Origin: Thiohalophilus thiocyanatoxydans
GTDB lineage: Bacteria > Pseudomonadota > Gammaproteobacteria > UBA6429 > Thiohalophilaceae
NCBI RefSeq assembly: GCF_004366735.1
Contig: NZ_SOQX01000002.1
Coordinates: forward strand, 62,001-126,000
Length of the DNA stretch: 64,000 nucleotides
Reading direction: 5' to 3'
The notes under the pieces are model-generated. The model saw nothing but the letters and a program-made list of their open reading frames with translations, was not told where the DNA came from and did not search any database. Positions within the stretch are counted from its first letter, which is position 1. Each line of letters starts with the position of its first letter. Of this stretch, positions 1 to 64,000 are shown piece after piece. Both the position numbers and the translations under genes were made by a program.

Positions 1-211
1 TGAGCTGGCTGGACGGGTGGTTGCAGGATTCGGCGGATCTCAAAACGTTGTAATTGGCGAACAAGTCGTAACCCGATAAATGCATCAGTCATCGATCTGT
101 TGAAATGATGGTTTAATGAGTTGGTCTGGTGGGGCACTGGTCTTTCGGCATGACAAGCGGATTCGAGAGCTTGATGGCGTAATGCTTATCCGAAGCAGCA
201 ATGCCTCAATG
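1..211. other. Left-edge spacer, possible gene tail
   Basis: No gene can be called here. A short open frame on the plus strand (3-53) ends in TAA and could be the last 16 codons of an upstream gene, but another frame is also open to about base 79, so the tail is ambiguous. The remainder has no convincing ORF or hairpin. Confidence 0.3.
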
Positions 212-260
212 TTGATACAGATCAACTCTTTAGCGTTCGTACGCGACTATAATTTTAAAC
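212..260 (+). promoter_or_regulatory. FNR/CRP-family box and -10 box before soxX
   Basis: Bases 212-225 read TTGATACAGATCAA, a perfect TTGAT-N4-ATCAA FNR/Anr-type dyad. A consensus TATAAT lies at 248-253. A start site about 7 bases after the -10 (near 260) puts the dyad centre (218.5) at roughly -41.5, the class II activator position. There is no good -35 hexamer, which fits an activated promoter. The leader to the soxX ATG at 265 would be only a few bases, so the start site or start codon may be slightly misplaced. Confidence 0.6.
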
Positions 261-264
261 TGCC

Positions 265-744
265 ATGATAGTTAGTGTGATAGCGAAACTTTTCAATTTC
301 AGGCCGGTATTGACGGCGCTTGTTGGCATTGTCGGTTTCTCCCTGTCGGGACCGATACACGGCGAGGAGTATGTTGAGTGGGAAGCGGAGGGCCTGGCTA
401 TACCCGAACCGCTCGGTGGCCTGCAGGGTGACCCACAGCGGGGCAAGGCGGTGGTGATCGATCGCGATCGCGGTAATTGTCTGGCCTGTCACCTGATGCC
501 GATTCCCGAGGAGCCCATGCACGGTACCGTCGCGCCACCACTCAACGGGGTCGGCTCCCGGTTGAGCGAAGGTCAGTTGCGTCTGCGGATCGTGAACGAG
601 CAACGGGTCAATCCCAATACCATCATGCCGGCTTTCTACAAGCGACCCGACAAATATCACCGTCCCCATCCAGCCTACAAGACCACGGTGCTTACCGCCC
701 AGGAAGTGGAAGACGTGGTTGCCTATCTTATGACGCTAAAATGA
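265..744 (+). CDS. soxX: SoxX, monoheme c-type cytochrome of the Sox system
   Basis: SoxX is the small subunit of the periplasmic SoxAX cytochrome, which oxidatively joins thiosulfate to the SoxYZ carrier. The 159-residue product has a hydrophobic export signal ending near residue 33. One heme site C72-L-A-C75-H76 is followed by M121 in an IMPAFY context, the likely sixth ligand. Length and the C-terminal ending in VAYLMTLK match SoxX. The stop overlaps the start of soxA (ATGA), indicating translational coupling. No soxYZ or soxB lies in this window, so the remaining Sox genes must be to the left or elsewhere. Confidence 0.93.
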   Translation: MIVSVIAKLFNFRPVLTALVGIVGFSLSGPIHGEEYVEWEAEGLAIPEPLGGLQGDPQRGKAVVIDRDRGNCLACHLMPIPEEPMHGTVAPPLNGVGSRLSEGQLRLRIVNEQRVNPNTIMPAFYKRPDKYHRPHPAYKTTVLTAQEVEDVVAYLMTLK

Positions 745-1517
745 GGGGTATGATGACAAAGTGGTATATGCAAATTGTACCTTTTGCCCTGTTGATGATC
801 CCGGGATCGCTGTTTGCGCTGGAGCCGCAGTCCAGTTACGAACTGTTGAGTGAGGAACTCAAACAGATGCAGGATGATGACTTCGCCAACCCGGGCATGG
901 CAACAGTGGATCGAGGACGGGAGCTGTTTCAGAAACCGGGCTTTAACGGCAAATCCTGCGCCAGCTGCCACGGCGATGATGGCGAGAAGCTGGACCCCGA
1001 ACGCATCGCCGCCTATCCGATTTATGATGAAGAGCATGGCCCGGTCACATTACAAAGCCGGATCAACCAGTGTTATGCCTATCATCAGGAAGAGTTTCCG
1101 TTGCTTTATGATGCCGACGAATTGATCGCCCTGGAGACCTTCGTGCGCCATCGCGCCCGGGGCGAAAAGATGAATGTGGATGTGAGCGGGCCGATGCGTG
1201 AACACTATGAGGCGGGGAAAGAGATTTTCCATACCCGTATCGGACAGCGTGACATGGCCTGCGTGCATTGTCACGAGACCTATGCCGGACAGCGATTGCG
1301 CGGGCAGATACTCAATCAGGCCCAGATCAACGGCTTTCCCATTTACCGCGTTACCGACGGTAATATTATGAGCCTGCACGAAAAGTTTATCGGCTGTTAT
1401 GGCACGCTGCGGGCGATGCCTTACGAGCCGGGTTCACAGGAGTATATCGATCTGGAAGTGTATATGAGTGCACGCGGCAACGGTTTGCCTATCGAGACGC
1501 CGGGCGTGCGCCAATGA
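741..1517 (+). CDS. soxA: SoxA, diheme c-type cytochrome of the Sox system
   Basis: SoxA is the catalytic subunit of SoxAX. Starting at 741, where ATG overlaps the soxX stop, the 258-residue protein has a signal peptide ending near residue 26. It carries two heme sites, C73-A-S-C76-H77 and C174-V-H-C177-H178, so it is the diheme form. C111 and C219 are placed like the axial cysteines of the family, with C219 in a GCYGTLR context resembling the active-site persulfide Cys. The frame is open upstream to 477, but that part runs through soxX and looks non-coding. It is co-transcribed with soxX. Confidence 0.93.
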   Translation: MRGMMTKWYMQIVPFALLMIPGSLFALEPQSSYELLSEELKQMQDDDFANPGMATVDRGRELFQKPGFNGKSCASCHGDDGEKLDPERIAAYPIYDEEHGPVTLQSRINQCYAYHQEEFPLLYDADELIALETFVRHRARGEKMNVDVSGPMREHYEAGKEIFHTRIGQRDMACVHCHETYAGQRLRGQILNQAQINGFPIYRVTDGNIMSLHEKFIGCYGTLRAMPYEPGSQEYIDLEVYMSARGNGLPIETPGVRQ

Positions 1518-1576
1518 TCGCCGCATAATCATCGTTGTTTTGTGCCAGACTCGGGTTGTGACCAGAAGGAGGTGCG

Positions 1577-1966
1577 ATGATGTTTGAACTCAATCCTGAA
1601 CGGATTTGCAACATTATCCAGCTGGCCCGCGAGTTTCACGCCAAGGAATCGGTGGTGATCCCCGAGATGCCGAATAATCCCGGTGATGACTGGGCCCTGC
1701 AGGTATTGGCCGATCACCGGGCGGATCCTGTTTACCGGGAACTGCAATACGCCCTCGCGGATATGGAGCCGGACCAGCAGGCCCAGTTGCTGGCGCTCGC
1801 CTGGCTGGGCCGGGATGATTACGCCCTGGCGGAGTGGGACGCCGCGCTACAGACGGCGGTGGAGAATCTGGCCTCCAGTTCTCCCGAGCAGATCATTGCG
1901 ATCCCCTATATCGCCGACTATCTCGAAGAAGGGCTGCGTCTTCACGGTTATAGCTGCCAGGCGTGA
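1577..1966 (+). CDS. DUF3775 family protein
   Basis: The product is 129 residues, acidic and soluble, with no signal peptide. The N-terminal stretch with LAREFHAKE and VVIPEMP and the later LLALAWLGRD resemble the DUF3775 family of proteobacterial proteins, which has no known function. A strong AGGAGG sits 5 bases before the doubled ATG at 1577. It lies 59 bases after soxA in the same direction and may be read from the same transcript, but nothing in the sequence ties it to sulfur chemistry. Confidence 0.75.
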   Translation: MMFELNPERICNIIQLAREFHAKESVVIPEMPNNPGDDWALQVLADHRADPVYRELQYALADMEPDQQAQLLALAWLGRDDYALAEWDAALQTAVENLASSSPEQIIAIPYIADYLEEGLRLHGYSCQA

Positions 1967-2168
1967 TCGCCCGGCAACTCCTTCGCGGCAGCCCGCTACC
2001 AAAACAGCTAGCGTCTTGTCACGCCCGATGAGTTGTTCGGGGTCGTTCAGGGGCCTGACAGGTTCGACGCAGCGAATAATCCGACACAAAATGTAATTTC
2101 TTTTGATACGCCTCACAGTCGGATCGGCTATTTCCCGGATAAGCATTCTCTGATATGTAGCGGGCAGC

Positions 2169-2207
2169 TTGACCTGTGTGCGGCTCACACCTTCTAGACT
2201 CAAACCT
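2169..2207 (+). promoter_or_regulatory. MerR-type promoter/operator
   Basis: TTGACC at 2169-2174 and TAGACT at 2195-2200 are separated by 20 bases, the overlong spacer typical of MerR-regulated promoters. The spacer holds the dyad GTGTG-N6-CACAC. It lies directly upstream of a merR gene, so it is probably an autoregulated promoter that also drives the metal island. Start site would be near 2207. Confidence 0.6.
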
Positions 2208-2267
2208 GTGAGTGACTCTGCAGATGCGGGGAGAGAGCAAATTTCCAATCCGGAGCAACAGGCACAG

Positions 2268-2690
2268 ATGACGGTCAAGGCGGCGGCCGGTGAAGCGGGG
2301 CTCGAGCCGGAGGTGGTCCGTTATTACACCCGGATAGGCTTGATCCAGCCGCGGCGCAATCGGCATAACGGGTACAAGGTATACAGTTCGGAGGATATCG
2401 CCCGGCTGATATTTATCCGCAAGGCAAAATCGCTGGGTTATACCTTAAAGGAGATCAGCGCGATTCTGGCACACGCCAGGCAAAGCCGGACACCCTGCCC
2501 GACGGTGCGAAGTATTATCCAAAGCCGGCTGCATAGAAACCGGGCGCGACTGGAAGAGCTGATGAACTGGCAGGCGTGTATGGAGAGCGTCATACAACGC
2601 TGGGACGAACTCGAGAACGGCGTGCCCAGTGAAAACAGTGTACATCAGCTGGTTGAGGCGTTCTCGGGCGGGGCGGGTTATGGTCGTTAA
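2268..2690 (+). CDS. MerR-family regulator, probably metal-responsive
   Basis: With the ATG at 2268 the protein has 140 residues, exactly the length of the second MerR at 8074, and the two align from residue 1. The frame is open further upstream, with a GTG at 2208, but that part has no family match. The N-terminal winged helix-turn-helix is clear: AGLEPEVVRYYTRIGL, then an HNGYKVY wing, then a dimerisation helix. Cysteines are few (C77 in TPCPTV and C104), so the metal site is not the standard CueR or ZntR arrangement. It starts the copper island and overlaps the next gene. Confidence 0.85.
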   Translation: MTVKAAAGEAGLEPEVVRYYTRIGLIQPRRNRHNGYKVYSSEDIARLIFIRKAKSLGYTLKEISAILAHARQSRTPCPTVRSIIQSRLHRNRARLEELMNWQACMESVIQRWDELENGVPSENSVHQLVEAFSGGAGYGR

Positions 2691-3066
2691 TGACAGCCTC
2701 TGTTGTGACAGGCAAATGATTTGCACGTTTATCAGTGGAGGGGTCCTGGTGGTCGCTCTTCTGCTGGTTGACGCTTATACCGTGGTCAGGGCGGAAATGC
2801 CAGCCGGCAAGTCGCTCTACGAGAACAATTGCGTCGTCTGCCATGGCCACGATGGCGAAGGGGCCATGCCGGGCGTCAGGAGCATGATTTCAAACCGCTT
2901 GTGGACAAAACAGTCGGATCAGGAACTGGTAGCGATGATCATCAACGGTGTCGAAAGCACGGACGGTCCGGTCTCAATGCCGCCAAAGGGCGGGAATCCG
3001 GCGTTGACTGAAGAACAGATCCATTCGATTGTGAACTATTTGCGAATCCTGGTCGACAATAACTAG
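2680..3066 (+). CDS. Secreted or membrane-anchored class I cytochrome c
   Basis: Read from the ATG at 2680 this is a 128-residue cytochrome. A hydrophobic segment at residues 14-36 acts as signal or anchor. A single heme site C51-V-V-C54-H55 sits in a GKSLYENN..CHGHDGEG context, and M100 (SMPPKGG) is the likely axial Met. It resembles small cytochromes c of the cbb3/CccA type and would carry electrons in the periplasm. The start is uncertain: 2680 overlaps the merR stop, and an ATG at 2716 gives a shorter N-terminus. It is followed closely by the propeller gene, suggesting a joint redox task in metal handling. Confidence 0.85.
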   Translation: MVVNDSLCCDRQMICTFISGGVLVVALLLVDAYTVVRAEMPAGKSLYENNCVVCHGHDGEGAMPGVRSMISNRLWTKQSDQELVAMIINGVESTDGPVSMPPKGGNPALTEEQIHSIVNYLRILVDNN

Positions 3067-3084
3067 GTCATGGACAGGAGCAAA

Positions 3085-4077
3085 ATGATGAGAAACAGAA
3101 TCGATCGTATCGCTATTGCGGCGCTGTTAACGGTATATAGTGGTTGGTTGCTGGCAGCACCGCAGGTCTATATTCCGCTGGGCACCGGCAACCAGGTTAT
3201 CCAGGTTGATGCCAAAACAGACCGGATTACCGCTTCCTATAGCGGCGTGGAAAATGCGCACGGCCTGGTGGCCACCCCCGATGGCGAGTATCTGATCGCC
3301 GGAAGCCTGAATGAGACGGCGCTAAAACCCGATCAGCCTGAAGATGCGCCTAACAGTCAGCTTTATCTGATACACCCTGTACACGGTCATGTGATGTCGA
3401 CCATTCCGGTGGCAGGCTGGACCCATCATCAGGCCATCACGCCTGACGGGCGTTATGTACTGTCAACGCACGGGATGCGGGGGTATGTCAGCGTGGTGGA
3501 TTTGCAGGAGAACAAGGTTATCAAAACCATTGAAACCGGTAATGTCCCGAATTATGCCGTCGTGACAACAGAGGGCCATCGTGCCTATGTCAGCAATACG
3601 GCATCCAATAATATTGTTGAAATCGATCTGGGATCATGGAAGGTACTGCGTACCCTGGAATCGGGGCCGGGTCCGGAACATCTGGTGTTCTCAGGGGATC
3701 AAAAAACACTGTATGTGACGAATCCCCGCGCTGGAAAGGTGTCGGTGGTGTCAATCCAATCCGGAGAGGTTGTGAATGAATACAGTCTCGGCGGCGATGT
3801 GCACGGGCTGGATATCGGCGATGACGGAAACATTCTGTTTGTCAGCAGCAAAAAGGACAACAAGCTGTTTGCCGTGGATATCCGGGACGGTAGTAAACAA
3901 TCGATTACGCTGTCGCCAGCTCCCTATCATCTGAACACGATCACCGGTACGGGTAAAGTCTATGTGTCCAGCAGAAAAAAGCCGATTATCTGGGTGGTCG
4001 ATCAGGCAAGCCTGAAGGTGACGAACGAAATCGAACTTCCGGCGGGCGAAGGCCATCAAATGGCCATTGTTGAGTGA
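3085..4077 (+). CDS. Secreted YncE-like beta-propeller protein
   Basis: A signal peptide ends near the LLAAPQVY junction, followed by about seven repeats of the YVTN/beta-propeller kind, with blades such as YVSVVDLQENKVIKTIETG and LYVTNPRAGKVSVV. This places it in the YncE family, near NirF and cytochrome cd1 propellers but without a heme motif. AGGAG at 3076-3080 favours the ATG at 3085 or 3088 over the one at 3070. Histidines cluster in one blade (WTHHQAITPDG), a possible metal site. The role is unknown; position between a cytochrome and a copper ATPase suggests periplasmic metal or redox work. Confidence 0.8.
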   Translation: MMRNRIDRIAIAALLTVYSGWLLAAPQVYIPLGTGNQVIQVDAKTDRITASYSGVENAHGLVATPDGEYLIAGSLNETALKPDQPEDAPNSQLYLIHPVHGHVMSTIPVAGWTHHQAITPDGRYVLSTHGMRGYVSVVDLQENKVIKTIETGNVPNYAVVTTEGHRAYVSNTASNNIVEIDLGSWKVLRTLESGPGPEHLVFSGDQKTLYVTNPRAGKVSVVSIQSGEVVNEYSLGGDVHGLDIGDDGNILFVSSKKDNKLFAVDIRDGSKQSITLSPAPYHLNTITGTGKVYVSSRKKPIIWVVDQASLKVTNEIELPAGEGHQMAIVE

Positions 4078-4186
4078 CAGAAAATTGATTATCACACCGT
4101 CAGGAGTGAGACATTTAAACGACAGGCGAAGTCTGCAGGTCGATGTGGTGTTTCAGGGTTATGTTGAAAAGTAACAGGAGGATAAA

Positions 4187-4540
4187 GTGATAAAACAATC
4201 TGTGTTAAGGATATTAATGGTTTCTTTCCTGCTTGCGGGAAGCGGAGTCGGCGTCGCAGCTGAATCGGATAAGAATTTTGATGCCCGGCAAGAGGCGCAA
4301 AGTATGCAGCAGCACTGGGACCGGTTGATGCACGAACAGGACGCGGAAAAGCGCAGACAGCTCATCCGGGAGCACCGGGAAATGATGGATGAAGCCCTGG
4401 AAGAGTCCGGTGTTGACCGCTTCCACATGGGGATGGGTATGATGCACGACAATGAAAGCGGGCACATGGATCATCACCAGGATCATCTAATCAATACCAT
4501 TGAAATGCATCATATGCAGCTCGATATGATGGAAGAATAA
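4187..4540 (+). CDS. Small secreted Met/His-rich protein, probable copper binder
   Basis: GTG start at 4187 with AGGAGG 6 bases upstream. A signal peptide ends near residue 25 (GVAAES). The mature part is helical and charged. Its last 40 residues are unusually rich in Met and His (FHMGMGMMH, HMDHHQDH, MHHMQLDMM), the kind of soft-ligand sequence used by periplasmic copper and silver binders such as CopA, CusF-associated and PcoE-like proteins. I know of no exact family. A 109-base spacer separates it from the propeller gene. Confidence 0.75.
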   Translation: MIKQSVLRILMVSFLLAGSGVGVAAESDKNFDARQEAQSMQQHWDRLMHEQDAEKRRQLIREHREMMDEALEESGVDRFHMGMGMMHDNESGHMDHHQDHLINTIEMHHMQLDMMEE

Positions 4541-4566
4541 TCAGACTTGAATTACGGGAGAGTGAC

Positions 4567-5052
4567 GTGAAAAATTATTTTCGTATAAATACCCTGACAG
4601 GAATATTAGCGCTGTTTCTGGTCTTCTCATTGAACGCGATGGCGGAAAACACCGACCTGCATACCACGTCCGAGACTTATCAGGTCTATCTTGGTATTGT
4701 TCCTGGAGCCCGGATAACCAAAGAGCCGTATCTTGTTGACAGGGATAAGAGTCTGCATGGTGGCATCGATTCACTGGGCAGTAATGATTACCATGTTATG
4801 GTTGCCATCTTTGACAAGGAGAACAATAGCCGCATCAAGGATGCAACCGTTATTGCCAAAATTGACAAAAAAGGGTTTATGTCAGGTGAAAATATCACCA
4901 TGCCGATGGAGAAGATGATTACCAGTGGAACGGTGAGTTATGGCAATTTTTTCAACTTGAAAAGTGATTCAACCTACAATATGACGGTTGAGATTTATCG
5001 CCCGAGAAGCAATGGTTATGAAGAAGTCGAGTTTACCTTCAAGCCGTTTTGA
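4567..5052 (+). CDS. Secreted beta-sandwich protein, YtkA/FixH-like
   Basis: GTG start at 4567. The 161-residue product has a signal peptide cleaved near NAMAEN (residue 26). The rest is beta-rich, with YQVYLGIVPGARI, DYHVMVAIFD and a C-terminal EVEFTFKPF strand. The pattern resembles YtkA/FixH-like immunoglobulin-fold domains seen with copper proteins and cytochrome oxidase assembly, but the match is by eye only. It has no cysteine, so it is not a thiol copper chaperone. It lies between the Met/His-rich protein and the SHOCT protein in one tight array. Confidence 0.6.
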   Translation: MKNYFRINTLTGILALFLVFSLNAMAENTDLHTTSETYQVYLGIVPGARITKEPYLVDRDKSLHGGIDSLGSNDYHVMVAIFDKENNSRIKDATVIAKIDKKGFMSGENITMPMEKMITSGTVSYGNFFNLKSDSTYNMTVEIYRPRSNGYEEVEFTFKPF

Positions 5053-5086
5053 GCGGGTAATCTAATTCAGTATTACGGGGACAGTT

Positions 5087-5329
5087 ATGATGGACGGCGG
5101 ATTGGGTTTCGGATTCGGTCATGGAGGCGGTTTTATCGGTATCTTTTTCTGGATTATACTGATTGTAGCGATCATTGTTGCCGTTCGCTGGTTGATGGAT
5201 AATAAATCTTCCACCGCGGGTCAGTCCGATAAAGCCCTGGATATCCTCAAACAACGCTATGCCAGAGGCGAGATCGATCTGCAGGAATACGAACAAAAGC
5301 GTCGTGAGATTAGCGGCAATAGCGACTGA
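5087..5329 (+). CDS. Small membrane protein with SHOCT domain
   Basis: An 80-residue protein. A Gly-rich N-terminus leads into one membrane helix (about residues 16-36), and the C-terminal half, from ALDILKQRYARGEIDLQEYEQ onward, is a clear SHOCT domain. SHOCT proteins of this size often stand next to copper-transporting ATPases in proteobacteria; their job is unknown. It ends 2 bases before the copB start, so the two are almost certainly co-translated. Confidence 0.85.
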   Translation: MMDGGLGFGFGHGGGFIGIFFWIILIVAIIVAVRWLMDNKSSTAGQSDKALDILKQRYARGEIDLQEYEQKRREISGNSD

Positions 5330-5331
5330 TT

Positions 5332-7341
5332 ATGCCTAACCATAGCGGGCATTCACACTCCTCGTCGGGGCACGATCATCATGGCGCGATGGTGGCGGAT
5401 TTTCGGCGCCGGTTCTGGGTATCGCTGGGGCTGACGCTGCCGATACTGGCACTGTCTCCGCTTATCCAGCAATTTCTGGGCTTGCGCGCGACCCTGGCCT
5501 TTCCCGGGGACAGCTACCTGCTGTTCATCCTCTCCAGCGGAGTCTTTTTTTACGGTGGCTGGCCGTTTTTAAGCGGAGCCCTCTCGGAGATCGGCAAACG
5601 TGCGCCGGGCATGATGACCCTGATCGGGCTGGCGATTGTTGTCGCCTATCTTTATTCCAGTGCCGTGGTGTTCGGGCTGGCCGGGAAGGTTTTTTTCTGG
5701 GAACTGGCGACCCTGATCGACGTCATGCTGCTGGGTCACTGGATCGAGATGAGGTCGGTGATGGGGGCCTCCGGCGCGCTGGAAGCGCTGGTCAAACTCA
5801 TGCCGACCGAGGCGCATCGGCTTGACGAGGCCGGCAACCTGGATGACGTGCCGGTCACCGAACTCCGGCAGGGGGATCGCGTCGTGGTAAAACCCGGCGA
5901 GAAGGTGCCTACCGACGGGGCAATTGTCGAGGGCAAAACCAGTCTCAACGAATCGATGCTCACCGGTGAATCGAAACCCGTGAGCAAAGGCCCGGGTGAA
6001 GAGGTCATCGGTGGTTCGATCAACGGCGAGGGGGCGATCACCCTGGAAATTCGCAAGACCGGCGAGGAGACCTATCTCTCCCAGGTGATCGAGATGGTCC
6101 GCCAGGCGCAGGGTTCCCGTTCACGGACCCAGGACCTGGCCAATCACGCCGCCCAGTGGCTGACCTATATCGCACTCTCCGCCGGGCTTCTCACCTTGCT
6201 GACCTGGCTGGGGCTGGGCCGGGATTTTGAATTTTCCCTGGAACGCATGGTCACCGTGATGGTCATCACCTGTCCGCACGCACTCGGGCTGGCTGTTCCG
6301 CTGGTCGTGGCGGTCAGTACCAGCATGGCCGCCGGTCACGGTCTGTTAATCCGCGACCGGGCGAGTTTTGAACGGGCGCGGGATCTGGACGCGATTGTTT
6401 TCGACAAGACCGGGACCCTGACCGAAGGACGATTCGGGGTTACCGATATCATCCCGCTGAACGATGACTGGCCGGAAGACGCGATATTGCGCGTTGCCGC
6501 GGCACTGGAGAGTCACTCCGAGCATCCGATTGCGCGTGGTGTGGTCGCATCGGCCAAAGAGAAGGGCGTATCCGGCGCCCGGGCCTCGGATGTCCAGAAC
6601 ATTACCGGGCAGGGGGTGCGGGCCAGTGTGGACGGTCGGGAGACGTTGATCGTCAGCCCCGGTTATTTACGTGCCAACCAGATCGAGATCGACGACTCCC
6701 CGGTCGAAAAAGTCACCGCAGCGGGTAAAACGGTGGTGTATCTGCTGGTCGAAGGCGACGTCGTCGCCGCGCTGGCATTGGCCGATATCGTCCGTTCCGA
6801 ATCCCGTGAGGCGATACAGCAGCTCAAACAGCTCGGTATCCAGTGCATGATGCTGACTGGCGATGGTCAGGCCGTGGCGCGTGCTGTCGCCGAGGAATTG
6901 CAGCTGGACGATTATTTTGCCGAGGTATTGCCCCATGAGAAAGCCGACAAGATCCGGGAAGTGAAACAGCGCGGCTTGCAGGTGGCGATGGTGGGCGATG
7001 GCGTCAACGATGCCCCGGCACTGGTGGAATCGGATCTGGGGATTGCCATCGGCGCCGGCACCGACGTGGCGATCGAGTCGGCCGATATTGTTCTGGTGCG
7101 CAGTGATCCCCGCGATGTGGCCGCGATCATGGCGTTGTCGCGTGCCACCTACAACAAGATGGTTCAGAACCTGTTCTGGGCGACCGGCTACAACGTGATC
7201 GCTATCCCGTTGGCGGCCGGTGTCGCCTATTCGGCCGGGATCATGCTCTCCCCGGCCATGGGCGCGGCGTTGATGTCCCTGAGCACGGTGATCGTGGCGA
7301 TTAATGCCAGGTTGCTGGGGCGAAAGCAGCAGGTGGTGTGA
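5332..7341 (+). CDS. copB: CopB-type P1B ATPase, copper or silver export
   Basis: A 669-residue heavy-metal P-type ATPase of the inner membrane. The short N-terminus is His-rich (HSGHSHSSSGHDHHG) with no CxxC domain. TGES is at 211-214, the metal-site motif is C314-P-H, the phosphorylation motif starts at D358 (DKTGTLTEG), and EHP and GDGVND (555-560) are present. The CPH motif and the last helices with MSLSTVIVAIN mark the P1B-3 (CopB) class, linked to Cu and Ag rather than the Cu(I)-only CPC class. With the Met/His-rich protein and cytochrome it forms the core of the metal island. Confidence 0.92.
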   Translation: MPNHSGHSHSSSGHDHHGAMVADFRRRFWVSLGLTLPILALSPLIQQFLGLRATLAFPGDSYLLFILSSGVFFYGGWPFLSGALSEIGKRAPGMMTLIGLAIVVAYLYSSAVVFGLAGKVFFWELATLIDVMLLGHWIEMRSVMGASGALEALVKLMPTEAHRLDEAGNLDDVPVTELRQGDRVVVKPGEKVPTDGAIVEGKTSLNESMLTGESKPVSKGPGEEVIGGSINGEGAITLEIRKTGEETYLSQVIEMVRQAQGSRSRTQDLANHAAQWLTYIALSAGLLTLLTWLGLGRDFEFSLERMVTVMVITCPHALGLAVPLVVAVSTSMAAGHGLLIRDRASFERARDLDAIVFDKTGTLTEGRFGVTDIIPLNDDWPEDAILRVAAALESHSEHPIARGVVASAKEKGVSGARASDVQNITGQGVRASVDGRETLIVSPGYLRANQIEIDDSPVEKVTAAGKTVVYLLVEGDVVAALALADIVRSESREAIQQLKQLGIQCMMLTGDGQAVARAVAEELQLDDYFAEVLPHEKADKIREVKQRGLQVAMVGDGVNDAPALVESDLGIAIGAGTDVAIESADIVLVRSDPRDVAAIMALSRATYNKMVQNLFWATGYNVIAIPLAAGVAYSAGIMLSPAMGAALMSLSTVIVAINARLLGRKQQVV

Positions 7342-7418
7342 GGAGGATACAGTTGGTACCGATCGCCTCCCGGCTAAAGACCCTCTGGAATTTAATTTAT
7401 TGAACCGGGCCGGTAACC

Positions 7419-7453
7419 CTGACTTTGGGTGGAGACTGGCTATACTTGATGGT
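7419..7453 (+). promoter_or_regulatory. Candidate promoter for the His-rich gene
   Basis: CTGACT (7419-7424) and TATACT (7441-7446) with 16 bases between, about 25 bases upstream of the likely ATG at 7469. It would allow the His-rich gene to be expressed apart from copB. Confidence 0.35.
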
Positions 7454-7468
7454 GTGAAAACTACCGGC

Positions 7469-7915
7469 ATGCATCAAGTCACTCAACCCTGGCGGGGAAT
7501 GGTCAGAACATTGACCCGGCCTATTCTGTTTCTCTGGCTGGCATCCTGGATGCTTGCCGTGTTGCAGCCCTGTTGCGAGGCCGTGGCGGAAACCCTGCCG
7601 CATGAACATGGCCACCCGCCAGAGCAGACCGCGCACGCGGGACATGCTTCCCATAAACATAAACATGATCATGGCTCGGTGCCGAATCACCGTCACTGTG
7701 AAACCGAGCTGGTTACTCTGATTGATCTGACAGTTCCTCCTGCCGGGCTGGAGCAGCGTCATTTCCCCGAGCCCTCATTCGATCAATGGGTTGTCCTGAG
7801 CAACCACCCCGGGTTTTCTCCGCCAACAATTGAATATGACTATTTCAGATACCATCCACCTCCCGCCGATCCGAACAGACGGGTCTATCTGGACACACAA
7901 CGTCTGCGTATTTGA
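7469..7915 (+). CDS. Secreted His-rich protein, CzcI-like
   Basis: The frame is open from 7304 inside copB, but the coding part probably starts at 7469 or at 7499. A signal peptide or single helix (LFLWLASWMLAVLQ) precedes CC, then a His-dense stretch (HEHGHPPEQ.., HKHKHDHG.., HRHCE). After this a proline-rich tail of about 70 residues has no recognised motif. Size, signal peptide and His clusters resemble CzcI and DUF2946-type small periplasmic metal proteins, but the family is not certain. Position right after copB supports a metal-binding or sensing role. Confidence 0.6.
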   Translation: MHQVTQPWRGMVRTLTRPILFLWLASWMLAVLQPCCEAVAETLPHEHGHPPEQTAHAGHASHKHKHDHGSVPNHRHCETELVTLIDLTVPPAGLEQRHFPEPSFDQWVVLSNHPGFSPPTIEYDYFRYHPPPADPNRRVYLDTQRLRI

Positions 7916-7998
7916 TTCCCGCTATCCTGGCTGACGTGCAGCACTCTGCGCGCCCAGGCTGTGTTTGTCGCAATAACGTATATCACGGGATAAACAGC

Positions 7999-8050
7999 CG
8001 AATGCCGCTAATAGACCGGCCGATTTAAGGCCCATGCTTTTCGGCATTCG
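7999..8050. repeat. Inverted repeat before second merR
   Basis: CGAATGCCG at 7999-8007 pairs perfectly with CGGCATTCG at 8042-8050 across a 34-base loop, ending 23 bases before the merR ATG. It could be a leader hairpin or an operator pair; no clear -10/-35 was found around it. Confidence 0.4.
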
Positions 8051-8073
8051 ACTCTGCAACAAGGGGATGGATC

Positions 8074-8496
8074 ATGAAAGTTAACGAACTGGCCAAGCAG
8101 GCTGGGGTAGAACCTCATGTAATTCGCTACTATTCACGTATCGGGCTGCTGCTACCCGTACGGGATAATCATAACGGTTACAAGCTGTACAATGCCGAGG
8201 ATGCCCGGCGGCTTGAATTCATACGTCAGGCTCAATCTATCGGATTAACCCTGAGCGAAATTTCCGAACTGCTGACGCAATATGAACAGGCGGGATGTGA
8301 TTGTTGCCAATTGCTGTACCGGATGCTGGAAAACCATGTTGAACAGAACCGGCGTAAAATCGAAGAGCTGAAAAAACTGCAGGCGCGCATGGAAACCACT
8401 CTCGCTGATTGGAACAACAAAGGCGCACCAGATTGTACCGGCAGCCCGGCCTGTCCGGCCGTAAAGCTGGATGGCTGCTGCACTGATAATCATTGA
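8074..8496 (+). CDS. MerR-family regulator with Cys-rich metal site
   Basis: A 140-residue MerR protein starting MKVNELAKQAGVEPHVIRYY. It has the winged HTH (residues 1-70), a dimerisation helix, and cysteines in two groups: C75, C77, C78 in GCDCC, and C121, C127, C135, C136 at the C-terminus. GGGGATGG lies just upstream of the ATG. The cysteine pattern is that of thiol metal sensors of the ZntR/CadR/PbrR sort, though the exact spacing does not let me name the metal. It is similar over its whole length to the MerR at 2268, so the pair probably arose by duplication. Confidence 0.88.
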   Translation: MKVNELAKQAGVEPHVIRYYSRIGLLLPVRDNHNGYKLYNAEDARRLEFIRQAQSIGLTLSEISELLTQYEQAGCDCCQLLYRMLENHVEQNRRKIEELKKLQARMETTLADWNNKGAPDCTGSPACPAVKLDGCCTDNH

Positions 8497-8585
8497 GTCG
8501 GGGAGATAGCGCATTGGGACAAGGTGCACACCGGTTTTTCGTTCTGAACGCATATGTTGTCATTACACAGGGATATCGGGTTGAG

Positions 8586-9764
8586 TTATTCAGAAGACCT
8601 CTTTCCCGTCTCTGCCTGCAGTGCCCGCCGCGTCAGGATCGGCCCGAGAATTTCAAACAGGACGGTGCTGCCGATGACCACACTGATCAGAGTTTCGGAA
8701 AATTCGGGATAGCGTTCGGCCGCGACCAGCCCCATGCCCATGGCCACGCCCGCCTGGGGCATCAGTGACAGGGCGAGTCGGTTGCTTTCATTGACCGGTG
8801 TATGCAGCCAGGCGCCGGCACTCCAGGCGCCGGCAAAGCGGGAGACAACCCGCAACAGGACATAGGCGCTTCCCAGCAGACCGATCTCCAGCAAGCCGAG
8901 CAGCTCCAGCTGGGCGCCGGCCAGCACGAAGAACAGCACCAGGAAGGGCCGATCGAAATCATCGATGACGTGAAAGGGGCGGGTATGATGCCGGGCGAGA
9001 TTGACGATCACCATGCCCAGGGTCATGGCGGCCAGAAACGGCGAGACCTCCAGCCAGTCGGTGAGTCCCGCGCAGAGGATCACGACCCCCAGCGCTTCGA
9101 GAATGGTCGGCTCGCCCGGGCGCAGGCGCCCGGTCAGCAACGCGGCCGGGATGCCGATGGCCAGGCCGAGCAGCAACGCACCGCCGATATCCCAGACTCC
9201 GTGCAGAATCGATTGATAGAGTGAACCGTTGCCGGTCAACACGGCGGCCACGGCCAGCGCCACGGAAAAGATAATCAGCCCCCAGGCATCATCCACCGCC
9301 ACGATCCCCAGCAGGGTGCGGGTGATGCGGTTGTCCTTGCCGCTCTCGCGAATGACCTCGATGGTGGTGGCCGGGTCGGTAGCGGCGGCGATCGCGCCCA
9401 GCAACACTGCCAGCGGGGGCGGCGTATTCAACAGCAGCAGGCCGATGATCACCCCGCCGCTGGTGAGCAGGGCAATCAGCACCGAATAGCCCATCACCGC
9501 GCGGCCGTGCCGGAAGATACCCTGGCGGCTGAGTTTGCCACCGAGCAGGAAACCGATCATGGTCAGGGCGATAGTCGTAATCAGCTCGAACCACTGTTCG
9601 CTGCGATCGGGCAGCAGATCCAGTCCGCCGGGACCGACCGCAAACCCGAATAGCAACAACAGGGTGACGCGGGGCAGACGAGTCAGCTTGCCGATCCCGT
9701 CGGTGGCCATGCCCAGCAGCAACAGCGCGCCGAGTGCAATTAATAGCGTGGCGTGTTCAGACAT
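8586..9764 (-). CDS. CPA2-type Na+(K+)/H+ antiporter
   Basis: A 392-residue integral membrane protein with about 12 helices, of the monovalent cation:proton antiporter-2 (Kef/NapA-like) family. Conserved ion-site residues are visible: the unwound-helix motif ATDPATT around D130 and the double aspartate VDDAWG at D158-D159. There is no C-terminal TrkA-N or USP domain, so it is a stand-alone exchanger and not a KefC with its regulatory tail. It is transcribed towards the second merR. No link to the metal island is evident from sequence. Confidence 0.88.
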   Translation of the reverse strand: MSEHATLLIALGALLLLGMATDGIGKLTRLPRVTLLLLFGFAVGPGGLDLLPDRSEQWFELITTIALTMIGFLLGGKLSRQGIFRHGRAVMGYSVLIALLTSGGVIIGLLLLNTPPPLAVLLGAIAAATDPATTIEVIRESGKDNRITRTLLGIVAVDDAWGLIIFSVALAVAAVLTGNGSLYQSILHGVWDIGGALLLGLAIGIPAALLTGRLRPGEPTILEALGVVILCAGLTDWLEVSPFLAAMTLGMVIVNLARHHTRPFHVIDDFDRPFLVLFFVLAGAQLELLGLLEIGLLGSAYVLLRVVSRFAGAWSAGAWLHTPVNESNRLALSLMPQAGVAMGMGLVAAERYPEFSETLISVVIGSTVLFEILGPILTRRALQAETGKRSSE

Positions 9765-9789
9765 ATTTATCGTTGTTATTGCTTATCCT

Positions 9790-9932
9790 CTAAATAAGTG
9801 TTCCGAATACCAGATCATTTTGTTCAAAAGATTGCTTCGCTTCGCTCGCAATGACCCAAAATAGAGAGGTCATTGCGAGGAACAACGTGACGAAGCAATC
9901 TCTCTGTACTGGTATTCGGAACATCTATTTAG
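9790..9932. repeat. Nested inverted-repeat element (MITE/REP-like)
   Basis: Outer arms at 9790-9814 and 9908-9932 match in 22 of 25 positions when one is reversed (core TGTTCCGAATACCAG). Inner arms carry GATTGCTTCG and CGCAATGAC on the left and the reverse on the right. The same gattgcttcg/cgcaatgac theme is familiar from dispersed intergenic repeats in many proteobacteria. No ORF of substance lies inside. The rest of the 9765-10031 spacer shows nothing else. Confidence 0.75.
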
Positions 9933-10031
9933 CATACACGGGTGTTTCCATGGAAAAAACGGCACGGCAGAACAGGATCAATCAAATCTCTGTTATAGCT
10001 GCCCTGCGTTTATCCGTTGCGACAGAGGGGC

Positions 10032-10886
10032 TCACTCGATCACATGCTGGCTGGCGGCCAGTTCGCGCAGGCCGTCCAGGGCCTGTTCCAGGACAGGATG
10101 GTCACTCTGGCGCGGGTAGACCATATAAGCCGGATGCCGGAATTCGGGCGAATCGGCGACGTGATGCAGTTTACCGCTTTCAATAAAGGGGGCGGCCATG
10201 CGCGCCGGCAAAAAGCAGCTGCCGCCGTTGGTCAGGATCAGCTGGATACCGAGCCAGCCGATGTTGGCAATCTGCGGGGGCCCTTCCAGTTCGGGATAAC
10301 TTTGTGCATGGCGCGCGTAGAAGCCCGGTCCCCATTCGATATAGACGTAATCCTCGCCGGGGCCGGTATCGTCGGGCCGGGTACTGACCAGAATCAGGGT
10401 CTCGTCGAACAGCGCCTCGACCACCAGGCCGGGGCTGTGGGTCGGGGTATACATCAGCCCGATATCCAGACTGCCCTCGATCAGGCCGCGCATGATGTCC
10501 TCCTCGAAGCCGATATCGCTGTGAATCACCACATCCGGGGCCTGCCGGCGCATCCAGCCGACCCATTGGGGCAAATACCCCTCCCACAGGGCGATACGCC
10601 CGCTGATCCGGATGCTGGCCCGGTAGCGTTCCGGTAGTCCCACTTCGGCGCGGGCCTGATCGGCCGTGAGCACCAACCGTTTGGCATAGTCGAGAAATCG
10701 TCGTCCGGCCGGTGTCAGGCTGGCGCCGGCCCGGTTGCGCACGAACAACCGGGCGCCCAGCTCCTGCTCCAGCCGCTGCAGGCGGGCGCTGACCGTCGAC
10801 TGGGTCAGATGCAGCTGTTTGGCGGCCTCCAGGAAGCTGCCGTTGGCGGTAATCGCGAGAAAGGTGCGTGCCTGATCAATGTCCAT
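10032..10886 (-). CDS. LysR-family transcriptional regulator
   Basis: A 284-residue LysR protein. The N-terminal HTH (MDIDQARTFLAITANGSFLEAAKQ.., then LTQSTVSARLQRLEQELG) is followed by the two-lobed effector-binding domain. The effector cannot be told from sequence. It is divergent from the DsrC-like gene across a 123-base spacer containing four ATATCG motifs, two of them in a perfect palindrome. Regulation of itself and of the DsrC-like gene is the simplest reading. Confidence 0.92.
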   Translation of the reverse strand: MDIDQARTFLAITANGSFLEAAKQLHLTQSTVSARLQRLEQELGARLFVRNRAGASLTPAGRRFLDYAKRLVLTADQARAEVGLPERYRASIRISGRIALWEGYLPQWVGWMRRQAPDVVIHSDIGFEEDIMRGLIEGSLDIGLMYTPTHSPGLVVEALFDETLILVSTRPDDTGPGEDYVYIEWGPGFYARHAQSYPELEGPPQIANIGWLGIQLILTNGGSCFLPARMAAPFIESGKLHHVADSPEFRHPAYMVYPRQSDHPVLEQALDGLRELAASQHVIE

Positions 10887-10898
10887 AACAAGCCTCTT

Positions 10899-10966
10899 AT
10901 ATCGATAATATCGATATTATAGTGCAAATAATATCGTTTGACTGCATTAGATGATACTTATATCGT
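10899..10966. promoter_or_regulatory. LysR operator array and dsrC-like promoter
   Basis: Bases 10899-10917 form a perfect 9-1-9 palindrome, ATATCGATA-A-TATCGATAT. Further ATATCG copies begin at 10931 and 10960, four in all. TTGACT (10938-10943) with a 17-base spacer to TATCGT (10961-10966) is a plausible promoter for the rightward gene, and the last motif overlaps its -10. This looks like a divergent control region for the LysR protein. Confidence 0.6.
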
Positions 10967-11009
10967 TTTTACTACATTAAATAGCGGTAAAGCAAAAGGA
11001 GATCCTTCC

Positions 11010-11342
11010 ATGACGACCATGACTGAACTGGAACGGGACAATGAAGGTTATTTGATCGACCCGGAGCAGTGGAACGAAGCGGTCGCCCAGGAACTGGCCG
11101 AGGAAGAGGGACTGGAGTTGGACGACACTTACCTTGCGGTACTCAAGTTCATGCGCCGCTACTGGGCCGAGCACCAGACAGCACCCGATGTGCGCCATGT
11201 GGTGGATTATCTGGTCAAGGAAGAAGGCTTTGACAAGAAAACGGCCAAGGCCCATCTGTTTGAGTTGTTCCCCTACGGCTACGTCAAGCAGGCCTGCAAG
11301 GTGGCCGGCATGATCAAGCCACGGGCCTGGAGTACCGGCTGA
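11010..11342 (+). CDS. DsrC/TusE-family protein lacking the penultimate cysteine
   Basis: Starting at the ATG at 11010 (AAGGAG about 8 bases upstream) the product is 110 residues and colinear with DsrC/TusE: EGYLIDPEQWNEAVA, then the helical core, then LFPYGYVKQACKVAGM. DsrC carries sulfur between C-terminal cysteines CysB and CysA, 11 residues apart, and TusE keeps only CysA. Here CysB is present (C96), but position 107, where CysA should stand, is Trp, and the tail ends RAWSTG. It therefore cannot form the DsrC trisulfide or act as TusE in the usual way. It may be a regulatory or accessory paralogue. Confidence 0.85.
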   Translation: MTTMTELERDNEGYLIDPEQWNEAVAQELAEEEGLELDDTYLAVLKFMRRYWAEHQTAPDVRHVVDYLVKEEGFDKKTAKAHLFELFPYGYVKQACKVAGMIKPRAWSTG

Positions 11343-11376
11343 ATCGAGCCAGCCTGCCGCCTGTTTCAACGAGTAC

Positions 11377-11430
11377 ACAAGGGAGCCGGTGAGCTGCGTC
11401 TCGTCCCCCGTTAATTGCCGGCTTCCTTGT
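11377..11430. repeat. Inverted repeat after dsrC-like gene
   Basis: Thirteen-base arms, ACAAGGGAGCCGG at 11377-11389 and CCGGCTTCCTTGT at 11418-11430, pair fully apart from one G-U, over a 28-base loop. There is no T-run, so it is not a standard terminator, but it may end or stabilise the transcript. Confidence 0.5.
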
Positions 11431-11474
11431 CCCTTATGCCGGGTGATGAAGCGCATGCATTGCTGCTGAATTTC

Positions 11475-11551
11475 TGGCGCCCCGATCAGGATTCGAACCT
11501 GAGACCTTCCCCTTAGGAGGGGGACGCTCTATCCAGCTGAGCTATCGGGGC
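11475..11551 (-). tRNA. tRNA-Arg (anticodon CCT)
   Basis: Read on the minus strand, a complete cloverleaf runs from GCCCCGATAGCTCAGC to GATCGGGGCG followed by an encoded CCA. The 7-base acceptor stem is GCCCCGA/TCGGGGC. The T-arm has GGTTCGAATCC, and the anticodon loop reads CTCCTAA, giving anticodon CCT for AGG codons. Length is 77 bases. Confidence 0.97.
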
Positions 11552-11990
11552 TGATGGCCGCAGATTGTAGCACTGCCGGAAAGGGAACCCAACGCGCACC
11601 GGTTCGATCCCCGCCTGCGACAGAACCTCCTCGCCTCGAGTCCGGATCAAGCAAGATTTACACTCACTCGAATCACATTCCGCCTGATTGAATTTTCCCC
11701 CGGGATGGACAAAAGAGCACCTGATTCCGCGGCCACCAGGAAGTGAATTTTATGCCGCACGCGGGGTTTTTGCGGGCACAGCGCACAAATTATTCAGTCA
11801 CTGACACGTTGCCGCTTTTCTATGTCGCAACATTCAGCGGGTGTTCTATACTTTGTTGAATAAGTAACTGATAAATAAAATAACCGCGGACATTCTGTGA
11901 TCCGCTTATCGGTTTTGCCCCGCTGAATGCCATTACCATGTCGTGTTGGAGCGAGCTTGTTCTGCTCGGATGTGATGCAAGGAGATAATA
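11552..11990. other. Long spacer with paired leader upstream of membrane gene
   Basis: No ORF is convincing here. From 11831 to 11929 there is nested pairing. CATTCAGCGGG (11831-11841) pairs perfectly with CCCGCTGAATG (11919-11929), and inside it GCGGA/TCCGC and AACCG/CGGTT can also pair. AAGGAG precedes the ATG at 11991. I could not place a good promoter, though TATACT is present at 11847. The first part, 11552-11820, shows nothing definite. Confidence 0.5.
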
Positions 11991-13427
11991 ATGCTAAACG
12001 AGATATTCATGATTGTACCCAGTATTCTTCTGAGTGCGCTGATCTGGTTCATCATTCTGAGTTTTGTTTTATGGGCCGCACGTACCCACGCGCATCGTAC
12101 TATCCGTTCATTCGGCCAGATTCTGCACGGCGCGCTGAGACTGACCTCGGCATCAATTATGCGCGCGGAGAGCCGCCTGCTGGAACGTAATCGTGAGGTG
12201 CTGCTGAATCAGGGGAGGGAAGCCGCCGAGCGTATTGTTGAAAGAGAGTTTGAGCGTATTGATGCAAGTGTACGCAAAGACCTGGCCGAGTATCCCTCCC
12301 TGCATCGTCAATTGAGTGAAGAGATCACCAAGATCGACGAAGATTACAAGGAGAGCACGGAAGTGCCGCCGGAACCCCCGGCCTGGGTCAAGGCTGTAGA
12401 AGCGGTGGCCAAAATTCCCACAACCAAGGGGGACCCGATGGTGGGCAATGTGCTCGAGGACATCCATCAGTCGCTGGTCAAGGCCAATACCCGGGCGCTG
12501 GAGGAGTATCGAAAGGCCAGCCACAAACGGCATCAATTGTTAAATAACATGATGCCGCACTGGCGCAACGTCAAGCAGATACTTGCCAAGGTCGACAAGA
12601 ACGTCAACAGTCTGTTGCAGCGTTCCGTCACAATCGATCGGCATATGGAAGAGTATGAAAATATCCAGAAACGCAGTAACCGTGCGTTGGAAATGTTGTC
12701 GTCCTCCTCTATTACCCAGTTCTTTGTCTCGGCTTTTGTGCTGGTTATTGCCATTGGCGGCGCCATGATTAACTTTAATCTGATCGCCCTGCCCATGTCG
12801 GAAATGGTCGGCGCCAAAAGCGAGATTATCGGCATGCCAACTTCGGATGTCGCCGCACTGGTGATCATCCTGGTTGAGATAGCCATGGGAATATTTCTGA
12901 TGGAGTCATTGCGGATTACGCGCCTGTTTCCGATCATAGGTGCATTGCCGGACAAAATGCGTGTGCGCATGATCTGGATAACCTTCACTATCCTGTTTGT
13001 GCTGGCCTCGGTCGAAGCGGGGCTGGCCTATATGCGTGAATGGCTGGTCGAAATGAAACAGGCCTCGATGCTGACAGGCGGTGAAGAGGCCGTGCAGGAC
13101 GGGTACTTGTGGATTACTACTGCCGCCCAGATGGGGCTGGGGTTTATGTTGCCTTTTGCGTTGGTGTTTGTGGCAATTCCACTGGAATCCTTTGTCCATT
13201 CGCTGCGCACGGTCCTGGGGATTCTGGGTGTCGCGTTGTTGCGCACTCTGGCCTGGCTGCTGCGGTTTGTGGGTAATATCGCCCGTTATGCCGCAAAAGT
13301 GCTGGAGAATGTCTACGATCTGTTGATTTTCGCGCCTTTGCTGATTGAACGACTACTTGCCACAGACCGCGAATCGAAAAAAAAAGACAGTCAAGGCAAA
13401 AAAGCTGACACTGCATCCGCATACTAA
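11991..13427 (+). CDS. Coiled-coil multi-pass membrane protein, unknown function
   Basis: A 478-residue inner-membrane protein I cannot assign to a family. One helix at residues 6-29 is followed by about 200 charged, largely helical residues (50-240) with coiled-coil character. Then come five helices, roughly 241-263, 284-305, 325-347, 372-397 and 404-425, and a Lys-rich cytoplasmic-looking tail (DRESKKKDSQGKK). The long hydrophilic part points to one side of the membrane like a sensor or scaffold. It lies 11 bases before a vWA-domain lipoprotein gene and both end at one strong terminator, so they form a two-gene operon. Confidence 0.75.
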   Translation: MLNEIFMIVPSILLSALIWFIILSFVLWAARTHAHRTIRSFGQILHGALRLTSASIMRAESRLLERNREVLLNQGREAAERIVEREFERIDASVRKDLAEYPSLHRQLSEEITKIDEDYKESTEVPPEPPAWVKAVEAVAKIPTTKGDPMVGNVLEDIHQSLVKANTRALEEYRKASHKRHQLLNNMMPHWRNVKQILAKVDKNVNSLLQRSVTIDRHMEEYENIQKRSNRALEMLSSSSITQFFVSAFVLVIAIGGAMINFNLIALPMSEMVGAKSEIIGMPTSDVAALVIILVEIAMGIFLMESLRITRLFPIIGALPDKMRVRMIWITFTILFVLASVEAGLAYMREWLVEMKQASMLTGGEEAVQDGYLWITTAAQMGLGFMLPFALVFVAIPLESFVHSLRTVLGILGVALLRTLAWLLRFVGNIARYAAKVLENVYDLLIFAPLLIERLLATDRESKKKDSQGKKADTASAY

Positions 13428-13438
13428 GGGAGAGTGGA

Positions 13439-14101
13439 ATGAAGAATAATCGTTTGCTTATAATGATGATGGTGGCTACTCTGGTCGTCGCCGGAGGTTG
13501 CTCTAGACACAATCAGGAACGGGATCACGGTGTCTATATGTTGCTTGATACCTCAGGTACCTATACAGAGCAATTGGGAGAAGCGCAGCGAATTATCAAT
13601 TATGTTCTGAGCGAGCTGGAGCCGGGGGATACCTTTGCGGTTGCCCGCATTGATACGGGCAGTTTCAGTGAAAAAGATATCGTGCACCGGCAAACCTTCG
13701 ATACACGCCCAAGTCAGGCCAATACACAGCGGCGTGTTTTTCGGGAAACCATCGACCAGTTTGTCAAGGAAGTTGAGCCGAGTTCCTATACTGATATCAC
13801 CGGGGGTATTCTGCAGGCAGTTGAACACCTCAACGAAGTTGGTCCGGGAAGTAAAACCATTTTAATTTTTTCGGACATGAAAGAAGATATCAAGGAAGGT
13901 TATGTCCGGGATATTGCATTGCAGCTTGACGGGTTTAATGTGGTTGCGTTAAACGTGATAAAACTGGCCAGTGACAATGTGGATCCACGGAAATACATGG
14001 ATCGTCTGGCCGAATGGGAAAAGCGCGTCGAGTCAGGCGGGGGGCAGTGGAAAATGGTCAATGACATGGAAAGACTGGAATCAGTGATGGAATTTGATTA
14101 A
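13439..14101 (+). CDS. vWA-domain lipoprotein
   Basis: A 220-residue protein with a lipoprotein signal: positive start, hydrophobic run, lipobox VVAGG-C21. The mature part is a von Willebrand factor A fold with the metal-ion-dependent adhesion site residues in place: D37-T-S39-G-T41 (family DxSxS), T118 in SYTDITGG, and D146 in IFSDM. GGGAGAG lies just before the ATG. It would sit in the periplasm anchored to a membrane, able to bind a partner through Mg2+. The natural partner is the coiled-coil membrane protein encoded just upstream. Confidence 0.8.
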   Translation: MKNNRLLIMMMVATLVVAGGCSRHNQERDHGVYMLLDTSGTYTEQLGEAQRIINYVLSELEPGDTFAVARIDTGSFSEKDIVHRQTFDTRPSQANTQRRVFRETIDQFVKEVEPSSYTDITGGILQAVEHLNEVGPGSKTILIFSDMKEDIKEGYVRDIALQLDGFNVVALNVIKLASDNVDPRKYMDRLAEWEKRVESGGGQWKMVNDMERLESVMEFD

Positions 14102-14128
14102 CTCACCGCTGCGCAAACAGCTCCTGAC

Positions 14129-14163
14129 GGGCCATCGGATTTCTTTCGGTGGCCCTTTTTTTA
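14129..14163 (+). terminator. Rho-independent terminator of the vWA operon
   Basis: GGGCCA (14129-14134) pairs with TGGCCC (14150-14155), with further A/T and C/G pairing inside, followed directly by a run of eight T. It closes the two-gene operon 28 bases after its last stop codon. Confidence 0.85.
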
Positions 14164-14334
14164 TCTCTTGACAGCTCTTTCGCGGTTCACACTGCATTGG
14201 CGACTCGCATTATCCCGCGTCGCGGAATCTTTTGGCCGGTCTACACATCCAGCGTCTTCGATGGTAACCTGAATGCAGGTCAAGTCCTGAGGCCTGGAGC
14301 CGACAGACTCTGGAGAGACAGTGGAAATAGCCTG

Positions 14335-14778
14335 ATGAGTCATACCATTGCACAGCATCGCCGGCAGCAACCCATGTGGTTCTACGAAAAGAACTACCGG
14401 TTTTTGCGCCAGTTGCTTCCCGATTTACCACAGGAACATGTCGGTCACTATCAGATCCGGCATGCGCAGCACCGGCTGGACATCCAGGTGGCTGAATTCG
14501 GCCCCTATACCCAGCTTTTGCAGTTGTCCCAGTGCTTTGAAGGCGTTTCATCCCTGGTATGTGATTTGCGTATGAGTGTGCGGGTCTATCATGACGCCAG
14601 GCTGGCCGAGGTGATCGGCTATCAGGGGGTCGAGCGGTTGCTGGCACGTTATGAATTGCCCAATGCCGGGATGTTATATCCTGACGAAAAACGTCAGGCA
14701 AATCTGTTGTTGCACGACTGGCTGGCCATGTTCATTAATCACGACAAACAGACTGACAAAACCGCCACAGTGTCATAA
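14335..14778 (+). CDS. DUF1249 family protein
   Basis: Read from the ATG at 14335 this is a 147-residue soluble protein of the DUF1249 family, common in gammaproteobacteria and of unknown function. Family-like parts are the N-terminal FYEKNYRFLRQLLPDL, the mid segment with VRVYHDARLAEVIGYQG, and the C-terminal DEKRQANLLLHDWL. Its own initiation region carries only a weak GGAAA. The open frame reaching back to 14149 runs through the preceding terminator and is not coding. No functional partner is next to it. Confidence 0.8.
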   Translation: MSHTIAQHRRQQPMWFYEKNYRFLRQLLPDLPQEHVGHYQIRHAQHRLDIQVAEFGPYTQLLQLSQCFEGVSSLVCDLRMSVRVYHDARLAEVIGYQGVERLLARYELPNAGMLYPDEKRQANLLLHDWLAMFINHDKQTDKTATVS

Positions 14779-15059
14779 AACGGGCTCCTGGCCTTCGTCC
14801 GCCCCGATCGGGGCCGCCGCTGTCCGGTTCCGGGGGACCGAGAAACCGGTTCAGGTCCAAAGCCCCCGCCCGTTGGCCCTGGTGGCCTGTCAGCTGCCGG
14901 GGTAGTCGCCTGGTAACCTTCTGAGTATCCCCGGGCCGGGGAGTTTCTCCTCCTGTACGGGTAAATTTACGCCGGACCCGGGCCGGGATGGACGGCGCGC
15001 ACTCCCGAAACGCCCTCCCATAGGTTGCCTGAACCGGCCCGGTTCGATTAATCTCCCTT
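14779..15059. other. GC-rich spacer without a gene
   Basis: No ORF is supported. The stretch is GC-rich with small palindromes: TCCCCGGGCCGGGGA near 14928 and GAACCGGCCCGGTTC near 15030. The CRP-type site at 15060-15085 and the leader of the ankyrin gene follow. Confidence 0.4.
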
Positions 15060-15085
15060 CAAAATGTGTTAAAGATCACATTTTG
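15060..15085. promoter_or_regulatory. CRP-type binding site
   Basis: CAAAATGTG (15060-15068) and CACATTTTG (15077-15085) form a perfect 9-8-9 dyad. The core TGTGTTAAAGATCACA matches the CRP half-sites TGTGA/TCACA with only one base off, and the AAATGTG...CACATTT flanks equal the CRP consensus. It lies about 105 bases before the ankyrin-pmpAB unit. A CRP/Vfr-like regulator probably acts here, but no such gene is in the window. Confidence 0.6.
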
Positions 15086-15176
15086 TTCGCCGACAATTTA
15101 TCCAGAAGCACACATTTCGGGGAGTTTCGGCAATCGAGCCCGTCACCCGCTAACCGGCTTCCGGGGGGGGAATGCC

Positions 15177-15779
15177 ATGGGATGTTCACACGCTACCAAC
15201 TGTCAGCTCTATGCCCAGTTTGCCGCTGATGCATCACTGAAGCTATGGAAACAGCACTATTGCGAGAACGTTTTTGATCAGTGCGCCCGTTATCAGCTTG
15301 CGATGGAGGGCAGGCCGGTCCCGCTGACCCTGTTACCCAACGGCAAGATGGTCGAACGGCGCTCGAAGGAGCAGATCAGCGCCTCGGCGCTGTTTAACGC
15401 TATTCAGAAACAGCGGGTCGGCGTAGTTCGCTCGCTGATCAAGACCGGTATGTCCTCCTACGAACTCAAGACCGAGGAAGGTCTCAGCCCGCTGATGGCC
15501 GCGGTGGCGGTCGGCAATCCGGAACTGGTCAATCTGATGCTGGAATACGGTTGCGATCCTTATGCCACAAACCGGGAAGGGAAGCGTGCGATTGATATGG
15601 CTCAGGAAGCCGGTTTTAGCGAATGCCGCAATATTCTGAACAAATACATGGCGACCCATCCCGCTGAAAAAACAGCGCCAGCTTCCGGTAATCCCCCGCC
15701 GGAAGAGGCCGAGCCGGAAATGAACGAAGTCGTCGGGTTTTTACGTCGGTTTAATCCGTTTCGATCCAGGGAGACCTGA
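15177..15779 (+). CDS. Cys4 N-terminal motif plus ankyrin repeats
   Basis: A 200-residue soluble protein starting at the ATG at 15177, preceded by a G-rich tract. The first 55 residues hold four spaced cysteines, C3, C9, C29 and C36, in a pattern C-x5-C-x19-C-x6-C with LKLWKQHYC and CARYQLAMEG. This looks like a compact metal- or redox-binding unit. Residues about 75-160 hold ankyrin repeats (EGLSPLMAAVAVGNPELVNLMLEYG, NREGKRAIDMAQEAG). A Pro/Glu-rich linker and RRFNPF tail follow. It ends 3 bases before the YeeE/YedE gene, so it is probably tied to that transporter as a sensor or cytoplasmic partner. Confidence 0.8.
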   Translation: MGCSHATNCQLYAQFAADASLKLWKQHYCENVFDQCARYQLAMEGRPVPLTLLPNGKMVERRSKEQISASALFNAIQKQRVGVVRSLIKTGMSSYELKTEEGLSPLMAAVAVGNPELVNLMLEYGCDPYATNREGKRAIDMAQEAGFSECRNILNKYMATHPAEKTAPASGNPPPEEAEPEMNEVVGFLRRFNPFRSRET

Positions 15780-15782
15780 GAC

Positions 15783-16415
15783 ATGGCATATTGGCCCTGG
15801 TGGCTTGGTGCGCTGGCATTGGGCGGTGTCAGCATTGGTTATTTTCTGCTGATTGGCAAGCTGCTGGGTGTCTCCGGCAGCTGGGCCAAGGTGGTCGGCT
15901 GGAAGGAAGATCGCGAGCTGGGGCGTTCCGCCGCCGAGCTGGAGCAGGCGGACGAGGGTGAGATCGAAAACGCGCTGCTGGCGGCGACACTGGCCGAGTT
16001 TGGCGCCTCCGCCATGGACGAGAAAACCCCCGGCCAGGACGCCAGCGAGCCCGAGGAGGATGTGCCGACAGCGTCGACGACGGTCAGTTACACCCCCTGG
16101 ACCGCGCATCTGATCTTTTTGCTCGCCATGTTCGGCGGGGGGCTGATCGCCGCATTGACCAGCGGTCAGTTTGAACTCGAGTTTCAACTCAGTGATACCC
16201 ACAGCCGGATCTTTGGCGGGCCGCTGGAAATCTGGCTGTCACTGTTGTTCGGCGGCATGATGGTCGGGTTTGGGACTCAGATGGCAGGCGGCTGTACCTC
16301 CGGGCATGGCTTGAGCGGCTGCTCCCGCCTGATTCCCGCCAGTCTGTTATCCACCGTGGTCTTTATGCTCAGCGCTATCGGCCTGTCGTTATTGATGGAG
16401 GCGTCGATCGCATGA
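15783..16415 (+). CDS. YeeE/YedE-type sulfur transport protein, first half
   Basis: A 210-residue membrane protein. A first helix is followed by a charged, acidic linker of about 80 residues that is unusual for the family. Then come three helices carrying the YeeE/YedE signature GGCTSGHGLSG with its conserved cysteine. YeeE/YedE proteins move thiosulfate or related sulfur compounds across the inner membrane; in many sulfur oxidisers the transporter is split into two genes (PmpA/PmpB). The stop overlaps the next start by 4 bases, consistent with a two-part transporter. Confidence 0.85.
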   Translation: MAYWPWWLGALALGGVSIGYFLLIGKLLGVSGSWAKVVGWKEDRELGRSAAELEQADEGEIENALLAATLAEFGASAMDEKTPGQDASEPEEDVPTASTTVSYTPWTAHLIFLLAMFGGGLIAALTSGQFELEFQLSDTHSRIFGGPLEIWLSLLFGGMMVGFGTQMAGGCTSGHGLSGCSRLIPASLLSTVVFMLSAIGLSLLMEASIA

Positions 16416-16840
16416 AGCAATCCCGATTAAAAATGTATCTGTCGTATGGGCTGATTGGCGGTTTGATGGGCTACGTCGTTGCGCGTATCGGCTTCGGCGA
16501 CTATGACGAGTTACACCAGATGTTCGTGTTGGATGACCTGCGTATGCTGTATGCCTTTGCCGGTGCCGTGGCATTGTCGATGCTGGCGTTTATCCTGCTG
16601 GCCCGGCGAATCCCCAAACCGGAAAAATTCTTTCAGCCCGGCACGGTCCCCGGAAGCATGCTTTTCGGTTTTGGCTGGGCCGTCTGCGGCGCCTGCCCGA
16701 GCATGGTTTTCGTTCAGCTGGGTGCCGGCAAGATTCCCGCGGTGATGACCATGGTAGGTATCCTCCTTGGCGTCTATTTGCACAAGAAGGCGCACGCCCG
16801 TTACTTCCGCTGGGATACTGGCACTTGTGTCAGTGATTAA
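16412..16840 (+). CDS. YeeE/YedE-type sulfur transport protein, second half
   Basis: A 142-residue membrane protein with four predicted helices and the second family motif, LFGFGWAVCGACPSMVFVQLGAG, whose cysteines mirror the GGCTSGHG motif of its partner. Together the two proteins give one full YeeE/YedE fold. The ATG overlaps the upstream gene (ATGA). With the Cys4-ankyrin gene this makes a three-gene operon, consistent with uptake or removal of sulfur compounds next to the Sox pathway. No terminator was seen after it. Confidence 0.87.
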   Translation: MKQSRLKMYLSYGLIGGLMGYVVARIGFGDYDELHQMFVLDDLRMLYAFAGAVALSMLAFILLARRIPKPEKFFQPGTVPGSMLFGFGWAVCGACPSMVFVQLGAGKIPAVMTMVGILLGVYLHKKAHARYFRWDTGTCVSD

Positions 16841-17130
16841 CGCGAGTTCCTTTCCCTATCCAACCTCGAAGTTGCTTGAGCCGCCTGTGATTTGGACGTC
16901 ATAAGTGACGCGAACGTTTGTGTCGTGTTGTGTCCGAGTTGATTCATCAGGTATTTGATTGGTATCGGCTGTTTTCCAGCGGGTCGATTATATTCCTTTG
17001 AGTTTATGTGGGCTTTAAGCTAGGCTGTTTAGCAAATGATAATGTTTAATCTGAGATTCTGTCAGCCAATCCAGACCCGTCGGGTTGCCGATAATAATGA
17101 GCAGAAACGTGGCGATTGGAGTTCTGATCG

Positions 17131-19357
17131 ATGAATGCCATCGGCTACTTGCGTGACAGATTGCAGCGGCTGCTGCCATTGGTGGGTGCAACTTCCCCCA
17201 ATCCCGCCGAACTCGATGATGATACTCTGATCAGCCAGGATCCGCTCGGTAGGGTGGCGGACGCCTTTCAGGCTATGTTGGAGCATCAGCGGGCAAACGC
17301 CGAAGCGTTACATATTGCCTATGCGGAAATCAGCGAAGTGCTGAATACCGTTGACGCCGCCATTATCGTAACCGATGACACCATGCGGATCGATATGTAT
17401 AACGAACAGGCGAAAAGGCTGCTACTGGGTGATGGCAGTCAGGTGATTGGAAATAATTTCTTTACATGGATAAAAGGCTGCCCCTATAAAGCCAGCCAAG
17501 ACAAACTGAAAAAGCTGATCAAACAAGGGCAACGTGCGACCCATACAGAATTTGTTATCGAGGATGACTATTACGATGTAACGGTCACCCCCCATCGCAG
17601 ACCAGAGTGGGCATGCCGGTAAAATTATTTTCATGTTTTTTAACGTCACCCAACGGCGTGAGGAATACAACCGGCAAAGACTTTCCGCGGTGGTGTTCGA
17701 GAGTACCAGTGAAGGTGTCGTGATCACGGACAAGGACAACCGCATTGTTGAAATCAATGACGCCCTGACCCACATCACGGGGTACCAAAAAGAGGAGCTA
17801 TTGGGCTGTAATACCCGGATATTCAGTTCCGGGATTCACAACAGTGCGTTTTATGCCGAGCTTTGGACCAGCCTCGAACAAAGAGGTGTATGGCGGGGTG
17901 AAGTCTGGGATCGGCGTAAGAACGGGGAGGTATTTCCCGCCTGGCAGACGATTAATACCATCTGTAACGAGGCGGGAGAGGTTGTCAATTATGTCTCGAT
18001 TTTTTCCGATATCAGCGCCATTAAACAATCGCAGGAGAAACTCGATTTTCTGGCCTACCATGATCCGCTGACCACACTGCCCAATCGGGTATTGTTCACG
18101 GATCGTCTCACGCAGGCACTGGAGAGATCCCGGCGTGAAAATAATCGCCTGGCGATCATTTTTATCGATCTGGATCGATTCAAGAATATTAACGACACTC
18201 TCGGTCACGCATTTGGTGATCAGTTGCTGGTTGATGCCGGATTGCGCCTGCTGAACAATGTTCGCAAGGTCGACACGGTCGCCCGCTTGGGCGGCGATGA
18301 GTTTATTGTGTTGCTGGAGGATGTCGAATCCGAAGAGCATGTAGCCTATTTTGCCGGGAAACTTAACAGGGCTTTTGTTGAGCCGTTTATCGTCAATGAT
18401 AATCATCTGCATCTGACTCTGAGCATGGGAATTTGTATCAGCCCCGCCGATGGTACGGATGTCGAGACGTTGCTTAAAAATGCCGACGCGGCCATGTACC
18501 GTGCCAAGGAGCAGGGACGTAACGGGTTTCAGTTTTTCACCAGGGATATTTCGCTCAGAGCGTATGAAAGGTTGACACTGGAAACCAACCTGCGCGATGC
18601 CCTGAAAAAGGAACAACTGGAACTCTATTATCAGCCTCAGAATCTGCTTGAAGACGGAAAAATAATCGCCGCGGAGGCATTACTGCGCTGGCAACATCCC
18701 GAGCTGGGAAAAATCCCCCCTGAAAATTTTATTCCTGTTGCCGAAGAGACTGGCCTGATTGTCTCGATTGGAGAATGGGTGATCACCGAGGCCTGCCGGC
18801 AATTACGACTTTGGCGTGATCAAGGGTATGTTATTCCGCAAATTGCGATCAATGTATCGGGTATTCAGTTACAGCGTGGTGATTTGGTGAATCATGTGCT
18901 CATGAGTTGTGAATTTTACCAGTTAGCCGTATCGGATCTGGAGCTGGAGATTACCGAGTCGGTTCTTATGGACGATGCCGAGCAGAGCATACGTATTCTC
19001 ACAGAATTGCAGGAATATGGCGCCTCGATCACGATCGACGATTTTGGTACCGGCTATTCATCGCTCGGCTATCTCAAGCGGCTGCCGGTCAATAAACTTA
19101 AAATTGATAGAAACTTCATTCGCGATATTGTCAACGACGCCGATGATACGGCTATCGTCAAGGCGATTCTGGCCATGGCGGAAAAGCTTCAGCTTACTGT
19201 TATAGCCGAAGGCGTGGAAGGAGAAGCTCATTGCCGGTTGTTAAGTGAGCAAAACTGCAAGATCGCCCAGGGCCACTATTTCAGTCGAGCCGTCTCTGCC
19301 AGGGAGTTTCAGGATCTGCTGGATTGGGAGCGGGTAAATCGTCGGTCGGATCCTTAG
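17131..19357 (+). pseudogene. PAS-PAS-GGDEF-EAL protein, frameshifted
   Basis: Two adjacent frames (17131-17622 and 17633-19357) together encode one cyclic-di-GMP enzyme of about 741 residues: N-terminal linker, PAS domain, second PAS domain, GGDEF domain with intact RLGGDEF near 18286-18303, and EAL domain with EALLRW near 18674. The first frame stops at a TAA inside the first PAS domain. Bases 17588-17593 are a run of six C. Removing one C restores reading through VTPIADQSGHAGKI into FMFFNVTQRREE, joining the halves without a gap. It may be a sequencing error, a phase-variable tract or a true loss; both catalytic motifs are intact downstream. Confidence 0.85.
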
Positions 19358-19368
19358 TGCCACTTTCC

Positions 19369-19413
19369 CGACAAAAGAAAAAGCCACCCTTGCGGTGGCT
19401 TTTTCTTTTGTCG
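19369..19413. terminator. Strong rho-independent terminator
   Basis: A perfect 20-base stem: the arm at 19369-19388 (ends AAAGCCACC) pairs with 19394-19413 (starts GGTGGCTTT) over a 5-base loop. A/T-rich outer stem bases give T-runs on both strands, so it can end the GGDEF-EAL gene and also work for leftward transcripts. Confidence 0.9.
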
Positions 19414-19419
19414 GTGGAG

Positions 19420-19542
19420 GTGCCGTAGCGAAACGTTGGTATGCCGATGAAGCTTCGAAGGAGATTCCGGGTACGGCGGGAATCGATACCTGGAACCTTC
19501 TGACGGAGTTCCATCAAGTATACCGACGCTTCGCTACGGCAC
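19420..19542. repeat. Long inverted-repeat element between terminator and tmRNA
   Basis: Arms of about 23 bases: GTGCCGTAGCGAAACGTTGG near 19420 and its near-complement ending CTTCGCTACGGCAC at 19542, with about 20 of 23 matches. The 80 bases between contain a second, weaker complementarity (AAGGAGATTCC / GGAACCTTCT). No real gene is inside. It resembles a small mobile hairpin (MITE-like) inserted downstream of ssrA. The remaining spacer to 19637 shows nothing else. Confidence 0.6.
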
Positions 19543-19637
19543 ACATAGAACGCTGTTGGTTCCTCATGTGTACCTCAACCACTCCCAGTGGTTCGAGGCA
19601 ACCCGAAACGCGGGCCTCATCCACACCGCCGCTACAA

Positions 19638-19667
19638 ATAAAAAAGGGCTGCCTGTCGGCAACCCTT
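19638..19667 (-). terminator. Terminator of ssrA
   Basis: Read leftward, AAGGGTTGCC-GACA-GGCAGCCCTT followed by TTTT forms a stable hairpin with T-run just 8 bases after the tmRNA CCA end. Confidence 0.88.
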
Positions 19668-19674
19668 ATTTATT

Positions 19675-20038
19675 TGGTGGAGGCGGCGGGAATCGAACCC
19701 GCGTCCGCAAGTCCTCTGCCATCGGCTCTACATGCTTATCCGCGTCTATTGTTTTAACCGGCAGCAACCCGACGGGCAGGGCCAACTGACGGCGATTCCG
19801 GTTAGGTTTTAACGTCGCGGCCCCGGACGAGCTTTGACGCGATCCTGTGAGATATGACCCCTGGAATCTGAACGCACAGGCACGGCTTCAGTCAGAGGGC
19901 ACCCTACCGGGTTTTAAGCGGCGAGTGCGTAGTTGTCGTCGTTGGCAACTATATTTTTGCAGATGGATTTACGAGGAAACCTGCATCCTCGGCATGCACC
20001 TCCGGTTTCGCAACCCACGTCGAATCCAGGTCGCCCCC
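19675..20038 (-). ncRNA. ssrA: tmRNA (SsrA)
   Basis: Trans-translation RNA that rescues stalled ribosomes together with SmpB. On the minus strand the 5' end GGGGGCGACCTGGATTCGACG pairs as acceptor with the 3' end CGCCTCC-ACCA, giving a 364-base RNA. The 3' T-arm reads GCGGGTTCGATTCCCGC. The 5' conserved part GGTGCATGCCGAGG is present. The tag reading frame encodes A-NDDNYALAA followed by TAA, the usual gammaproteobacterial tag. It lies directly downstream of smpB on the same strand. Confidence 0.97.
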
Positions 20039-20111
20039 GTTGGAGTGTCCTTTCGACTGTTATTCTAGCCGATAGTTCCGTACATATATAGGGGCTCTGC
20101 GGGGATTAACA

Positions 20112-20144
20112 AGGGACGAGGGACGAGGGACTAGGGGCGAGGAG
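20112..20144. repeat. GGGACGAGG direct repeats
   Basis: Tandem AGGGACGAGGGACGAGGGAC units followed by TAGGGGCGAGG, between ssrA and smpB. The same motif occurs in hairpin form at 33911-34054, and a related CTAGGGGCTAGG form at 46661-46760. Confidence 0.6.
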
Positions 20145-20164
20145 AAACGAGTGGGGTCAATAAC

Positions 20165-20650
20165 TCAGGATTTGACGCCTTTGATAATCCGTTGTTTGTC
20201 CCGTTGCCAGTCCCGTTCCTTGATGGCGGCGCGTTTGTCGTGGCTCTGCTTGCCCTTGGCCAGGGCGATTTCCAGCTTGGCGCGGCCTTTTTTCCAGTAC
20301 ATGGCGGTCGGTATCAGGGAGTAGCCCTTGCGTTCGACGGCACCGATCAGCTTGTTCAGCTCCTCGCGATGCAGCAGCAACTTGCGGGTGCGTTGCGGTT
20401 CGGGCTGGATATGGGTGGAGACGGTCTGCAGGGGGCTGATCACGGCCCCGAGCAGCCAGGCCTCGCCGCCCTTGAGGATCACGTAGCTGTCGCGCAGCTG
20501 AATCCGGCCCTCGCGGAGGCTCTTGACTTCCCAGCCCTGCAGTTCCAGGCCGGCTTCGAAGCGATCCTCCAGGGTATAGTCGTGGCGGGACTTTTTGTTC
20601 AGCGCGATGGTGCTGCTGGGGCGGGCGGATTTTTTCTGCTGTTTGGCCAT
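20165..20650 (-). CDS. smpB: SsrA-binding protein SmpB
   Basis: SmpB binds tmRNA and places it in the empty A-site of stalled ribosomes. The 161-residue protein shows the family pattern: [31 protein letters not shown], then the ISPLQ region, then the basic C-terminal tail with [17 protein letters not shown] that folds in the mRNA channel. A TATAAT (minus strand, 20664-20659) sits only about 9 bases before the ATG, so the transcript may have a very short leader. ssrA follows 127 bases downstream. Confidence 0.97.
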
Positions 20651-20781
20651 GGCCGCGCATTATAGCGGAGGGGGAGCGGGGCAGATAGCCGCGCGGGCAT
20701 AAAAGCCGGCGTCAAGCTTGAGCCGGGGGGCGAATTCACCGAAAATCCGGGCACAACAACGAGAATAACGGGGCGTAGCTT

Positions 20782-22158
20782 ATGGCACGGACATCAATGC
20801 ATGGTCAGTGGTCGTCGCGCTGGGCGTTTATCCTGGCGGCAACCGGGTCGGCCGTTGGTCTGGGTAATATCTGGAAGTTTCCCTATATCACCGGCGAGAA
20901 CGGCGGCGGGGCCTTTGTGCTGGTTTATCTGGCCTGCATCGTGCTGATCGGGGTGCCGGTGATGATGGCGGAAATCATGCTGGGTCGGCGCGGCCGCAAG
21001 AGTCCCATCAATACTATGTACGATCTGGCCATTGAGTCGGGGCACAATCCCAACTGGAAATGGCTGGGCTGGCTGGGGGTGCTGGCCGGCTTCCTGATCC
21101 TCTCCTATTACAGCGTGGTGGCCGGCTGGTCGCTGGCCTACGTATTCCGCTCGGCCAGTGGTACCTTTACGGGGGCAACCGCTGACGGCGTCGAAAGCCT
21201 GTTTCTGGATGGATTTTTGTCCCATCCGGAAACCCTGCTGTTCTGGCACACCCTGTTTATGGTCATGACCATGCTGATCGTCGCCCGCGGGGTCAAAAGC
21301 GGCCTGGAGTCGGCGGTCAAGCTTTTGATGCCGGCGCTGTTCCTGTTGTTGCTGCTGATGGTGGGTTATGCCATGAGTCAGGGCGAGGCGTTCATGCAGG
21401 GTCTGAATTTCATGTTCCGACCAAACTTTTCCGCCCTGAGCTGGGGCGGGGTGCTGACCGCCATGGGACAGGCCTTTTTTACCCTGAGTCTCGGCATGGG
21501 GGCGATCATGGTCTACGGCTCCTATCTATCGAGTTCGGCATCGATTACCCGCACCACTTTCATGATCGCGATTGCCGACACCGGGGTGGCGTTGCTGGCC
21601 GGGGTGGCGATCTTCCCGATTATTTTCGCCAACCAGATGGAGCCGGGCGCCGGGCCGGGGCTGATTTTCATCAGTCTGCCGCTGGCCTTTGGCCACATGC
21701 CCGCCGGCGTCCTGTTCGGGACGCTGTTTTTCGTGTTGCTGAGTTTTGCTGCCTGGACCTCGAGCATCTCCCTCCTGGAGCCGGTGGTCACCTGGCTGGT
21801 GGAGACGTTCCATTGGCGCCGGGTCACGGCAACCCTGTACGCCGGGATTCTCACCTGGTTACTGGGGGTGGTCAGCGTCTTCTCCTTCAGTGATTGGGCC
21901 TTCGAGTTTGAGTTTGCCGGCCAGCTCAAGGAGAACGGGGTTTTCGATATCCTGGATATTCTGACCACGAACATCATGTTGCCACTGGGCGGACTGTTTA
22001 TCGCTCTCTTCGCAGCCTGGTTCATGAGCCGGGAGGCCAGCCGGGATGAGCTCGGACTGGGCGACGGGGTGCGCTATAATCTGTGGCGTGTCCTGGTCAA
22101 ATTTGTTACTCCGGCGGCGATTCTGCTGGTCTTCCTCAACTTGATCGGCGTTATTTAA
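20782..22158 (+). CDS. Sodium:neurotransmitter-symporter (NSS) family transporter
   Basis: A 458-residue inner-membrane symporter of the NSS/SNF family (LeuT-like), probably taking up an amino acid with Na+. The first helix carries the signature SRWAFILAATGSAVGLGNIWKFPY, where the ion and substrate contacts lie, followed by GENGGGAFVLVYL. About 11-12 helices are evident. The bacterial relatives include TnaT-type Trp and MhsT-type transporters; the substrate cannot be told. It is upstream of ratA with 35 bases between, but operon membership is unclear. Confidence 0.92.
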   Translation: MARTSMHGQWSSRWAFILAATGSAVGLGNIWKFPYITGENGGGAFVLVYLACIVLIGVPVMMAEIMLGRRGRKSPINTMYDLAIESGHNPNWKWLGWLGVLAGFLILSYYSVVAGWSLAYVFRSASGTFTGATADGVESLFLDGFLSHPETLLFWHTLFMVMTMLIVARGVKSGLESAVKLLMPALFLLLLLMVGYAMSQGEAFMQGLNFMFRPNFSALSWGGVLTAMGQAFFTLSLGMGAIMVYGSYLSSSASITRTTFMIAIADTGVALLAGVAIFPIIFANQMEPGAGPGLIFISLPLAFGHMPAGVLFGTLFFVLLSFAAWTSSISLLEPVVTWLVETFHWRRVTATLYAGILTWLLGVVSVFSFSDWAFEFEFAGQLKENGVFDILDILTTNIMLPLGGLFIALFAAWFMSREASRDELGLGDGVRYNLWRVLVKFVTPAAILLVFLNLIGVI

Positions 22159-22193
22159 GATCCGATAGCAAACCGGAGATAAATCAAAGTCTC

Positions 22194-22625
22194 ATGCAGA
22201 CCATCAATAAAAGCGCGCTGGTGCCTTACAGCCCGGATCAGATGTACGCCCTGGTCGATGATATTGTCACCTACCCGGAATTTCTGCCCTGGTGCCACCA
22301 TGCCGAGGAGCATCACCGTACCGAGGCACACGTGGAAGCGAGTCTGGAAATCGCTCACAGCGGGTTGCATAAATCGTTTACGACCCGCAATGAGCTGCAG
22401 CCTCACGAACGTATCGAAATGAGTCTGGTGAAAGGACCGTTCAAAAGCCTCAAGGGCGTATGGCGTTTTGAGCCGCTGGGTGACGCTGGCTGCAAGGTGT
22501 CGCTGGACATGGAGTTTGAATTTTCCAACAAGTTAATGAGTATGACCTTCGGTCCGCTGTTCAACAAAATTGCGGGAACCCTGGTGGACTCGTTTATTGA
22601 ACGGGCAAAAGTGGTCTATGGCTGA
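22194..22625 (+). CDS. ratA: RatA, SRPBCC/COQ10-type protein
   Basis: A 143-residue START-like (SRPBCC) protein starting MQTINKSALVPYSPDQMYALVDDI, the RatA/PasT family. In E. coli RatA was reported to inhibit 70S ribosome association, while eukaryotic relatives (COQ10) bind ubiquinone. The conserved YPEFLPWC and GPFKSLKGVWRF segments are present. The frame extends upstream to 22083, but this overlaps the transporter end and does not match the family. The C-terminus overlaps rnfH by 8 bases, the usual ratA-rnfH pair. Confidence 0.93.
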   Translation: MQTINKSALVPYSPDQMYALVDDIVTYPEFLPWCHHAEEHHRTEAHVEASLEIAHSGLHKSFTTRNELQPHERIEMSLVKGPFKSLKGVWRFEPLGDAGCKVSLDMEFEFSNKLMSMTFGPLFNKIAGTLVDSFIERAKVVYG

Positions 22626-22947
22626 GCAGGAGAGGAAACTGCCGGTGGAGGTAGCCTACGCCAGGCCGGATATGCAGGAGATTATCCCGCTGGACGTGGC
22701 GCCGGGGACAACCGTGCAGCAGGCGATTGAGCTGTCAGGGATTCTCGAGCAGTTTCCCGAAATCGATCTGGCGCAAAACAAGGTCGGTATTTTCGGCAAG
22801 ATCACTCGCGGTGATACCGAGCTGCGCGAGCGGGATCGGGTCGAGATCTACCGGCCGCTGATCGCCGATCCCAAGGAGTCCCGTCGGCGACGCGCGGCCA
22901 AAAAAGAGCCGGGGGAGACGGACCCGGGCCAGGAGTCCACCGACTGA
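22618..22947 (+). CDS. rnfH: RnfH family protein (UPF0125)
   Basis: A 109-residue ubiquitin-fold protein of the RnfH family, found next to ratA in gammaproteobacteria; function not settled. Recognisable are VEVAYARPDMQEIIPLDV, GTTVQQAI..SGIL, and FGKITRGDTELRERDRVEIYRPL. The C-terminal tail is very charged (ESRRRRAAKKEPGE). The start overlaps ratA, so translation is coupled. Confidence 0.93.
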   Translation: MAEQERKLPVEVAYARPDMQEIIPLDVAPGTTVQQAIELSGILEQFPEIDLAQNKVGIFGKITRGDTELRERDRVEIYRPLIADPKESRRRRAAKKEPGETDPGQESTD

Positions 22948-22968
22948 GCTTTTCGGACCTGTGCGTCC

Positions 22969-23403
22969 TCAGGGTGTCGGCAGGCCGCCGCCGGGCGGCG
23001 TGCGCGGTGGCGCCGGCCCCGTGTTGCCGCCCCCGCTACTCTGGCTGGCGGTATCGGGCAGGCCCTCGTTGGTCGGGCTGTAGAGCTCTTTATAGTCCCG
23101 GAACTGGTCCCGGTCGATTTTGCTCAGGGTTCCGTTGTCGAAGTGGAGCGTCAGATGCTGGCTCTTGGGCTCGCCGCCGCCGGGCTTGAAGCTGTAGACA
23201 TAGTCCCAGCGATTGGCATGGAACGGATCCTGAATCAGCGGGGTTCCCAGCAGGTAGGCCACCTGTTCGCGGCTCATGCCGGTTTGGAGTTCCTCGACCT
23301 GTTCCGCTTCCAGGGTATTGCCCTGCTGGATGTCAATCTTGTAGACCGAGCAGCCGCTCGCGAGGAGCAGGGCCGGCAAAATCATAATGAGAAGGCTTCG
23401 CAT
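22969..23403 (-). CDS. bamE: BamE/OmlA outer-membrane assembly lipoprotein
   Basis: BamE is a small lipoprotein of the BAM machine that inserts beta-barrel proteins. Read from the ATG at 23403 it has 144 residues with a lipobox LLLASG-C. The SmpA/OmlA fold follows: YKIDIQQGN, LQTGMSREQVAYLLGTPL, WDYVYSF. A Gly/Pro-rich C-terminal tail of about 30 residues is longer than in E. coli. The longer open frame to 23844 runs through fur and is not coding. It is divergent from fur, the common arrangement. Confidence 0.95.
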   Translation of the reverse strand: MRSLLIMILPALLLASGCSVYKIDIQQGNTLEAEQVEELQTGMSREQVAYLLGTPLIQDPFHANRWDYVYSFKPGGGEPKSQHLTLHFDNGTLSKIDRDQFRDYKELYSPTNEGLPDTASQSSGGGNTGPAPPRTPPGGGLPTP

Positions 23404-23475
23404 TTCTATCCCGGATACGGTTATACTTGGCCCGCATGATACATCATGCGCCAGCCACGTTGTAGCGAGAGTGAT

Positions 23476-23895
23476 ATGGAAAGCCAGGATCTGAAAAAAG
23501 CGGGCCTCAAGGCGACCCTGCCGCGACTCAAGATATTGAATTTCCTTGAAGACAGCGAGGTGCGCCACATGACGGCCGAGGAGGTCTACAAGGCGCTGCT
23601 GGAGAGTGGGGAGGAGATCGGCCTGGCCACTGTCTACCGCGTGCTCACCCAGTTCGAGACCGCCGGGCTGGTGACCCGCCACCACTTCGAGGGCGGCCAG
23701 TCCGTGTTCGAGCTCAACGAAGGCACCCATCACGACCACATCCTGTGCGTCAAATGCGGCCGCGTCGACGAATTCATGGACGAGACCATCGAAGAGCGCC
23801 AGCACGCCATCGCCGACAAACTCGGCTACGCCATGACCGACCATTCTTTATATATATACGGCATCTGCCCCGAGTGTCAGAAAAAAGCGAAATAA
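23476..23895 (+). CDS. fur: Fur, ferric uptake regulator
   Basis: Iron-responsive repressor, 139 residues from the ATG at 23476 (MESQDLKKAGLKATLPRLKIL). The HTH domain with TAEEVYKALLESGEEIGLATVYRVLTQFE is followed by the metal-binding core HHDHILCVKCGRVDEF (two Cys of the structural zinc site), then a second pair, C-P-E-C, at the C-terminus. The ATG at 23446 is in frame but only adds a non-conserved stretch. It is divergent from bamE over about 72 bases. Confidence 0.96.
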   Translation: MESQDLKKAGLKATLPRLKILNFLEDSEVRHMTAEEVYKALLESGEEIGLATVYRVLTQFETAGLVTRHHFEGGQSVFELNEGTHHDHILCVKCGRVDEFMDETIEERQHAIADKLGYAMTDHSLYIYGICPECQKKAK

Positions 23896-23901
23896 TTACT
23901 C

Positions 23902-24059
23902 ACCGCAGAGACGCAGAGGACGTTTATGCCCGTTGTGTGGGTGCAAAGTAATTTTGAATTTTTAATGTTGAATTCTGAATTAAATGCGTATCCGTAATTT
24001 AAAGTTCAACATTAAAAATTATATCTCTGTGTCCTCTGTGTCCTCTGCGTCTCTGCGGT
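23902..24059. repeat. Hairpin element with CGCAGAGACGCAGAGG arms
   Basis: ACCGCAGAGACGCAGAGGAC (23902-23921) is exactly reversed at 24040-24059. Between them A/T-rich halves (TTTTTAATGTTGAA / TTCAACATTAAAAA) also pair, so nearly the whole 158 bases can fold into one stem. A diverged relative is at 39179-39331. Confidence 0.8.
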
Positions 24060-24068
24060 AAAATTCTT

Positions 24069-25742
24069 TTACCCCGCCTGGGCGCGGTCGATCATTTCCT
24101 TGGCGTGGGAGAGGGTCTGGTCGGTGATTTCGATGCCGCCGAGCATGCGCGCCACTTCGTCGACCCGTTGTTCGGGGGTCAGTTCAGCGATTTCGCTGAT
24201 GGTGACGTCGGAGGCGGCCCGTTTGCTGACCTGGAAGTGGTGTTCGCCCAGTGCCGCGACCTGCGGCAGGTGGGTGACGCAGAGCACCTGACGATGGCCG
24301 GCCAGTTCGCGCAGTTGCAGCCCGACGATCTCCGCCACCCGGCCGCCGATACCGACATCCACCTCGTCGAAGATCAGGGTCGGTATCCGGGTGTCCTGGG
24401 CGGTAATGACCTGAATCGCCAGACTGATGCGCGACAGCTCGCCGCCGGAAGCGACCCGGCTTAACGGGCGCAGCGGCTGGCCGGGGTTGGCACTGACCAC
24501 GAATTCCACCCGCTCCAGGCCGTTGGGTGAGAAGCCGTCTTCACGGGGTTCCAGCTGCACATCGAAGCGCCCCCCTTCCATGCCCAGGGTCTGCATGCTC
24601 TGGCTGACCTGTTCGGCCAGGCGCCCGGCGGCCTGCTGGCGACCGTCGCTTAACTGCCGGGCCAGCTGGCGGTATTCGTTTTCGGCTTCTTGCAGCGCCT
24701 TTTGCAGCTGATCCAGTTGCACGTCGGCCTGTTCCAGGGCGTCGAGCTGCTGTTGCAGTTGAGGCAGGACCCCGGGCAGTTCCTCGACGGCCACATGGTG
24801 TTTGCGCGCCAGGGCATGCATGTCGGCCAGGCGCTGCTCTACCCACTCGAGACGACCGGGATCCAGCTCCAGCGCATCGAGGTAATGGCGCAGCTCGCTG
24901 CCGGCCTCGCGGACCTGGATCAGCGCGCTGTCGAGCAGTTCGGCGATCGCCTGGAGTTGGGAATCGGTGTCGGCCAGCTGTTGCAGTTCGCTGCTGCACT
25001 GGCTGAGCAGTTGACTGGCGTTGGTCTCCTCATTGTCCTGCAGCAGCTGGCTGACCCGTTCGCTGGTCTCCAGCAGGCGACTGGCATTGGCCAGGCGCTT
25101 GTGTTCCTGCTCCAGTTCCGCCGGCTCCTGCTCGCCCAGCGCCAGGACTTCCAGTTCGTTGACCTGAAAACGCAGCAGCTCCAGCCGGCTGTCACGCTCG
25201 TCGCTGGCCTTCAGAAGATTGTCCAGCTCGCTTTTGTGTTGTTGCCAGCGTTGATAGACCTCGCGCAGTTGTTGCAACAGTCCCTGATGACCGGCGTAGT
25301 CGTCCAGTAGCTGGCGCTGGATGTCGCGTTTGAGCAGCGACTGGTGTTCGTGCTGGCCGTGCAGATCCACCAGCATCTCGCCCAGCTCCCGCAGGCTCTG
25401 GATCGGCGTCGGCTTGCCGTTGATAAAGGCTTTGGAAGGGCCGCTGTTGCTGATGGTACGGCGAATGATGCACTCGTTTTCGCTGGCCAGCTCGCGTTCG
25501 GCCAGCCAGGCTTCGGCGTCGGGGGCATCGACGGTGCTGAAGGTGACGCTGATCTCGGCCTTCTCGGCGCCGTGGCGAATCACCGCGCTGTCCGCCCGAT
25601 CCCCCAGCGCCAGGCCGAGGGCGTCGAGCAGGATCGACTTGCCGGCCCCGGTCTCGCCGGTGAAGACCGTCAGACCGCTGTCCATGGCCAGGTCGAGTTT
25701 TTCGACTATAGCGAAATTCCATATGTGAATGTGTGTAAGCAT
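24069..25742 (-). CDS. recN: DNA repair ATPase RecN
   Basis: RecN is an SMC-like ATPase acting in double-strand break repair. The 557-residue protein has the Walker A GETGAGKS near residue 35, a long central coiled coil (about 150-370), the ABC signature (GGELSRISLAI) and the Walker B LIFDEVDVGIGG near the C-terminus. Length is standard. The start MLTHIHIWNFAI is typical of RecN. It is followed leftward by a hairpin element. Upstream lies a 219-base spacer carrying a second copy of the first nine codons. Confidence 0.96.
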   Translation of the reverse strand: MLTHIHIWNFAIVEKLDLAMDSGLTVFTGETGAGKSILLDALGLALGDRADSAVIRHGAEKAEISVTFSTVDAPDAEAWLAERELASENECIIRRTISNSGPSKAFINGKPTPIQSLRELGEMLVDLHGQHEHQSLLKRDIQRQLLDDYAGHQGLLQQLREVYQRWQQHKSELDNLLKASDERDSRLELLRFQVNELEVLALGEQEPAELEQEHKRLANASRLLETSERVSQLLQDNEETNASQLLSQCSSELQQLADTDSQLQAIAELLDSALIQVREAGSELRHYLDALELDPGRLEWVEQRLADMHALARKHHVAVEELPGVLPQLQQQLDALEQADVQLDQLQKALQEAENEYRQLARQLSDGRQQAAGRLAEQVSQSMQTLGMEGGRFDVQLEPREDGFSPNGLERVEFVVSANPGQPLRPLSRVASGGELSRISLAIQVITAQDTRIPTLIFDEVDVGIGGRVAEIVGLQLRELAGHRQVLCVTHLPQVAALGEHHFQVSKRAASDVTISEIAELTPEQRVDEVARMLGGIEITDQTLSHAKEMIDRAQAG

Positions 25743-25961
25743 ATCAGACAGTTACTGAATAATTGTAAGGTCGCTCCCGGCATGACCTCCAGGGATGGAG
25801 GAAATGCAGGGAATTGCCGGGAGCAATTCCTTGCCCATGCCTCCCGCGACAGGGCCTGCCCCATGAGCGCAGCGAATGCCGTGGGTATTAGTACGTCCCT
25901 GTACGTCGTTCCAGATATGAATATGTGTCAACATACCGCCGAACCCATCCTTATCACACGC
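25743..25961. repeat. Spacer with duplicated recN start and a hairpin
   Basis: On the minus strand an ATG at 25934 begins the same nine residues (MLTHIHIWN) as recN at 25742, but the frame ends at 25752 without RecN sequence. Between the copies, GCTCCCGGCA (25773-25782) pairs with TGCCGGGAGC (25815-25824) around an inner CCTCC/GGAGG stem. The 27-base copies differ at 6 positions, all leaving the amino acids unchanged. It looks like a small insertion or recombination at the 5' end of recN. Confidence 0.6.
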
Positions 25962-26840
25962 TCAGAAATGTTCGCCCCAGTGCAGCTTGCGGCGCAGTAT
26001 CTCATAATGATTGTGCTCACAGGGATGGATCAGACGAACCACCGTCTCCTTTTTGCGAATCAGGATCCGCTCGCCCGAGACGACCCCCAGGTTGATCTGG
26101 CCGTCGCAGGTGACCTGGGCGTGGGAGTGGGGATCGTCTTTGACCACCACCTCGATCTCGCTGTCGCCGTCGACCACGATGGGCCGGTAGCTCATGGTGT
26201 GCGGACAGATCGGCACGATGATCATGGCGTCCATGGCCGGCTCCAGGATCGGGCCGCCGGCCGACAGGGCGTAGGCGGTGGAGCCGGTGGGGGTGGAGAT
26301 GATCAGCCCGTCGGAGCGCATGCTGTTGAGCAGGCGGCCGTTGATATAGGTCTCGGTCTCGACCATGCGGGCCACTTCCCATTTATGCAGCGCCACATCA
26401 TTGAACGCGTCGCTCTGGCTGGGCGGGCCTTCGTGATGGTGGATCACCGTGGTCAGCATAATCCGCCGTTCTTCCTCGTATTTGCCAGCGAGGATTTCGC
26501 TGATCTGATGCGCCATCTCGTCGGGCGAGACATCCACCAGAAAGCCGAGCCGGCCGAGGTTGATGCCCAGCAGCGGCACATTGCTTTCCACCAGCGAGCG
26601 GGCGGCGTTGAGCAGGGTGCCGTCACCGCCGATGGTCATGGCCAGATCGCAACGTTGCCCCAGTTCTTCCAGCGTGACCCGGGGATAATCGCATTCGCTG
26701 ATGTGCCGGGCGGTGCTTTCCTCAATCAGGATCTCGCACTGGTGTTGTTCCAGCAACCGGCCCAGTTTCACGATCGCGGCGGCCACCGCAGGGTCGGCAT
26801 ACTTGCCAATCAGTCCGATGGTATTGAAGGCGTTACCCAT
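25962..26840 (-). CDS. nadK: NAD kinase
   Basis: NAD kinase makes NADP from NAD and ATP or polyphosphate. Starting at the ATG at 26840 the protein has 292 residues with the GGDGT motif (TIGGDGTLLNAARS), NLGRLGFLVDV, and the second motif ISTPTGSTAYALSAGGPI that forms the active site. The N-terminal IGLIGKY is normal. The frame is open back to 26939 but enters the hrcA promoter. It is divergent from hrcA, as often seen in gammaproteobacteria. Confidence 0.96.
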   Translation of the reverse strand: MGNAFNTIGLIGKYADPAVAAAIVKLGRLLEQHQCEILIEESTARHISECDYPRVTLEELGQRCDLAMTIGGDGTLLNAARSLVESNVPLLGINLGRLGFLVDVSPDEMAHQISEILAGKYEEERRIMLTTVIHHHEGPPSQSDAFNDVALHKWEVARMVETETYINGRLLNSMRSDGLIISTPTGSTAYALSAGGPILEPAMDAMIIVPICPHTMSYRPIVVDGDSEIEVVVKDDPHSHAQVTCDGQINLGVVSGERILIRKKETVVRLIHPCEHNHYEILRRKLHWGEHF

Positions 26841-26908
26841 TCTTTTTATTCCAGTTTTCGGTCTTTCGGCGGCATTGACAGCCGCCCTGACAAGTTGCAA
26901 ATTCAAGC

Positions 26909-26935
26909 TTGGCACTCTATGCTGACGAGTGCTAA
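26909..26935. promoter_or_regulatory. CIRCE element (HrcA operator)
   Basis: TTGGCACTC-N9-GAGTGCTAA at 26909-26935 matches the CIRCE consensus TTAGCACTC-N9-GAGTGCTAA with one base changed. It lies 33 bases before the hrcA GTG. A TTGACA at 26875-26880 with a weak CAAATT 17 bases on could be the promoter it blocks. It also faces nadK. Confidence 0.92.
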
Positions 26936-26968
26936 CCAAACCCCTTTTAAACCAGACCGGGATGTACC

Positions 26969-28006
26969 GTGACGAACGATCCGATTATAAATGATCGCGC
27001 CCAGTTGCTGCTAAAAACGCTGATAGAACGTTATATCCAGGACGGTCAGCCGGTCGGCTCGCGGATTTTGTCCCGTGAGTCGGGGATGAACCTCAGCCCG
27101 GCGACCGTGCGCAATGTGATGGCGGATCTGGAAGATATGGGACTGGTCAAGGCGCCGCATACTTCCGCCGGTCGCGTTCCTACAGTACGCGGATACCGGC
27201 TGTTTGTCGATAATCTGCTGACCGTGCGCCCGCTGCGCGGCAGCCTGATCGAGCGGTTTCGGGACGAGCTGTATCGTATCGATGATCCCGAGGCGTTGAT
27301 CGATCGCGCCTCCAATCTGCTCTCCAGCATGACCCGCATGGCCGGGCTGGTCATGTTGCCGCGTCCCGGCGCGGTGCAGTTACGGCATATCGAATTTCTG
27401 CCGCTCTCGGACAATCGGGTGCTGGTGATCCTGGTGGTCAATGATCAACAGGTACAGAACCGGATTATCCATACGGAGCGCAGCTATACGAGCTCGGAAC
27501 TGCAGCAGGCGGCCAACTATCTCAACAGCGAATTCGCCGGGCACGATCTCGAGGGCATTCGCTCGCAGGTGCTCAAGCATATGGAAGAGATCCGCGACGA
27601 CATGCACCAGATCATGCAGCTGGCGGTGCAGATGGCCGACGAGGTGATCCAGACCAGCCAGAGTGCCGATTACGTGGTACACGGCGAGACCAATCTGATG
27701 AGTTACGCCGAAATGGGCGACATGGATCGGATGCGCCAGCTGTTCGAGGCGCTCAAGACCAAACAGGATATTTTGCACATTCTGGACAAATCCATTCACG
27801 CCGAGGGGATGCAGATCTTTATCGGCGAGGAGTCCGGCTATGCCGCCTTCGGCGAGTGCTCGGTGGTGACCTCGCCCTACAAGATGCAGGACGAGGTGGT
27901 GGGGGTACTGGGGGTCATCGGGCCGACCCGCATGGCCTATGATCAGGTGATTCCGGTGGTGGATGTGACCGCCAAATTACTGGGATCACTCTTGACCTCG
28001 GAATAA
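26969..28006 (+). CDS. hrcA: Heat-inducible repressor HrcA
   Basis: HrcA binds CIRCE and represses chaperone genes until heat or misfolded protein draws off GroEL. The 345-residue protein starts at a GTG and has the N-terminal winged helix (DRAQLLLKTLIERYIQDGQPVGSRIL, LSPATVRNVMADLE), the GAF-like middle, and the C-terminal dimerisation part. HTSAGRVPTVRGYRLFVD is diagnostic. Its own CIRCE suggests autoregulation. The sigma32-type promoter for grpE overlaps its last codons. Confidence 0.96.
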   Translation: MTNDPIINDRAQLLLKTLIERYIQDGQPVGSRILSRESGMNLSPATVRNVMADLEDMGLVKAPHTSAGRVPTVRGYRLFVDNLLTVRPLRGSLIERFRDELYRIDDPEALIDRASNLLSSMTRMAGLVMLPRPGAVQLRHIEFLPLSDNRVLVILVVNDQQVQNRIIHTERSYTSSELQQAANYLNSEFAGHDLEGIRSQVLKHMEEIRDDMHQIMQLAVQMADEVIQTSQSADYVVHGETNLMSYAEMGDMDRMRQLFEALKTKQDILHILDKSIHAEGMQIFIGEESGYAAFGECSVVTSPYKMQDEVVGVLGVIGPTRMAYDQVIPVVDVTAKLLGSLLTSE

Positions 28007-28018
28007 TCATCCCCATAT
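27991..28018 (+). promoter_or_regulatory. Sigma32-type heat-shock promoter before grpE
   Basis: CTTGACC (27991-27997), 13 bases, then CCCCATAT (28011-28018), matching the sigma32 consensus CTTGAA-N13-CCCCATNT closely. It overlaps the hrcA stop codon and would start transcription near 28025, 57 bases before grpE. Confidence 0.75.
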
Positions 28019-28081
28019 TCCCCCATAATTCAAAACAGATTCGAACAATTTTCAGGTAATTGCAACGCTTCGGAGTAGAGC

Positions 28082-28666
28082 ATGAGTGACACAGACGTGA
28101 CCGATAAACAGCCCCAGGACAACCCCGACGAGGCGGAGGCGCAGCTTGAGAGCGACTCCCGCGCGCCCCTGGAGGCCGACAGCGTCGAGGAATTGCAGGC
28201 CAAGCTGACCGAGGCCGAAAACCGCGCCCAGGAGAACTGGGAGAACCTGCTGCGCGCCAATGCGGAGATGGACAACCTGCGCCGGCGCACCGAGCGGGAG
28301 CTGGAAAACGCCCACAAGTACGCCGTGGAGCGCTTCGCCCAGGAACTGCTGGCGGTGCGCGACAGCCTGGAGATGGGCGTGGCCGCGGCCGAGCAGGAAG
28401 AGGCCAGCGTGGAGAAGATCAAGGAGGGGACCGAGCTGACCCTGCGCATGCTCGAGGGGGCGATGGATAAATTCAATATCCAGCCCATCGATCCCCAGGA
28501 CGAGCCCTTCGATCCGGAGCGCCACCAGGCCATGTCGACGGTTGAAACGCCGGACAAGGCCCCCAATACGGTAATCAATGTGATGCAAAAGGGCTATATG
28601 CTCAACGACCGGTTGATCCGCCCGGCCATGGTGATTGTCTCCCGGGCTCCCGAGGCGAACAACTAG
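28082..28666 (+). CDS. grpE: GrpE, nucleotide exchange factor for DnaK
   Basis: GrpE releases ADP from DnaK. The 194-residue protein has the acidic, disordered N-terminus, a long helix (ENWENLLRANAEMDNLRRRTEREL) and the C-terminal beta domain with the motif PNTVINVMQKGYMLNDRLIRPAMV. Length is normal. It sits between hrcA and dnaK, with heat-shock promoters on both sides. Confidence 0.96.
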   Translation: MSDTDVTDKQPQDNPDEAEAQLESDSRAPLEADSVEELQAKLTEAENRAQENWENLLRANAEMDNLRRRTERELENAHKYAVERFAQELLAVRDSLEMGVAAAEQEEASVEKIKEGTELTLRMLEGAMDKFNIQPIDPQDEPFDPERHQAMSTVETPDKAPNTVINVMQKGYMLNDRLIRPAMVIVSRAPEANN

Positions 28667-28689
28667 GGGCACAAAGGTCGATGAGCAGG

Positions 28690-28717
28690 CTTGAAGTTGA
28701 CGCCAGAGCCCCCATTT
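28690..28717 (+). promoter_or_regulatory. Sigma32-type heat-shock promoter before dnaK
   Basis: CTTGAAG (28690-28696), 13 bases, then CCCCATTT (28710-28717), nearly perfect for sigma32. It lies 60 bases upstream of the dnaK ATG. Confidence 0.8.
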
Positions 28718-28776
28718 ACAAAGCAACAACAGAATTTTAGAACCCGAACAACTCGCAAAATGTGGAGAACCGAACA

Positions 28777-30708
<1,932 letters not shown>

Positions 30709-31008
30709 GTCGCCTCTTTCCCGGCAGACGATCCACTGGCTGGATGCAGGAAACTGTATCCAGCCAATTGCTGTTTAAGTTTCGGTGTTACAGGATGACG
30801 GGAATATCACTACTGAATACACTGAAAGACACTGTAAAATAGCGTTAGCTATTTAGTTGATCCGGTGTTTTCGGTGGCGACAACTCTCGTAGACGGATAT
30901 TTTGCGATTTATCAGGCGCGGCACTGCGTTTGATGAACTGGTTTCAGGATACATGCAGTGACACATTGAATGTGGACTGCGTTCATTCACTACAAAGTAA
31001 TAATGATT
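30709..31008. other. dnaK-dnaJ spacer with two hairpins
   Basis: A 12-base stem with GAAA tetraloop, GGCTGGATGCAG-GAAA-CTGTATCCAGCC, lies 28 bases after dnaK. It has no strong T-run, so it may be a processing or weak termination signal. A second palindrome, AAATAGC-GTTA-GCTATTT, follows near 30838-30855. No gene is seen. A TAAAAT near 30834 might be a -10 for dnaJ but no clear -35 matches. Confidence 0.5.
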
Positions 31009-32148
31009 ATGGCTAAACGCGACTATTACGAAGCACTGGGCGTCTCCAAGAATGCCAGCGATGATGAAATCAAAAAGGCATTCAAACGGATGGCAATGAA
31101 ATATCATCCGGATCGTAATCCGGATGACGAAGAGTCCCTGGAAAAATTCAAGGAGGCCCGCGAAGCCTATGACGTGCTGAGCGATCCGCAAAAGCGGGCG
31201 GCTTATGATCAATTCGGTCATGCCGGCGTGGATGGCTCGGCCGGCGGCGGCGCCGGCTTTGGCGGCGGTGGTTTCGGGGGTGCCAGCTTCAGTGACATCT
31301 TCGGCGACGTGTTTGGCGATATTTTTGGTGGCGGCGGTGGCGGCCAGCGGGTCTATCGCGGCGCCGATCTGCGTTACAACCTGGAATTGACCCTGGAAGA
31401 AGCCGCCAAGGGCACCGAGGTCAGCGTCCGGCTTCCCACGCATGTCGCTTGCGAGGAGTGTGACGGCAGCGGCGCGAAGAAGGGCAGTTCACCGACCAGC
31501 TGCTCGACCTGCGGGGGGCTGGGCCAGGTGCGGATGCAGCAGGGCTTTTTCTCGTTGCAACAGGCCTGTCCGCACTGTCAGGGTACGGGCGAGATCATCA
31601 CCGATCCCTGTACTGTTTGCCATGGTCAGGGCCGGGTCGAGAAAACCCGCACGCTGTCGGTCAAGGTCCCGGCCGGGGTGGACAACGGCGATCGTATCCG
31701 TCTGGCCGGGGAAGGTGAAGCCGGCGAGAACGGCGGCCCGCCCGGCGATCTCTATGTGCACATTCACGTCAAGGAACATCCCATCTTCCAGCGCGATGGC
31801 AGCGATCTGCATTGTGAAGTTCCGGTCAGCATCGGTGTCGCCGCCCTGGGCGGCGAGCTGGAAGTCCCGACCCTGGAGGGGCGGGTCAAGCTCAAGGTGC
31901 CGCCGGAAAGCCAGAACGGCAAACAGTTTCGCATGCGCGGTAAGGGGGTCAAATCGGTCCGCGGCGGTCCCGTCGGCGATCTGCTGTGCCGCATCGCGGT
32001 GGAGACGCCGGTCAACCTTACCAACCGGCAAAAAGAGCTGCTGCAGCAGCTCGACGAGTCCATGCAGGAAGACGGGATCAAGCACAGCCCGCGTGCCGCC
32101 TCCTGGCTGGATGGGGTGAAAAAATTCTTTGAAGACATGAAATCCTGA
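31009..32148 (+). CDS. dnaJ: Co-chaperone DnaJ (Hsp40)
   Basis: DnaJ stimulates DnaK ATPase and delivers substrates. The ATG at 31009 gives 379 residues: J-domain with YHPDRNPDD (HPD motif), a Gly/Phe-rich linker ([13 protein letters not shown]), four CxxCxGxG zinc repeats ([32 protein letters not shown]) and the C-terminal substrate domain. No clear ribosome-binding site lies before the start, and an ATG two codons upstream is also possible. Confidence 0.97.
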
Positions 32149-32219
32149 TATTATCGGTCTTCAAGGAAGAAGCCTGCGGGTCGATACCCTCAGGTATAAC
32201 AATAAATTCTGGAGTCGAA

Positions 32220-33017
32220 ATGGGGCTGCTCGACGATCTGAAGAACCAGGCCAACGACCAGCGTGCCCGGGAAGCACGCGAAAAGGAACGTTGGGAACAG
32301 CTGGAACAGTCCTATCAGGACGAGATCCATCCGCGGATGGCCGAGATCTACCAGTACCTGAATGAGCTGGTAAAACATCTCAATTATCTGCAGCCTGAAA
32401 CCCGGGCCCGCTACCCGCTTCTGCCCCAGGGCAACTTCTGTACGTTGTTTCAGCGCGACTACAAAATCACCATCGACAGTACGCGCCAGACCAGGAAAAT
32501 TACCCTCACCTGCAAGGCCGAGCTGCCCGAACCGGTACGCTTTTATCTCGAGGGTAAGGAGAAGGTCCTGCGTCAGCAGGAAGTTCTCGACAGCTTTAAA
32601 CTGCGCCACGATCGCAAGGAGTACAAGGACGACAACTACGAACTGCTGGGCGCGGATTTCAAGCTCGAGGGGCCAATGAACATCAGTATCTATTTTGTTG
32701 GTGACATCGAGACCTCGTCGGTCAACCTGTTGATGAGCAATTTTGAGCAGCCGGGGGTGATCAAGCATGTGCTCAAGGCCCGCCACCTGAACCAGGAATT
32801 TCTCGACAAACTGGGCAGCTACCTGTTGCGCAAGGACGATCAGTTCCTCAACCTGGATATCAGCGATGACCACAAGCAGACGATTCGGCAGATGCTGGAA
32901 CAGGAGCGGCTGCGGCGCGAGCAGGAGATCGCGGAAATGGAGCGCCAGGCCAGAGACGAACAGGATGCCGGCAAGCCATCCCGTCGTCTTATGGGATTCT
33001 TCAATAAAGACAAATAA
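32220..33017 (+). CDS. Conserved-looking charged coiled-coil protein, unknown
   Basis: A 265-residue soluble protein I do not recognise. The N-terminal 50 residues are charged helix (DDLKNQANDQRAREAREKER). The middle (about 75-200) is mixed beta with PEPVRFYLEG, FKLEGPMNISIYFVGDI and ETSSVNLL. A C-terminal coiled coil (DHKQTIRQML..EIAEMERQARDE) ends in a basic tail. It has no signal peptide, membrane helix or enzyme motif. It lies between dnaJ and dapB in the same direction, 71 bases after dnaJ, and its codon use looks like its neighbours. A scaffold or regulatory role is only a guess. Confidence 0.8.
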   Translation: MGLLDDLKNQANDQRAREAREKERWEQLEQSYQDEIHPRMAEIYQYLNELVKHLNYLQPETRARYPLLPQGNFCTLFQRDYKITIDSTRQTRKITLTCKAELPEPVRFYLEGKEKVLRQQEVLDSFKLRHDRKEYKDDNYELLGADFKLEGPMNISIYFVGDIETSSVNLLMSNFEQPGVIKHVLKARHLNQEFLDKLGSYLLRKDDQFLNLDISDDHKQTIRQMLEQERLRREQEIAEMERQARDEQDAGKPSRRLMGFFNKDK

Positions 33018-33084
33018 CGTCCGGTTTGAAACCGGACGGCTAACCCCCTAATATTCACTGCTTCAGTCTTTTCGATGTCGATAA

Positions 33085-33909
<825 letters not shown>

Positions 33910-33910
33910 C

Positions 33911-34054
33911 GGGGTACGAGGGACGAGGCGACAATCCCCCTATTCGTTGTGCTCCGGGCAGACCGGGTTGCCCGTTGGGTCAGTTTTTCTTTTCAAAATC
34001 AAGTGGTTGTGTTTCCGTTTTTATTCCTCGTTCCTCGTCCCTCGTCCCTCGTTA
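33911..34054. repeat. Inverted ACGAGGGACGAGG element
   Basis: GTACGAGGGACGAGG near 33914 is reversed at 34026-34054 as CCTCGTCCCTCGTCCCTCGTTAC with extra units. The 96 bases between show no gene. It is the hairpin form of the motif found next to smpB (20112-20144). Confidence 0.65.
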
Positions 34055-34055
34055 C

Positions 34056-34084
34056 TTGTGGTTACAAGACCAGTTGGTTAGAAT
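34056..34084 (+). promoter_or_regulatory. Candidate carAB promoter
   Basis: TTGTGG (34056-34061), 17 bases, TAGAAT (34079-34084). The start site would be near 34091, leaving a leader of about 110 bases that holds a terminator-like hairpin before carA. It begins right at the end of the repeat element. Confidence 0.55.
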
Positions 34085-34138
34085 AGAAAGGGTCTGAATT
34101 TAAGGTCAGATCGACAAATTGAATCGAAATTTTGCATA

Positions 34139-34173
34139 GCGGGAGACTCCAGATTGGTATCTCCCGCTTTTTG
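34139..34173 (+). terminator. Terminator-like hairpin in the carA leader
   Basis: GCGGGAGA (34139-34146) pairs with TCTCCCGC (34160-34167) and is followed by TTTTT, lying between the likely carA promoter and the carA start. An upstream small stem (TCTGA..TCAGA, near 34093-34112) could compete. Placement suggests transcription attenuation of carAB rather than the end of dapB alone. Confidence 0.7.
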
Positions 34174-34199
34174 CAGGCGCCACGCGCAAGGGAGGATTC

Positions 34200-35351
34200 T
34201 TGAAAAAACCGGCACTGCTGGCGTTGGAAGACGGTACCATTTTTCACGGGGATTCGATCGGCATAGACGGTCAGACCGTGGGCGAGGTGGTGTTCAACAC
34301 CGCGATGACCGGTTATCAGGAGATTCTGACCGATCCCTCCTACGCCAAACAGCTCGTTACCCTGACCTATCCCCACATTGGCAACGTCGGTGCCAATCAT
34401 GAGGACGAAGAATCCCGCGCCGTATTCGCCGAGGGCCTGATCATTCGCGATCTGCCGCTGGTCGCCAGTAACTGGCGCAGCCAGGAAACCCTCGACAATT
34501 ATCTGCAGCGCAACAACGTGGTCGGGATTGCCAACATCGATACCCGCAAGCTGACCCGCATCCTGCGCGAAAAGGGCGCCCAGAACGGCTGCATCATGGC
34601 CGGCAACAGCATTGACGAGAAACAGGCGCTGCAGGCCGCGCGGGAATTTCCCGGCCTCAAGGGGATGGACCTGGCCAAAGAGGTCACCACCGGCACGGCC
34701 TATGACTGGCTGGAAGGGGTGTGGAACCCCGGCGAGGGGTATCCCAATGTCCCCGCCATGGTTGAAGAGGCGCTCCCCTACCGGGTGGTCGCCTATGATT
34801 TTGGCGTCAAGCGCAACATCCTGCGCCTGCTGGTCAATCGCGGCTGCCGGGTGACGGTGGTGCCGGCGACAACCCCGGCCGAGGACGTGCTGGCCATGGA
34901 CCCGGACGGGATCTTCCTCTCCAACGGACCGGGCGATCCCGAGCCCTGCGACTATGCCATCGAGGCGATCCGGCAGATCCTCGACAAGGGCGTGCCGCTA
35001 TTCGGCATCTGTCTCGGCCATCAGTTGCTGGGGCTGGCCAGTGGCGCCAAAAGCGTCAAAATGAAGTTTGGTCACCATGGCGCCAACCATCCGGTCCAGG
35101 ACCTGCAAAGCAAGCAGGTGATGATCACCAGCCAGAACCATGGCTTTGCCATCGACGAGGAATCCCTGCCAAAGAATGTTGTGGCGACGCACCGCTCGTT
35201 GTTCGACGGCACGCTACAGGGCGTGGCCTGCACCGACCGCCCGGCGTTCAGTTTTCAGGGGCACCCCGAAGCCAGTCCGGGGCCGCATGATCTTTCGCCA
35301 TTGTTCGACAAGTTCATCGAACTGATTGAGTCCGCCAATGAACGCAAATAA
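34200..35351 (+). CDS. carA: Carbamoyl phosphate synthase, small subunit
   Basis: CarA splits glutamine and feeds ammonia to CarB for carbamoyl phosphate, shared by arginine and pyrimidine synthesis. TTG start at 34200 behind GGGAGG. The 383-residue protein has the N-terminal carA domain ([25 protein letters not shown]) and the glutaminase with [12 protein letters not shown] (nucleophile Cys) and the [13 protein letters not shown] His/Glu pair. The last codons and stop fall inside a repeat arm (AACGCAAATAA), so the ending NERK may come from that element. Confidence 0.97.
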
Positions 35352-35435
35352 ACGTTAATTCAATACTACAAAATGGATTTTGCAGGTAAACAGAACCAAT
35401 TTAATAACATTCATTTGCGTCCATTTGCGTTAATT
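35337..35435. repeat. Inverted AACGCAAAT element at the carA end
   Basis: AATGAACGCAAATAAACGTTAATT (35337-35360) is nearly reversed by 35409-35435, which reads with CATTTGCGTCCATTTGCGTTAATT. The left arm contains the carA stop codon. The remainder to carB (35461) has only a weak GAG before the start. Confidence 0.65.
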
Positions 35436-35460
35436 CGCGGACCGAATATAGAGTAAAAAA

Positions 35461-38678
<3,218 letters not shown>

Positions 38679-38682
<4 letters not shown>

Positions 38683-39161
38683 GTCGTCAACCGATGACCG
38701 CCGCCGGCGCCGACAAACTGCGCGCCGAGCTCAAGGATCTCAAAAGCGTCCAGCGCCCGAAGGTGATCGAGGCGATCGCTACCGCGCGCGAGCACGGCGA
38801 TCTGAAGGAAAACGCCGAGTACCATGCCGCGCGTGAACAGCAGAGTTTCATCGAAGGCCGGATCAAGGAGATCGAGGCGGCCCTGTCCAACTCCGAAATC
38901 ATCGACGTGCAGGCGGTGGGCAAGAACGCCGGCGGCAAGGTCGTGTTCGGCGCCACCGTCGAGTTGTACGATATCGAGAACGACAAGGAAGTGACCTACC
39001 AGATCGTCGGCGAGCAGGAAGCGGATATCAAACAGAACCTGATCTCCATCACCTCCCCCATCGCCCGCGCCCTGATCGGCAAGATCGAAGGCGACGAAGT
39101 CACCGTCCAGGCACCGGGCGGCGACCGCGACTACGAAATCGTGTCGGTCAAGTACATTTAG
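38679..39161 (+). CDS. greA: Transcription elongation factor GreA
   Basis: GreA rescues backtracked RNA polymerase by stimulating transcript cleavage. From the ATG at 38679 (overlapping the carB stop) the protein has 160 residues: an N-terminal coiled coil with the two acidic tip residues ([25 protein letters not shown]) and a C-terminal FKBP-like domain with [19 protein letters not shown]. The carAB-greA order is common in gammaproteobacteria. Confidence 0.97.
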
Positions 39162-39178
39162 CCGGGGCACTGGGAATA

Positions 39179-39331
39179 AACGCAGAGGGCGCGGAGGCGC
39201 GGAGAGAAATAATTTTGAACGTTGAATTTTAAATTATGAATTAGGTTTGGTATTGAATTCAGCACTCAACATTTAAAACTCAAAATGGTTTTATTTCCTC
39301 TGCGTCTTTGCGCCTCCGCGTCCTCCGCGTT
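39179..39331. repeat. Second CGCAGAGG-type hairpin element
   Basis: The left arm CGCAGAGGGCGCGGAGGCGCGG (39181-39202) is mirrored at 39297-39331 (CCTCTGCGTCTTTGCGCCTCCG..). The middle has A/T-rich complementary parts (TTGAACGTTGAATTTTAAAT / ACTCAACATTTAAAACTCAA). It is a diverged copy of the element at 23902-24059. Confidence 0.75.
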
Positions 39332-39355
39332 ATTTTCCAGTGAACTCTCTACAGG

Positions 39356-39823
39356 ATGATGTCGATGAATTACGCGATTCCTGAACGCATTGCCCTGACC
39401 CTGTGGGTCGGGGGGATGTGGATTGCCGGTTATCTGGTGGCGCCGATGTTGTTCTCGGTGCTGGAGGATCGGGCGCTGGCCGGGATGCTGGCGGGCAAGC
39501 TGTTTACCGCCATGAGTTATGTGGGCCTGGTGTGCGCGGTGTTGTTGCTGTTGATTCAGACCCGCAAGCCGACGCCGAAGGGCTGGCGCGAATGGCGCCG
39601 CGGTTTGCTGCTGGTGATGTTGCTGGTGATCGTGATTGGCGAGTTTGTCTTGCAGCCGATGATGGCCGAGCTCAAGGCGGCGGGACTGGAAGCAGGCAGC
39701 GCGGCGCAGCAACGCTTCGGGATGCTGCACGGCATCTCCTCGAGCCTGTTTCTGTTCAACAGTCTGGCGGGGCTGGTACTGGTGATCTTCGGGCTGGAGC
39801 CGGATACTCAGCGCGGCAGCTGA
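39356..39823 (+). CDS. DUF4149 membrane protein
   Basis: A 155-residue integral membrane protein with four helices. The N-terminal ERIALTLWVGGMWIAGYLVAPMLF and later FGMLHGISSSLFLFNSLAGLVLVI match the DUF4149 family, found beside yhbY and greA in gammaproteobacteria, function unknown. Its C-terminus overlaps the end of yhbY, transcribed the other way, by 16 bases. Confidence 0.85.
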   Translation: MMSMNYAIPERIALTLWVGGMWIAGYLVAPMLFSVLEDRALAGMLAGKLFTAMSYVGLVCAVLLLLIQTRKPTPKGWREWRRGLLLVMLLVIVIGEFVLQPMMAELKAAGLEAGSAAQQRFGMLHGISSSLFLFNSLAGLVLVIFGLEPDTQRGS

Positions 39824-40101
39824 ATTTTGGGCTCTTCGGCCGGCCGGTAGAAAACGGCGACATGGCCGATCAGTTGCACCTGCTCGGCCTGGCTCTGTGC
39901 GCTGATTTGTTCAATGAGTTGCTGACGCTCTTCGCGATCGGCCGCATTGACCCGTACCTTGATCAGCTCATGATGGGCCAGGGCATTGTCGACCTCGGCG
40001 AGGATGTTCTCGCCCAGGCCGTGCTGGCCGACAATGACGACCGGCTTGAGGTGATGGGCGCGCTGGCGCAGGAATTTTTTCTGGTTGCTGGTCAGGGACA
40101 T
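39808..40101 (-). CDS. yhbY: YhbY, CRM-domain RNA-binding protein
   Basis: A 97-residue single CRM-domain protein that binds pre-ribosomal RNA. Family features are LTSNQKKFLRQRAHHLKPVVIVGQHGL (with the GxxG-type loop) and ALAHHELIKVRV. The start at 40101 is favoured; the longer frame to 40170 has no match. It is divergent from rlmE, the standard arrangement in gammaproteobacteria. Confidence 0.95.
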   Translation of the reverse strand: MSLTSNQKKFLRQRAHHLKPVVIVGQHGLGENILAEVDNALAHHELIKVRVNAADREERQQLIEQISAQSQAEQVQLIGHVAVFYRPAEEPKIQLPR

Positions 40102-40195
40102 GAAAATTGAGAATCCAGATGGTGAAGACCGTAAATTGTACCAATTCATACCCCCACTGACGACTGCCAACTGCTAACTGACGACTGGAATTCCC

Positions 40196-40816
40196 ATGGC
40201 TCGTTCCAAAACCAGTAAAAAATGGCTCAATGAGCATTTTGACGATCCCTATGTGAAAAAGGCGCAGCAGGAGGGCTGGCGCAGTCGTGCCATCTACAAG
40301 CTGATCGAAATCGACGAGCGGGACAAACTGCTCAAGCCCGGCATGACGGTGGTGGACCTGGGCGCGGCCCCCGGCGGCTGGTCGGAATATGCCGCGCGAC
40401 AAGTCGGCGACAAGGGGCGGGTGATTGCGCTGGATCTGCTGCCCATGGATCCGATCGCCGGGGCCGAATTTATTGAAGGGGATTTTCACGAAGAGCCGGT
40501 CTATGAGCGCCTGCTCGCGGCACTCGACGCGCGCCCGGTGGACCTTGTAATGTCCGACATGGCCCCCAATATGAGTGGTATGAAAGCCGTCGATCAGCCG
40601 CGGGCCATGTACCTGGCCGAATTGAGTCTGGAGCTGGCGCAAAAAGTCCTCAAGCCGGGCGGGGATATGCTGATCAAGGCGTTCACTGGCGAAGGCCTGG
40701 ATGAATTTAAACGCGAAATCCGGCAACATTTCGCAAAACTGATTGTCCGAAAACCGAAGGCTTCACGGGCCCGATCTCCCGAGATTTATCTGCTGGCGAG
40801 GGGCTATAATGTGTAG
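40196..40816 (+). CDS. rlmE: 23S rRNA 2'-O-ribose methyltransferase RlmE
   Basis: RlmE (FtsJ/RrmJ) methylates U2552 of 23S rRNA using S-adenosylmethionine. The 206-residue protein has the SAM motif [16 protein letters not shown], the catalytic DMAPNMSG and LIKAFTGEG segments of the K-D-K-E set, and a conserved [15 protein letters not shown] ending. Its tail contains a TATAAT (40804-40809) that may serve ftsH. Confidence 0.96.
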
Positions 40817-40871
40817 TAGTGTATTTTGCATGACAGCAAACGCCTGTGATGGCAGGCCATGAGGTAGACCA

Positions 40872-42800
<1,929 letters not shown>

Positions 42801-42825
42801 AGCATACCGCCGTCAAGCGCGATCA

Positions 42826-42851
42826 ACGCCCCGTTCTCACGGGGCGTTTTT
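42826..42851 (+). terminator. Rho-independent terminator after ftsH
   Basis: ACGCCCCG (42826-42833) pairs with CGGGGCGT (42840-42847) over a 6-base loop, followed by TTTTTC. It ends the rlmE-ftsH unit. Confidence 0.88.
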
Positions 42852-42926
42852 CGTTCCATGGTTTGCATGTGGCCGATCCCGGTCGGTGAATGCTGGTAAA
42901 CTACGCCAGAAGATAAGCAAAACAAA

Positions 42927-42946
42927 TGACCCGTCGCGACGGGTCA
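42927..42946. promoter_or_regulatory. Perfect 20-base palindrome before folP
   Basis: TGACCCGTCGCGACGGGTCA is fully self-complementary and ends 16 bases before the folP ATG, right against the weak Shine-Dalgarno (AGGGTG). It could be an operator for a dimeric repressor or a hairpin that hides the ribosome-binding site. Confidence 0.5.
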
Positions 42947-42962
42947 GGGTGAATCCATCAGC

Positions 42963-43781
42963 ATGTCGTTAGATCTCAGTCCCGAACAGTGGCCCCTGAT
43001 CATGGGGATTCTCAATGTGACCCCCGATTCTTTCTCCGACGGCGGCCGCTTCAACCGGCCCCGGGCGGCAATCGAGCGGGTGCGACAGATGATCGGCGAA
43101 GGCGCCGACATGATCGATATCGGCGGCGAATCGACCCGCCCGGGCGCGCCGGCCGTTTCGCAGGAGACAGAGCTGGCGCGGGTGATTCCGGTGATCGAGG
43201 CGATCCGCCGCGACAGTGATATCCCGATCTCGGTGGACACCAGCAAGCCGGCGGTGATGCGCGCGGCGGTGGCGGCCGGCGCCAGCCTGATCAACGATGT
43301 GCGGGCGCTGCAGGACCCCGGCGCGCTGGAGACCGTGGCGGAACTGGGGGTGCCCGTCTGCCTGATGCATATGCAGGGGCAGCCGCGGACCATGCAGAGC
43401 CGTCCGCAGTATGAGGATGTGGTGGAGGAGGTTCTGGCGTTTTTGCTGCAGCGGATCGACGCCTGCCAGCGTGCGGGGATCGGGCAGGACAAGCTGATTC
43501 TGGATCCCGGTTTCGGGTTCGGTAAAACCGTGGCACATAACCTGACGCTGTTTCACCATCTGGGGCGTTTTGTCGATACCGGTTATCCGCTGCTGGTGGG
43601 CGTCTCGCGCAAATCGCTGATCGGCAAACTGCTGGACGAGCGCCCGGTGGAAGAGCGCCTCGCGGGCAGTCTCGCCCTGGCAACGCTGGCCGGCTGGCTG
43701 GGGGCGGCGGTTCTGCGGGTACACGATGTGCGCGAGACCGCCGATGCCCGGGCGATGTGCCGCGCTGTGCAACAGGCCTGA
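42963..43781 (+). CDS. folP: Dihydropteroate synthase
   Basis: FolP joins p-aminobenzoate to the pterin pyrophosphate in folate synthesis and is the sulfonamide target. The 272-residue TIM-barrel has IMGILNVTPDSFSDGGRF, the DIGGESTRPGA loop, SVDTSKP, and LDPGFGFGKT. Normal length. Order ftsH-folP-glmM is a classic gammaproteobacterial cluster. Confidence 0.97.
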   Translation: MSLDLSPEQWPLIMGILNVTPDSFSDGGRFNRPRAAIERVRQMIGEGADMIDIGGESTRPGAPAVSQETELARVIPVIEAIRRDSDIPISVDTSKPAVMRAAVAAGASLINDVRALQDPGALETVAELGVPVCLMHMQGQPRTMQSRPQYEDVVEEVLAFLLQRIDACQRAGIGQDKLILDPGFGFGKTVAHNLTLFHHLGRFVDTGYPLLVGVSRKSLIGKLLDERPVEERLAGSLALATLAGWLGAAVLRVHDVRETADARAMCRAVQQA

Positions 43782-43801
43782 GTATGGCAACGTTGTTGCT
43801 T

Positions 43802-43807
43802 TATAAT
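43802..43807 (+). promoter_or_regulatory. -10 box before glmM
   Basis: A consensus TATAAT lies 54 bases before glmM, with CTGAGT 18 bases upstream at 43778-43783 as a fair -35. glmM could thus be read separately from folP. Confidence 0.4.
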
Positions 43808-43860
43808 CGCTGAAAACAGGGGCCGGGCGATCACTCCGGCGACAAAAGGAATGGAGTGCG

Positions 43861-45201
43861 ATGTCACGTAAATATTTTGGTACCGACGGGGTGCGTGGTC
43901 GGGTCGGCGAGTTTCCGATCACGCCGGAATTCATCCTCAAACTGGGCTGGGCGGCCGGCCGGGTGCTGGGCAATGGCGGCGGCAAGGTGCTGATTGGCAA
44001 GGATACCCGCATCTCCGGTTATCTGTTCGAATCGGCCCTGGAAGCGGGGCTGTCCGCCGCCGGCATGAATGTCTGTCTGCTGGGCCCGATGCCGACGCCG
44101 GGCATCGCCCATCTGACCCGCACCCTGCATGCCCGTGCCGGGATCGTCATCAGTGCCTCGCATAACGCCTATCCGGATAACGGCATCAAGTTCTTCTCCG
44201 CCGAAGGAAGCAAGCTGCCCGACGAGGTGGAACTGGCCATCGAGGCGATGATCGACCAGGAACTGGTCACCCGCGCGCCGGACCAGCTCGGTCGGGCGGC
44301 CCGGGTCGACGATGCCGCCGGGCGCTATATCGAGTTTTGCAAAAGCACCTTTCCCGAGCAGCTCGATCTCAACGGCCTGCACATTGTGCTCGATTGCGCC
44401 AACGGCGCCACCTACCAGATTGCCCCCAAGGTGTTCACCGAACTGGGTGCCAAATTGACGGTGATCGGCAACAATCCCGACGGACTGAATATCAACGACG
44501 GCTGCGGCTCCACCCACCTGGATTGGCTGCAGAAAAATGTCCAGTTGCAGGGCGCCGATCTCGGTATCGCCTTCGACGGCGACGGGGATCGGGTGCTGAT
44601 GATCGACAGCCAGGGCGCGATCATCGACGGCGACGAGCTGCTGTACGTGATCACCGCCCACCGCCAGCGCATGCAACGCCTGGAGGGCGGGGTGGTGGGG
44701 ACCCTGATGACCAACCTGGGCATGGAGCATGCCCTGCAGGCCGCCGGCATCCCGTTTGCCCGGGCCCGGGTCGGGGACCGCTATGTGATGGAGCAGCTGC
44801 AGGCGCAGGGCTGGCAACTGGGCGGGGAGGGCTCCGGCCACCTCATCTGCCTGGACAAAACCACTACCGGCGACGGGATCGTGGCCGCCCTGCAGGTACT
44901 GGCGGCGGTGGTGGAGTCGGGGCGGAGCCTGACCGATCTGGTGGCCGGCATGCACAAGTACCCCCAGCAGCTGATCAACGTGCGCCTGGCCCGCAAAGTC
45001 GACGTGCTGGGTACCCCCGAGGTGCAGGCGGCGGTGGCCGCCGCCGAGTCGGAACTGGCTGCCCATGGCCGGGTATTGTTGCGCGCCTCGGGGACCGAAC
45101 CGCTGCTGCGGGTGATGGTCGAGGGCCAGGATGCCGCCCAGGTGACGCGAGTGGCCCGCGAGCTGGCGGGGGTCGTGGAACAGGCACTCGGCCCCGGCTG
45201 A
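43861..45201 (+). CDS. glmM: Phosphoglucosamine mutase GlmM
   Basis: GlmM converts glucosamine-6-phosphate to glucosamine-1-phosphate on the way to peptidoglycan and LPS. The 446-residue protein starts [24 protein letters not shown] and has the phosphoserine loop S98-A-S100-H-N (S100 takes the phosphate), the metal-binding DGDGDR, GGEGSGH for sugar binding, and [16 protein letters not shown] at the end. Standard length. Confidence 0.97.
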
Positions 45202-45282
45202 GTGCGCCCCGGGCTGAGCGCCGCGAACCGCCCGGAACGAGGCGCGAACCCCTTTTCATCCGCCAAATAACCCGGTTTTTCA

Positions 45283-45311
45283 TTGATTTATTGCGGCCTG
45301 AACGGTAAGCT
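45283..45311 (+). promoter_or_regulatory. Candidate tpiA promoter
   Basis: TTGATT (45283-45288), 17 bases, TAAGCT (45306-45311), about 48 bases before tpiA. The hexamers are moderate, so this is a weak call. Confidence 0.35.
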
Positions 45312-45358
45312 TTCGCGCTCTTTTATATGGTCAACCGAACGAGAAGAAAGGAGAGGGC

Positions 45359-46111
45359 ATGCGTCAGCCACTGATCGCCGGCAACTGGAAAATGAACGGT
45401 TCGCGTACCGATAACCGGGTCCTGCTGGACGGGATCAAGGCGGGAATTGGTGACGTTAAGAGTGCGGAAGTGGCCGTCTGCGTGCCGTTTGTCTATCTGG
45501 CCGATGTCCAGCTGCAATTGGAGGGGACCCCCGTCGCCTGGGGCGCTCAGAATTTGAGCACCGAGGCCAAGGGCGCGTTTACCGGTGAGATTTCCGCGGC
45601 CATGCTGCTCGATTTCGGTTGCAAGTACGTCATTGTCGGCCACTCGGAGCGTCGCAGCCTCTACGGCGAAGACGATCAGCTGGTGGCCGGAAAATTCGAG
45701 GTGGCCCGTCAGGCGGGCCTGAGGCCAATCCTGTGCATCGGTGAGACCCTCGAAGAACGGGAGCAGGGCATCACCGAGCAGGTCGTCGCCCGCCAGATCG
45801 ACGCGGTAATCCAGCACGCCGGGGTGGCGGCGCTGGCCGACGGCGTGATCGCCTATGAGCCGGTCTGGGCCATCGGGACCGGCAAGACCGCGAGCCCGGA
45901 ACAGGCCCAGGAGGTCCATGCCTTCATTCGCGGGCAGGTTGCCAAACACGATGCTGGCGTCGCGGACGGGCTGCGCATTCAATACGGCGGCAGCATGAAC
46001 GCCGCCAACGCGGCCGAACTGCTGGCCAAGCCGGATATCGACGGCGGCCTGATCGGCGGCGCCTCACTTAAAGCGGAGGATTTTCTGACCATCTGCAAGG
46101 CAGCCGGTTAG
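45359..46111 (+). CDS. tpiA: Triosephosphate isomerase
   Basis: TpiA interconverts dihydroxyacetone phosphate and glyceraldehyde-3-phosphate. The 250-residue TIM barrel has N9-W-K11-M-N with catalytic lysine K11, the VGHSERRSLYGE histidine region, catalytic glutamate in YEPVWAIGTGKTA, and the phosphate loop YGGSMNAANA. AAAGGAGA is just before the ATG. It is followed by secG, the usual neighbour. Confidence 0.97.
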   Translation: MRQPLIAGNWKMNGSRTDNRVLLDGIKAGIGDVKSAEVAVCVPFVYLADVQLQLEGTPVAWGAQNLSTEAKGAFTGEISAAMLLDFGCKYVIVGHSERRSLYGEDDQLVAGKFEVARQAGLRPILCIGETLEEREQGITEQVVARQIDAVIQHAGVAALADGVIAYEPVWAIGTGKTASPEQAQEVHAFIRGQVAKHDAGVADGLRIQYGGSMNAANAAELLAKPDIDGGLIGGASLKAEDFLTICKAAG

Positions 46112-46135
46112 GCAAATCCGGGAGACTCTGAAGGT

Positions 46136-46504
46136 ATGTTGTATAACATTATTCTGGTACTGCATGTCATTGTGGCCGTGGCACTGGTCGTGCTGGTGCT
46201 GCTGCAACAGGGCAAGGGCGCCGATGCCGGCGCCGCCTTTGGCAGCGGTGCCTCCGGTACCGTGTTCGGCTCGCGCGGGGCGGCGAACTTCCTGACCCGC
46301 ACCACGGGGGTGCTGGCATTTCTGTTTTTCGCCCTGTCCCTGGCGCTGTTCACCCTGGCCGGCGATGTCGGCAAAAGTGAAAGTATCGTGGATCAGAGCG
46401 AGCAGCAGTCGCAGGAACAGGAAAGCCGCGTGCCGGCTGCTCCGCAAGAAGATGAGCCGGAGCAAGACAACGGGGCCCCGGCGGATGTACCGAAATCGGA
46501 CTAA
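46136..46504 (+). CDS. secG: Protein translocase subunit SecG
   Basis: SecG is the small accessory subunit of the SecYEG export channel. The 122-residue protein has two membrane helices (about 2-24 and 55-75), the conserved LVLLQQGKGADAGAAFGSGASGTVFGSRGAANFL loop in parts, and a long acidic, Gln-rich C-terminal tail (46396 onward). A tRNA-Leu follows 15 bases downstream, as in many gammaproteobacteria. Confidence 0.95.
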   Translation: MLYNIILVLHVIVAVALVVLVLLQQGKGADAGAAFGSGASGTVFGSRGAANFLTRTTGVLAFLFFALSLALFTLAGDVGKSESIVDQSEQQSQEQESRVPAAPQEDEPEQDNGAPADVPKSD

Positions 46505-46518
46505 GCCCGTAAATCCTT

Positions 46519-46603
46519 GCCGAAGTGGTGGAATTGGTAGACACGCTATCTTGAGGGGGTAGTGGCGTAAGCCGTGCCGGTTCGAGTCCGGCCTTCGGCA
46601 CCA
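46519..46603 (+). tRNA. tRNA-Leu (anticodon GAG)
   Basis: A class II tRNA with the acceptor stem GCCGAAG/CTTCGGC, encoded CCA at 46601-46603, D-arm GGTGGAATTGGTAGACAC, anticodon stem-loop CTATC-TTGAGGG-GGTAG with anticodon GAG, a long variable arm and T-arm CCGGTTCGAGTCCGG. It closely resembles E. coli tRNA-Leu(GAG). Confidence 0.97.
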
Positions 46604-46606
46604 ACA

Positions 46607-46653
46607 CAAACAAAAAGGCCTCCAGAGCAGCGCTCTGGAGGCCTTTTTGTTTG
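46607..46653. terminator. Strong terminator after tRNA-Leu
   Basis: Perfect stem of about 22 base pairs, centred on GGCCTCCAGAGC-AGC-GCTCTGGAGGCC with A-run before and T-run after, so it can stop transcription from both sides. It closes the tpiA-secG-tRNA unit. Confidence 0.92.
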
Positions 46654-46660
46654 TGAGACT

Positions 46661-46760
46661 CTAGGTTCTAGGGGCTAGGAAAAGCACAACCTTTTATTCA
46701 TACCAATGCCGCGAGAAAGAGTTCACAGCGCTTTTCTAGGACCTAGCCCCTAGTACCTAG
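46661..46760. repeat. Inverted CTAGGGGCTAGG element
   Basis: CTAGGTTCTAGGGGCTAGGAAAAGC (46661-46685) is mirrored at 46730-46760 (starts GCTTTTCTAGG, ends CTAGTACCTAG). The inner 44 bases hold no gene. The motif is related to the TAGGGGCGAGG part next to smpB. Confidence 0.65.
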
Positions 46761-46831
46761 CCACTGATAATTTTTATAGACCCCTAAAAATAAGCTAACT
46801 TTTTGATGTACAAGGTTTTTCGTGCTTTATG

Positions 46832-46866
46832 CAAACTTGACACAAAGTTTGTGGCTAGCCTAGACT
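46832..46866 (+). promoter_or_regulatory. nuo operon promoter with overlapping palindrome
   Basis: TTGACA (46837-46842), 18 bases, TAGACT (46861-46866) is a strong sigma70-type promoter with a start near 46873. CAAACTT-N6-AAGTTTG (46832-46851) is a perfect 7-6-7 palindrome covering the -35 box, suggesting a repressor site. The leader of about 120 bases contains small stems (GTCGTC..GACGGC and CCGCAG-TCA-CTGCGG) before GGAGG and the nuoA ATG. The remaining spacer shows nothing else. Confidence 0.7.
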
Positions 46867-46993
46867 GGCTCGGCTTCGGATCATTGATGATCGGGCAAAT
46901 AATTCGATAGAAAAATAATAAACAAAGTCGTCCGGTGAGACGGCTTAAAATGCATCCGCAGTCACTGCGGGATTCGGCGGAGGAACATATCCA

Positions 46994-47350
46994 ATGTTAG
47001 AGAACTATCTGCCGGTTCTCCTTTTCATGATTGTCGGTTTAACCATCGGCGTTGTGATGATTGTGCTGGGCTTTGTCCTGGCGCCGAGCCGTCCTGACAG
47101 TGAAAAACTCTCCCCCTATGAATGCGGCTTCGAGGCATTCGAGGATTCGCGCATGAAGTTTGATGTGCGTTATTACCTCGTGGCGATTCTGTTTATTATT
47201 TTCGATCTGGAAATTGCATTTCTCTTCCCATGGGGTGTGGTGCTGGAGGAGATCGGTCTCTTCGGCTACATGGCCATGGCGATTTTTCTGGGGATTCTGG
47301 TTATCGGCTTCATCTATGAATGGAAAAAAGGAGCCCTGGAATGGGAATAG
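46994..47350 (+). CDS. nuoA: NADH-quinone oxidoreductase subunit A
   Basis: First gene of the complex I operon. NuoA (118 residues) is a membrane subunit with three helices; the conserved loop [32 protein letters not shown] holds the acidic residues of the quinone-site bridge. GGAGG lies 9 bases upstream. Its stop overlaps nuoB by 10 bases. Confidence 0.97.
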
Positions 47351-47817
47351 AAGGGTTACTCAAAGAAGGTTACGTTACGACCACGGCGGATCGGCTGATC
47401 AACTGGGCGCGCACCGGCTCGATGTGGCCCATGACCTTCGGTCTGGCCTGCTGCGCCGTGGAGATGATGCATGCCGCAGCGTCCCGTTACGATATGGATC
47501 GCATGGGTCTGATTTTCCGGCCCAGCCCGCGGCAATCGGATGTGATGATCGTCGCCGGCACCCTGGTGAACAAGATGGCACCGGCCCTGCGCAAGGTCTA
47601 TGACCAGATGGCCGAGCCGCGCTGGGTGATCTCCATGGGGTCCTGCGCCAACGGCGGCGGGTATTACCACTATTCCTATTCGGTGGTGCGCGGTTGTGAT
47701 CGCATTGTTCCGGTGGATATTTATGTGCCGGGCTGTCCGCCCACGGCCGAAGCGTTGCTGTATGGCGTCATGCAGTTGCAAAACAAAATAAAAAGAACCA
47801 ACACCATAGCGCGCTGA
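47341..47817 (+). CDS. nuoB: NADH-quinone oxidoreductase subunit B
   Basis: NuoB carries the terminal 4Fe-4S cluster N2 next to the quinone. The ATG at 47341 gives 158 residues; the cluster cysteines are C37-C38 (GLACCAVE), C102 (GSCANGGG) and C132 (PGCPPTAE). The open frame extends upstream to 47320, but the overlap with nuoA makes 47341 the better start. Confidence 0.97.
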
Positions 47818-47827
47818 TCCCTTATAT

Positions 47828-48448
47828 ATGTCCAGATACTACAGACAACTGGCCGAACAGGCCCGGAATAAATTTGGCAATCGTATCCAGTCCTGTGATG
47901 TGGAGTGGGGCGAGCTGACGATCGTTGCCGACCGGCATGAGCTGTTGGATGTGGCCGTAACCTTGCGTGATGATCCGCAATTCGCATTTGCCGAGTTGCT
48001 CGATGTCTGCGGGGTGGATTACAGCGAGTATGGCGGCGAAGGTCAGTGGCAGGGAGCGCGTTTTGCCTCGGTCTACCACCTGTTATCGATTGAACATAAT
48101 CATCGCCTGCGTTTGAAAGTCATGCTGGATAACGAACCACCGGTGGTCCCGTCGGTGGTGGATATCTGGGCCGCGGCCAACTGGTTCGAGCGCGAGGCGT
48201 TTGATCTGTACGGTATTGTTTACGAAGGGCATCCCGATCTGCGCCGTATTCTGACCGACTACGGCTTTATCGGGCATCCGTTCCGCAAGGACTTCCCGTT
48301 GATTGGGAACGTGGAAATGCGCTACGACCCGGAAAAACAGCGTGTGGTCTATCAGCCGGTCAGTATCGAGCCTCGGGTTGTCCAACAACGGGTGATCCGT
48401 GACGATCACCGCTATGCCGATCGGCTGCAGCAGGAAGAAGAGGAGTAA
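47828..48448 (+). CDS. nuoC: NADH-quinone oxidoreductase subunit C
   Basis: NuoC (206 residues) is the 30-kDa hydrophilic subunit that contacts NuoD. The signature [16 protein letters not shown], then [34 protein letters not shown], is present. It is a separate gene here, not fused to nuoD as in E. coli. Ten bases separate it from nuoB. Confidence 0.97.
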
Positions 48449-48451
48449 TCC

Positions 48452-49705
48452 ATGCCCGAGATCCGAAACTATACGCTGAATTTCGGGCCCCAGCATCCGG
48501 CCGCGCACGGGGTATTGCGCCTGGTACTGGAGATGGATGGCGAGGTAATTCAACGCGCCGATCCGCATGTCGGTCTGCTGCATCGTGCGACCGAAAAGCT
48601 GGCGGAAAGCAAGCCCTATAACCAGACCATTCCCTACATGGATCGGCTCGACTATGTCTCCATGATGTGTAATGAACACGGTTATGTGCTGGCGCTGGAA
48701 AAACTGCTGGATATTACACCGCCGCTGCGTGCGCAGTATATCCGGGTCATGTTTGACGAGCTGACCCGGATCCTGAACCATCTGATGTGGCTGGGTACCC
48801 ATGCGCTCGACGTCGGCGCCATGACCATGTTCCTGTATTGCTTCCGCGAACGCGAAGATTTGATGGATATGTACGAAGCGGTCTCAGGCGCGCGTATGCA
48901 TGCCGCCTATTACCGTCCCGGCGGTGTGTATCGTGACTTGCCCGGCAAGATGGCGCAGTACCAGAGCAGCAAGTACAAGGACGAAGCCGAGACCAGGCGT
49001 ATCAATGAAGCACGTAGCGGCTCGTTACTGGATTTTATCGAGGAGTTTGTCCAGCGTTTTCCCACCAACATTGACGAATACGAAACGCTGTTGACCGACA
49101 ACCGCATCTGGAAGCAGCGTACCGTCGGTATTGGTGTGGTGTCGCCCGAGCGCGCCCTGCAGCTGGGCTTTACCGGCCCGATGTTGCGGGGTTCCGGGAT
49201 TGAATGGGATCTGCGCAAGAAGCAGCCTTATGAAGTTTATGACAGGATGGATTTCGATATTCCGGTCGGCGTCAATGGCGATTGCTATGATCGTTATCTG
49301 GTGCGGATCGAGGAGATGCGCCAGTCGACCCGGATCATCAAGCAATGCATTGAGTGGCTGCGCAACAATCCCGGCCCGGTGATACTCGACGATCACAAGT
49401 TCGCTCCGCCCAGGCGGGAGGAAATGAAGGATGACATGGAAGCGTTGATCCATCATTTCAAACTGTTTACCGAGGGCTACACGCTGCCGGCCGGCGAGGT
49501 TTATACCGCCATTGAGCATCCCAAGGGCGAGTTTGGTATTTATCTGGTCTCCGATGGTGCTAACAAACCCTATCGACTGAAAGTCCGTGCCCCCGGCTTT
49601 TCCCATCTGGCCGCCATGGATGAAATGAGCGAGGGGCATATGCTGGCGGATGTGGTGGCGATTATCGGCACCATGGATATTGTATTCGGAGAGATCGATC
49701 GATGA
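48452..49705 (+). CDS. nuoD: NADH-quinone oxidoreductase subunit D
   Basis: NuoD (417 residues) is the 49-kDa subunit lining the quinone pocket. It starts [31 protein letters not shown] and ends GEIDR, both typical. Conserved are the [14 protein letters not shown] loop and the DFEE-like C-terminal region ([31 protein letters not shown]). Start is 3 bases after nuoC, end overlaps nuoE. Confidence 0.97.
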
Positions 49706-50214
49706 TGGCGCAACATAAAAAGTCCGCGAGCAAGCTGCCCCTGATTAATGACGAATCACGTGCCGAGATCGATCAGTGGATCGCCAAGTACCCGCCGGAT
49801 CAGAAGCAATCGGCGGTAATGGCGGCACTGCGCATTTTGCAGGATCAAAACGGTGGTTACCTGAGCGAAGACCTGATCGAGGCGACCGCCGAATATCTGA
49901 AGATGCCGCCCATTGCCGTTTATGAAGTGGCAACCTTCTACTCCATGTATGAACTGGAGCAGGTCGGACGGCATAAAATCTGTGTTTGTACCAATATCTC
50001 CTGCAAATTGTGCGGCTCGGACGATGTGCTCAAACATCTGCAGCAACGACTGGGTATCGGTCCGGGTGAAACCTCCGATGACGGGCGTTTCACCGTCAAG
50101 GAAGTGGAGTGCCTCGGTGCCTGTGTCGATGCACCGATGTTCCAGCTCGGAGACAGCTACCACGGCAAACTGACGCCGCAACGCATTGATGAAATTCTCG
50201 ACGGCCTCGATTGA
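49702..50214 (+). CDS. nuoE: NADH-quinone oxidoreductase subunit E
   Basis: NuoE (170 residues) holds the 2Fe-2S cluster N1a with ligands C96, C101, C137 and C141 (VCTNISC and CLGAC motifs). The thioredoxin-like fold is evident from [13 protein letters not shown]. Its start overlaps the nuoD stop (ATGA). Confidence 0.97.
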
Positions 50215-50265
50215 AACCGGAACATGATGACAACAATAACAACCAGCCGGGTGGGGGAGTAATAC

Positions 50266-51543
50266 ATGGCAAATGAAGTTTGCTTCCGCACGTTGCATCT
50301 CGACAAGCCCTGGACACTGGAGAACTATCGCAGTGTCGGCGGTTATGAGGTGCTGAAAAAAATCCTCGCCGAGCAGACGCCGCAGGAACAGATTATCGAG
50401 GAGCTGAAAACCTCCTCATTGCGTGGCCGCGGCGGGGCGGGCTTTCCCACCGGACTCAAGTGGAGCTTCATGCCGCGCAATGCGCCCGGTCAGAAATATA
50501 TCGTCTGCAATTCCGACGAAGGCGAGCCGGGGACCTGCAAGGACCGGGATATCATGCGCTATAACCCGCATCAGCTCATCGAGGGCATGATTATCGCCGG
50601 CTATACCATCGGCGCCTCGGTTGGTTACAACTACATTCGTGGCGAATTCTGGGAGCCTTATGAACGGGTCGAGGCGGCACTGGAAGAGGCCCGCGCCGCC
50701 GGCCTGCTGGGCAAGAATATTCTGGGCAGCGGCTTTGATTTTGAACTGCACAATCACCTGGGAGCCGGTGCCTATATCTGTGGCGAGGAGACCGCGCTGC
50801 TGGAGTCCCTGGAAGGCAAGAAGGGCATGCCGCGCTTCAAGCCGCCGTTTCCGGCCGGCTACGGGCTGTATGGCAAACCGACCACCATTAATAATACCGA
50901 GACCCTGGCCTCGGTCCCGGTGATCCTGGAGCATGGCGGCCAGTGGTTTCTGGAGCTGGGCAAGCCCAACAACGGCGGCACCAAGCTGTTCAGCGTCTCC
51001 GGCCATGTCAACAACCCCGGCAACTTCGAAGTGCCGCTGGGGATACCGTTTGCCGAACTGCTGGAGCTGGCCGGGGGCATGCGTGACGGACGCAAGCTCA
51101 AGGGGGTCATTCCTGGCGGTTCGTCGGTGCCGGTCTTGCCCGCGGACATTATTATGGATACCGACATGGACTACGACTCGCTGGCCCAGGCGGGCAGCAT
51201 GCTCGGTGCCGGTTCGGTGATCGTGATGGATGAGACCACCTGCATGGTGGATGCGCTGGCGCGGCTCTCGCACTTCTATTTCGAAGAGTCCTGCGGCCAG
51301 TGTACGCCCTGTCGCGAAGGTACCGGCTGGTTGTCACGCGTGATACACCGCATCGAACACGGGCAGGGCCGCCAGGAAGACATGGATATGCTGGATGATG
51401 TCGCCTCGCGCATTGCCGGGCGCACTATCTGTGCATTGGGAGACGCGGCGGCAATGCCGGTACAGAGTTTTCTCAAGCATTACCGGGATGAATTTCAGTA
51501 TCACATCGATCATGGCAAATGCCTGGTCGGTGGACGCTCATAA
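50266..51543 (+). CDS. nuoF: NADH-quinone oxidoreductase subunit F
   Basis: NuoF (425 residues) binds NADH and FMN and carries cluster N3. The FMN/NADH loop is [14 protein letters not shown] near residue 54, the flavin site [16 protein letters not shown], and the cluster cysteines are C343, C346, C349 and C389 ([10 protein letters not shown] and TICALGD). A 51-base gap with GGGGGAG precedes it. Confidence 0.97.
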
Positions 51544-51563
51544 CGTTAACAGGCAACGGTTGA

Positions 51564-53939
51564 ATGTCAGACGATATCAACATTGAAATCAACGGAATGC
51601 CGCTTCAGGCGGCGCCGGGCACGATGGTGATCCAGGTGGCCGATGAGGCCGGGATTACCATTCCGCGTTTCTGTTATCACAAGAAACTGTCCGTGGCGGC
51701 CAACTGCCGCATGTGTCTGGTGGAGGTGGAAAAGGCGCCCAAGCCGCTGCCGGCCTGTGCCACGCCGGTCACCGAGGGCATGAAAGTCTTCACCAGGTCG
51801 GAATTCGCGATTGAGGCGCAAAAGAGCGTCATGGAGTTCCTGTTGATCAATCACCCGCTGGATTGCCCGATTTGCGATCAGGGCGGGGAGTGCGATCTGC
51901 AGGACATCGCCATGGGCTACGGCAAGGATGTGTCACGTTTTGCCGAGAAAAAGCGCGTGGTGCCGAGCAAGAACATCGGTCCGTTGATCGCCACCGACAT
52001 GACCCGCTGTATTCATTGTACCCGCTGCGTCCGGTTCGGTCAGGAGATCGGCGGCATCATGGAGCTGGGCGCCTACGGGCGGGGCGAGGATACCCGGATC
52101 GGGACCTATATGGAGAGCGCTGTTTCTTCGGAGATGTCCGGCAATGTGATCGATCTCTGTCCGGTCGGGGCGCTGACCTCCAAGCCGTATCGTTATCGCG
52201 GCCGCCCCTGGGAGAACCAGCAACGCGAGACGATTGCCGCGCACGATTGTGTCGGTTCCAACCTGGAGGTGGAACTTCGCCGCAATACGGTGATGCGTGT
52301 CCTGCCACGCGAGAATGAAGCCATCAATGAGACCTGGCTCTCGGATCGGGATCGGTTCAGTTATACCGGTCTGTATCACGAGCAACGGGCGCGCCATGCC
52401 CTGATCAAACAGGGCGATCAATGGAAGCAGGTGGACTGGCAGATTGCGCTCAATTACGCGGTCGAGGGCATCAAAACGGTACAACAGGGTCGGGGCAGTG
52501 AACAGATCGGTGCACTGACCTCACCCAGCGCGACCCTGGAAGAGATGTATCTGCTGCAAAAACTGCTGCGCAGCCTGGGGAGCCACAATATTGATCATCG
52601 GCTGCGTCAGCTCGATTTCTCCCGGAGTGATATAGCACCGCGTTATCCCTCCCTGGGTTGTACGATCGCCGAACTGGAACAGGTCGAGGCGGGATTGTTG
52701 ATCGGTTCCTGTGTGCGCAAGGACCAGCCGATCATCGCCCATCGGCTGCGCAAGGCGGCCCTCAATGGGGCCAACATCATGTCGGTCAATGCGATCGACT
52801 ATGACGTCAACTTTCCGCTGGCCGAATCCATCGTCACTGCACCGGATAACATGCCACAGACCCTGGCCGGGATCGCCAGGGCACTGCTGACCCTCAGTGG
52901 CGAACCGGCCCCGGCGGATCTGGCGACCAGGCTGGAAAATATCACCAGCCACGATGATCATCTGGCGATCGCCAAACACCTGCATAGCGCCGACAACGCG
53001 GTCGTGCTGCTCGGGACGCAGGCCATGGGGCAGAACGAGTTTGGCGAACTGCAGAGTCTGGCCGAACTGATCGGACGGCTTGCCGGGGCGAAGTTCGGTT
53101 ATCTGACCGAGGGGGCCAACAGTGCCGGCGCCTGGCTGGCCGGCGCCGTGCCCCATCGTCAGGCCGGCGGCGAAACGATCGCGTCACCGGGACGCCACGC
53201 CGGTGAGATGTTGTCACAACCCCAGGGCGCCATGGTCTTGCTGAACGTCGAGCCCGAGCTCGATTCGGCTTACGGCAGTCAGGCGCTCAGGAGCATGCAG
53301 GAAAGTGACTTTGTAGTCGCGCTGTCACCCTACATCAGTGACAGTCTCAAAGCCTGCGCCGATGTCATCCTGCCGGTAACCCCGTTTATCGAGATGTCCG
53401 GCACCTTTATTAATACCGAGGGTCACTGGCAGAGTTTCGGCGCCGCGGTCGATCCCCTGGAGGAAGCCAAGCCCGCCTGGAAGGTGCTGCGCGTGCTGGG
53501 CAATCTGTTTGAGTTTGACGGCTTCGACCAGGTGACCTCCGAGGAGGTGCGGGACGAGCTGCGGGCTATCAGCGGTGAGCCGCCGATGGACAATCAAAGT
53601 GCCTGGCAATGCCCGCAACTGGCGCCGGCCGGTTCCGGTTTGCAGCGCATCGGGCACCTGCCCATCTATGCGGTCGATTCGCTGGTACGCCGGGCGCAAC
53701 CGCTTCAGGAGACGACCGACGCTATCGCCGCGGCGGCCTATATGAATGAACAAACCGCCGATGCGGCCGGCGTCGGTGATGCGGCGTATGTCCTCGTACA
53801 ACAGGACAACAGTGAAGTGCGCTTGCCACTGGTAATCGACGAGGCGGTGCCCGCGCAATGCGTGCTGATTCCCTACGGTGTCACCGGCAGCGAAACATTG
53901 ACCCGCGCCTACGGGCCGATTGAATTGCAACGGGGTTAA
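51564..53939 (+). CDS. nuoG: NADH-quinone oxidoreductase subunit G
   Basis: NuoG (791 residues) is the large peripheral-arm subunit. An N-terminal 2Fe-2S domain (CRMCLVEV and PACATPV) is followed by the His/Cys cluster site [18 protein letters not shown], the [16 protein letters not shown] cluster, and a molybdopterin-like C-terminal domain that binds no cofactor. The family cysteines are all present. The C-terminal third is less conserved. Confidence 0.97.
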
Positions 53940-53949
53940 GACGAAACAA

Positions 53950-55038
53950 ATGGAATGGCTTAATTCAGCGTATCAGTCAGTTGCCGATTTCTCGGTCTGG
54001 TGGTTTTCCCAGCCGGCGGTACTGATCATGTTGCAAATCGTCATGATCGTTACCCCGCTGATGCTGGCGGTAGCCTATCTGACCTTTGCCGAGCGCAAGA
54101 TTATCGGTGCCATGCAGGTGCGTATGGGCCCGACCCGGGTCGGACCGCGTGGCTGGCTGCAGCCCATCGCCGATGCGCTCAAGCTGATCTTCAAGGAGAT
54201 CATCATTCCCACCGGCGCCAACAAGGTGCTGTTCGTGATCGCGCCGATTCTCTCCATCGGCCCGGCCCTGGCCGCCTGGGCGGTGATTCCCTTTAATGCC
54301 GAATATGTGCTGGCGGATATCAATGCCGGGTTGTTGTATGTGTTGGCGATCACCTCGGTCGGGGTCTATGGCGTAATCATCGCCGGCTGGGCCTCCAACT
54401 CCAAATACGCCTTGCTGGGCGCCATGCGCTCCGCCGCGCAGATCGTCGCCTATGAAATCGCCATGGGTTTCGCCCTGGTCACGGTAATCATGGCCGCCGG
54501 CAGTCTGAATATCGGTACCATCATCGAGGCCCAGTCTGGCAGTCCGCTGCACTGGTTCTGGCTGCCGCTGCTGCCGATGTTCGTGATCTATTTTATCTCC
54601 GGGGTGGCCGAGACCAACCGCGCCCCGTTTGACGTGGCCGAGGGGGAATCGGAAATCGTAGCCGGTTTCCATGTGGAATACTCCGGCATGGTGTTCGCGG
54701 TCTTTTTCCTGGCCGAATACGCCAACATGATTCTGATCTCGGTACTGGCCGCGGTGCTGTTCCTGGGCGGCTGGTTGTCGCCCTTTGAAGGCTGGCTGCC
54801 CGAGGCCTGGTTCGAGATCACCGGACTGGGCCTGTTACTGGGGCACGGCGTCCACTGGTTGTTGATCAAAACGGCCATTTTCTTGTTCTTTTACTTATGG
54901 CTCCGCGCCACCTTCCCGCGATATCGCTATGATCAGATCATGCGCCTGGGCTGGAAGGTCTTTATCCCCATCACCATCGTCTGGTTGATGGTGGTCGGGC
55001 TGATGATACTGACCGGCTTCGGTTGGTGGTTTGACTAG
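53950..55038 (+). CDS. nuoH: NADH-quinone oxidoreductase subunit H
   Basis: NuoH (362 residues from the ATG at 53950) closes the quinone tunnel and leads protons. It shows [40 protein letters not shown] and [26 protein letters not shown]. Eight helices are evident. No ribosome-binding site is clear before this ATG; a TTG at 53920 inside nuoG is the alternative. Confidence 0.96.
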
Positions 55039-55052
55039 GAGCAGGAGGGATT

Positions 55053-55544
55053 ATGATGAATACCGCAGTACGGTTTCTCAAGAGTCTGTTCCTGCTGGAA
55101 TTGTTCCGGGGCATGCGACTGACCGGGCGGCACTTGTTTGTACGCAAGGTCACTCTGCAATATCCGGAAGAGCACACTCCGCTGTCGCCGCGTTTTCGGG
55201 GCTTGCATGCCCTGCGTCGTTATCCCAACGGGGAAGAGCGTTGTATCGCCTGCAAACTGTGTGAAGTTGTTTGCCCGGCGCTGGCGATTACCATCGAGTC
55301 CGAAGAACGGGATGATGGCACACGCCGCACCACGCGCTATGACATCGATCTGACCAAGTGCATTTTTTGCGGCTATTGCGAGGAGTCCTGTCCGGTGGAC
55401 TCAATCGTCGAAACGCATATTTTTGAATATCACGGTGAAAAACGCGGTGACCTGAATATGACCAAGGATCGCCTGCTGGCGGTCGGTGACAAGTACGAAA
55501 AAGAAATTGCCGCGGCCCGGGCCGAGGATGCGCCTTACCGTTAA
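55053..55544 (+). CDS. nuoI: NADH-quinone oxidoreductase subunit I
   Basis: NuoI (163 residues) carries the two 4Fe-4S clusters N6a and N6b, with [12 protein letters not shown] (C64, C67, C70, C74) and [12 protein letters not shown] (C103, C106, C109, C113). A clear GGAGG precedes the ATG. It links the peripheral arm to the membrane arm. Confidence 0.97.
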
Positions 55545-55585
55545 GCTCTGCTAACGACAGAAGACAATTAAAAGATAATAACGAT

Positions 55586-56188
55586 ATGATTGAAAAATTA
55601 ATCTTTTACATATTTGCTATCATCATGGTCTTTGGCGCGACCATGGTGATCACCGTGCGCAACCCGGTGCGGGCCGCGCTGTTTCTGGTGTTGACCTTTT
55701 TCGCCAGCGCCGCCATCTGGATGCTCCTGGAGGCGGAGTTTCTCGCCATTACCCTGGTGCTGGTCTACGTCGGGGCGGTCATGGTGTTGTTCCTGTTCGT
55801 GGTGATGATGCTGGATATCAACACGGCCCTGCTCAAGGAAGGCTTCATCCGCTATCTGCCGGTGGGAATCGGCGTCGCTATTCTGCTGGTGGTGATGCTG
55901 GTCGGCGTGGTCGGACCGGAGAACTTCAGTCTGGACGAAATGGCCGCGCCGGAGCGCCATGGCGCCGATTACAGCAATACACGGGAGCTGGGTAGTGTCC
56001 TGTATACCGTCTACGTCTATCCGTTCGAGATTGCCGCAGTCATTCTGCTGGTCGCGATTATCGCGGCGATTACCCTGACGCTACGCAAACGGCCCACAAC
56101 CAAGTACCAGAATCCGGACAGCCAGGTTTCGGTCAAGCGCGATGACCGGGTACGAATGGTTAAAATGAAGTCCGAAGAGAAAAAATAG
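55586..56188 (+). CDS. nuoJ: NADH-quinone oxidoreductase subunit J
   Basis: NuoJ (200 residues) is a five-helix membrane subunit with the [54 protein letters not shown] core in typical order. The last 40 residues are hydrophilic and basic (KRPTTKYQN.., KMKSEEKK). A 41-base gap separates it from nuoI. Confidence 0.96.
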
Positions 56189-56199
56189 GTGAGAGTGCG

Positions 56200-56505
56200 A
56201 TGCTAGCGTTATCCGACTTTTTGATTCTGGGTGCCGTGATGTTCGGTTTGAGTATCGCCGGAATTTTCATCAACCGGAAAAACATCATTATCCTGCTGAT
56301 GGCCATCGAGCTGATGCTGCTGGCGGTGAATATGAATTTCATCGCTTTTTCCCATTTTCTGGGCGATACCGCGGGTCAGGTGTTCGTGTTCTTTATTCTG
56401 ACGGTGGCGGCGGCCGAGGCGGCCATCGGGCTGGCGATCCTGGTGGTGCTGTTCCGCAACAAGCGCACCATCAACGTCACCGAACTGGACAGCATGAAAG
56501 GCTAG
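56200..56505 (+). CDS. nuoK: NADH-quinone oxidoreductase subunit K
   Basis: NuoK (101 residues) has three helices and the two conserved membrane glutamates, in [14 protein letters not shown] and [12 protein letters not shown]. It is homologous to MrpC and takes part in proton movement. It ends 4 bases before nuoL. Confidence 0.96.
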
Positions 56506-56509
56506 GCTG

Positions 56510-58477
56510 ATGAATAATATGGAAAATGTCTATCTCTGGACCGTGCTGGCACCGTTGATCGGGGCAATCATCGCCGGTCTGTTCGGCAAAAGAGTCGGTC
56601 GTGCCGGCGCCCACTGGGTGACCATCATCGGCGTCGCCGTCGCCTTTGTGCTCTCCGCGATCACGTTTAAACACATGGTGATCGACGGGGCCGAGGTCTA
56701 CAACGCGTCGGTCTATACCTGGATGGTCAGCGAGGGTATCCGCTTCGAGATCGGGTTTTTGATCGATAACCTGACCGCCATGATGATGGTGGTGGTCACC
56801 TTCGTCTCCCTGATGGTGCATATCTATACCGTCGGTTACATGCACGAGGATCCCGGTTACCAGCGTTTTTTCAGCTATATCTCCCTGTTCACCTTCTCGA
56901 TGCTGATGCTGGTGATGGCCAATAACTTTTTGCAGCTGTTCTTCGGCTGGGAAGCAGTGGGCCTGGTTTCCTACCTGTTGATCGGTTTCTGGTATACCCG
57001 CGATACGGCGATTTACGCCAACCTCAAGGCCTTTCTGGTCAACCGGGTGGGGGACTTCGGCTTTTTGCTGGGGATCGCCGCGGTGCTGATGTACTTCGGC
57101 TCCCTGGATTACGCCACCGTGTTCGGCCAGGTGGAGCAGGTTGACGGCCAGACCATCACCCTGTTCGGCGACAATGCCTGGTCGGTGATTACCGTCATCT
57201 GCATCCTGTTGTTCATCGGCGCCATGGGCAAGTCGGCCCAGGTGCCGCTGCATGTCTGGCTGCCCGATTCCATGGAGGGCCCGACGCCGATCTCGGCATT
57301 GATCCATGCCGCGACCATGGTCACCGCCGGGATCTTCATGGTGGCGCGCATGTCGCCGCTGTTCGAGTTTTCCGAGACCGCGCTGACCGTGGTGCTGGTG
57401 ATCGGTGCCATTACCGCGCTGTTCATGGGCTTCCTGGGCCTGGTGCAGAACGACATCAAACGGGTGGTGGCCTATTCGACCCTCTCGCAGCTGGGTTACA
57501 TGACCGTGGCCCTGGGCGCCTCGGCCTATGCTGCGGGGATCTTCCATCTGATGACCCATGCCTTTTTCAAGGCGCTGCTGTTCCTGGCCGCCGGTTCGGT
57601 GATCATCGCCATGCATCACGAGCAGGACATGCGCAAGATGGGCGGGCTGCGCAAATACATGCCCATTACCTGGATTACCTCGCTGATCGGCTCGCTGGCG
57701 CTAATCGGTACGCCGCTGTTCGCCGGCTTCTATTCCAAGGACTCGATCATCGAGGCGGTGGCCCACTCACAAATCGCCGGATCCGGCTTTGCCTATTTTG
57801 CGGTGTTGACCGGGGTATTTGTGACCGCGCTATACAGCTTCCGCATGTATTTTCTGGTGTTCCACGGCAAGGAGCGCATGGACGAGCATACCCGTTCGCA
57901 TCTGCATGAAACCCCGCCCGTGGTAACTATTCCGCTGATTCTGCTGGCGATCCCCTCGGTGATCATCGGTGCCATTTTCATGGGTGACATGATCGCCGGG
58001 GATTTCTTCCGCGAGGCAATCTTCGTGTTGCCCGAGCACGATGCGCTGGGCGAGTGGGCCGCCGATTTCCACGGTTGGTGGGCCATGGCGCTGCACGCCT
58101 TTGTGACCTGGCCGTTCTGGCTGGCGGCCGCCGGCGTGTTCACCGCCTGGTTCCTGTATATGAAACGCCCGGAGATTCCCGGCCGGATTCAGGCCCGTTT
58201 CCAGTGGCTGCATACTCTGCTGGATAACAAATACTACGCGGATCGTTTCAACGAGATCGTGTTTGCCGGCGGCGGGCGCCAGTTGGGCCAGAAGCTGTGG
58301 CGCATCGGTGATGTCAAACTGATCGATGGCCTGGCGGTTAACGGTTCGGCCGCGCTGGTGGGCTGGTTTGCCGGGCGCATACGCCATATCCAGACCGGCT
58401 ATCTGTTCCACTATGCCTTTGCCATGATCATCGGGGTGGTCGTGCTGCTCGGATTGTTTGTGTTTCTTAACCAATAA
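56510..58477 (+). CDS. nuoL: NADH-quinone oxidoreductase subunit L
   Basis: NuoL (655 residues) is the distal antiporter-like proton pump subunit with a long lateral helix. Typical are FGWEAVGLVSYLLIGFWYTRD, the KSAQVPLHVWLPDSMEGPTPISALIHAATMVTAGIFMVAR proton channel, and the C-terminal traverse helix region. Start MNNMENVYLW. Confidence 0.97.
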   Translation: MNNMENVYLWTVLAPLIGAIIAGLFGKRVGRAGAHWVTIIGVAVAFVLSAITFKHMVIDGAEVYNASVYTWMVSEGIRFEIGFLIDNLTAMMMVVVTFVSLMVHIYTVGYMHEDPGYQRFFSYISLFTFSMLMLVMANNFLQLFFGWEAVGLVSYLLIGFWYTRDTAIYANLKAFLVNRVGDFGFLLGIAAVLMYFGSLDYATVFGQVEQVDGQTITLFGDNAWSVITVICILLFIGAMGKSAQVPLHVWLPDSMEGPTPISALIHAATMVTAGIFMVARMSPLFEFSETALTVVLVIGAITALFMGFLGLVQNDIKRVVAYSTLSQLGYMTVALGASAYAAGIFHLMTHAFFKALLFLAAGSVIIAMHHEQDMRKMGGLRKYMPITWITSLIGSLALIGTPLFAGFYSKDSIIEAVAHSQIAGSGFAYFAVLTGVFVTALYSFRMYFLVFHGKERMDEHTRSHLHETPPVVTIPLILLAIPSVIIGAIFMGDMIAGDFFREAIFVLPEHDALGEWAADFHGWWAMALHAFVTWPFWLAAAGVFTAWFLYMKRPEIPGRIQARFQWLHTLLDNKYYADRFNEIVFAGGGRQLGQKLWRIGDVKLIDGLAVNGSAALVGWFAGRIRHIQTGYLFHYAFAMIIGVVVLLGLFVFLNQ

Positions 58478-58502
58478 AGAATAAATAAAAAGGGTCGTAC
58501 GC

Positions 58503-60026
58503 ATGTTCTCAGACTGGCCATTGTTAAGCCTTGTGATCTGGATCCCCATTCTGGGCGGGATCCTGGTGCTGGTTACGGGCAGTGACAAGCAGGCGCCACT
58601 GGCCCGACTGACGGCGCTGTTCTGGTCGGTGGTGACCTTCCTGATCTCGATCCCGCTGTATACCGGATTCGACACCGATACGGCCGCGATGCAGTTTACC
58701 GAACGGCATGAGTGGATTGGATCCTGGGATATCTTCTATCACCTGGGTGTGGACGGTATCTCCATGCCGCTGATCCTGCTGACCACCTTTATCACCGTGC
58801 TGGTGGTGATCGCCGGCTGGGAAGTGATCAAGGAGCGCGTCGCCCAGTACATGTCGGCCTTTTTAATCATGGAAGGGTTGATGAACGGGGTCTTCGCCTC
58901 CCTCGACTCGGCGCTGTTCTATGTCTTCTGGGAAGCGATGCTGATTCCGATGTTCATTATCATCGGCGTCTGGGGCGGGCAGAACCGCATCTATGCGACG
59001 ATCAAGTTTTTCCTCTATACCTTTTTCGGCTCGGTCTTCATGCTGGTTGCGCTGCTGTATCTCTATTTCCAGACCGGCAGCTTCGCGATTCTCGATTTCC
59101 ATCAGCAGCCGCTGGGTATGACACCGCAGATCCTGATCTTCCTGGCGTTTTTGATCGCCTTTGCGGTCAAGGTGCCCATGTGGCCGGTGCATACCTGGCT
59201 GCCGGACGCGCACGTGGAGGCGCCCACCGGCGGCTCGGTGATCCTGGCGGCGATCATGCTCAAACTCGGTGCCTACGGTTTTCTGCGCTTCTCGCTGCCG
59301 ATTACCCCGGACGCCAGCCAGGAGCTGGCCTGGCTGATGATTACCCTGTCGCTGATCGCGGTGGTCTACATCGGCTTTGTGGCGCTGGTGCAGCAGGATA
59401 TGAAAAAACTCATCGCCTATTCGTCCATCTCGCACATGGGGTTCGTGACGCTCGGTTTCTTTATTGCCTGGCAGATTTACGACAATACCGGCAGCTACAG
59501 CGGCGCGGCGATGGGGATCTCCGGCGGGATTGTGCAGATGATTTCCCACGGTTTTGTTTCGGGGGCGCTGTTCCTCTGTGTCGGCGTGATGTATGACCGG
59601 ATGCATTCGCGGCAGATCAGCGATTACGGCGGGGTGGTCAACACCATGCCGGTCTTCGCCGCCTTTATGGTGCTGTTTGCCATGGCCAACGCCGGGCTGC
59701 CGGGCACCTCCGGCTTCGTCGGCGAGTTCATGGTGATCCTCAGCAGTTTCAAGGCCAATTTCTGGTACGCCTTCCTGGCCGCTCTGACCCTGATCCTGGG
59801 CGCCGCCTATACTCTGTGGATGGTCAAGCGGGTGATCTTCGGCACCGTGGCCAATGACAATGTGGCGGCGCTGCAGGATATCGGCCGACGCGAGTTCCTG
59901 ATCCTGGCGATCCTGGCCGTGGCGGTCCTGACCCTGGGGATCTGGCCGGCGCCATTGCTCGAAGTGATGGATGCCAGTGTCGAGAACCTGTTACTGCATA
60001 TGACCCAGTCCAAGGTCATTCAATAA
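58503..60026 (+). CDS. nuoM: NADH-quinone oxidoreductase subunit M
   Basis: NuoM (507 residues) is an antiporter-like pump subunit with 14 helices, including [21 protein letters not shown] and [27 protein letters not shown], with the channel lysine and glutamate. It follows nuoL after 25 bases. Confidence 0.97.
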
Positions 60027-60040
60027 TAACGGCAAGAGTG

Positions 60041-61483
60041 ATGATGACTTTTACCATGCCCAATATTGCCCCGGCACTGCCCGAGATATTCATACTCTCG
60101 ATGGCGTGCCTGATTCTGGTAATTGATCTGTTTTTGACGGATCGCCAGCGCTTCGTGACCTATCTGCTGACCCAGGCGACCCTGGTGGTGGCGTTCATTC
60201 TGATTGTGACCGATTTCACTCAGGGCAGGGTGCTGACCTTCAGTGATACCTTTGTCCGCGATCCCATGGCCGATGTGCTCAAGGCCTGTATCTTCATCGC
60301 CGGACTGGTGACATTTACTTATTCCCGCGATTATCTGCAAACACGCCAGATATTCAAAGGTGAATTCTTTGTCCTGGGTCTGTTTGCGATTCTGGGGATG
60401 ATGATCCTGACCTCGGCGCACAACTTCCTGACCATCTACCTGGGCCTGGAGCTGCTGTCGCTGTCGCTGTACGCCATGGTGGCGATGCAACGCGACTCGG
60501 TTACCGCCTCCGAGGCGGCGATGAAGTATTTCATTCTCGGCGCCATCGCCTCGGGCATGCTGTTGTACGGCATTTCCATGATCTACGGCGTGACCGGTAC
60601 CCTCGATCTGGCCGAAGTCGCCCGGCAGGTTCCCGAGACGGAAAAGCAACTGCTGCTGACTTTCGGCCTGGTCTTTCTCATCGTCGGGGTGGCGTTCAAG
60701 CTGGGCGCGGTGCCGTTTCATATGTGGGTGCCGGATGTCTATCACGGCGCGGCCACCCCCACGACCCTGTTTATCGGCAGCGCGCCCAAGATCGCCGCAT
60801 TTGCGATGCTGATGCGCCTGCTGGTGGACGGACTGGGCGGCTTGCATGCCCAATGGCAGGACATCCTCATCATTCTGGCGGTGCTCTCCATGGGCGTGGG
60901 GAATATCGTCGCCATTGCCCAGAGCAACATCAAACGCATGCTCGCCTATTCCACCATCTCGCATGTCGGGTTTTTGATGCTGGGGGTGCTGACCGGCACG
61001 GCCGAGGGCTATGCCGCGGCGATGTTCTATACCCTGGCCTATGTGCTGATGACCCTGGGCGGGTTTGGCATGGTTATCCTGCTGAGCCGGGAAGGCTTCG
61101 AGGCCGACAAACTGGATGATTTCAAGGGGCTCAATGAGCGCAGTCCCTGGTTTGCTTTCATGATGTTGATCGTCATGTTCTCCATGGCCGGGGTCCCGCC
61201 GTTTATCGGCTTCTGGGCGAAACTGTCGGTACTCAAGGAAGTGATCGCGGCGGACATGGTGTGGCTGGCCGTGGTGGCGGTGATCTTCTCGATCATCGGG
61301 GCTTTTTATTATTTGCGCGTGATTCGGCTGATGTATTTCGACAAGCCCGTGGATACCGCCAGGCTGGAAGTCGCTCTGGATATGCGCCTGCTGCTCAGTG
61401 CCAATGGCCTGGGTGTCCTGTTGCTGGGACTCTTCCCGGGCGGCCTGCTGGCACTTTGCCTGGCCGCGCTGTCTGGTTCATAA
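60041..61483 (+). CDS. nuoN: NADH-quinone oxidoreductase subunit N
   Basis: NuoN (480 residues from the ATG at 60041) is the third antiporter-like subunit: [63 protein letters not shown] at 60038 and a second ATG at 60044 are equal alternatives. It completes a full 14-gene nuoA-N set. The order A-N matches other gammaproteobacteria with unfused nuoC and nuoD. Confidence 0.97.
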
Positions 61484-61510
61484 TGGTACCTCACTTACGT
61501 AGGCGGTCTT

Positions 61511-61834
61511 ATGTCAGCAGTATCTATCTGGGTTTTACTTGTCAGCGCTATCATTGCGGCCAATCTGCCCTGGGCGAGCGAACGTTTCTTTTTCCTGTTC
61601 ACCCCACCGGGAGGCGGGCTCAAACGGGCCTGGATGCGGCTTGTTGAATGGTTGGTGCTCTATGGCCTGGTCGGCCTGATCGCGGTCGGTCTGGAACAGA
61701 AAGCCACAGGCGAACGTTATCCCCAGGACTGGGAATTCTATGCGGTAACCTTCTGTATGTTCGTGGTCTTCGCGATCCCCGGCTTTGTCTATCGTTATCA
61801 GCTGCGCCCGCTGTTACATCGCCACCGCGCTTAA
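61511..61834 (+). CDS. DUF2818 membrane protein
   Basis: A 107-residue membrane protein with three helices: SIWVLLVSAIIAANLPW, VEWLVLYGLVGLIAVGLEQ, FYAVTFCMFVVFAIPGFVYRY. This is the DUF2818 family, found right after nuoN in many beta- and gammaproteobacteria; its role in complex I, if any, is unknown. It is 27 bases after nuoN and reads as the last gene of the operon. Confidence 0.85.
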   Translation: MSAVSIWVLLVSAIIAANLPWASERFFFLFTPPGGGLKRAWMRLVEWLVLYGLVGLIAVGLEQKATGERYPQDWEFYAVTFCMFVVFAIPGFVYRYQLRPLLHRHRA

Positions 61835-61976
61835 CAGGTGCAATCTGCAATACAATAAGATCCGCCTACTATATTAGCGCGGGTTAATGTACAAACTTTC
61901 ACCAATTTGAGCTTGCCGTCGCTCAGGCTTCTGTCATAATTGCTGCATCTTGCACCTGATTTGGTAATTTGCAGCC
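61835..61976 (+). promoter_or_regulatory. Promoter region of the sensor kinase, flanked by inverted repeats
   Basis: TTGCCG (61913-61918), 16 bases, CATAAT (61935-61940) is a moderate promoter 36 bases before the kinase ATG. CAGGTGCAATCTGCA (61835-61849) and TGCATCTTGCACCTG (61943-61957) are near-perfect inverted copies (13 of 15) flanking it. No terminator for the nuo operon is visible here. Confidence 0.45.
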
Positions 61977-63941
61977 ATGCATCTGCGACACAAGTTCTTC
62001 ATTGTTCTCTCCCTGTTGACCAGCATTCCCTTGCTGATACTGCTGTTTGGCGTCGTCGAACGCATGGAACGGGAAGTGACCATCCGCACCGAAACCCAGC
62101 TGCACGGCTCGCTCGACAAAATGGCAAGCGAACTGCAACTGATTCTGGATAATCAAAAATCCATTGCCAGTGGTCTGGGTCGCGTGCCATCGGTTCGGCA
62201 GTTTGCGGCCGTGGCACAGTCCCCCCAGCGGTATTCCGAAGGGGTCTATCAACAGCGAGCCGAAGCCCTGGAACAATTTCTGCTTAACTATCAGAAATCG
62301 GTTTCCAGTATCCAGGCCGTGCGCTTTATCAGTGCCGAAGGCAAGACCCTGGTCAAGATCAAGGAGGGCAAGCCGGTCGAACCGGTCTATACCGACGAAC
62401 AGAGCGGCCGAATGTTTATTGCCGATCAGGCTAATCGACCGTTTTTCCGGGAAGCGAAAACCGCCGGTAATCGGGTGATTATGTCCGATTTTGAACTTGG
62501 CCAGGTCGCCAGGGATGAAGATTTTTGTCCCGCCATGGTCCGCTATTCGGTTCCGATCCTGGATGAACTCGGGGATTTCGAGGGGGTGCTGGTGGTCAAT
62601 ATGTGGGGGTCGCGCCTGGACTCCACCATGACGTCCTCACTCGGGGGCTTTCCGGGTAAATCCTATATCGTGGAATTATCCCCCGATGAACGGCGGGATG
62701 GCATCTATCTCTATCATCCGAATGATGATAAACGTTTCGCTGATCAACTCGGTTCCGAACATCGCCTGACCTCTGAGCTGGATCCGGCGGACTGGCGGGC
62801 TATCAAGGAAGGCGATACAAACGGATCCCTGTTACGTAACCGAGAGCGGATGCTGTTTTATCAGAAACTCGCCCCTTATCCGGACAGGCCAACCCAGTGG
62901 TTACTGGTTATCGAGGCCGATCCCCAGGTGGTCTATGCGCCAATTAACAATATGCGCAAGTCGATCTGGATGCTGCTTGGTGCCCTGCTGTTTATCAGCC
63001 TGCTGGTGGCAGTCTGGGCTTCCGGTCGTCTGACGGCGCCGGTACATCAGCTGGCCGAGATTATCCGGCGCTTTGCCGACGGCCAGCGCGATGCCCGGGT
63101 TCAAGTCAAATCCGGTCGCAGCGACGAGATAGGTCAGGCCGGCAAGGCCTTCAACTATCTCGCCGAGAGCCTGGATCGTACTGAAAAGGAACGCGAAACC
63201 GCTGTCCGTGCCGCCTGCCAGTCAGAACGCCTGGCGTCACTCGGGCAGCTTGCGGCCGGGATCGGTCATGAAATCAATAATCCCTTGATGAATATGATGT
63301 CGCTCGCCTCCCTGGTTGAAGAGTCACTGCCCGAGAAAGATGCCGAAAAACGCAACGATTTACAGCTGCTGCAGAAGGAGGGCGAGCGTTGCGCCCGTAT
63401 TGTCCAGGGAATTCTGAATTTTGCGCGACAGAGCGAACCGAAATTTGAAGAGTTTGATATGGCGGCATTATTGAACGAGACGCTGGAACTCTTGCGCCAC
63501 CGCATCGAATCCGAGGAGATCGAGTTACAAAGTCTGATAGAGACACCCCTGACAATGGAAGGTGATGCGCGTCAGCTGCAGCAGGTGCTGGTCAATATTA
63601 TTCTCAATGCGATTCAGGCGACACCGCCTAAATGCCGGTTACATATTTCGGGGCGCTCGAGCGAGGAGTATATTGATGTCGAGATCGTCGATGAAGGGGA
63701 GGGTATCCAGGCCGGGAACTTCTCCAAGATCTTCGACCCGTTCTTCAGTACCAAACCGGAAGGTGAAGGGACGGGGCTCGGCCTGTCTGTCAGTTACGGC
63801 ATCATAAAACGCCATGGCGGAAGTATTACTCTTGAAAACTCACGGCATGCCGGTGTGCGGGTGCATATCAGGTTACCCCGACGCAGTGAGCTGCAGGAAC
63901 TCGATACCTTTGAAATACTGGAGGCAAGAAATGTCGGCTGA
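61977..63941 (+). CDS. Membrane sensor histidine kinase with extracytoplasmic domain
   Basis: A 654-residue two-component kinase. A first helix (about 8-26) is followed by a periplasmic sensor region of about 300 residues that resembles a double-Cache domain. Then come a second helix (about 327-347), a HAMP linker, the HisKA dimerisation domain with phospho-acceptor H431 (AAGIGHEINNPL), and the ATPase domain with the N-box (QVLVNIILNAIQ) and G-boxes (DEGEGI, GEGTGLGLS). The stop overlaps the next gene, a response regulator. The signal cannot be inferred from sequence. A link to the nuo operon is not shown. Confidence 0.92.
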   Translation: MHLRHKFFIVLSLLTSIPLLILLFGVVERMEREVTIRTETQLHGSLDKMASELQLILDNQKSIASGLGRVPSVRQFAAVAQSPQRYSEGVYQQRAEALEQFLLNYQKSVSSIQAVRFISAEGKTLVKIKEGKPVEPVYTDEQSGRMFIADQANRPFFREAKTAGNRVIMSDFELGQVARDEDFCPAMVRYSVPILDELGDFEGVLVVNMWGSRLDSTMTSSLGGFPGKSYIVELSPDERRDGIYLYHPNDDKRFADQLGSEHRLTSELDPADWRAIKEGDTNGSLLRNRERMLFYQKLAPYPDRPTQWLLVIEADPQVVYAPINNMRKSIWMLLGALLFISLLVAVWASGRLTAPVHQLAEIIRRFADGQRDARVQVKSGRSDEIGQAGKAFNYLAESLDRTEKERETAVRAACQSERLASLGQLAAGIGHEINNPLMNMMSLASLVEESLPEKDAEKRNDLQLLQKEGERCARIVQGILNFARQSEPKFEEFDMAALLNETLELLRHRIESEEIELQSLIETPLTMEGDARQLQQVLVNIILNAIQATPPKCRLHISGRSSEEYIDVEIVDEGEGIQAGNFSKIFDPFFSTKPEGEGTGLGLSVSYGIIKRHGGSITLENSRHAGVRVHIRLPRRSELQELDTFEILEARNVG

Positions 63942-64000
63942 GACGCCACGTATTCTGTTTGTTGACGATGACATAGTGACTTGCCGGGTCATGCAACGTA
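63931..64000 (+). CDS. Response regulator, start only (cut by window end)
   Basis: The first 23 codons read MSAETPRILFVDDDIVTCR, the start of a receiver domain with its acidic Mg2+ pocket (VDDD). It overlaps the kinase stop by 11 bases, so the two are coupled and form a cognate pair. The output domain lies outside the window. Confidence 0.85.
   Translation, partial: MSAETPRILFVDDDIVTCRVMQR

Follow-up and report, generated by a model that had tools for sequence, protein, structure and literature searches.

A conserved gene pair encoding a membrane protein outside the families searched and a predicted vWA lipoprotein in Thiohalophilus thiocyanatoxydans

vWA lipoproteins are already known and several have been characterised, among them CglB of Myxococcus xanthus gliding and Bd0875 of Bdellovibrio. 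CglB is functionally tied to an inner-membrane complex and works as one component of a roughly 20-protein assembly that has a motor of its own (PMC12288465; PMC12282271), while Bd0875 and related Bdellovibrio MIDAS lipoproteins carry a MIDAS vWA domain behind a lipobox, with a function that depends on the MIDAS residues (PMC11003981). In FtsZl1-vWA operons a vWA protein is found with lineage-specific membrane proteins (PMC2875224). Two further systems are similar in part: LiaFSR, in which the accessory membrane protein LiaF controls the intramembrane-type kinase LiaS, a kinase with almost no extracytoplasmic part (PMC3543457), and alpha2-delta of voltage-gated calcium channels, in which a membrane-anchored MIDAS vWA domain acts on a multi-TM partner (PMC6231325).

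Here we describe a gene pair within a 64,000-nucleotide stretch of the Thiohalophilus thiocyanatoxydans genome (the window), in which a gene for a predicted inner-membrane protein (A) is followed directly by one for a predicted vWA lipoprotein (B). Unlike CglB, which we compared by description and not by sequence, B has a single partner, in which no motor homology can be recognised, and no accompanying motility set; Bd0875 has an extra beta-rich domain and a cap, whereas B consists of a vWA domain only and has a dedicated membrane partner. The likeness to LiaFSR considered here is one of arrangement, with the differences that the A-B pair includes a vWA lipoprotein and that the kinase is missing from most A-B genomes; alpha2-delta is eukaryotic and multi-domain, and shares only the common vWA fold with B. 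Identity with the FtsZl1-vWA system was rejected, as a PF13809 search of the organism's own genome gave no match while the controls scored. The initial annotation had recognised no described system of such composition, and none is present in the libraries searched: A has no match among the families and folds searched, B matches the general vWA fold, and neither the A family nor the A-B pairing is contained in these libraries. A search of open-licence papers likewise found no description of such a pair.

Layout of the gene pair and its surroundings

The two reading frames reported initially, for a 478-residue protein and for a lipoprotein 11 nt behind it, were both recovered (Table 1), with ribosome-binding sites rated good ahead of each (AAGGAG for A and GGGAG for B). 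The strong terminator reported to follow them also stands: a terminator scan places the stem at 14129-14155, followed by T7, and the RNA fold has an energy of -25.1 kcal/mol with z = -4.25. About 150 nt ahead of A are strongly conserved in a pairwise alignment with locus L030 of G001, the sole same-genus genome searched, and this conservation runs from a TCTATACT box (a possible -10) to the A start codon, which is consistent with a promoter belonging to the pair itself. A sigma-70 consensus scan of the region ahead of A called no promoter, and the leader matches no Rfam family. A small inverted repeat (GCGGAC...GATCCGC) lies in the leader at 11880-11960 (+) and is present in both genomes of the genus.

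Table 1. Features of the A-B unit and of the linked two-component genes
Feature	Coordinates	Strand	Content or basis
Gene A	11991..13427	+	ORF, 478-aa predicted inner-membrane protein
Predicted domain plan of A	TM1 (residues 11-31), cytoplasmic helical/coiled domain (32-242), TM2-TM5 (243-400), probable amphipathic C-terminal helix		Alignments, hydropathy, charge
TM3-TM5 core of A, residues 285-400	12843..13190	+	Glu296, Glu305, Glu342, Arg349, Glu399
Gene B	13439..14101	+	ORF, 220-aa predicted vWA lipoprotein; lipobox Cys21; DxSxT / T118 / D146
Intrinsic terminator closing the A-B unit	14129..14162	+	11-bp stem, 5-nt loop, T7
Leader/promoter region of the A-B unit	11846..11990	+	Alignment with same-genus genome
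Regulator and kinase with almost no periplasmic part	L103 4925-7395; L099 6392-8881; also L045, L095, L096, L102	- (L103, L099)	

Upstream of the pair are a tRNA-Arg (cct) gene at 11475-11551 (-) and a gene for a DsrC-like protein at 10938-11342 (+), assigned with Pfam. Downstream are a DUF1249 (YqiB-like) gene at 14308-14778 (+), an ankyrin-repeat protein gene at 15066-15779 (+) that is common to the window and the same-genus genome, two membrane proteins at 15783-16840 (+) that are YeeE/YedE-like by eye and, farther on, a tmRNA gene at 19675-20038 (-). The DsrC-like and YeeE/YedE-like genes hint at sulfur metabolism. In most relatives of the window's family the DUF1249 gene is also directly 3' of the pair, usually with a Sel1/SPOR-like gene next after it; the window has no such gene.

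Conservation and predicted structure of the two proteins

The lipobox Cys21 of B is invariant among 69 homologues, 67 of which pass the lipobox rule, and from its signal peptide and lipobox Cys B is predicted to be a bacterial lipoprotein. The MIDAS site described as intact in the initial annotation is conserved throughout the family, with D37, S39, T41, T118 and D146 kept at 94-100% in the alignment of the 69 homologues. Thr occupies the third position of the first metal-site loop in 65 of the 69, giving DxSxT as compared to the textbook DxSxS. B has a MIDAS-type site, with putative metal binding. The AlphaFold model of B (pLDDT 89.1) aligns with solved vWA domains at a VIA Z of about 16 and an rmsd of 2.6-2.8 over about 160-166 residues, the alpha2-delta vWA domain being among the structural matches, and 16 of 24 B homologues match VWA_2 (Pfam) with a best value of 6e-7. 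The window's B itself falls below every Pfam cut-off; as modelled, it is a true vWA fold.

The commonest +2 residue of B is Ser (38 of 67 homologues), with Asp in seven, and the tether between lipid anchor and first strand is about 13 residues. The E. coli +2 sorting rule would route most B proteins to the outer membrane, and that rule may not hold in these lineages. With the rule favouring the outer membrane for most B and the tether being short, direct contact between A and B is not a given.

Searches with A against Pfam, NCBIfam, PADLOC and PHROG returned no family above cut-off, and PDB sequences gave no convincing match. About six helices had been counted initially. Hydropathy averaged over the family predicts five TMs, at approximately 11-31, 243-263, 285-305, 326-346 and 373-400, and a further, Arg-containing stretch near 407-427 is more likely amphipathic. 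Between TM1 and TM2 is a charged region of about 210 residues (32-242), which is predicted by the positive-inside rule to be cytoplasmic together with the loop at 306-325, placing the loops at 264-284 and 347-372 in the periplasm. The AlphaFold model contains long helices at 31-99 and 149-226, and its pLDDT of 78.9 and pTM of 0.52 make the helix arrangement unreliable, so that negative fold searches with A prove nothing; the best Foldseek match has an E of 0.09 (Smc coiled coil, TTYH), and VIA matches have Z below 10 and rmsd up to 37, a meaningless level for long helices.

Conservation within A is concentrated in the membrane. Among 83 homologues the majority frequency is 0.75 in TM5 and 0.72 in TM3, compared to 0.55 in the helical domain, and individual charged residues are close to invariant: Glu296, at the centre of TM3, is present in 75 homologues, Glu305 in 76 (the remainder having Asp), Glu342, within TM4, in 77, Arg349 in 80 and Glu399 in 81. 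Because TM3 and TM5 are the best-conserved parts, we argue that A acts in the membrane and is more than a scaffold. The scaffold role proposed initially is therefore doubtful, as the conserved core consists of membrane helices with near-invariant charged residues and not of the putative coiled coil. There is a real chance that A represents a new class of membrane protein.

Several candidate relationships of A were considered and set aside. DUF7341 is matched with an E of 6e-5, under the cut-off, by seven of 25 homologues and over part of the helical domain only, and was not accepted as homology. A match of the A profile to AT1R has an E of 8e-4 in one construct and 0.1 in others, and was put down to composition. 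An internal repeat relating TM2-3 to TM4-5, suggested by 'ES...R' motifs seen by eye, was rejected when profile comparison matched only the residues common to overlapping cuts. No likeness to TolQ/MotA-type motors was seen in Pfam, NCBIfam or the PDB, where homology below the detection limit is possible.

Distribution of the pair and its genomic neighbours

A is present in 39 of 58 near relatives and in 54 of 369 genomes sampled across the class, representing about 34 families, and it also occurs in a second class of the phylum, in many members of one family (f198) and a few others. B was found in 51 of the same 369 genomes. A co-occurrence survey had been set beforehand as a test of the pairing, and it showed that, among the 82 distinct A loci whose downstream sequence is long enough, 74 have B as the very next gene, often with reading frames that touch or overlap, and that B is present in 49 of the 54 A genomes. 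The A-B pair is a genuine unit, conserved far beyond chance.

The eight A loci that lack B comprise seven from the most distant branch and a single closer one (L147). At two of these seven, A is followed by a B-sized lipoprotein without the first MIDAS loop (L120, 8695-9333, -; L123, 10499-11146, +); these are possibly metal-free forms of B, to which their homology is putative. In one second-class genome (G407, contig C7, approximately 253488-254902) A is in pieces with several in-frame TGA codons, and it appears that A can decay or that the assembly is faulty there. Plasmids contain no copies of A or B, and a search of phages with A alone found none; a mobile-element origin of the pair was rejected on this absence of plasmid or phage relatives.

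Outside the window's family the pair is in some genomes adjoined by genes for a response regulator, with a receiver and a Trans_reg_C-like domain, and a kinase with HATPase_c. A search of the 369 class genomes with a cut-off of E below 1e-30 identified the regulator in 13 genomes of ten families, all 13 of which carry A, and in none of the sampled genomes without A. The regulator is within 158-1861 nt of A in 11 of the 13, and 4.6 and 7.3 kb away in the other two. The naive probability that all 13 would fall among the 54 A genomes is 4e-12, a figure that shared ancestry makes too small. Three regulator-kinase gene orders occur (divergent upstream, downstream co-directed and upstream co-directed), showing that the link is not one frozen arrangement. 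In four of five kinases examined the two N-terminal TMs are only about 8-20 residues apart. In the linked kinase Pfam identifies HATPase_c but no HisKA domain. A TM pair with a very short extracytoplasmic loop is an established mark of intramembrane-sensing kinases. Since 41 of the 54 A genomes, including the window's own, lack the regulator at E below 1e-30, the linked kinase is not the general output of A-B. The two-component system might also merely control expression of A-B, as both directions fit the gene order.

A different neighbourhood is seen within the window's family, where in 13-14 of about 20 relatives fliA, together with che or fli genes, directly precedes the pair; fliA itself comes after che genes or a fliE-fliK cluster, and the DUF1249 gene is downstream of the pair. 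The che, fli and fliA genes were identified by reading the sequences, and FliG was confirmed with a Pfam model. The gap between fliA and the pair is 145-739 nt, so the pair is probably transcribed from a promoter of its own. The fliA context does not extend beyond the family, and the window's genus has neither fliA at the pair nor FliG in the genome. Eleven near-complete genomes have A without FliG (G000, G001, G047, G055, G117, G186, G212, G236, G264, G291 and G334), including single-contig genomes with 99-100% completeness, and because such genomes keep A we conclude that the pair does not belong to the flagellar system and reject its assignment as a flagellar gene pair. FliG is present in 43 of 53 further A genomes, a raw count of A genomes only and without a matched control, and the pair may have a role shared with motile cells.

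Envelope sensing and the alternatives to it

We favour, with a probability of about 0.38, the interpretation that A and B are the two subunits of an envelope-sensing module. It builds on the gene pair, the vWA fold, the metal-site residues, the lipobox, the predicted TM layout and the regulator-kinase linkage, from which we infer the metal binding, the ligand, the A-B contact, the output and the direction of signalling. B would be lipid-anchored with its vWA domain binding a divalent metal, and through the metal it would bind either a ligand or the loops that A exposes to the periplasm. A would lie in the inner membrane, where its TM2-TM5 bundle may relay the bound or unbound state to the cytoplasmic helical domain. 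For ten families, the dedicated two-component system would receive this output; its kinase, with a very short periplasmic loop, probably needs a membrane partner in order to sense, and LiaS with LiaF is a precedent for such control. In the window's lineage, where the kinase is absent, the output would have to go elsewhere. The envelope sensing suggested in the initial annotation thus gains indirect support from the two-component genes linked to the pair in those ten families.

The main rival is that A is an ion channel or transporter with B as its lipid-anchored auxiliary subunit, the two-component system regulating only expression of the channel. This is somewhat unlikely, although the strong conservation of TM3 and TM5, the position of Glu296 and Glu342 in the membrane and the near-invariant Glu399 and Arg349 would suit it, as would the presence among the structural matches of B of the vWA domain of alpha2-delta, which supports channel trafficking (PMC6231325). 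However, a match to alpha2-delta is to be expected of any vWA domain, helix packing or signalling would also account for conserved Glu residues close to the ends of TMs, A matches no channel or transporter family or fold searched, and an internal TM repeat in A is unsupported. The fliA-proximal position in the window's family and the preference of the +2 rule for the outer membrane point instead to surface motility or attachment, with B as a CglB-like surface adhesin, A as its inner-membrane partner and the flagellar and chemotaxis neighbourhood reflecting that role; CglB itself is an adhesin of the vWA lipoprotein kind with which a machine in the inner membrane engages (PMC12288465). Such a role is possible, but less likely than either envelope sensing or a channel, and we consider it quite unlikely given the 145-739 nt gap to fliA and the probable separate promoter, the FliG-free genomes and the absence of the fliA context outside the family, and the composition of B, which is a vWA domain alone with no export partner seen.

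It is distinctly unlikely that the pair is a factor for assembly or quality control of lipoproteins or another membrane complex in the envelope, in which B would be a clamp in the periplasm and A a platform in the membrane, under envelope-stress two-component control. vWA domains do often work in the assembly of multi-subunit complexes, FtsZl1-vWA operons have been proposed to act in membrane remodelling (PMC2875224), and the kinase and regulator resemble envelope-stress types, in general terms only; but no client gene is conserved beside the pair across families, and FtsZl1 (PF13809) is absent from the window's genome. A phage-defence system, the other role raised initially, is very improbable. 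vWA proteins do occur in conflict systems (PMC7159879), in no way that is specific to the A-B pair, whereas the PADLOC search gave one partial match for B at the noise level (E 0.011) and none for A, no phage or plasmid copies and no defence neighbours were seen, and the distribution is broad, with a stable chromosomal site within the family.

Extending the envelope-sensing interpretation, A-B might found a so far unrecognised class, either of membrane receptors or of gated membrane proteins, in bacteria. In such a class an integrin-like vWA lipoprotein that depends on metal would control an inner-membrane protein with five helices, a new fold and conserved acidic residues within the membrane, and in ten families the signal would pass through a kinase unable to sense alone; in this full form the proposal is speculative and, on present evidence, unlikely to hold. 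The A family itself spans about 34 families of one class as well as a second class, and yet has no name, domain model or structure match. It is firmly coupled to a lipoprotein with a metal site and, over part of its distribution, to signalling genes of its own. Should the module indeed sense the envelope, bacterial envelope biology would gain a sensor resembling integrins, and the signal could be sought with the linked regulator as a ready reporter.
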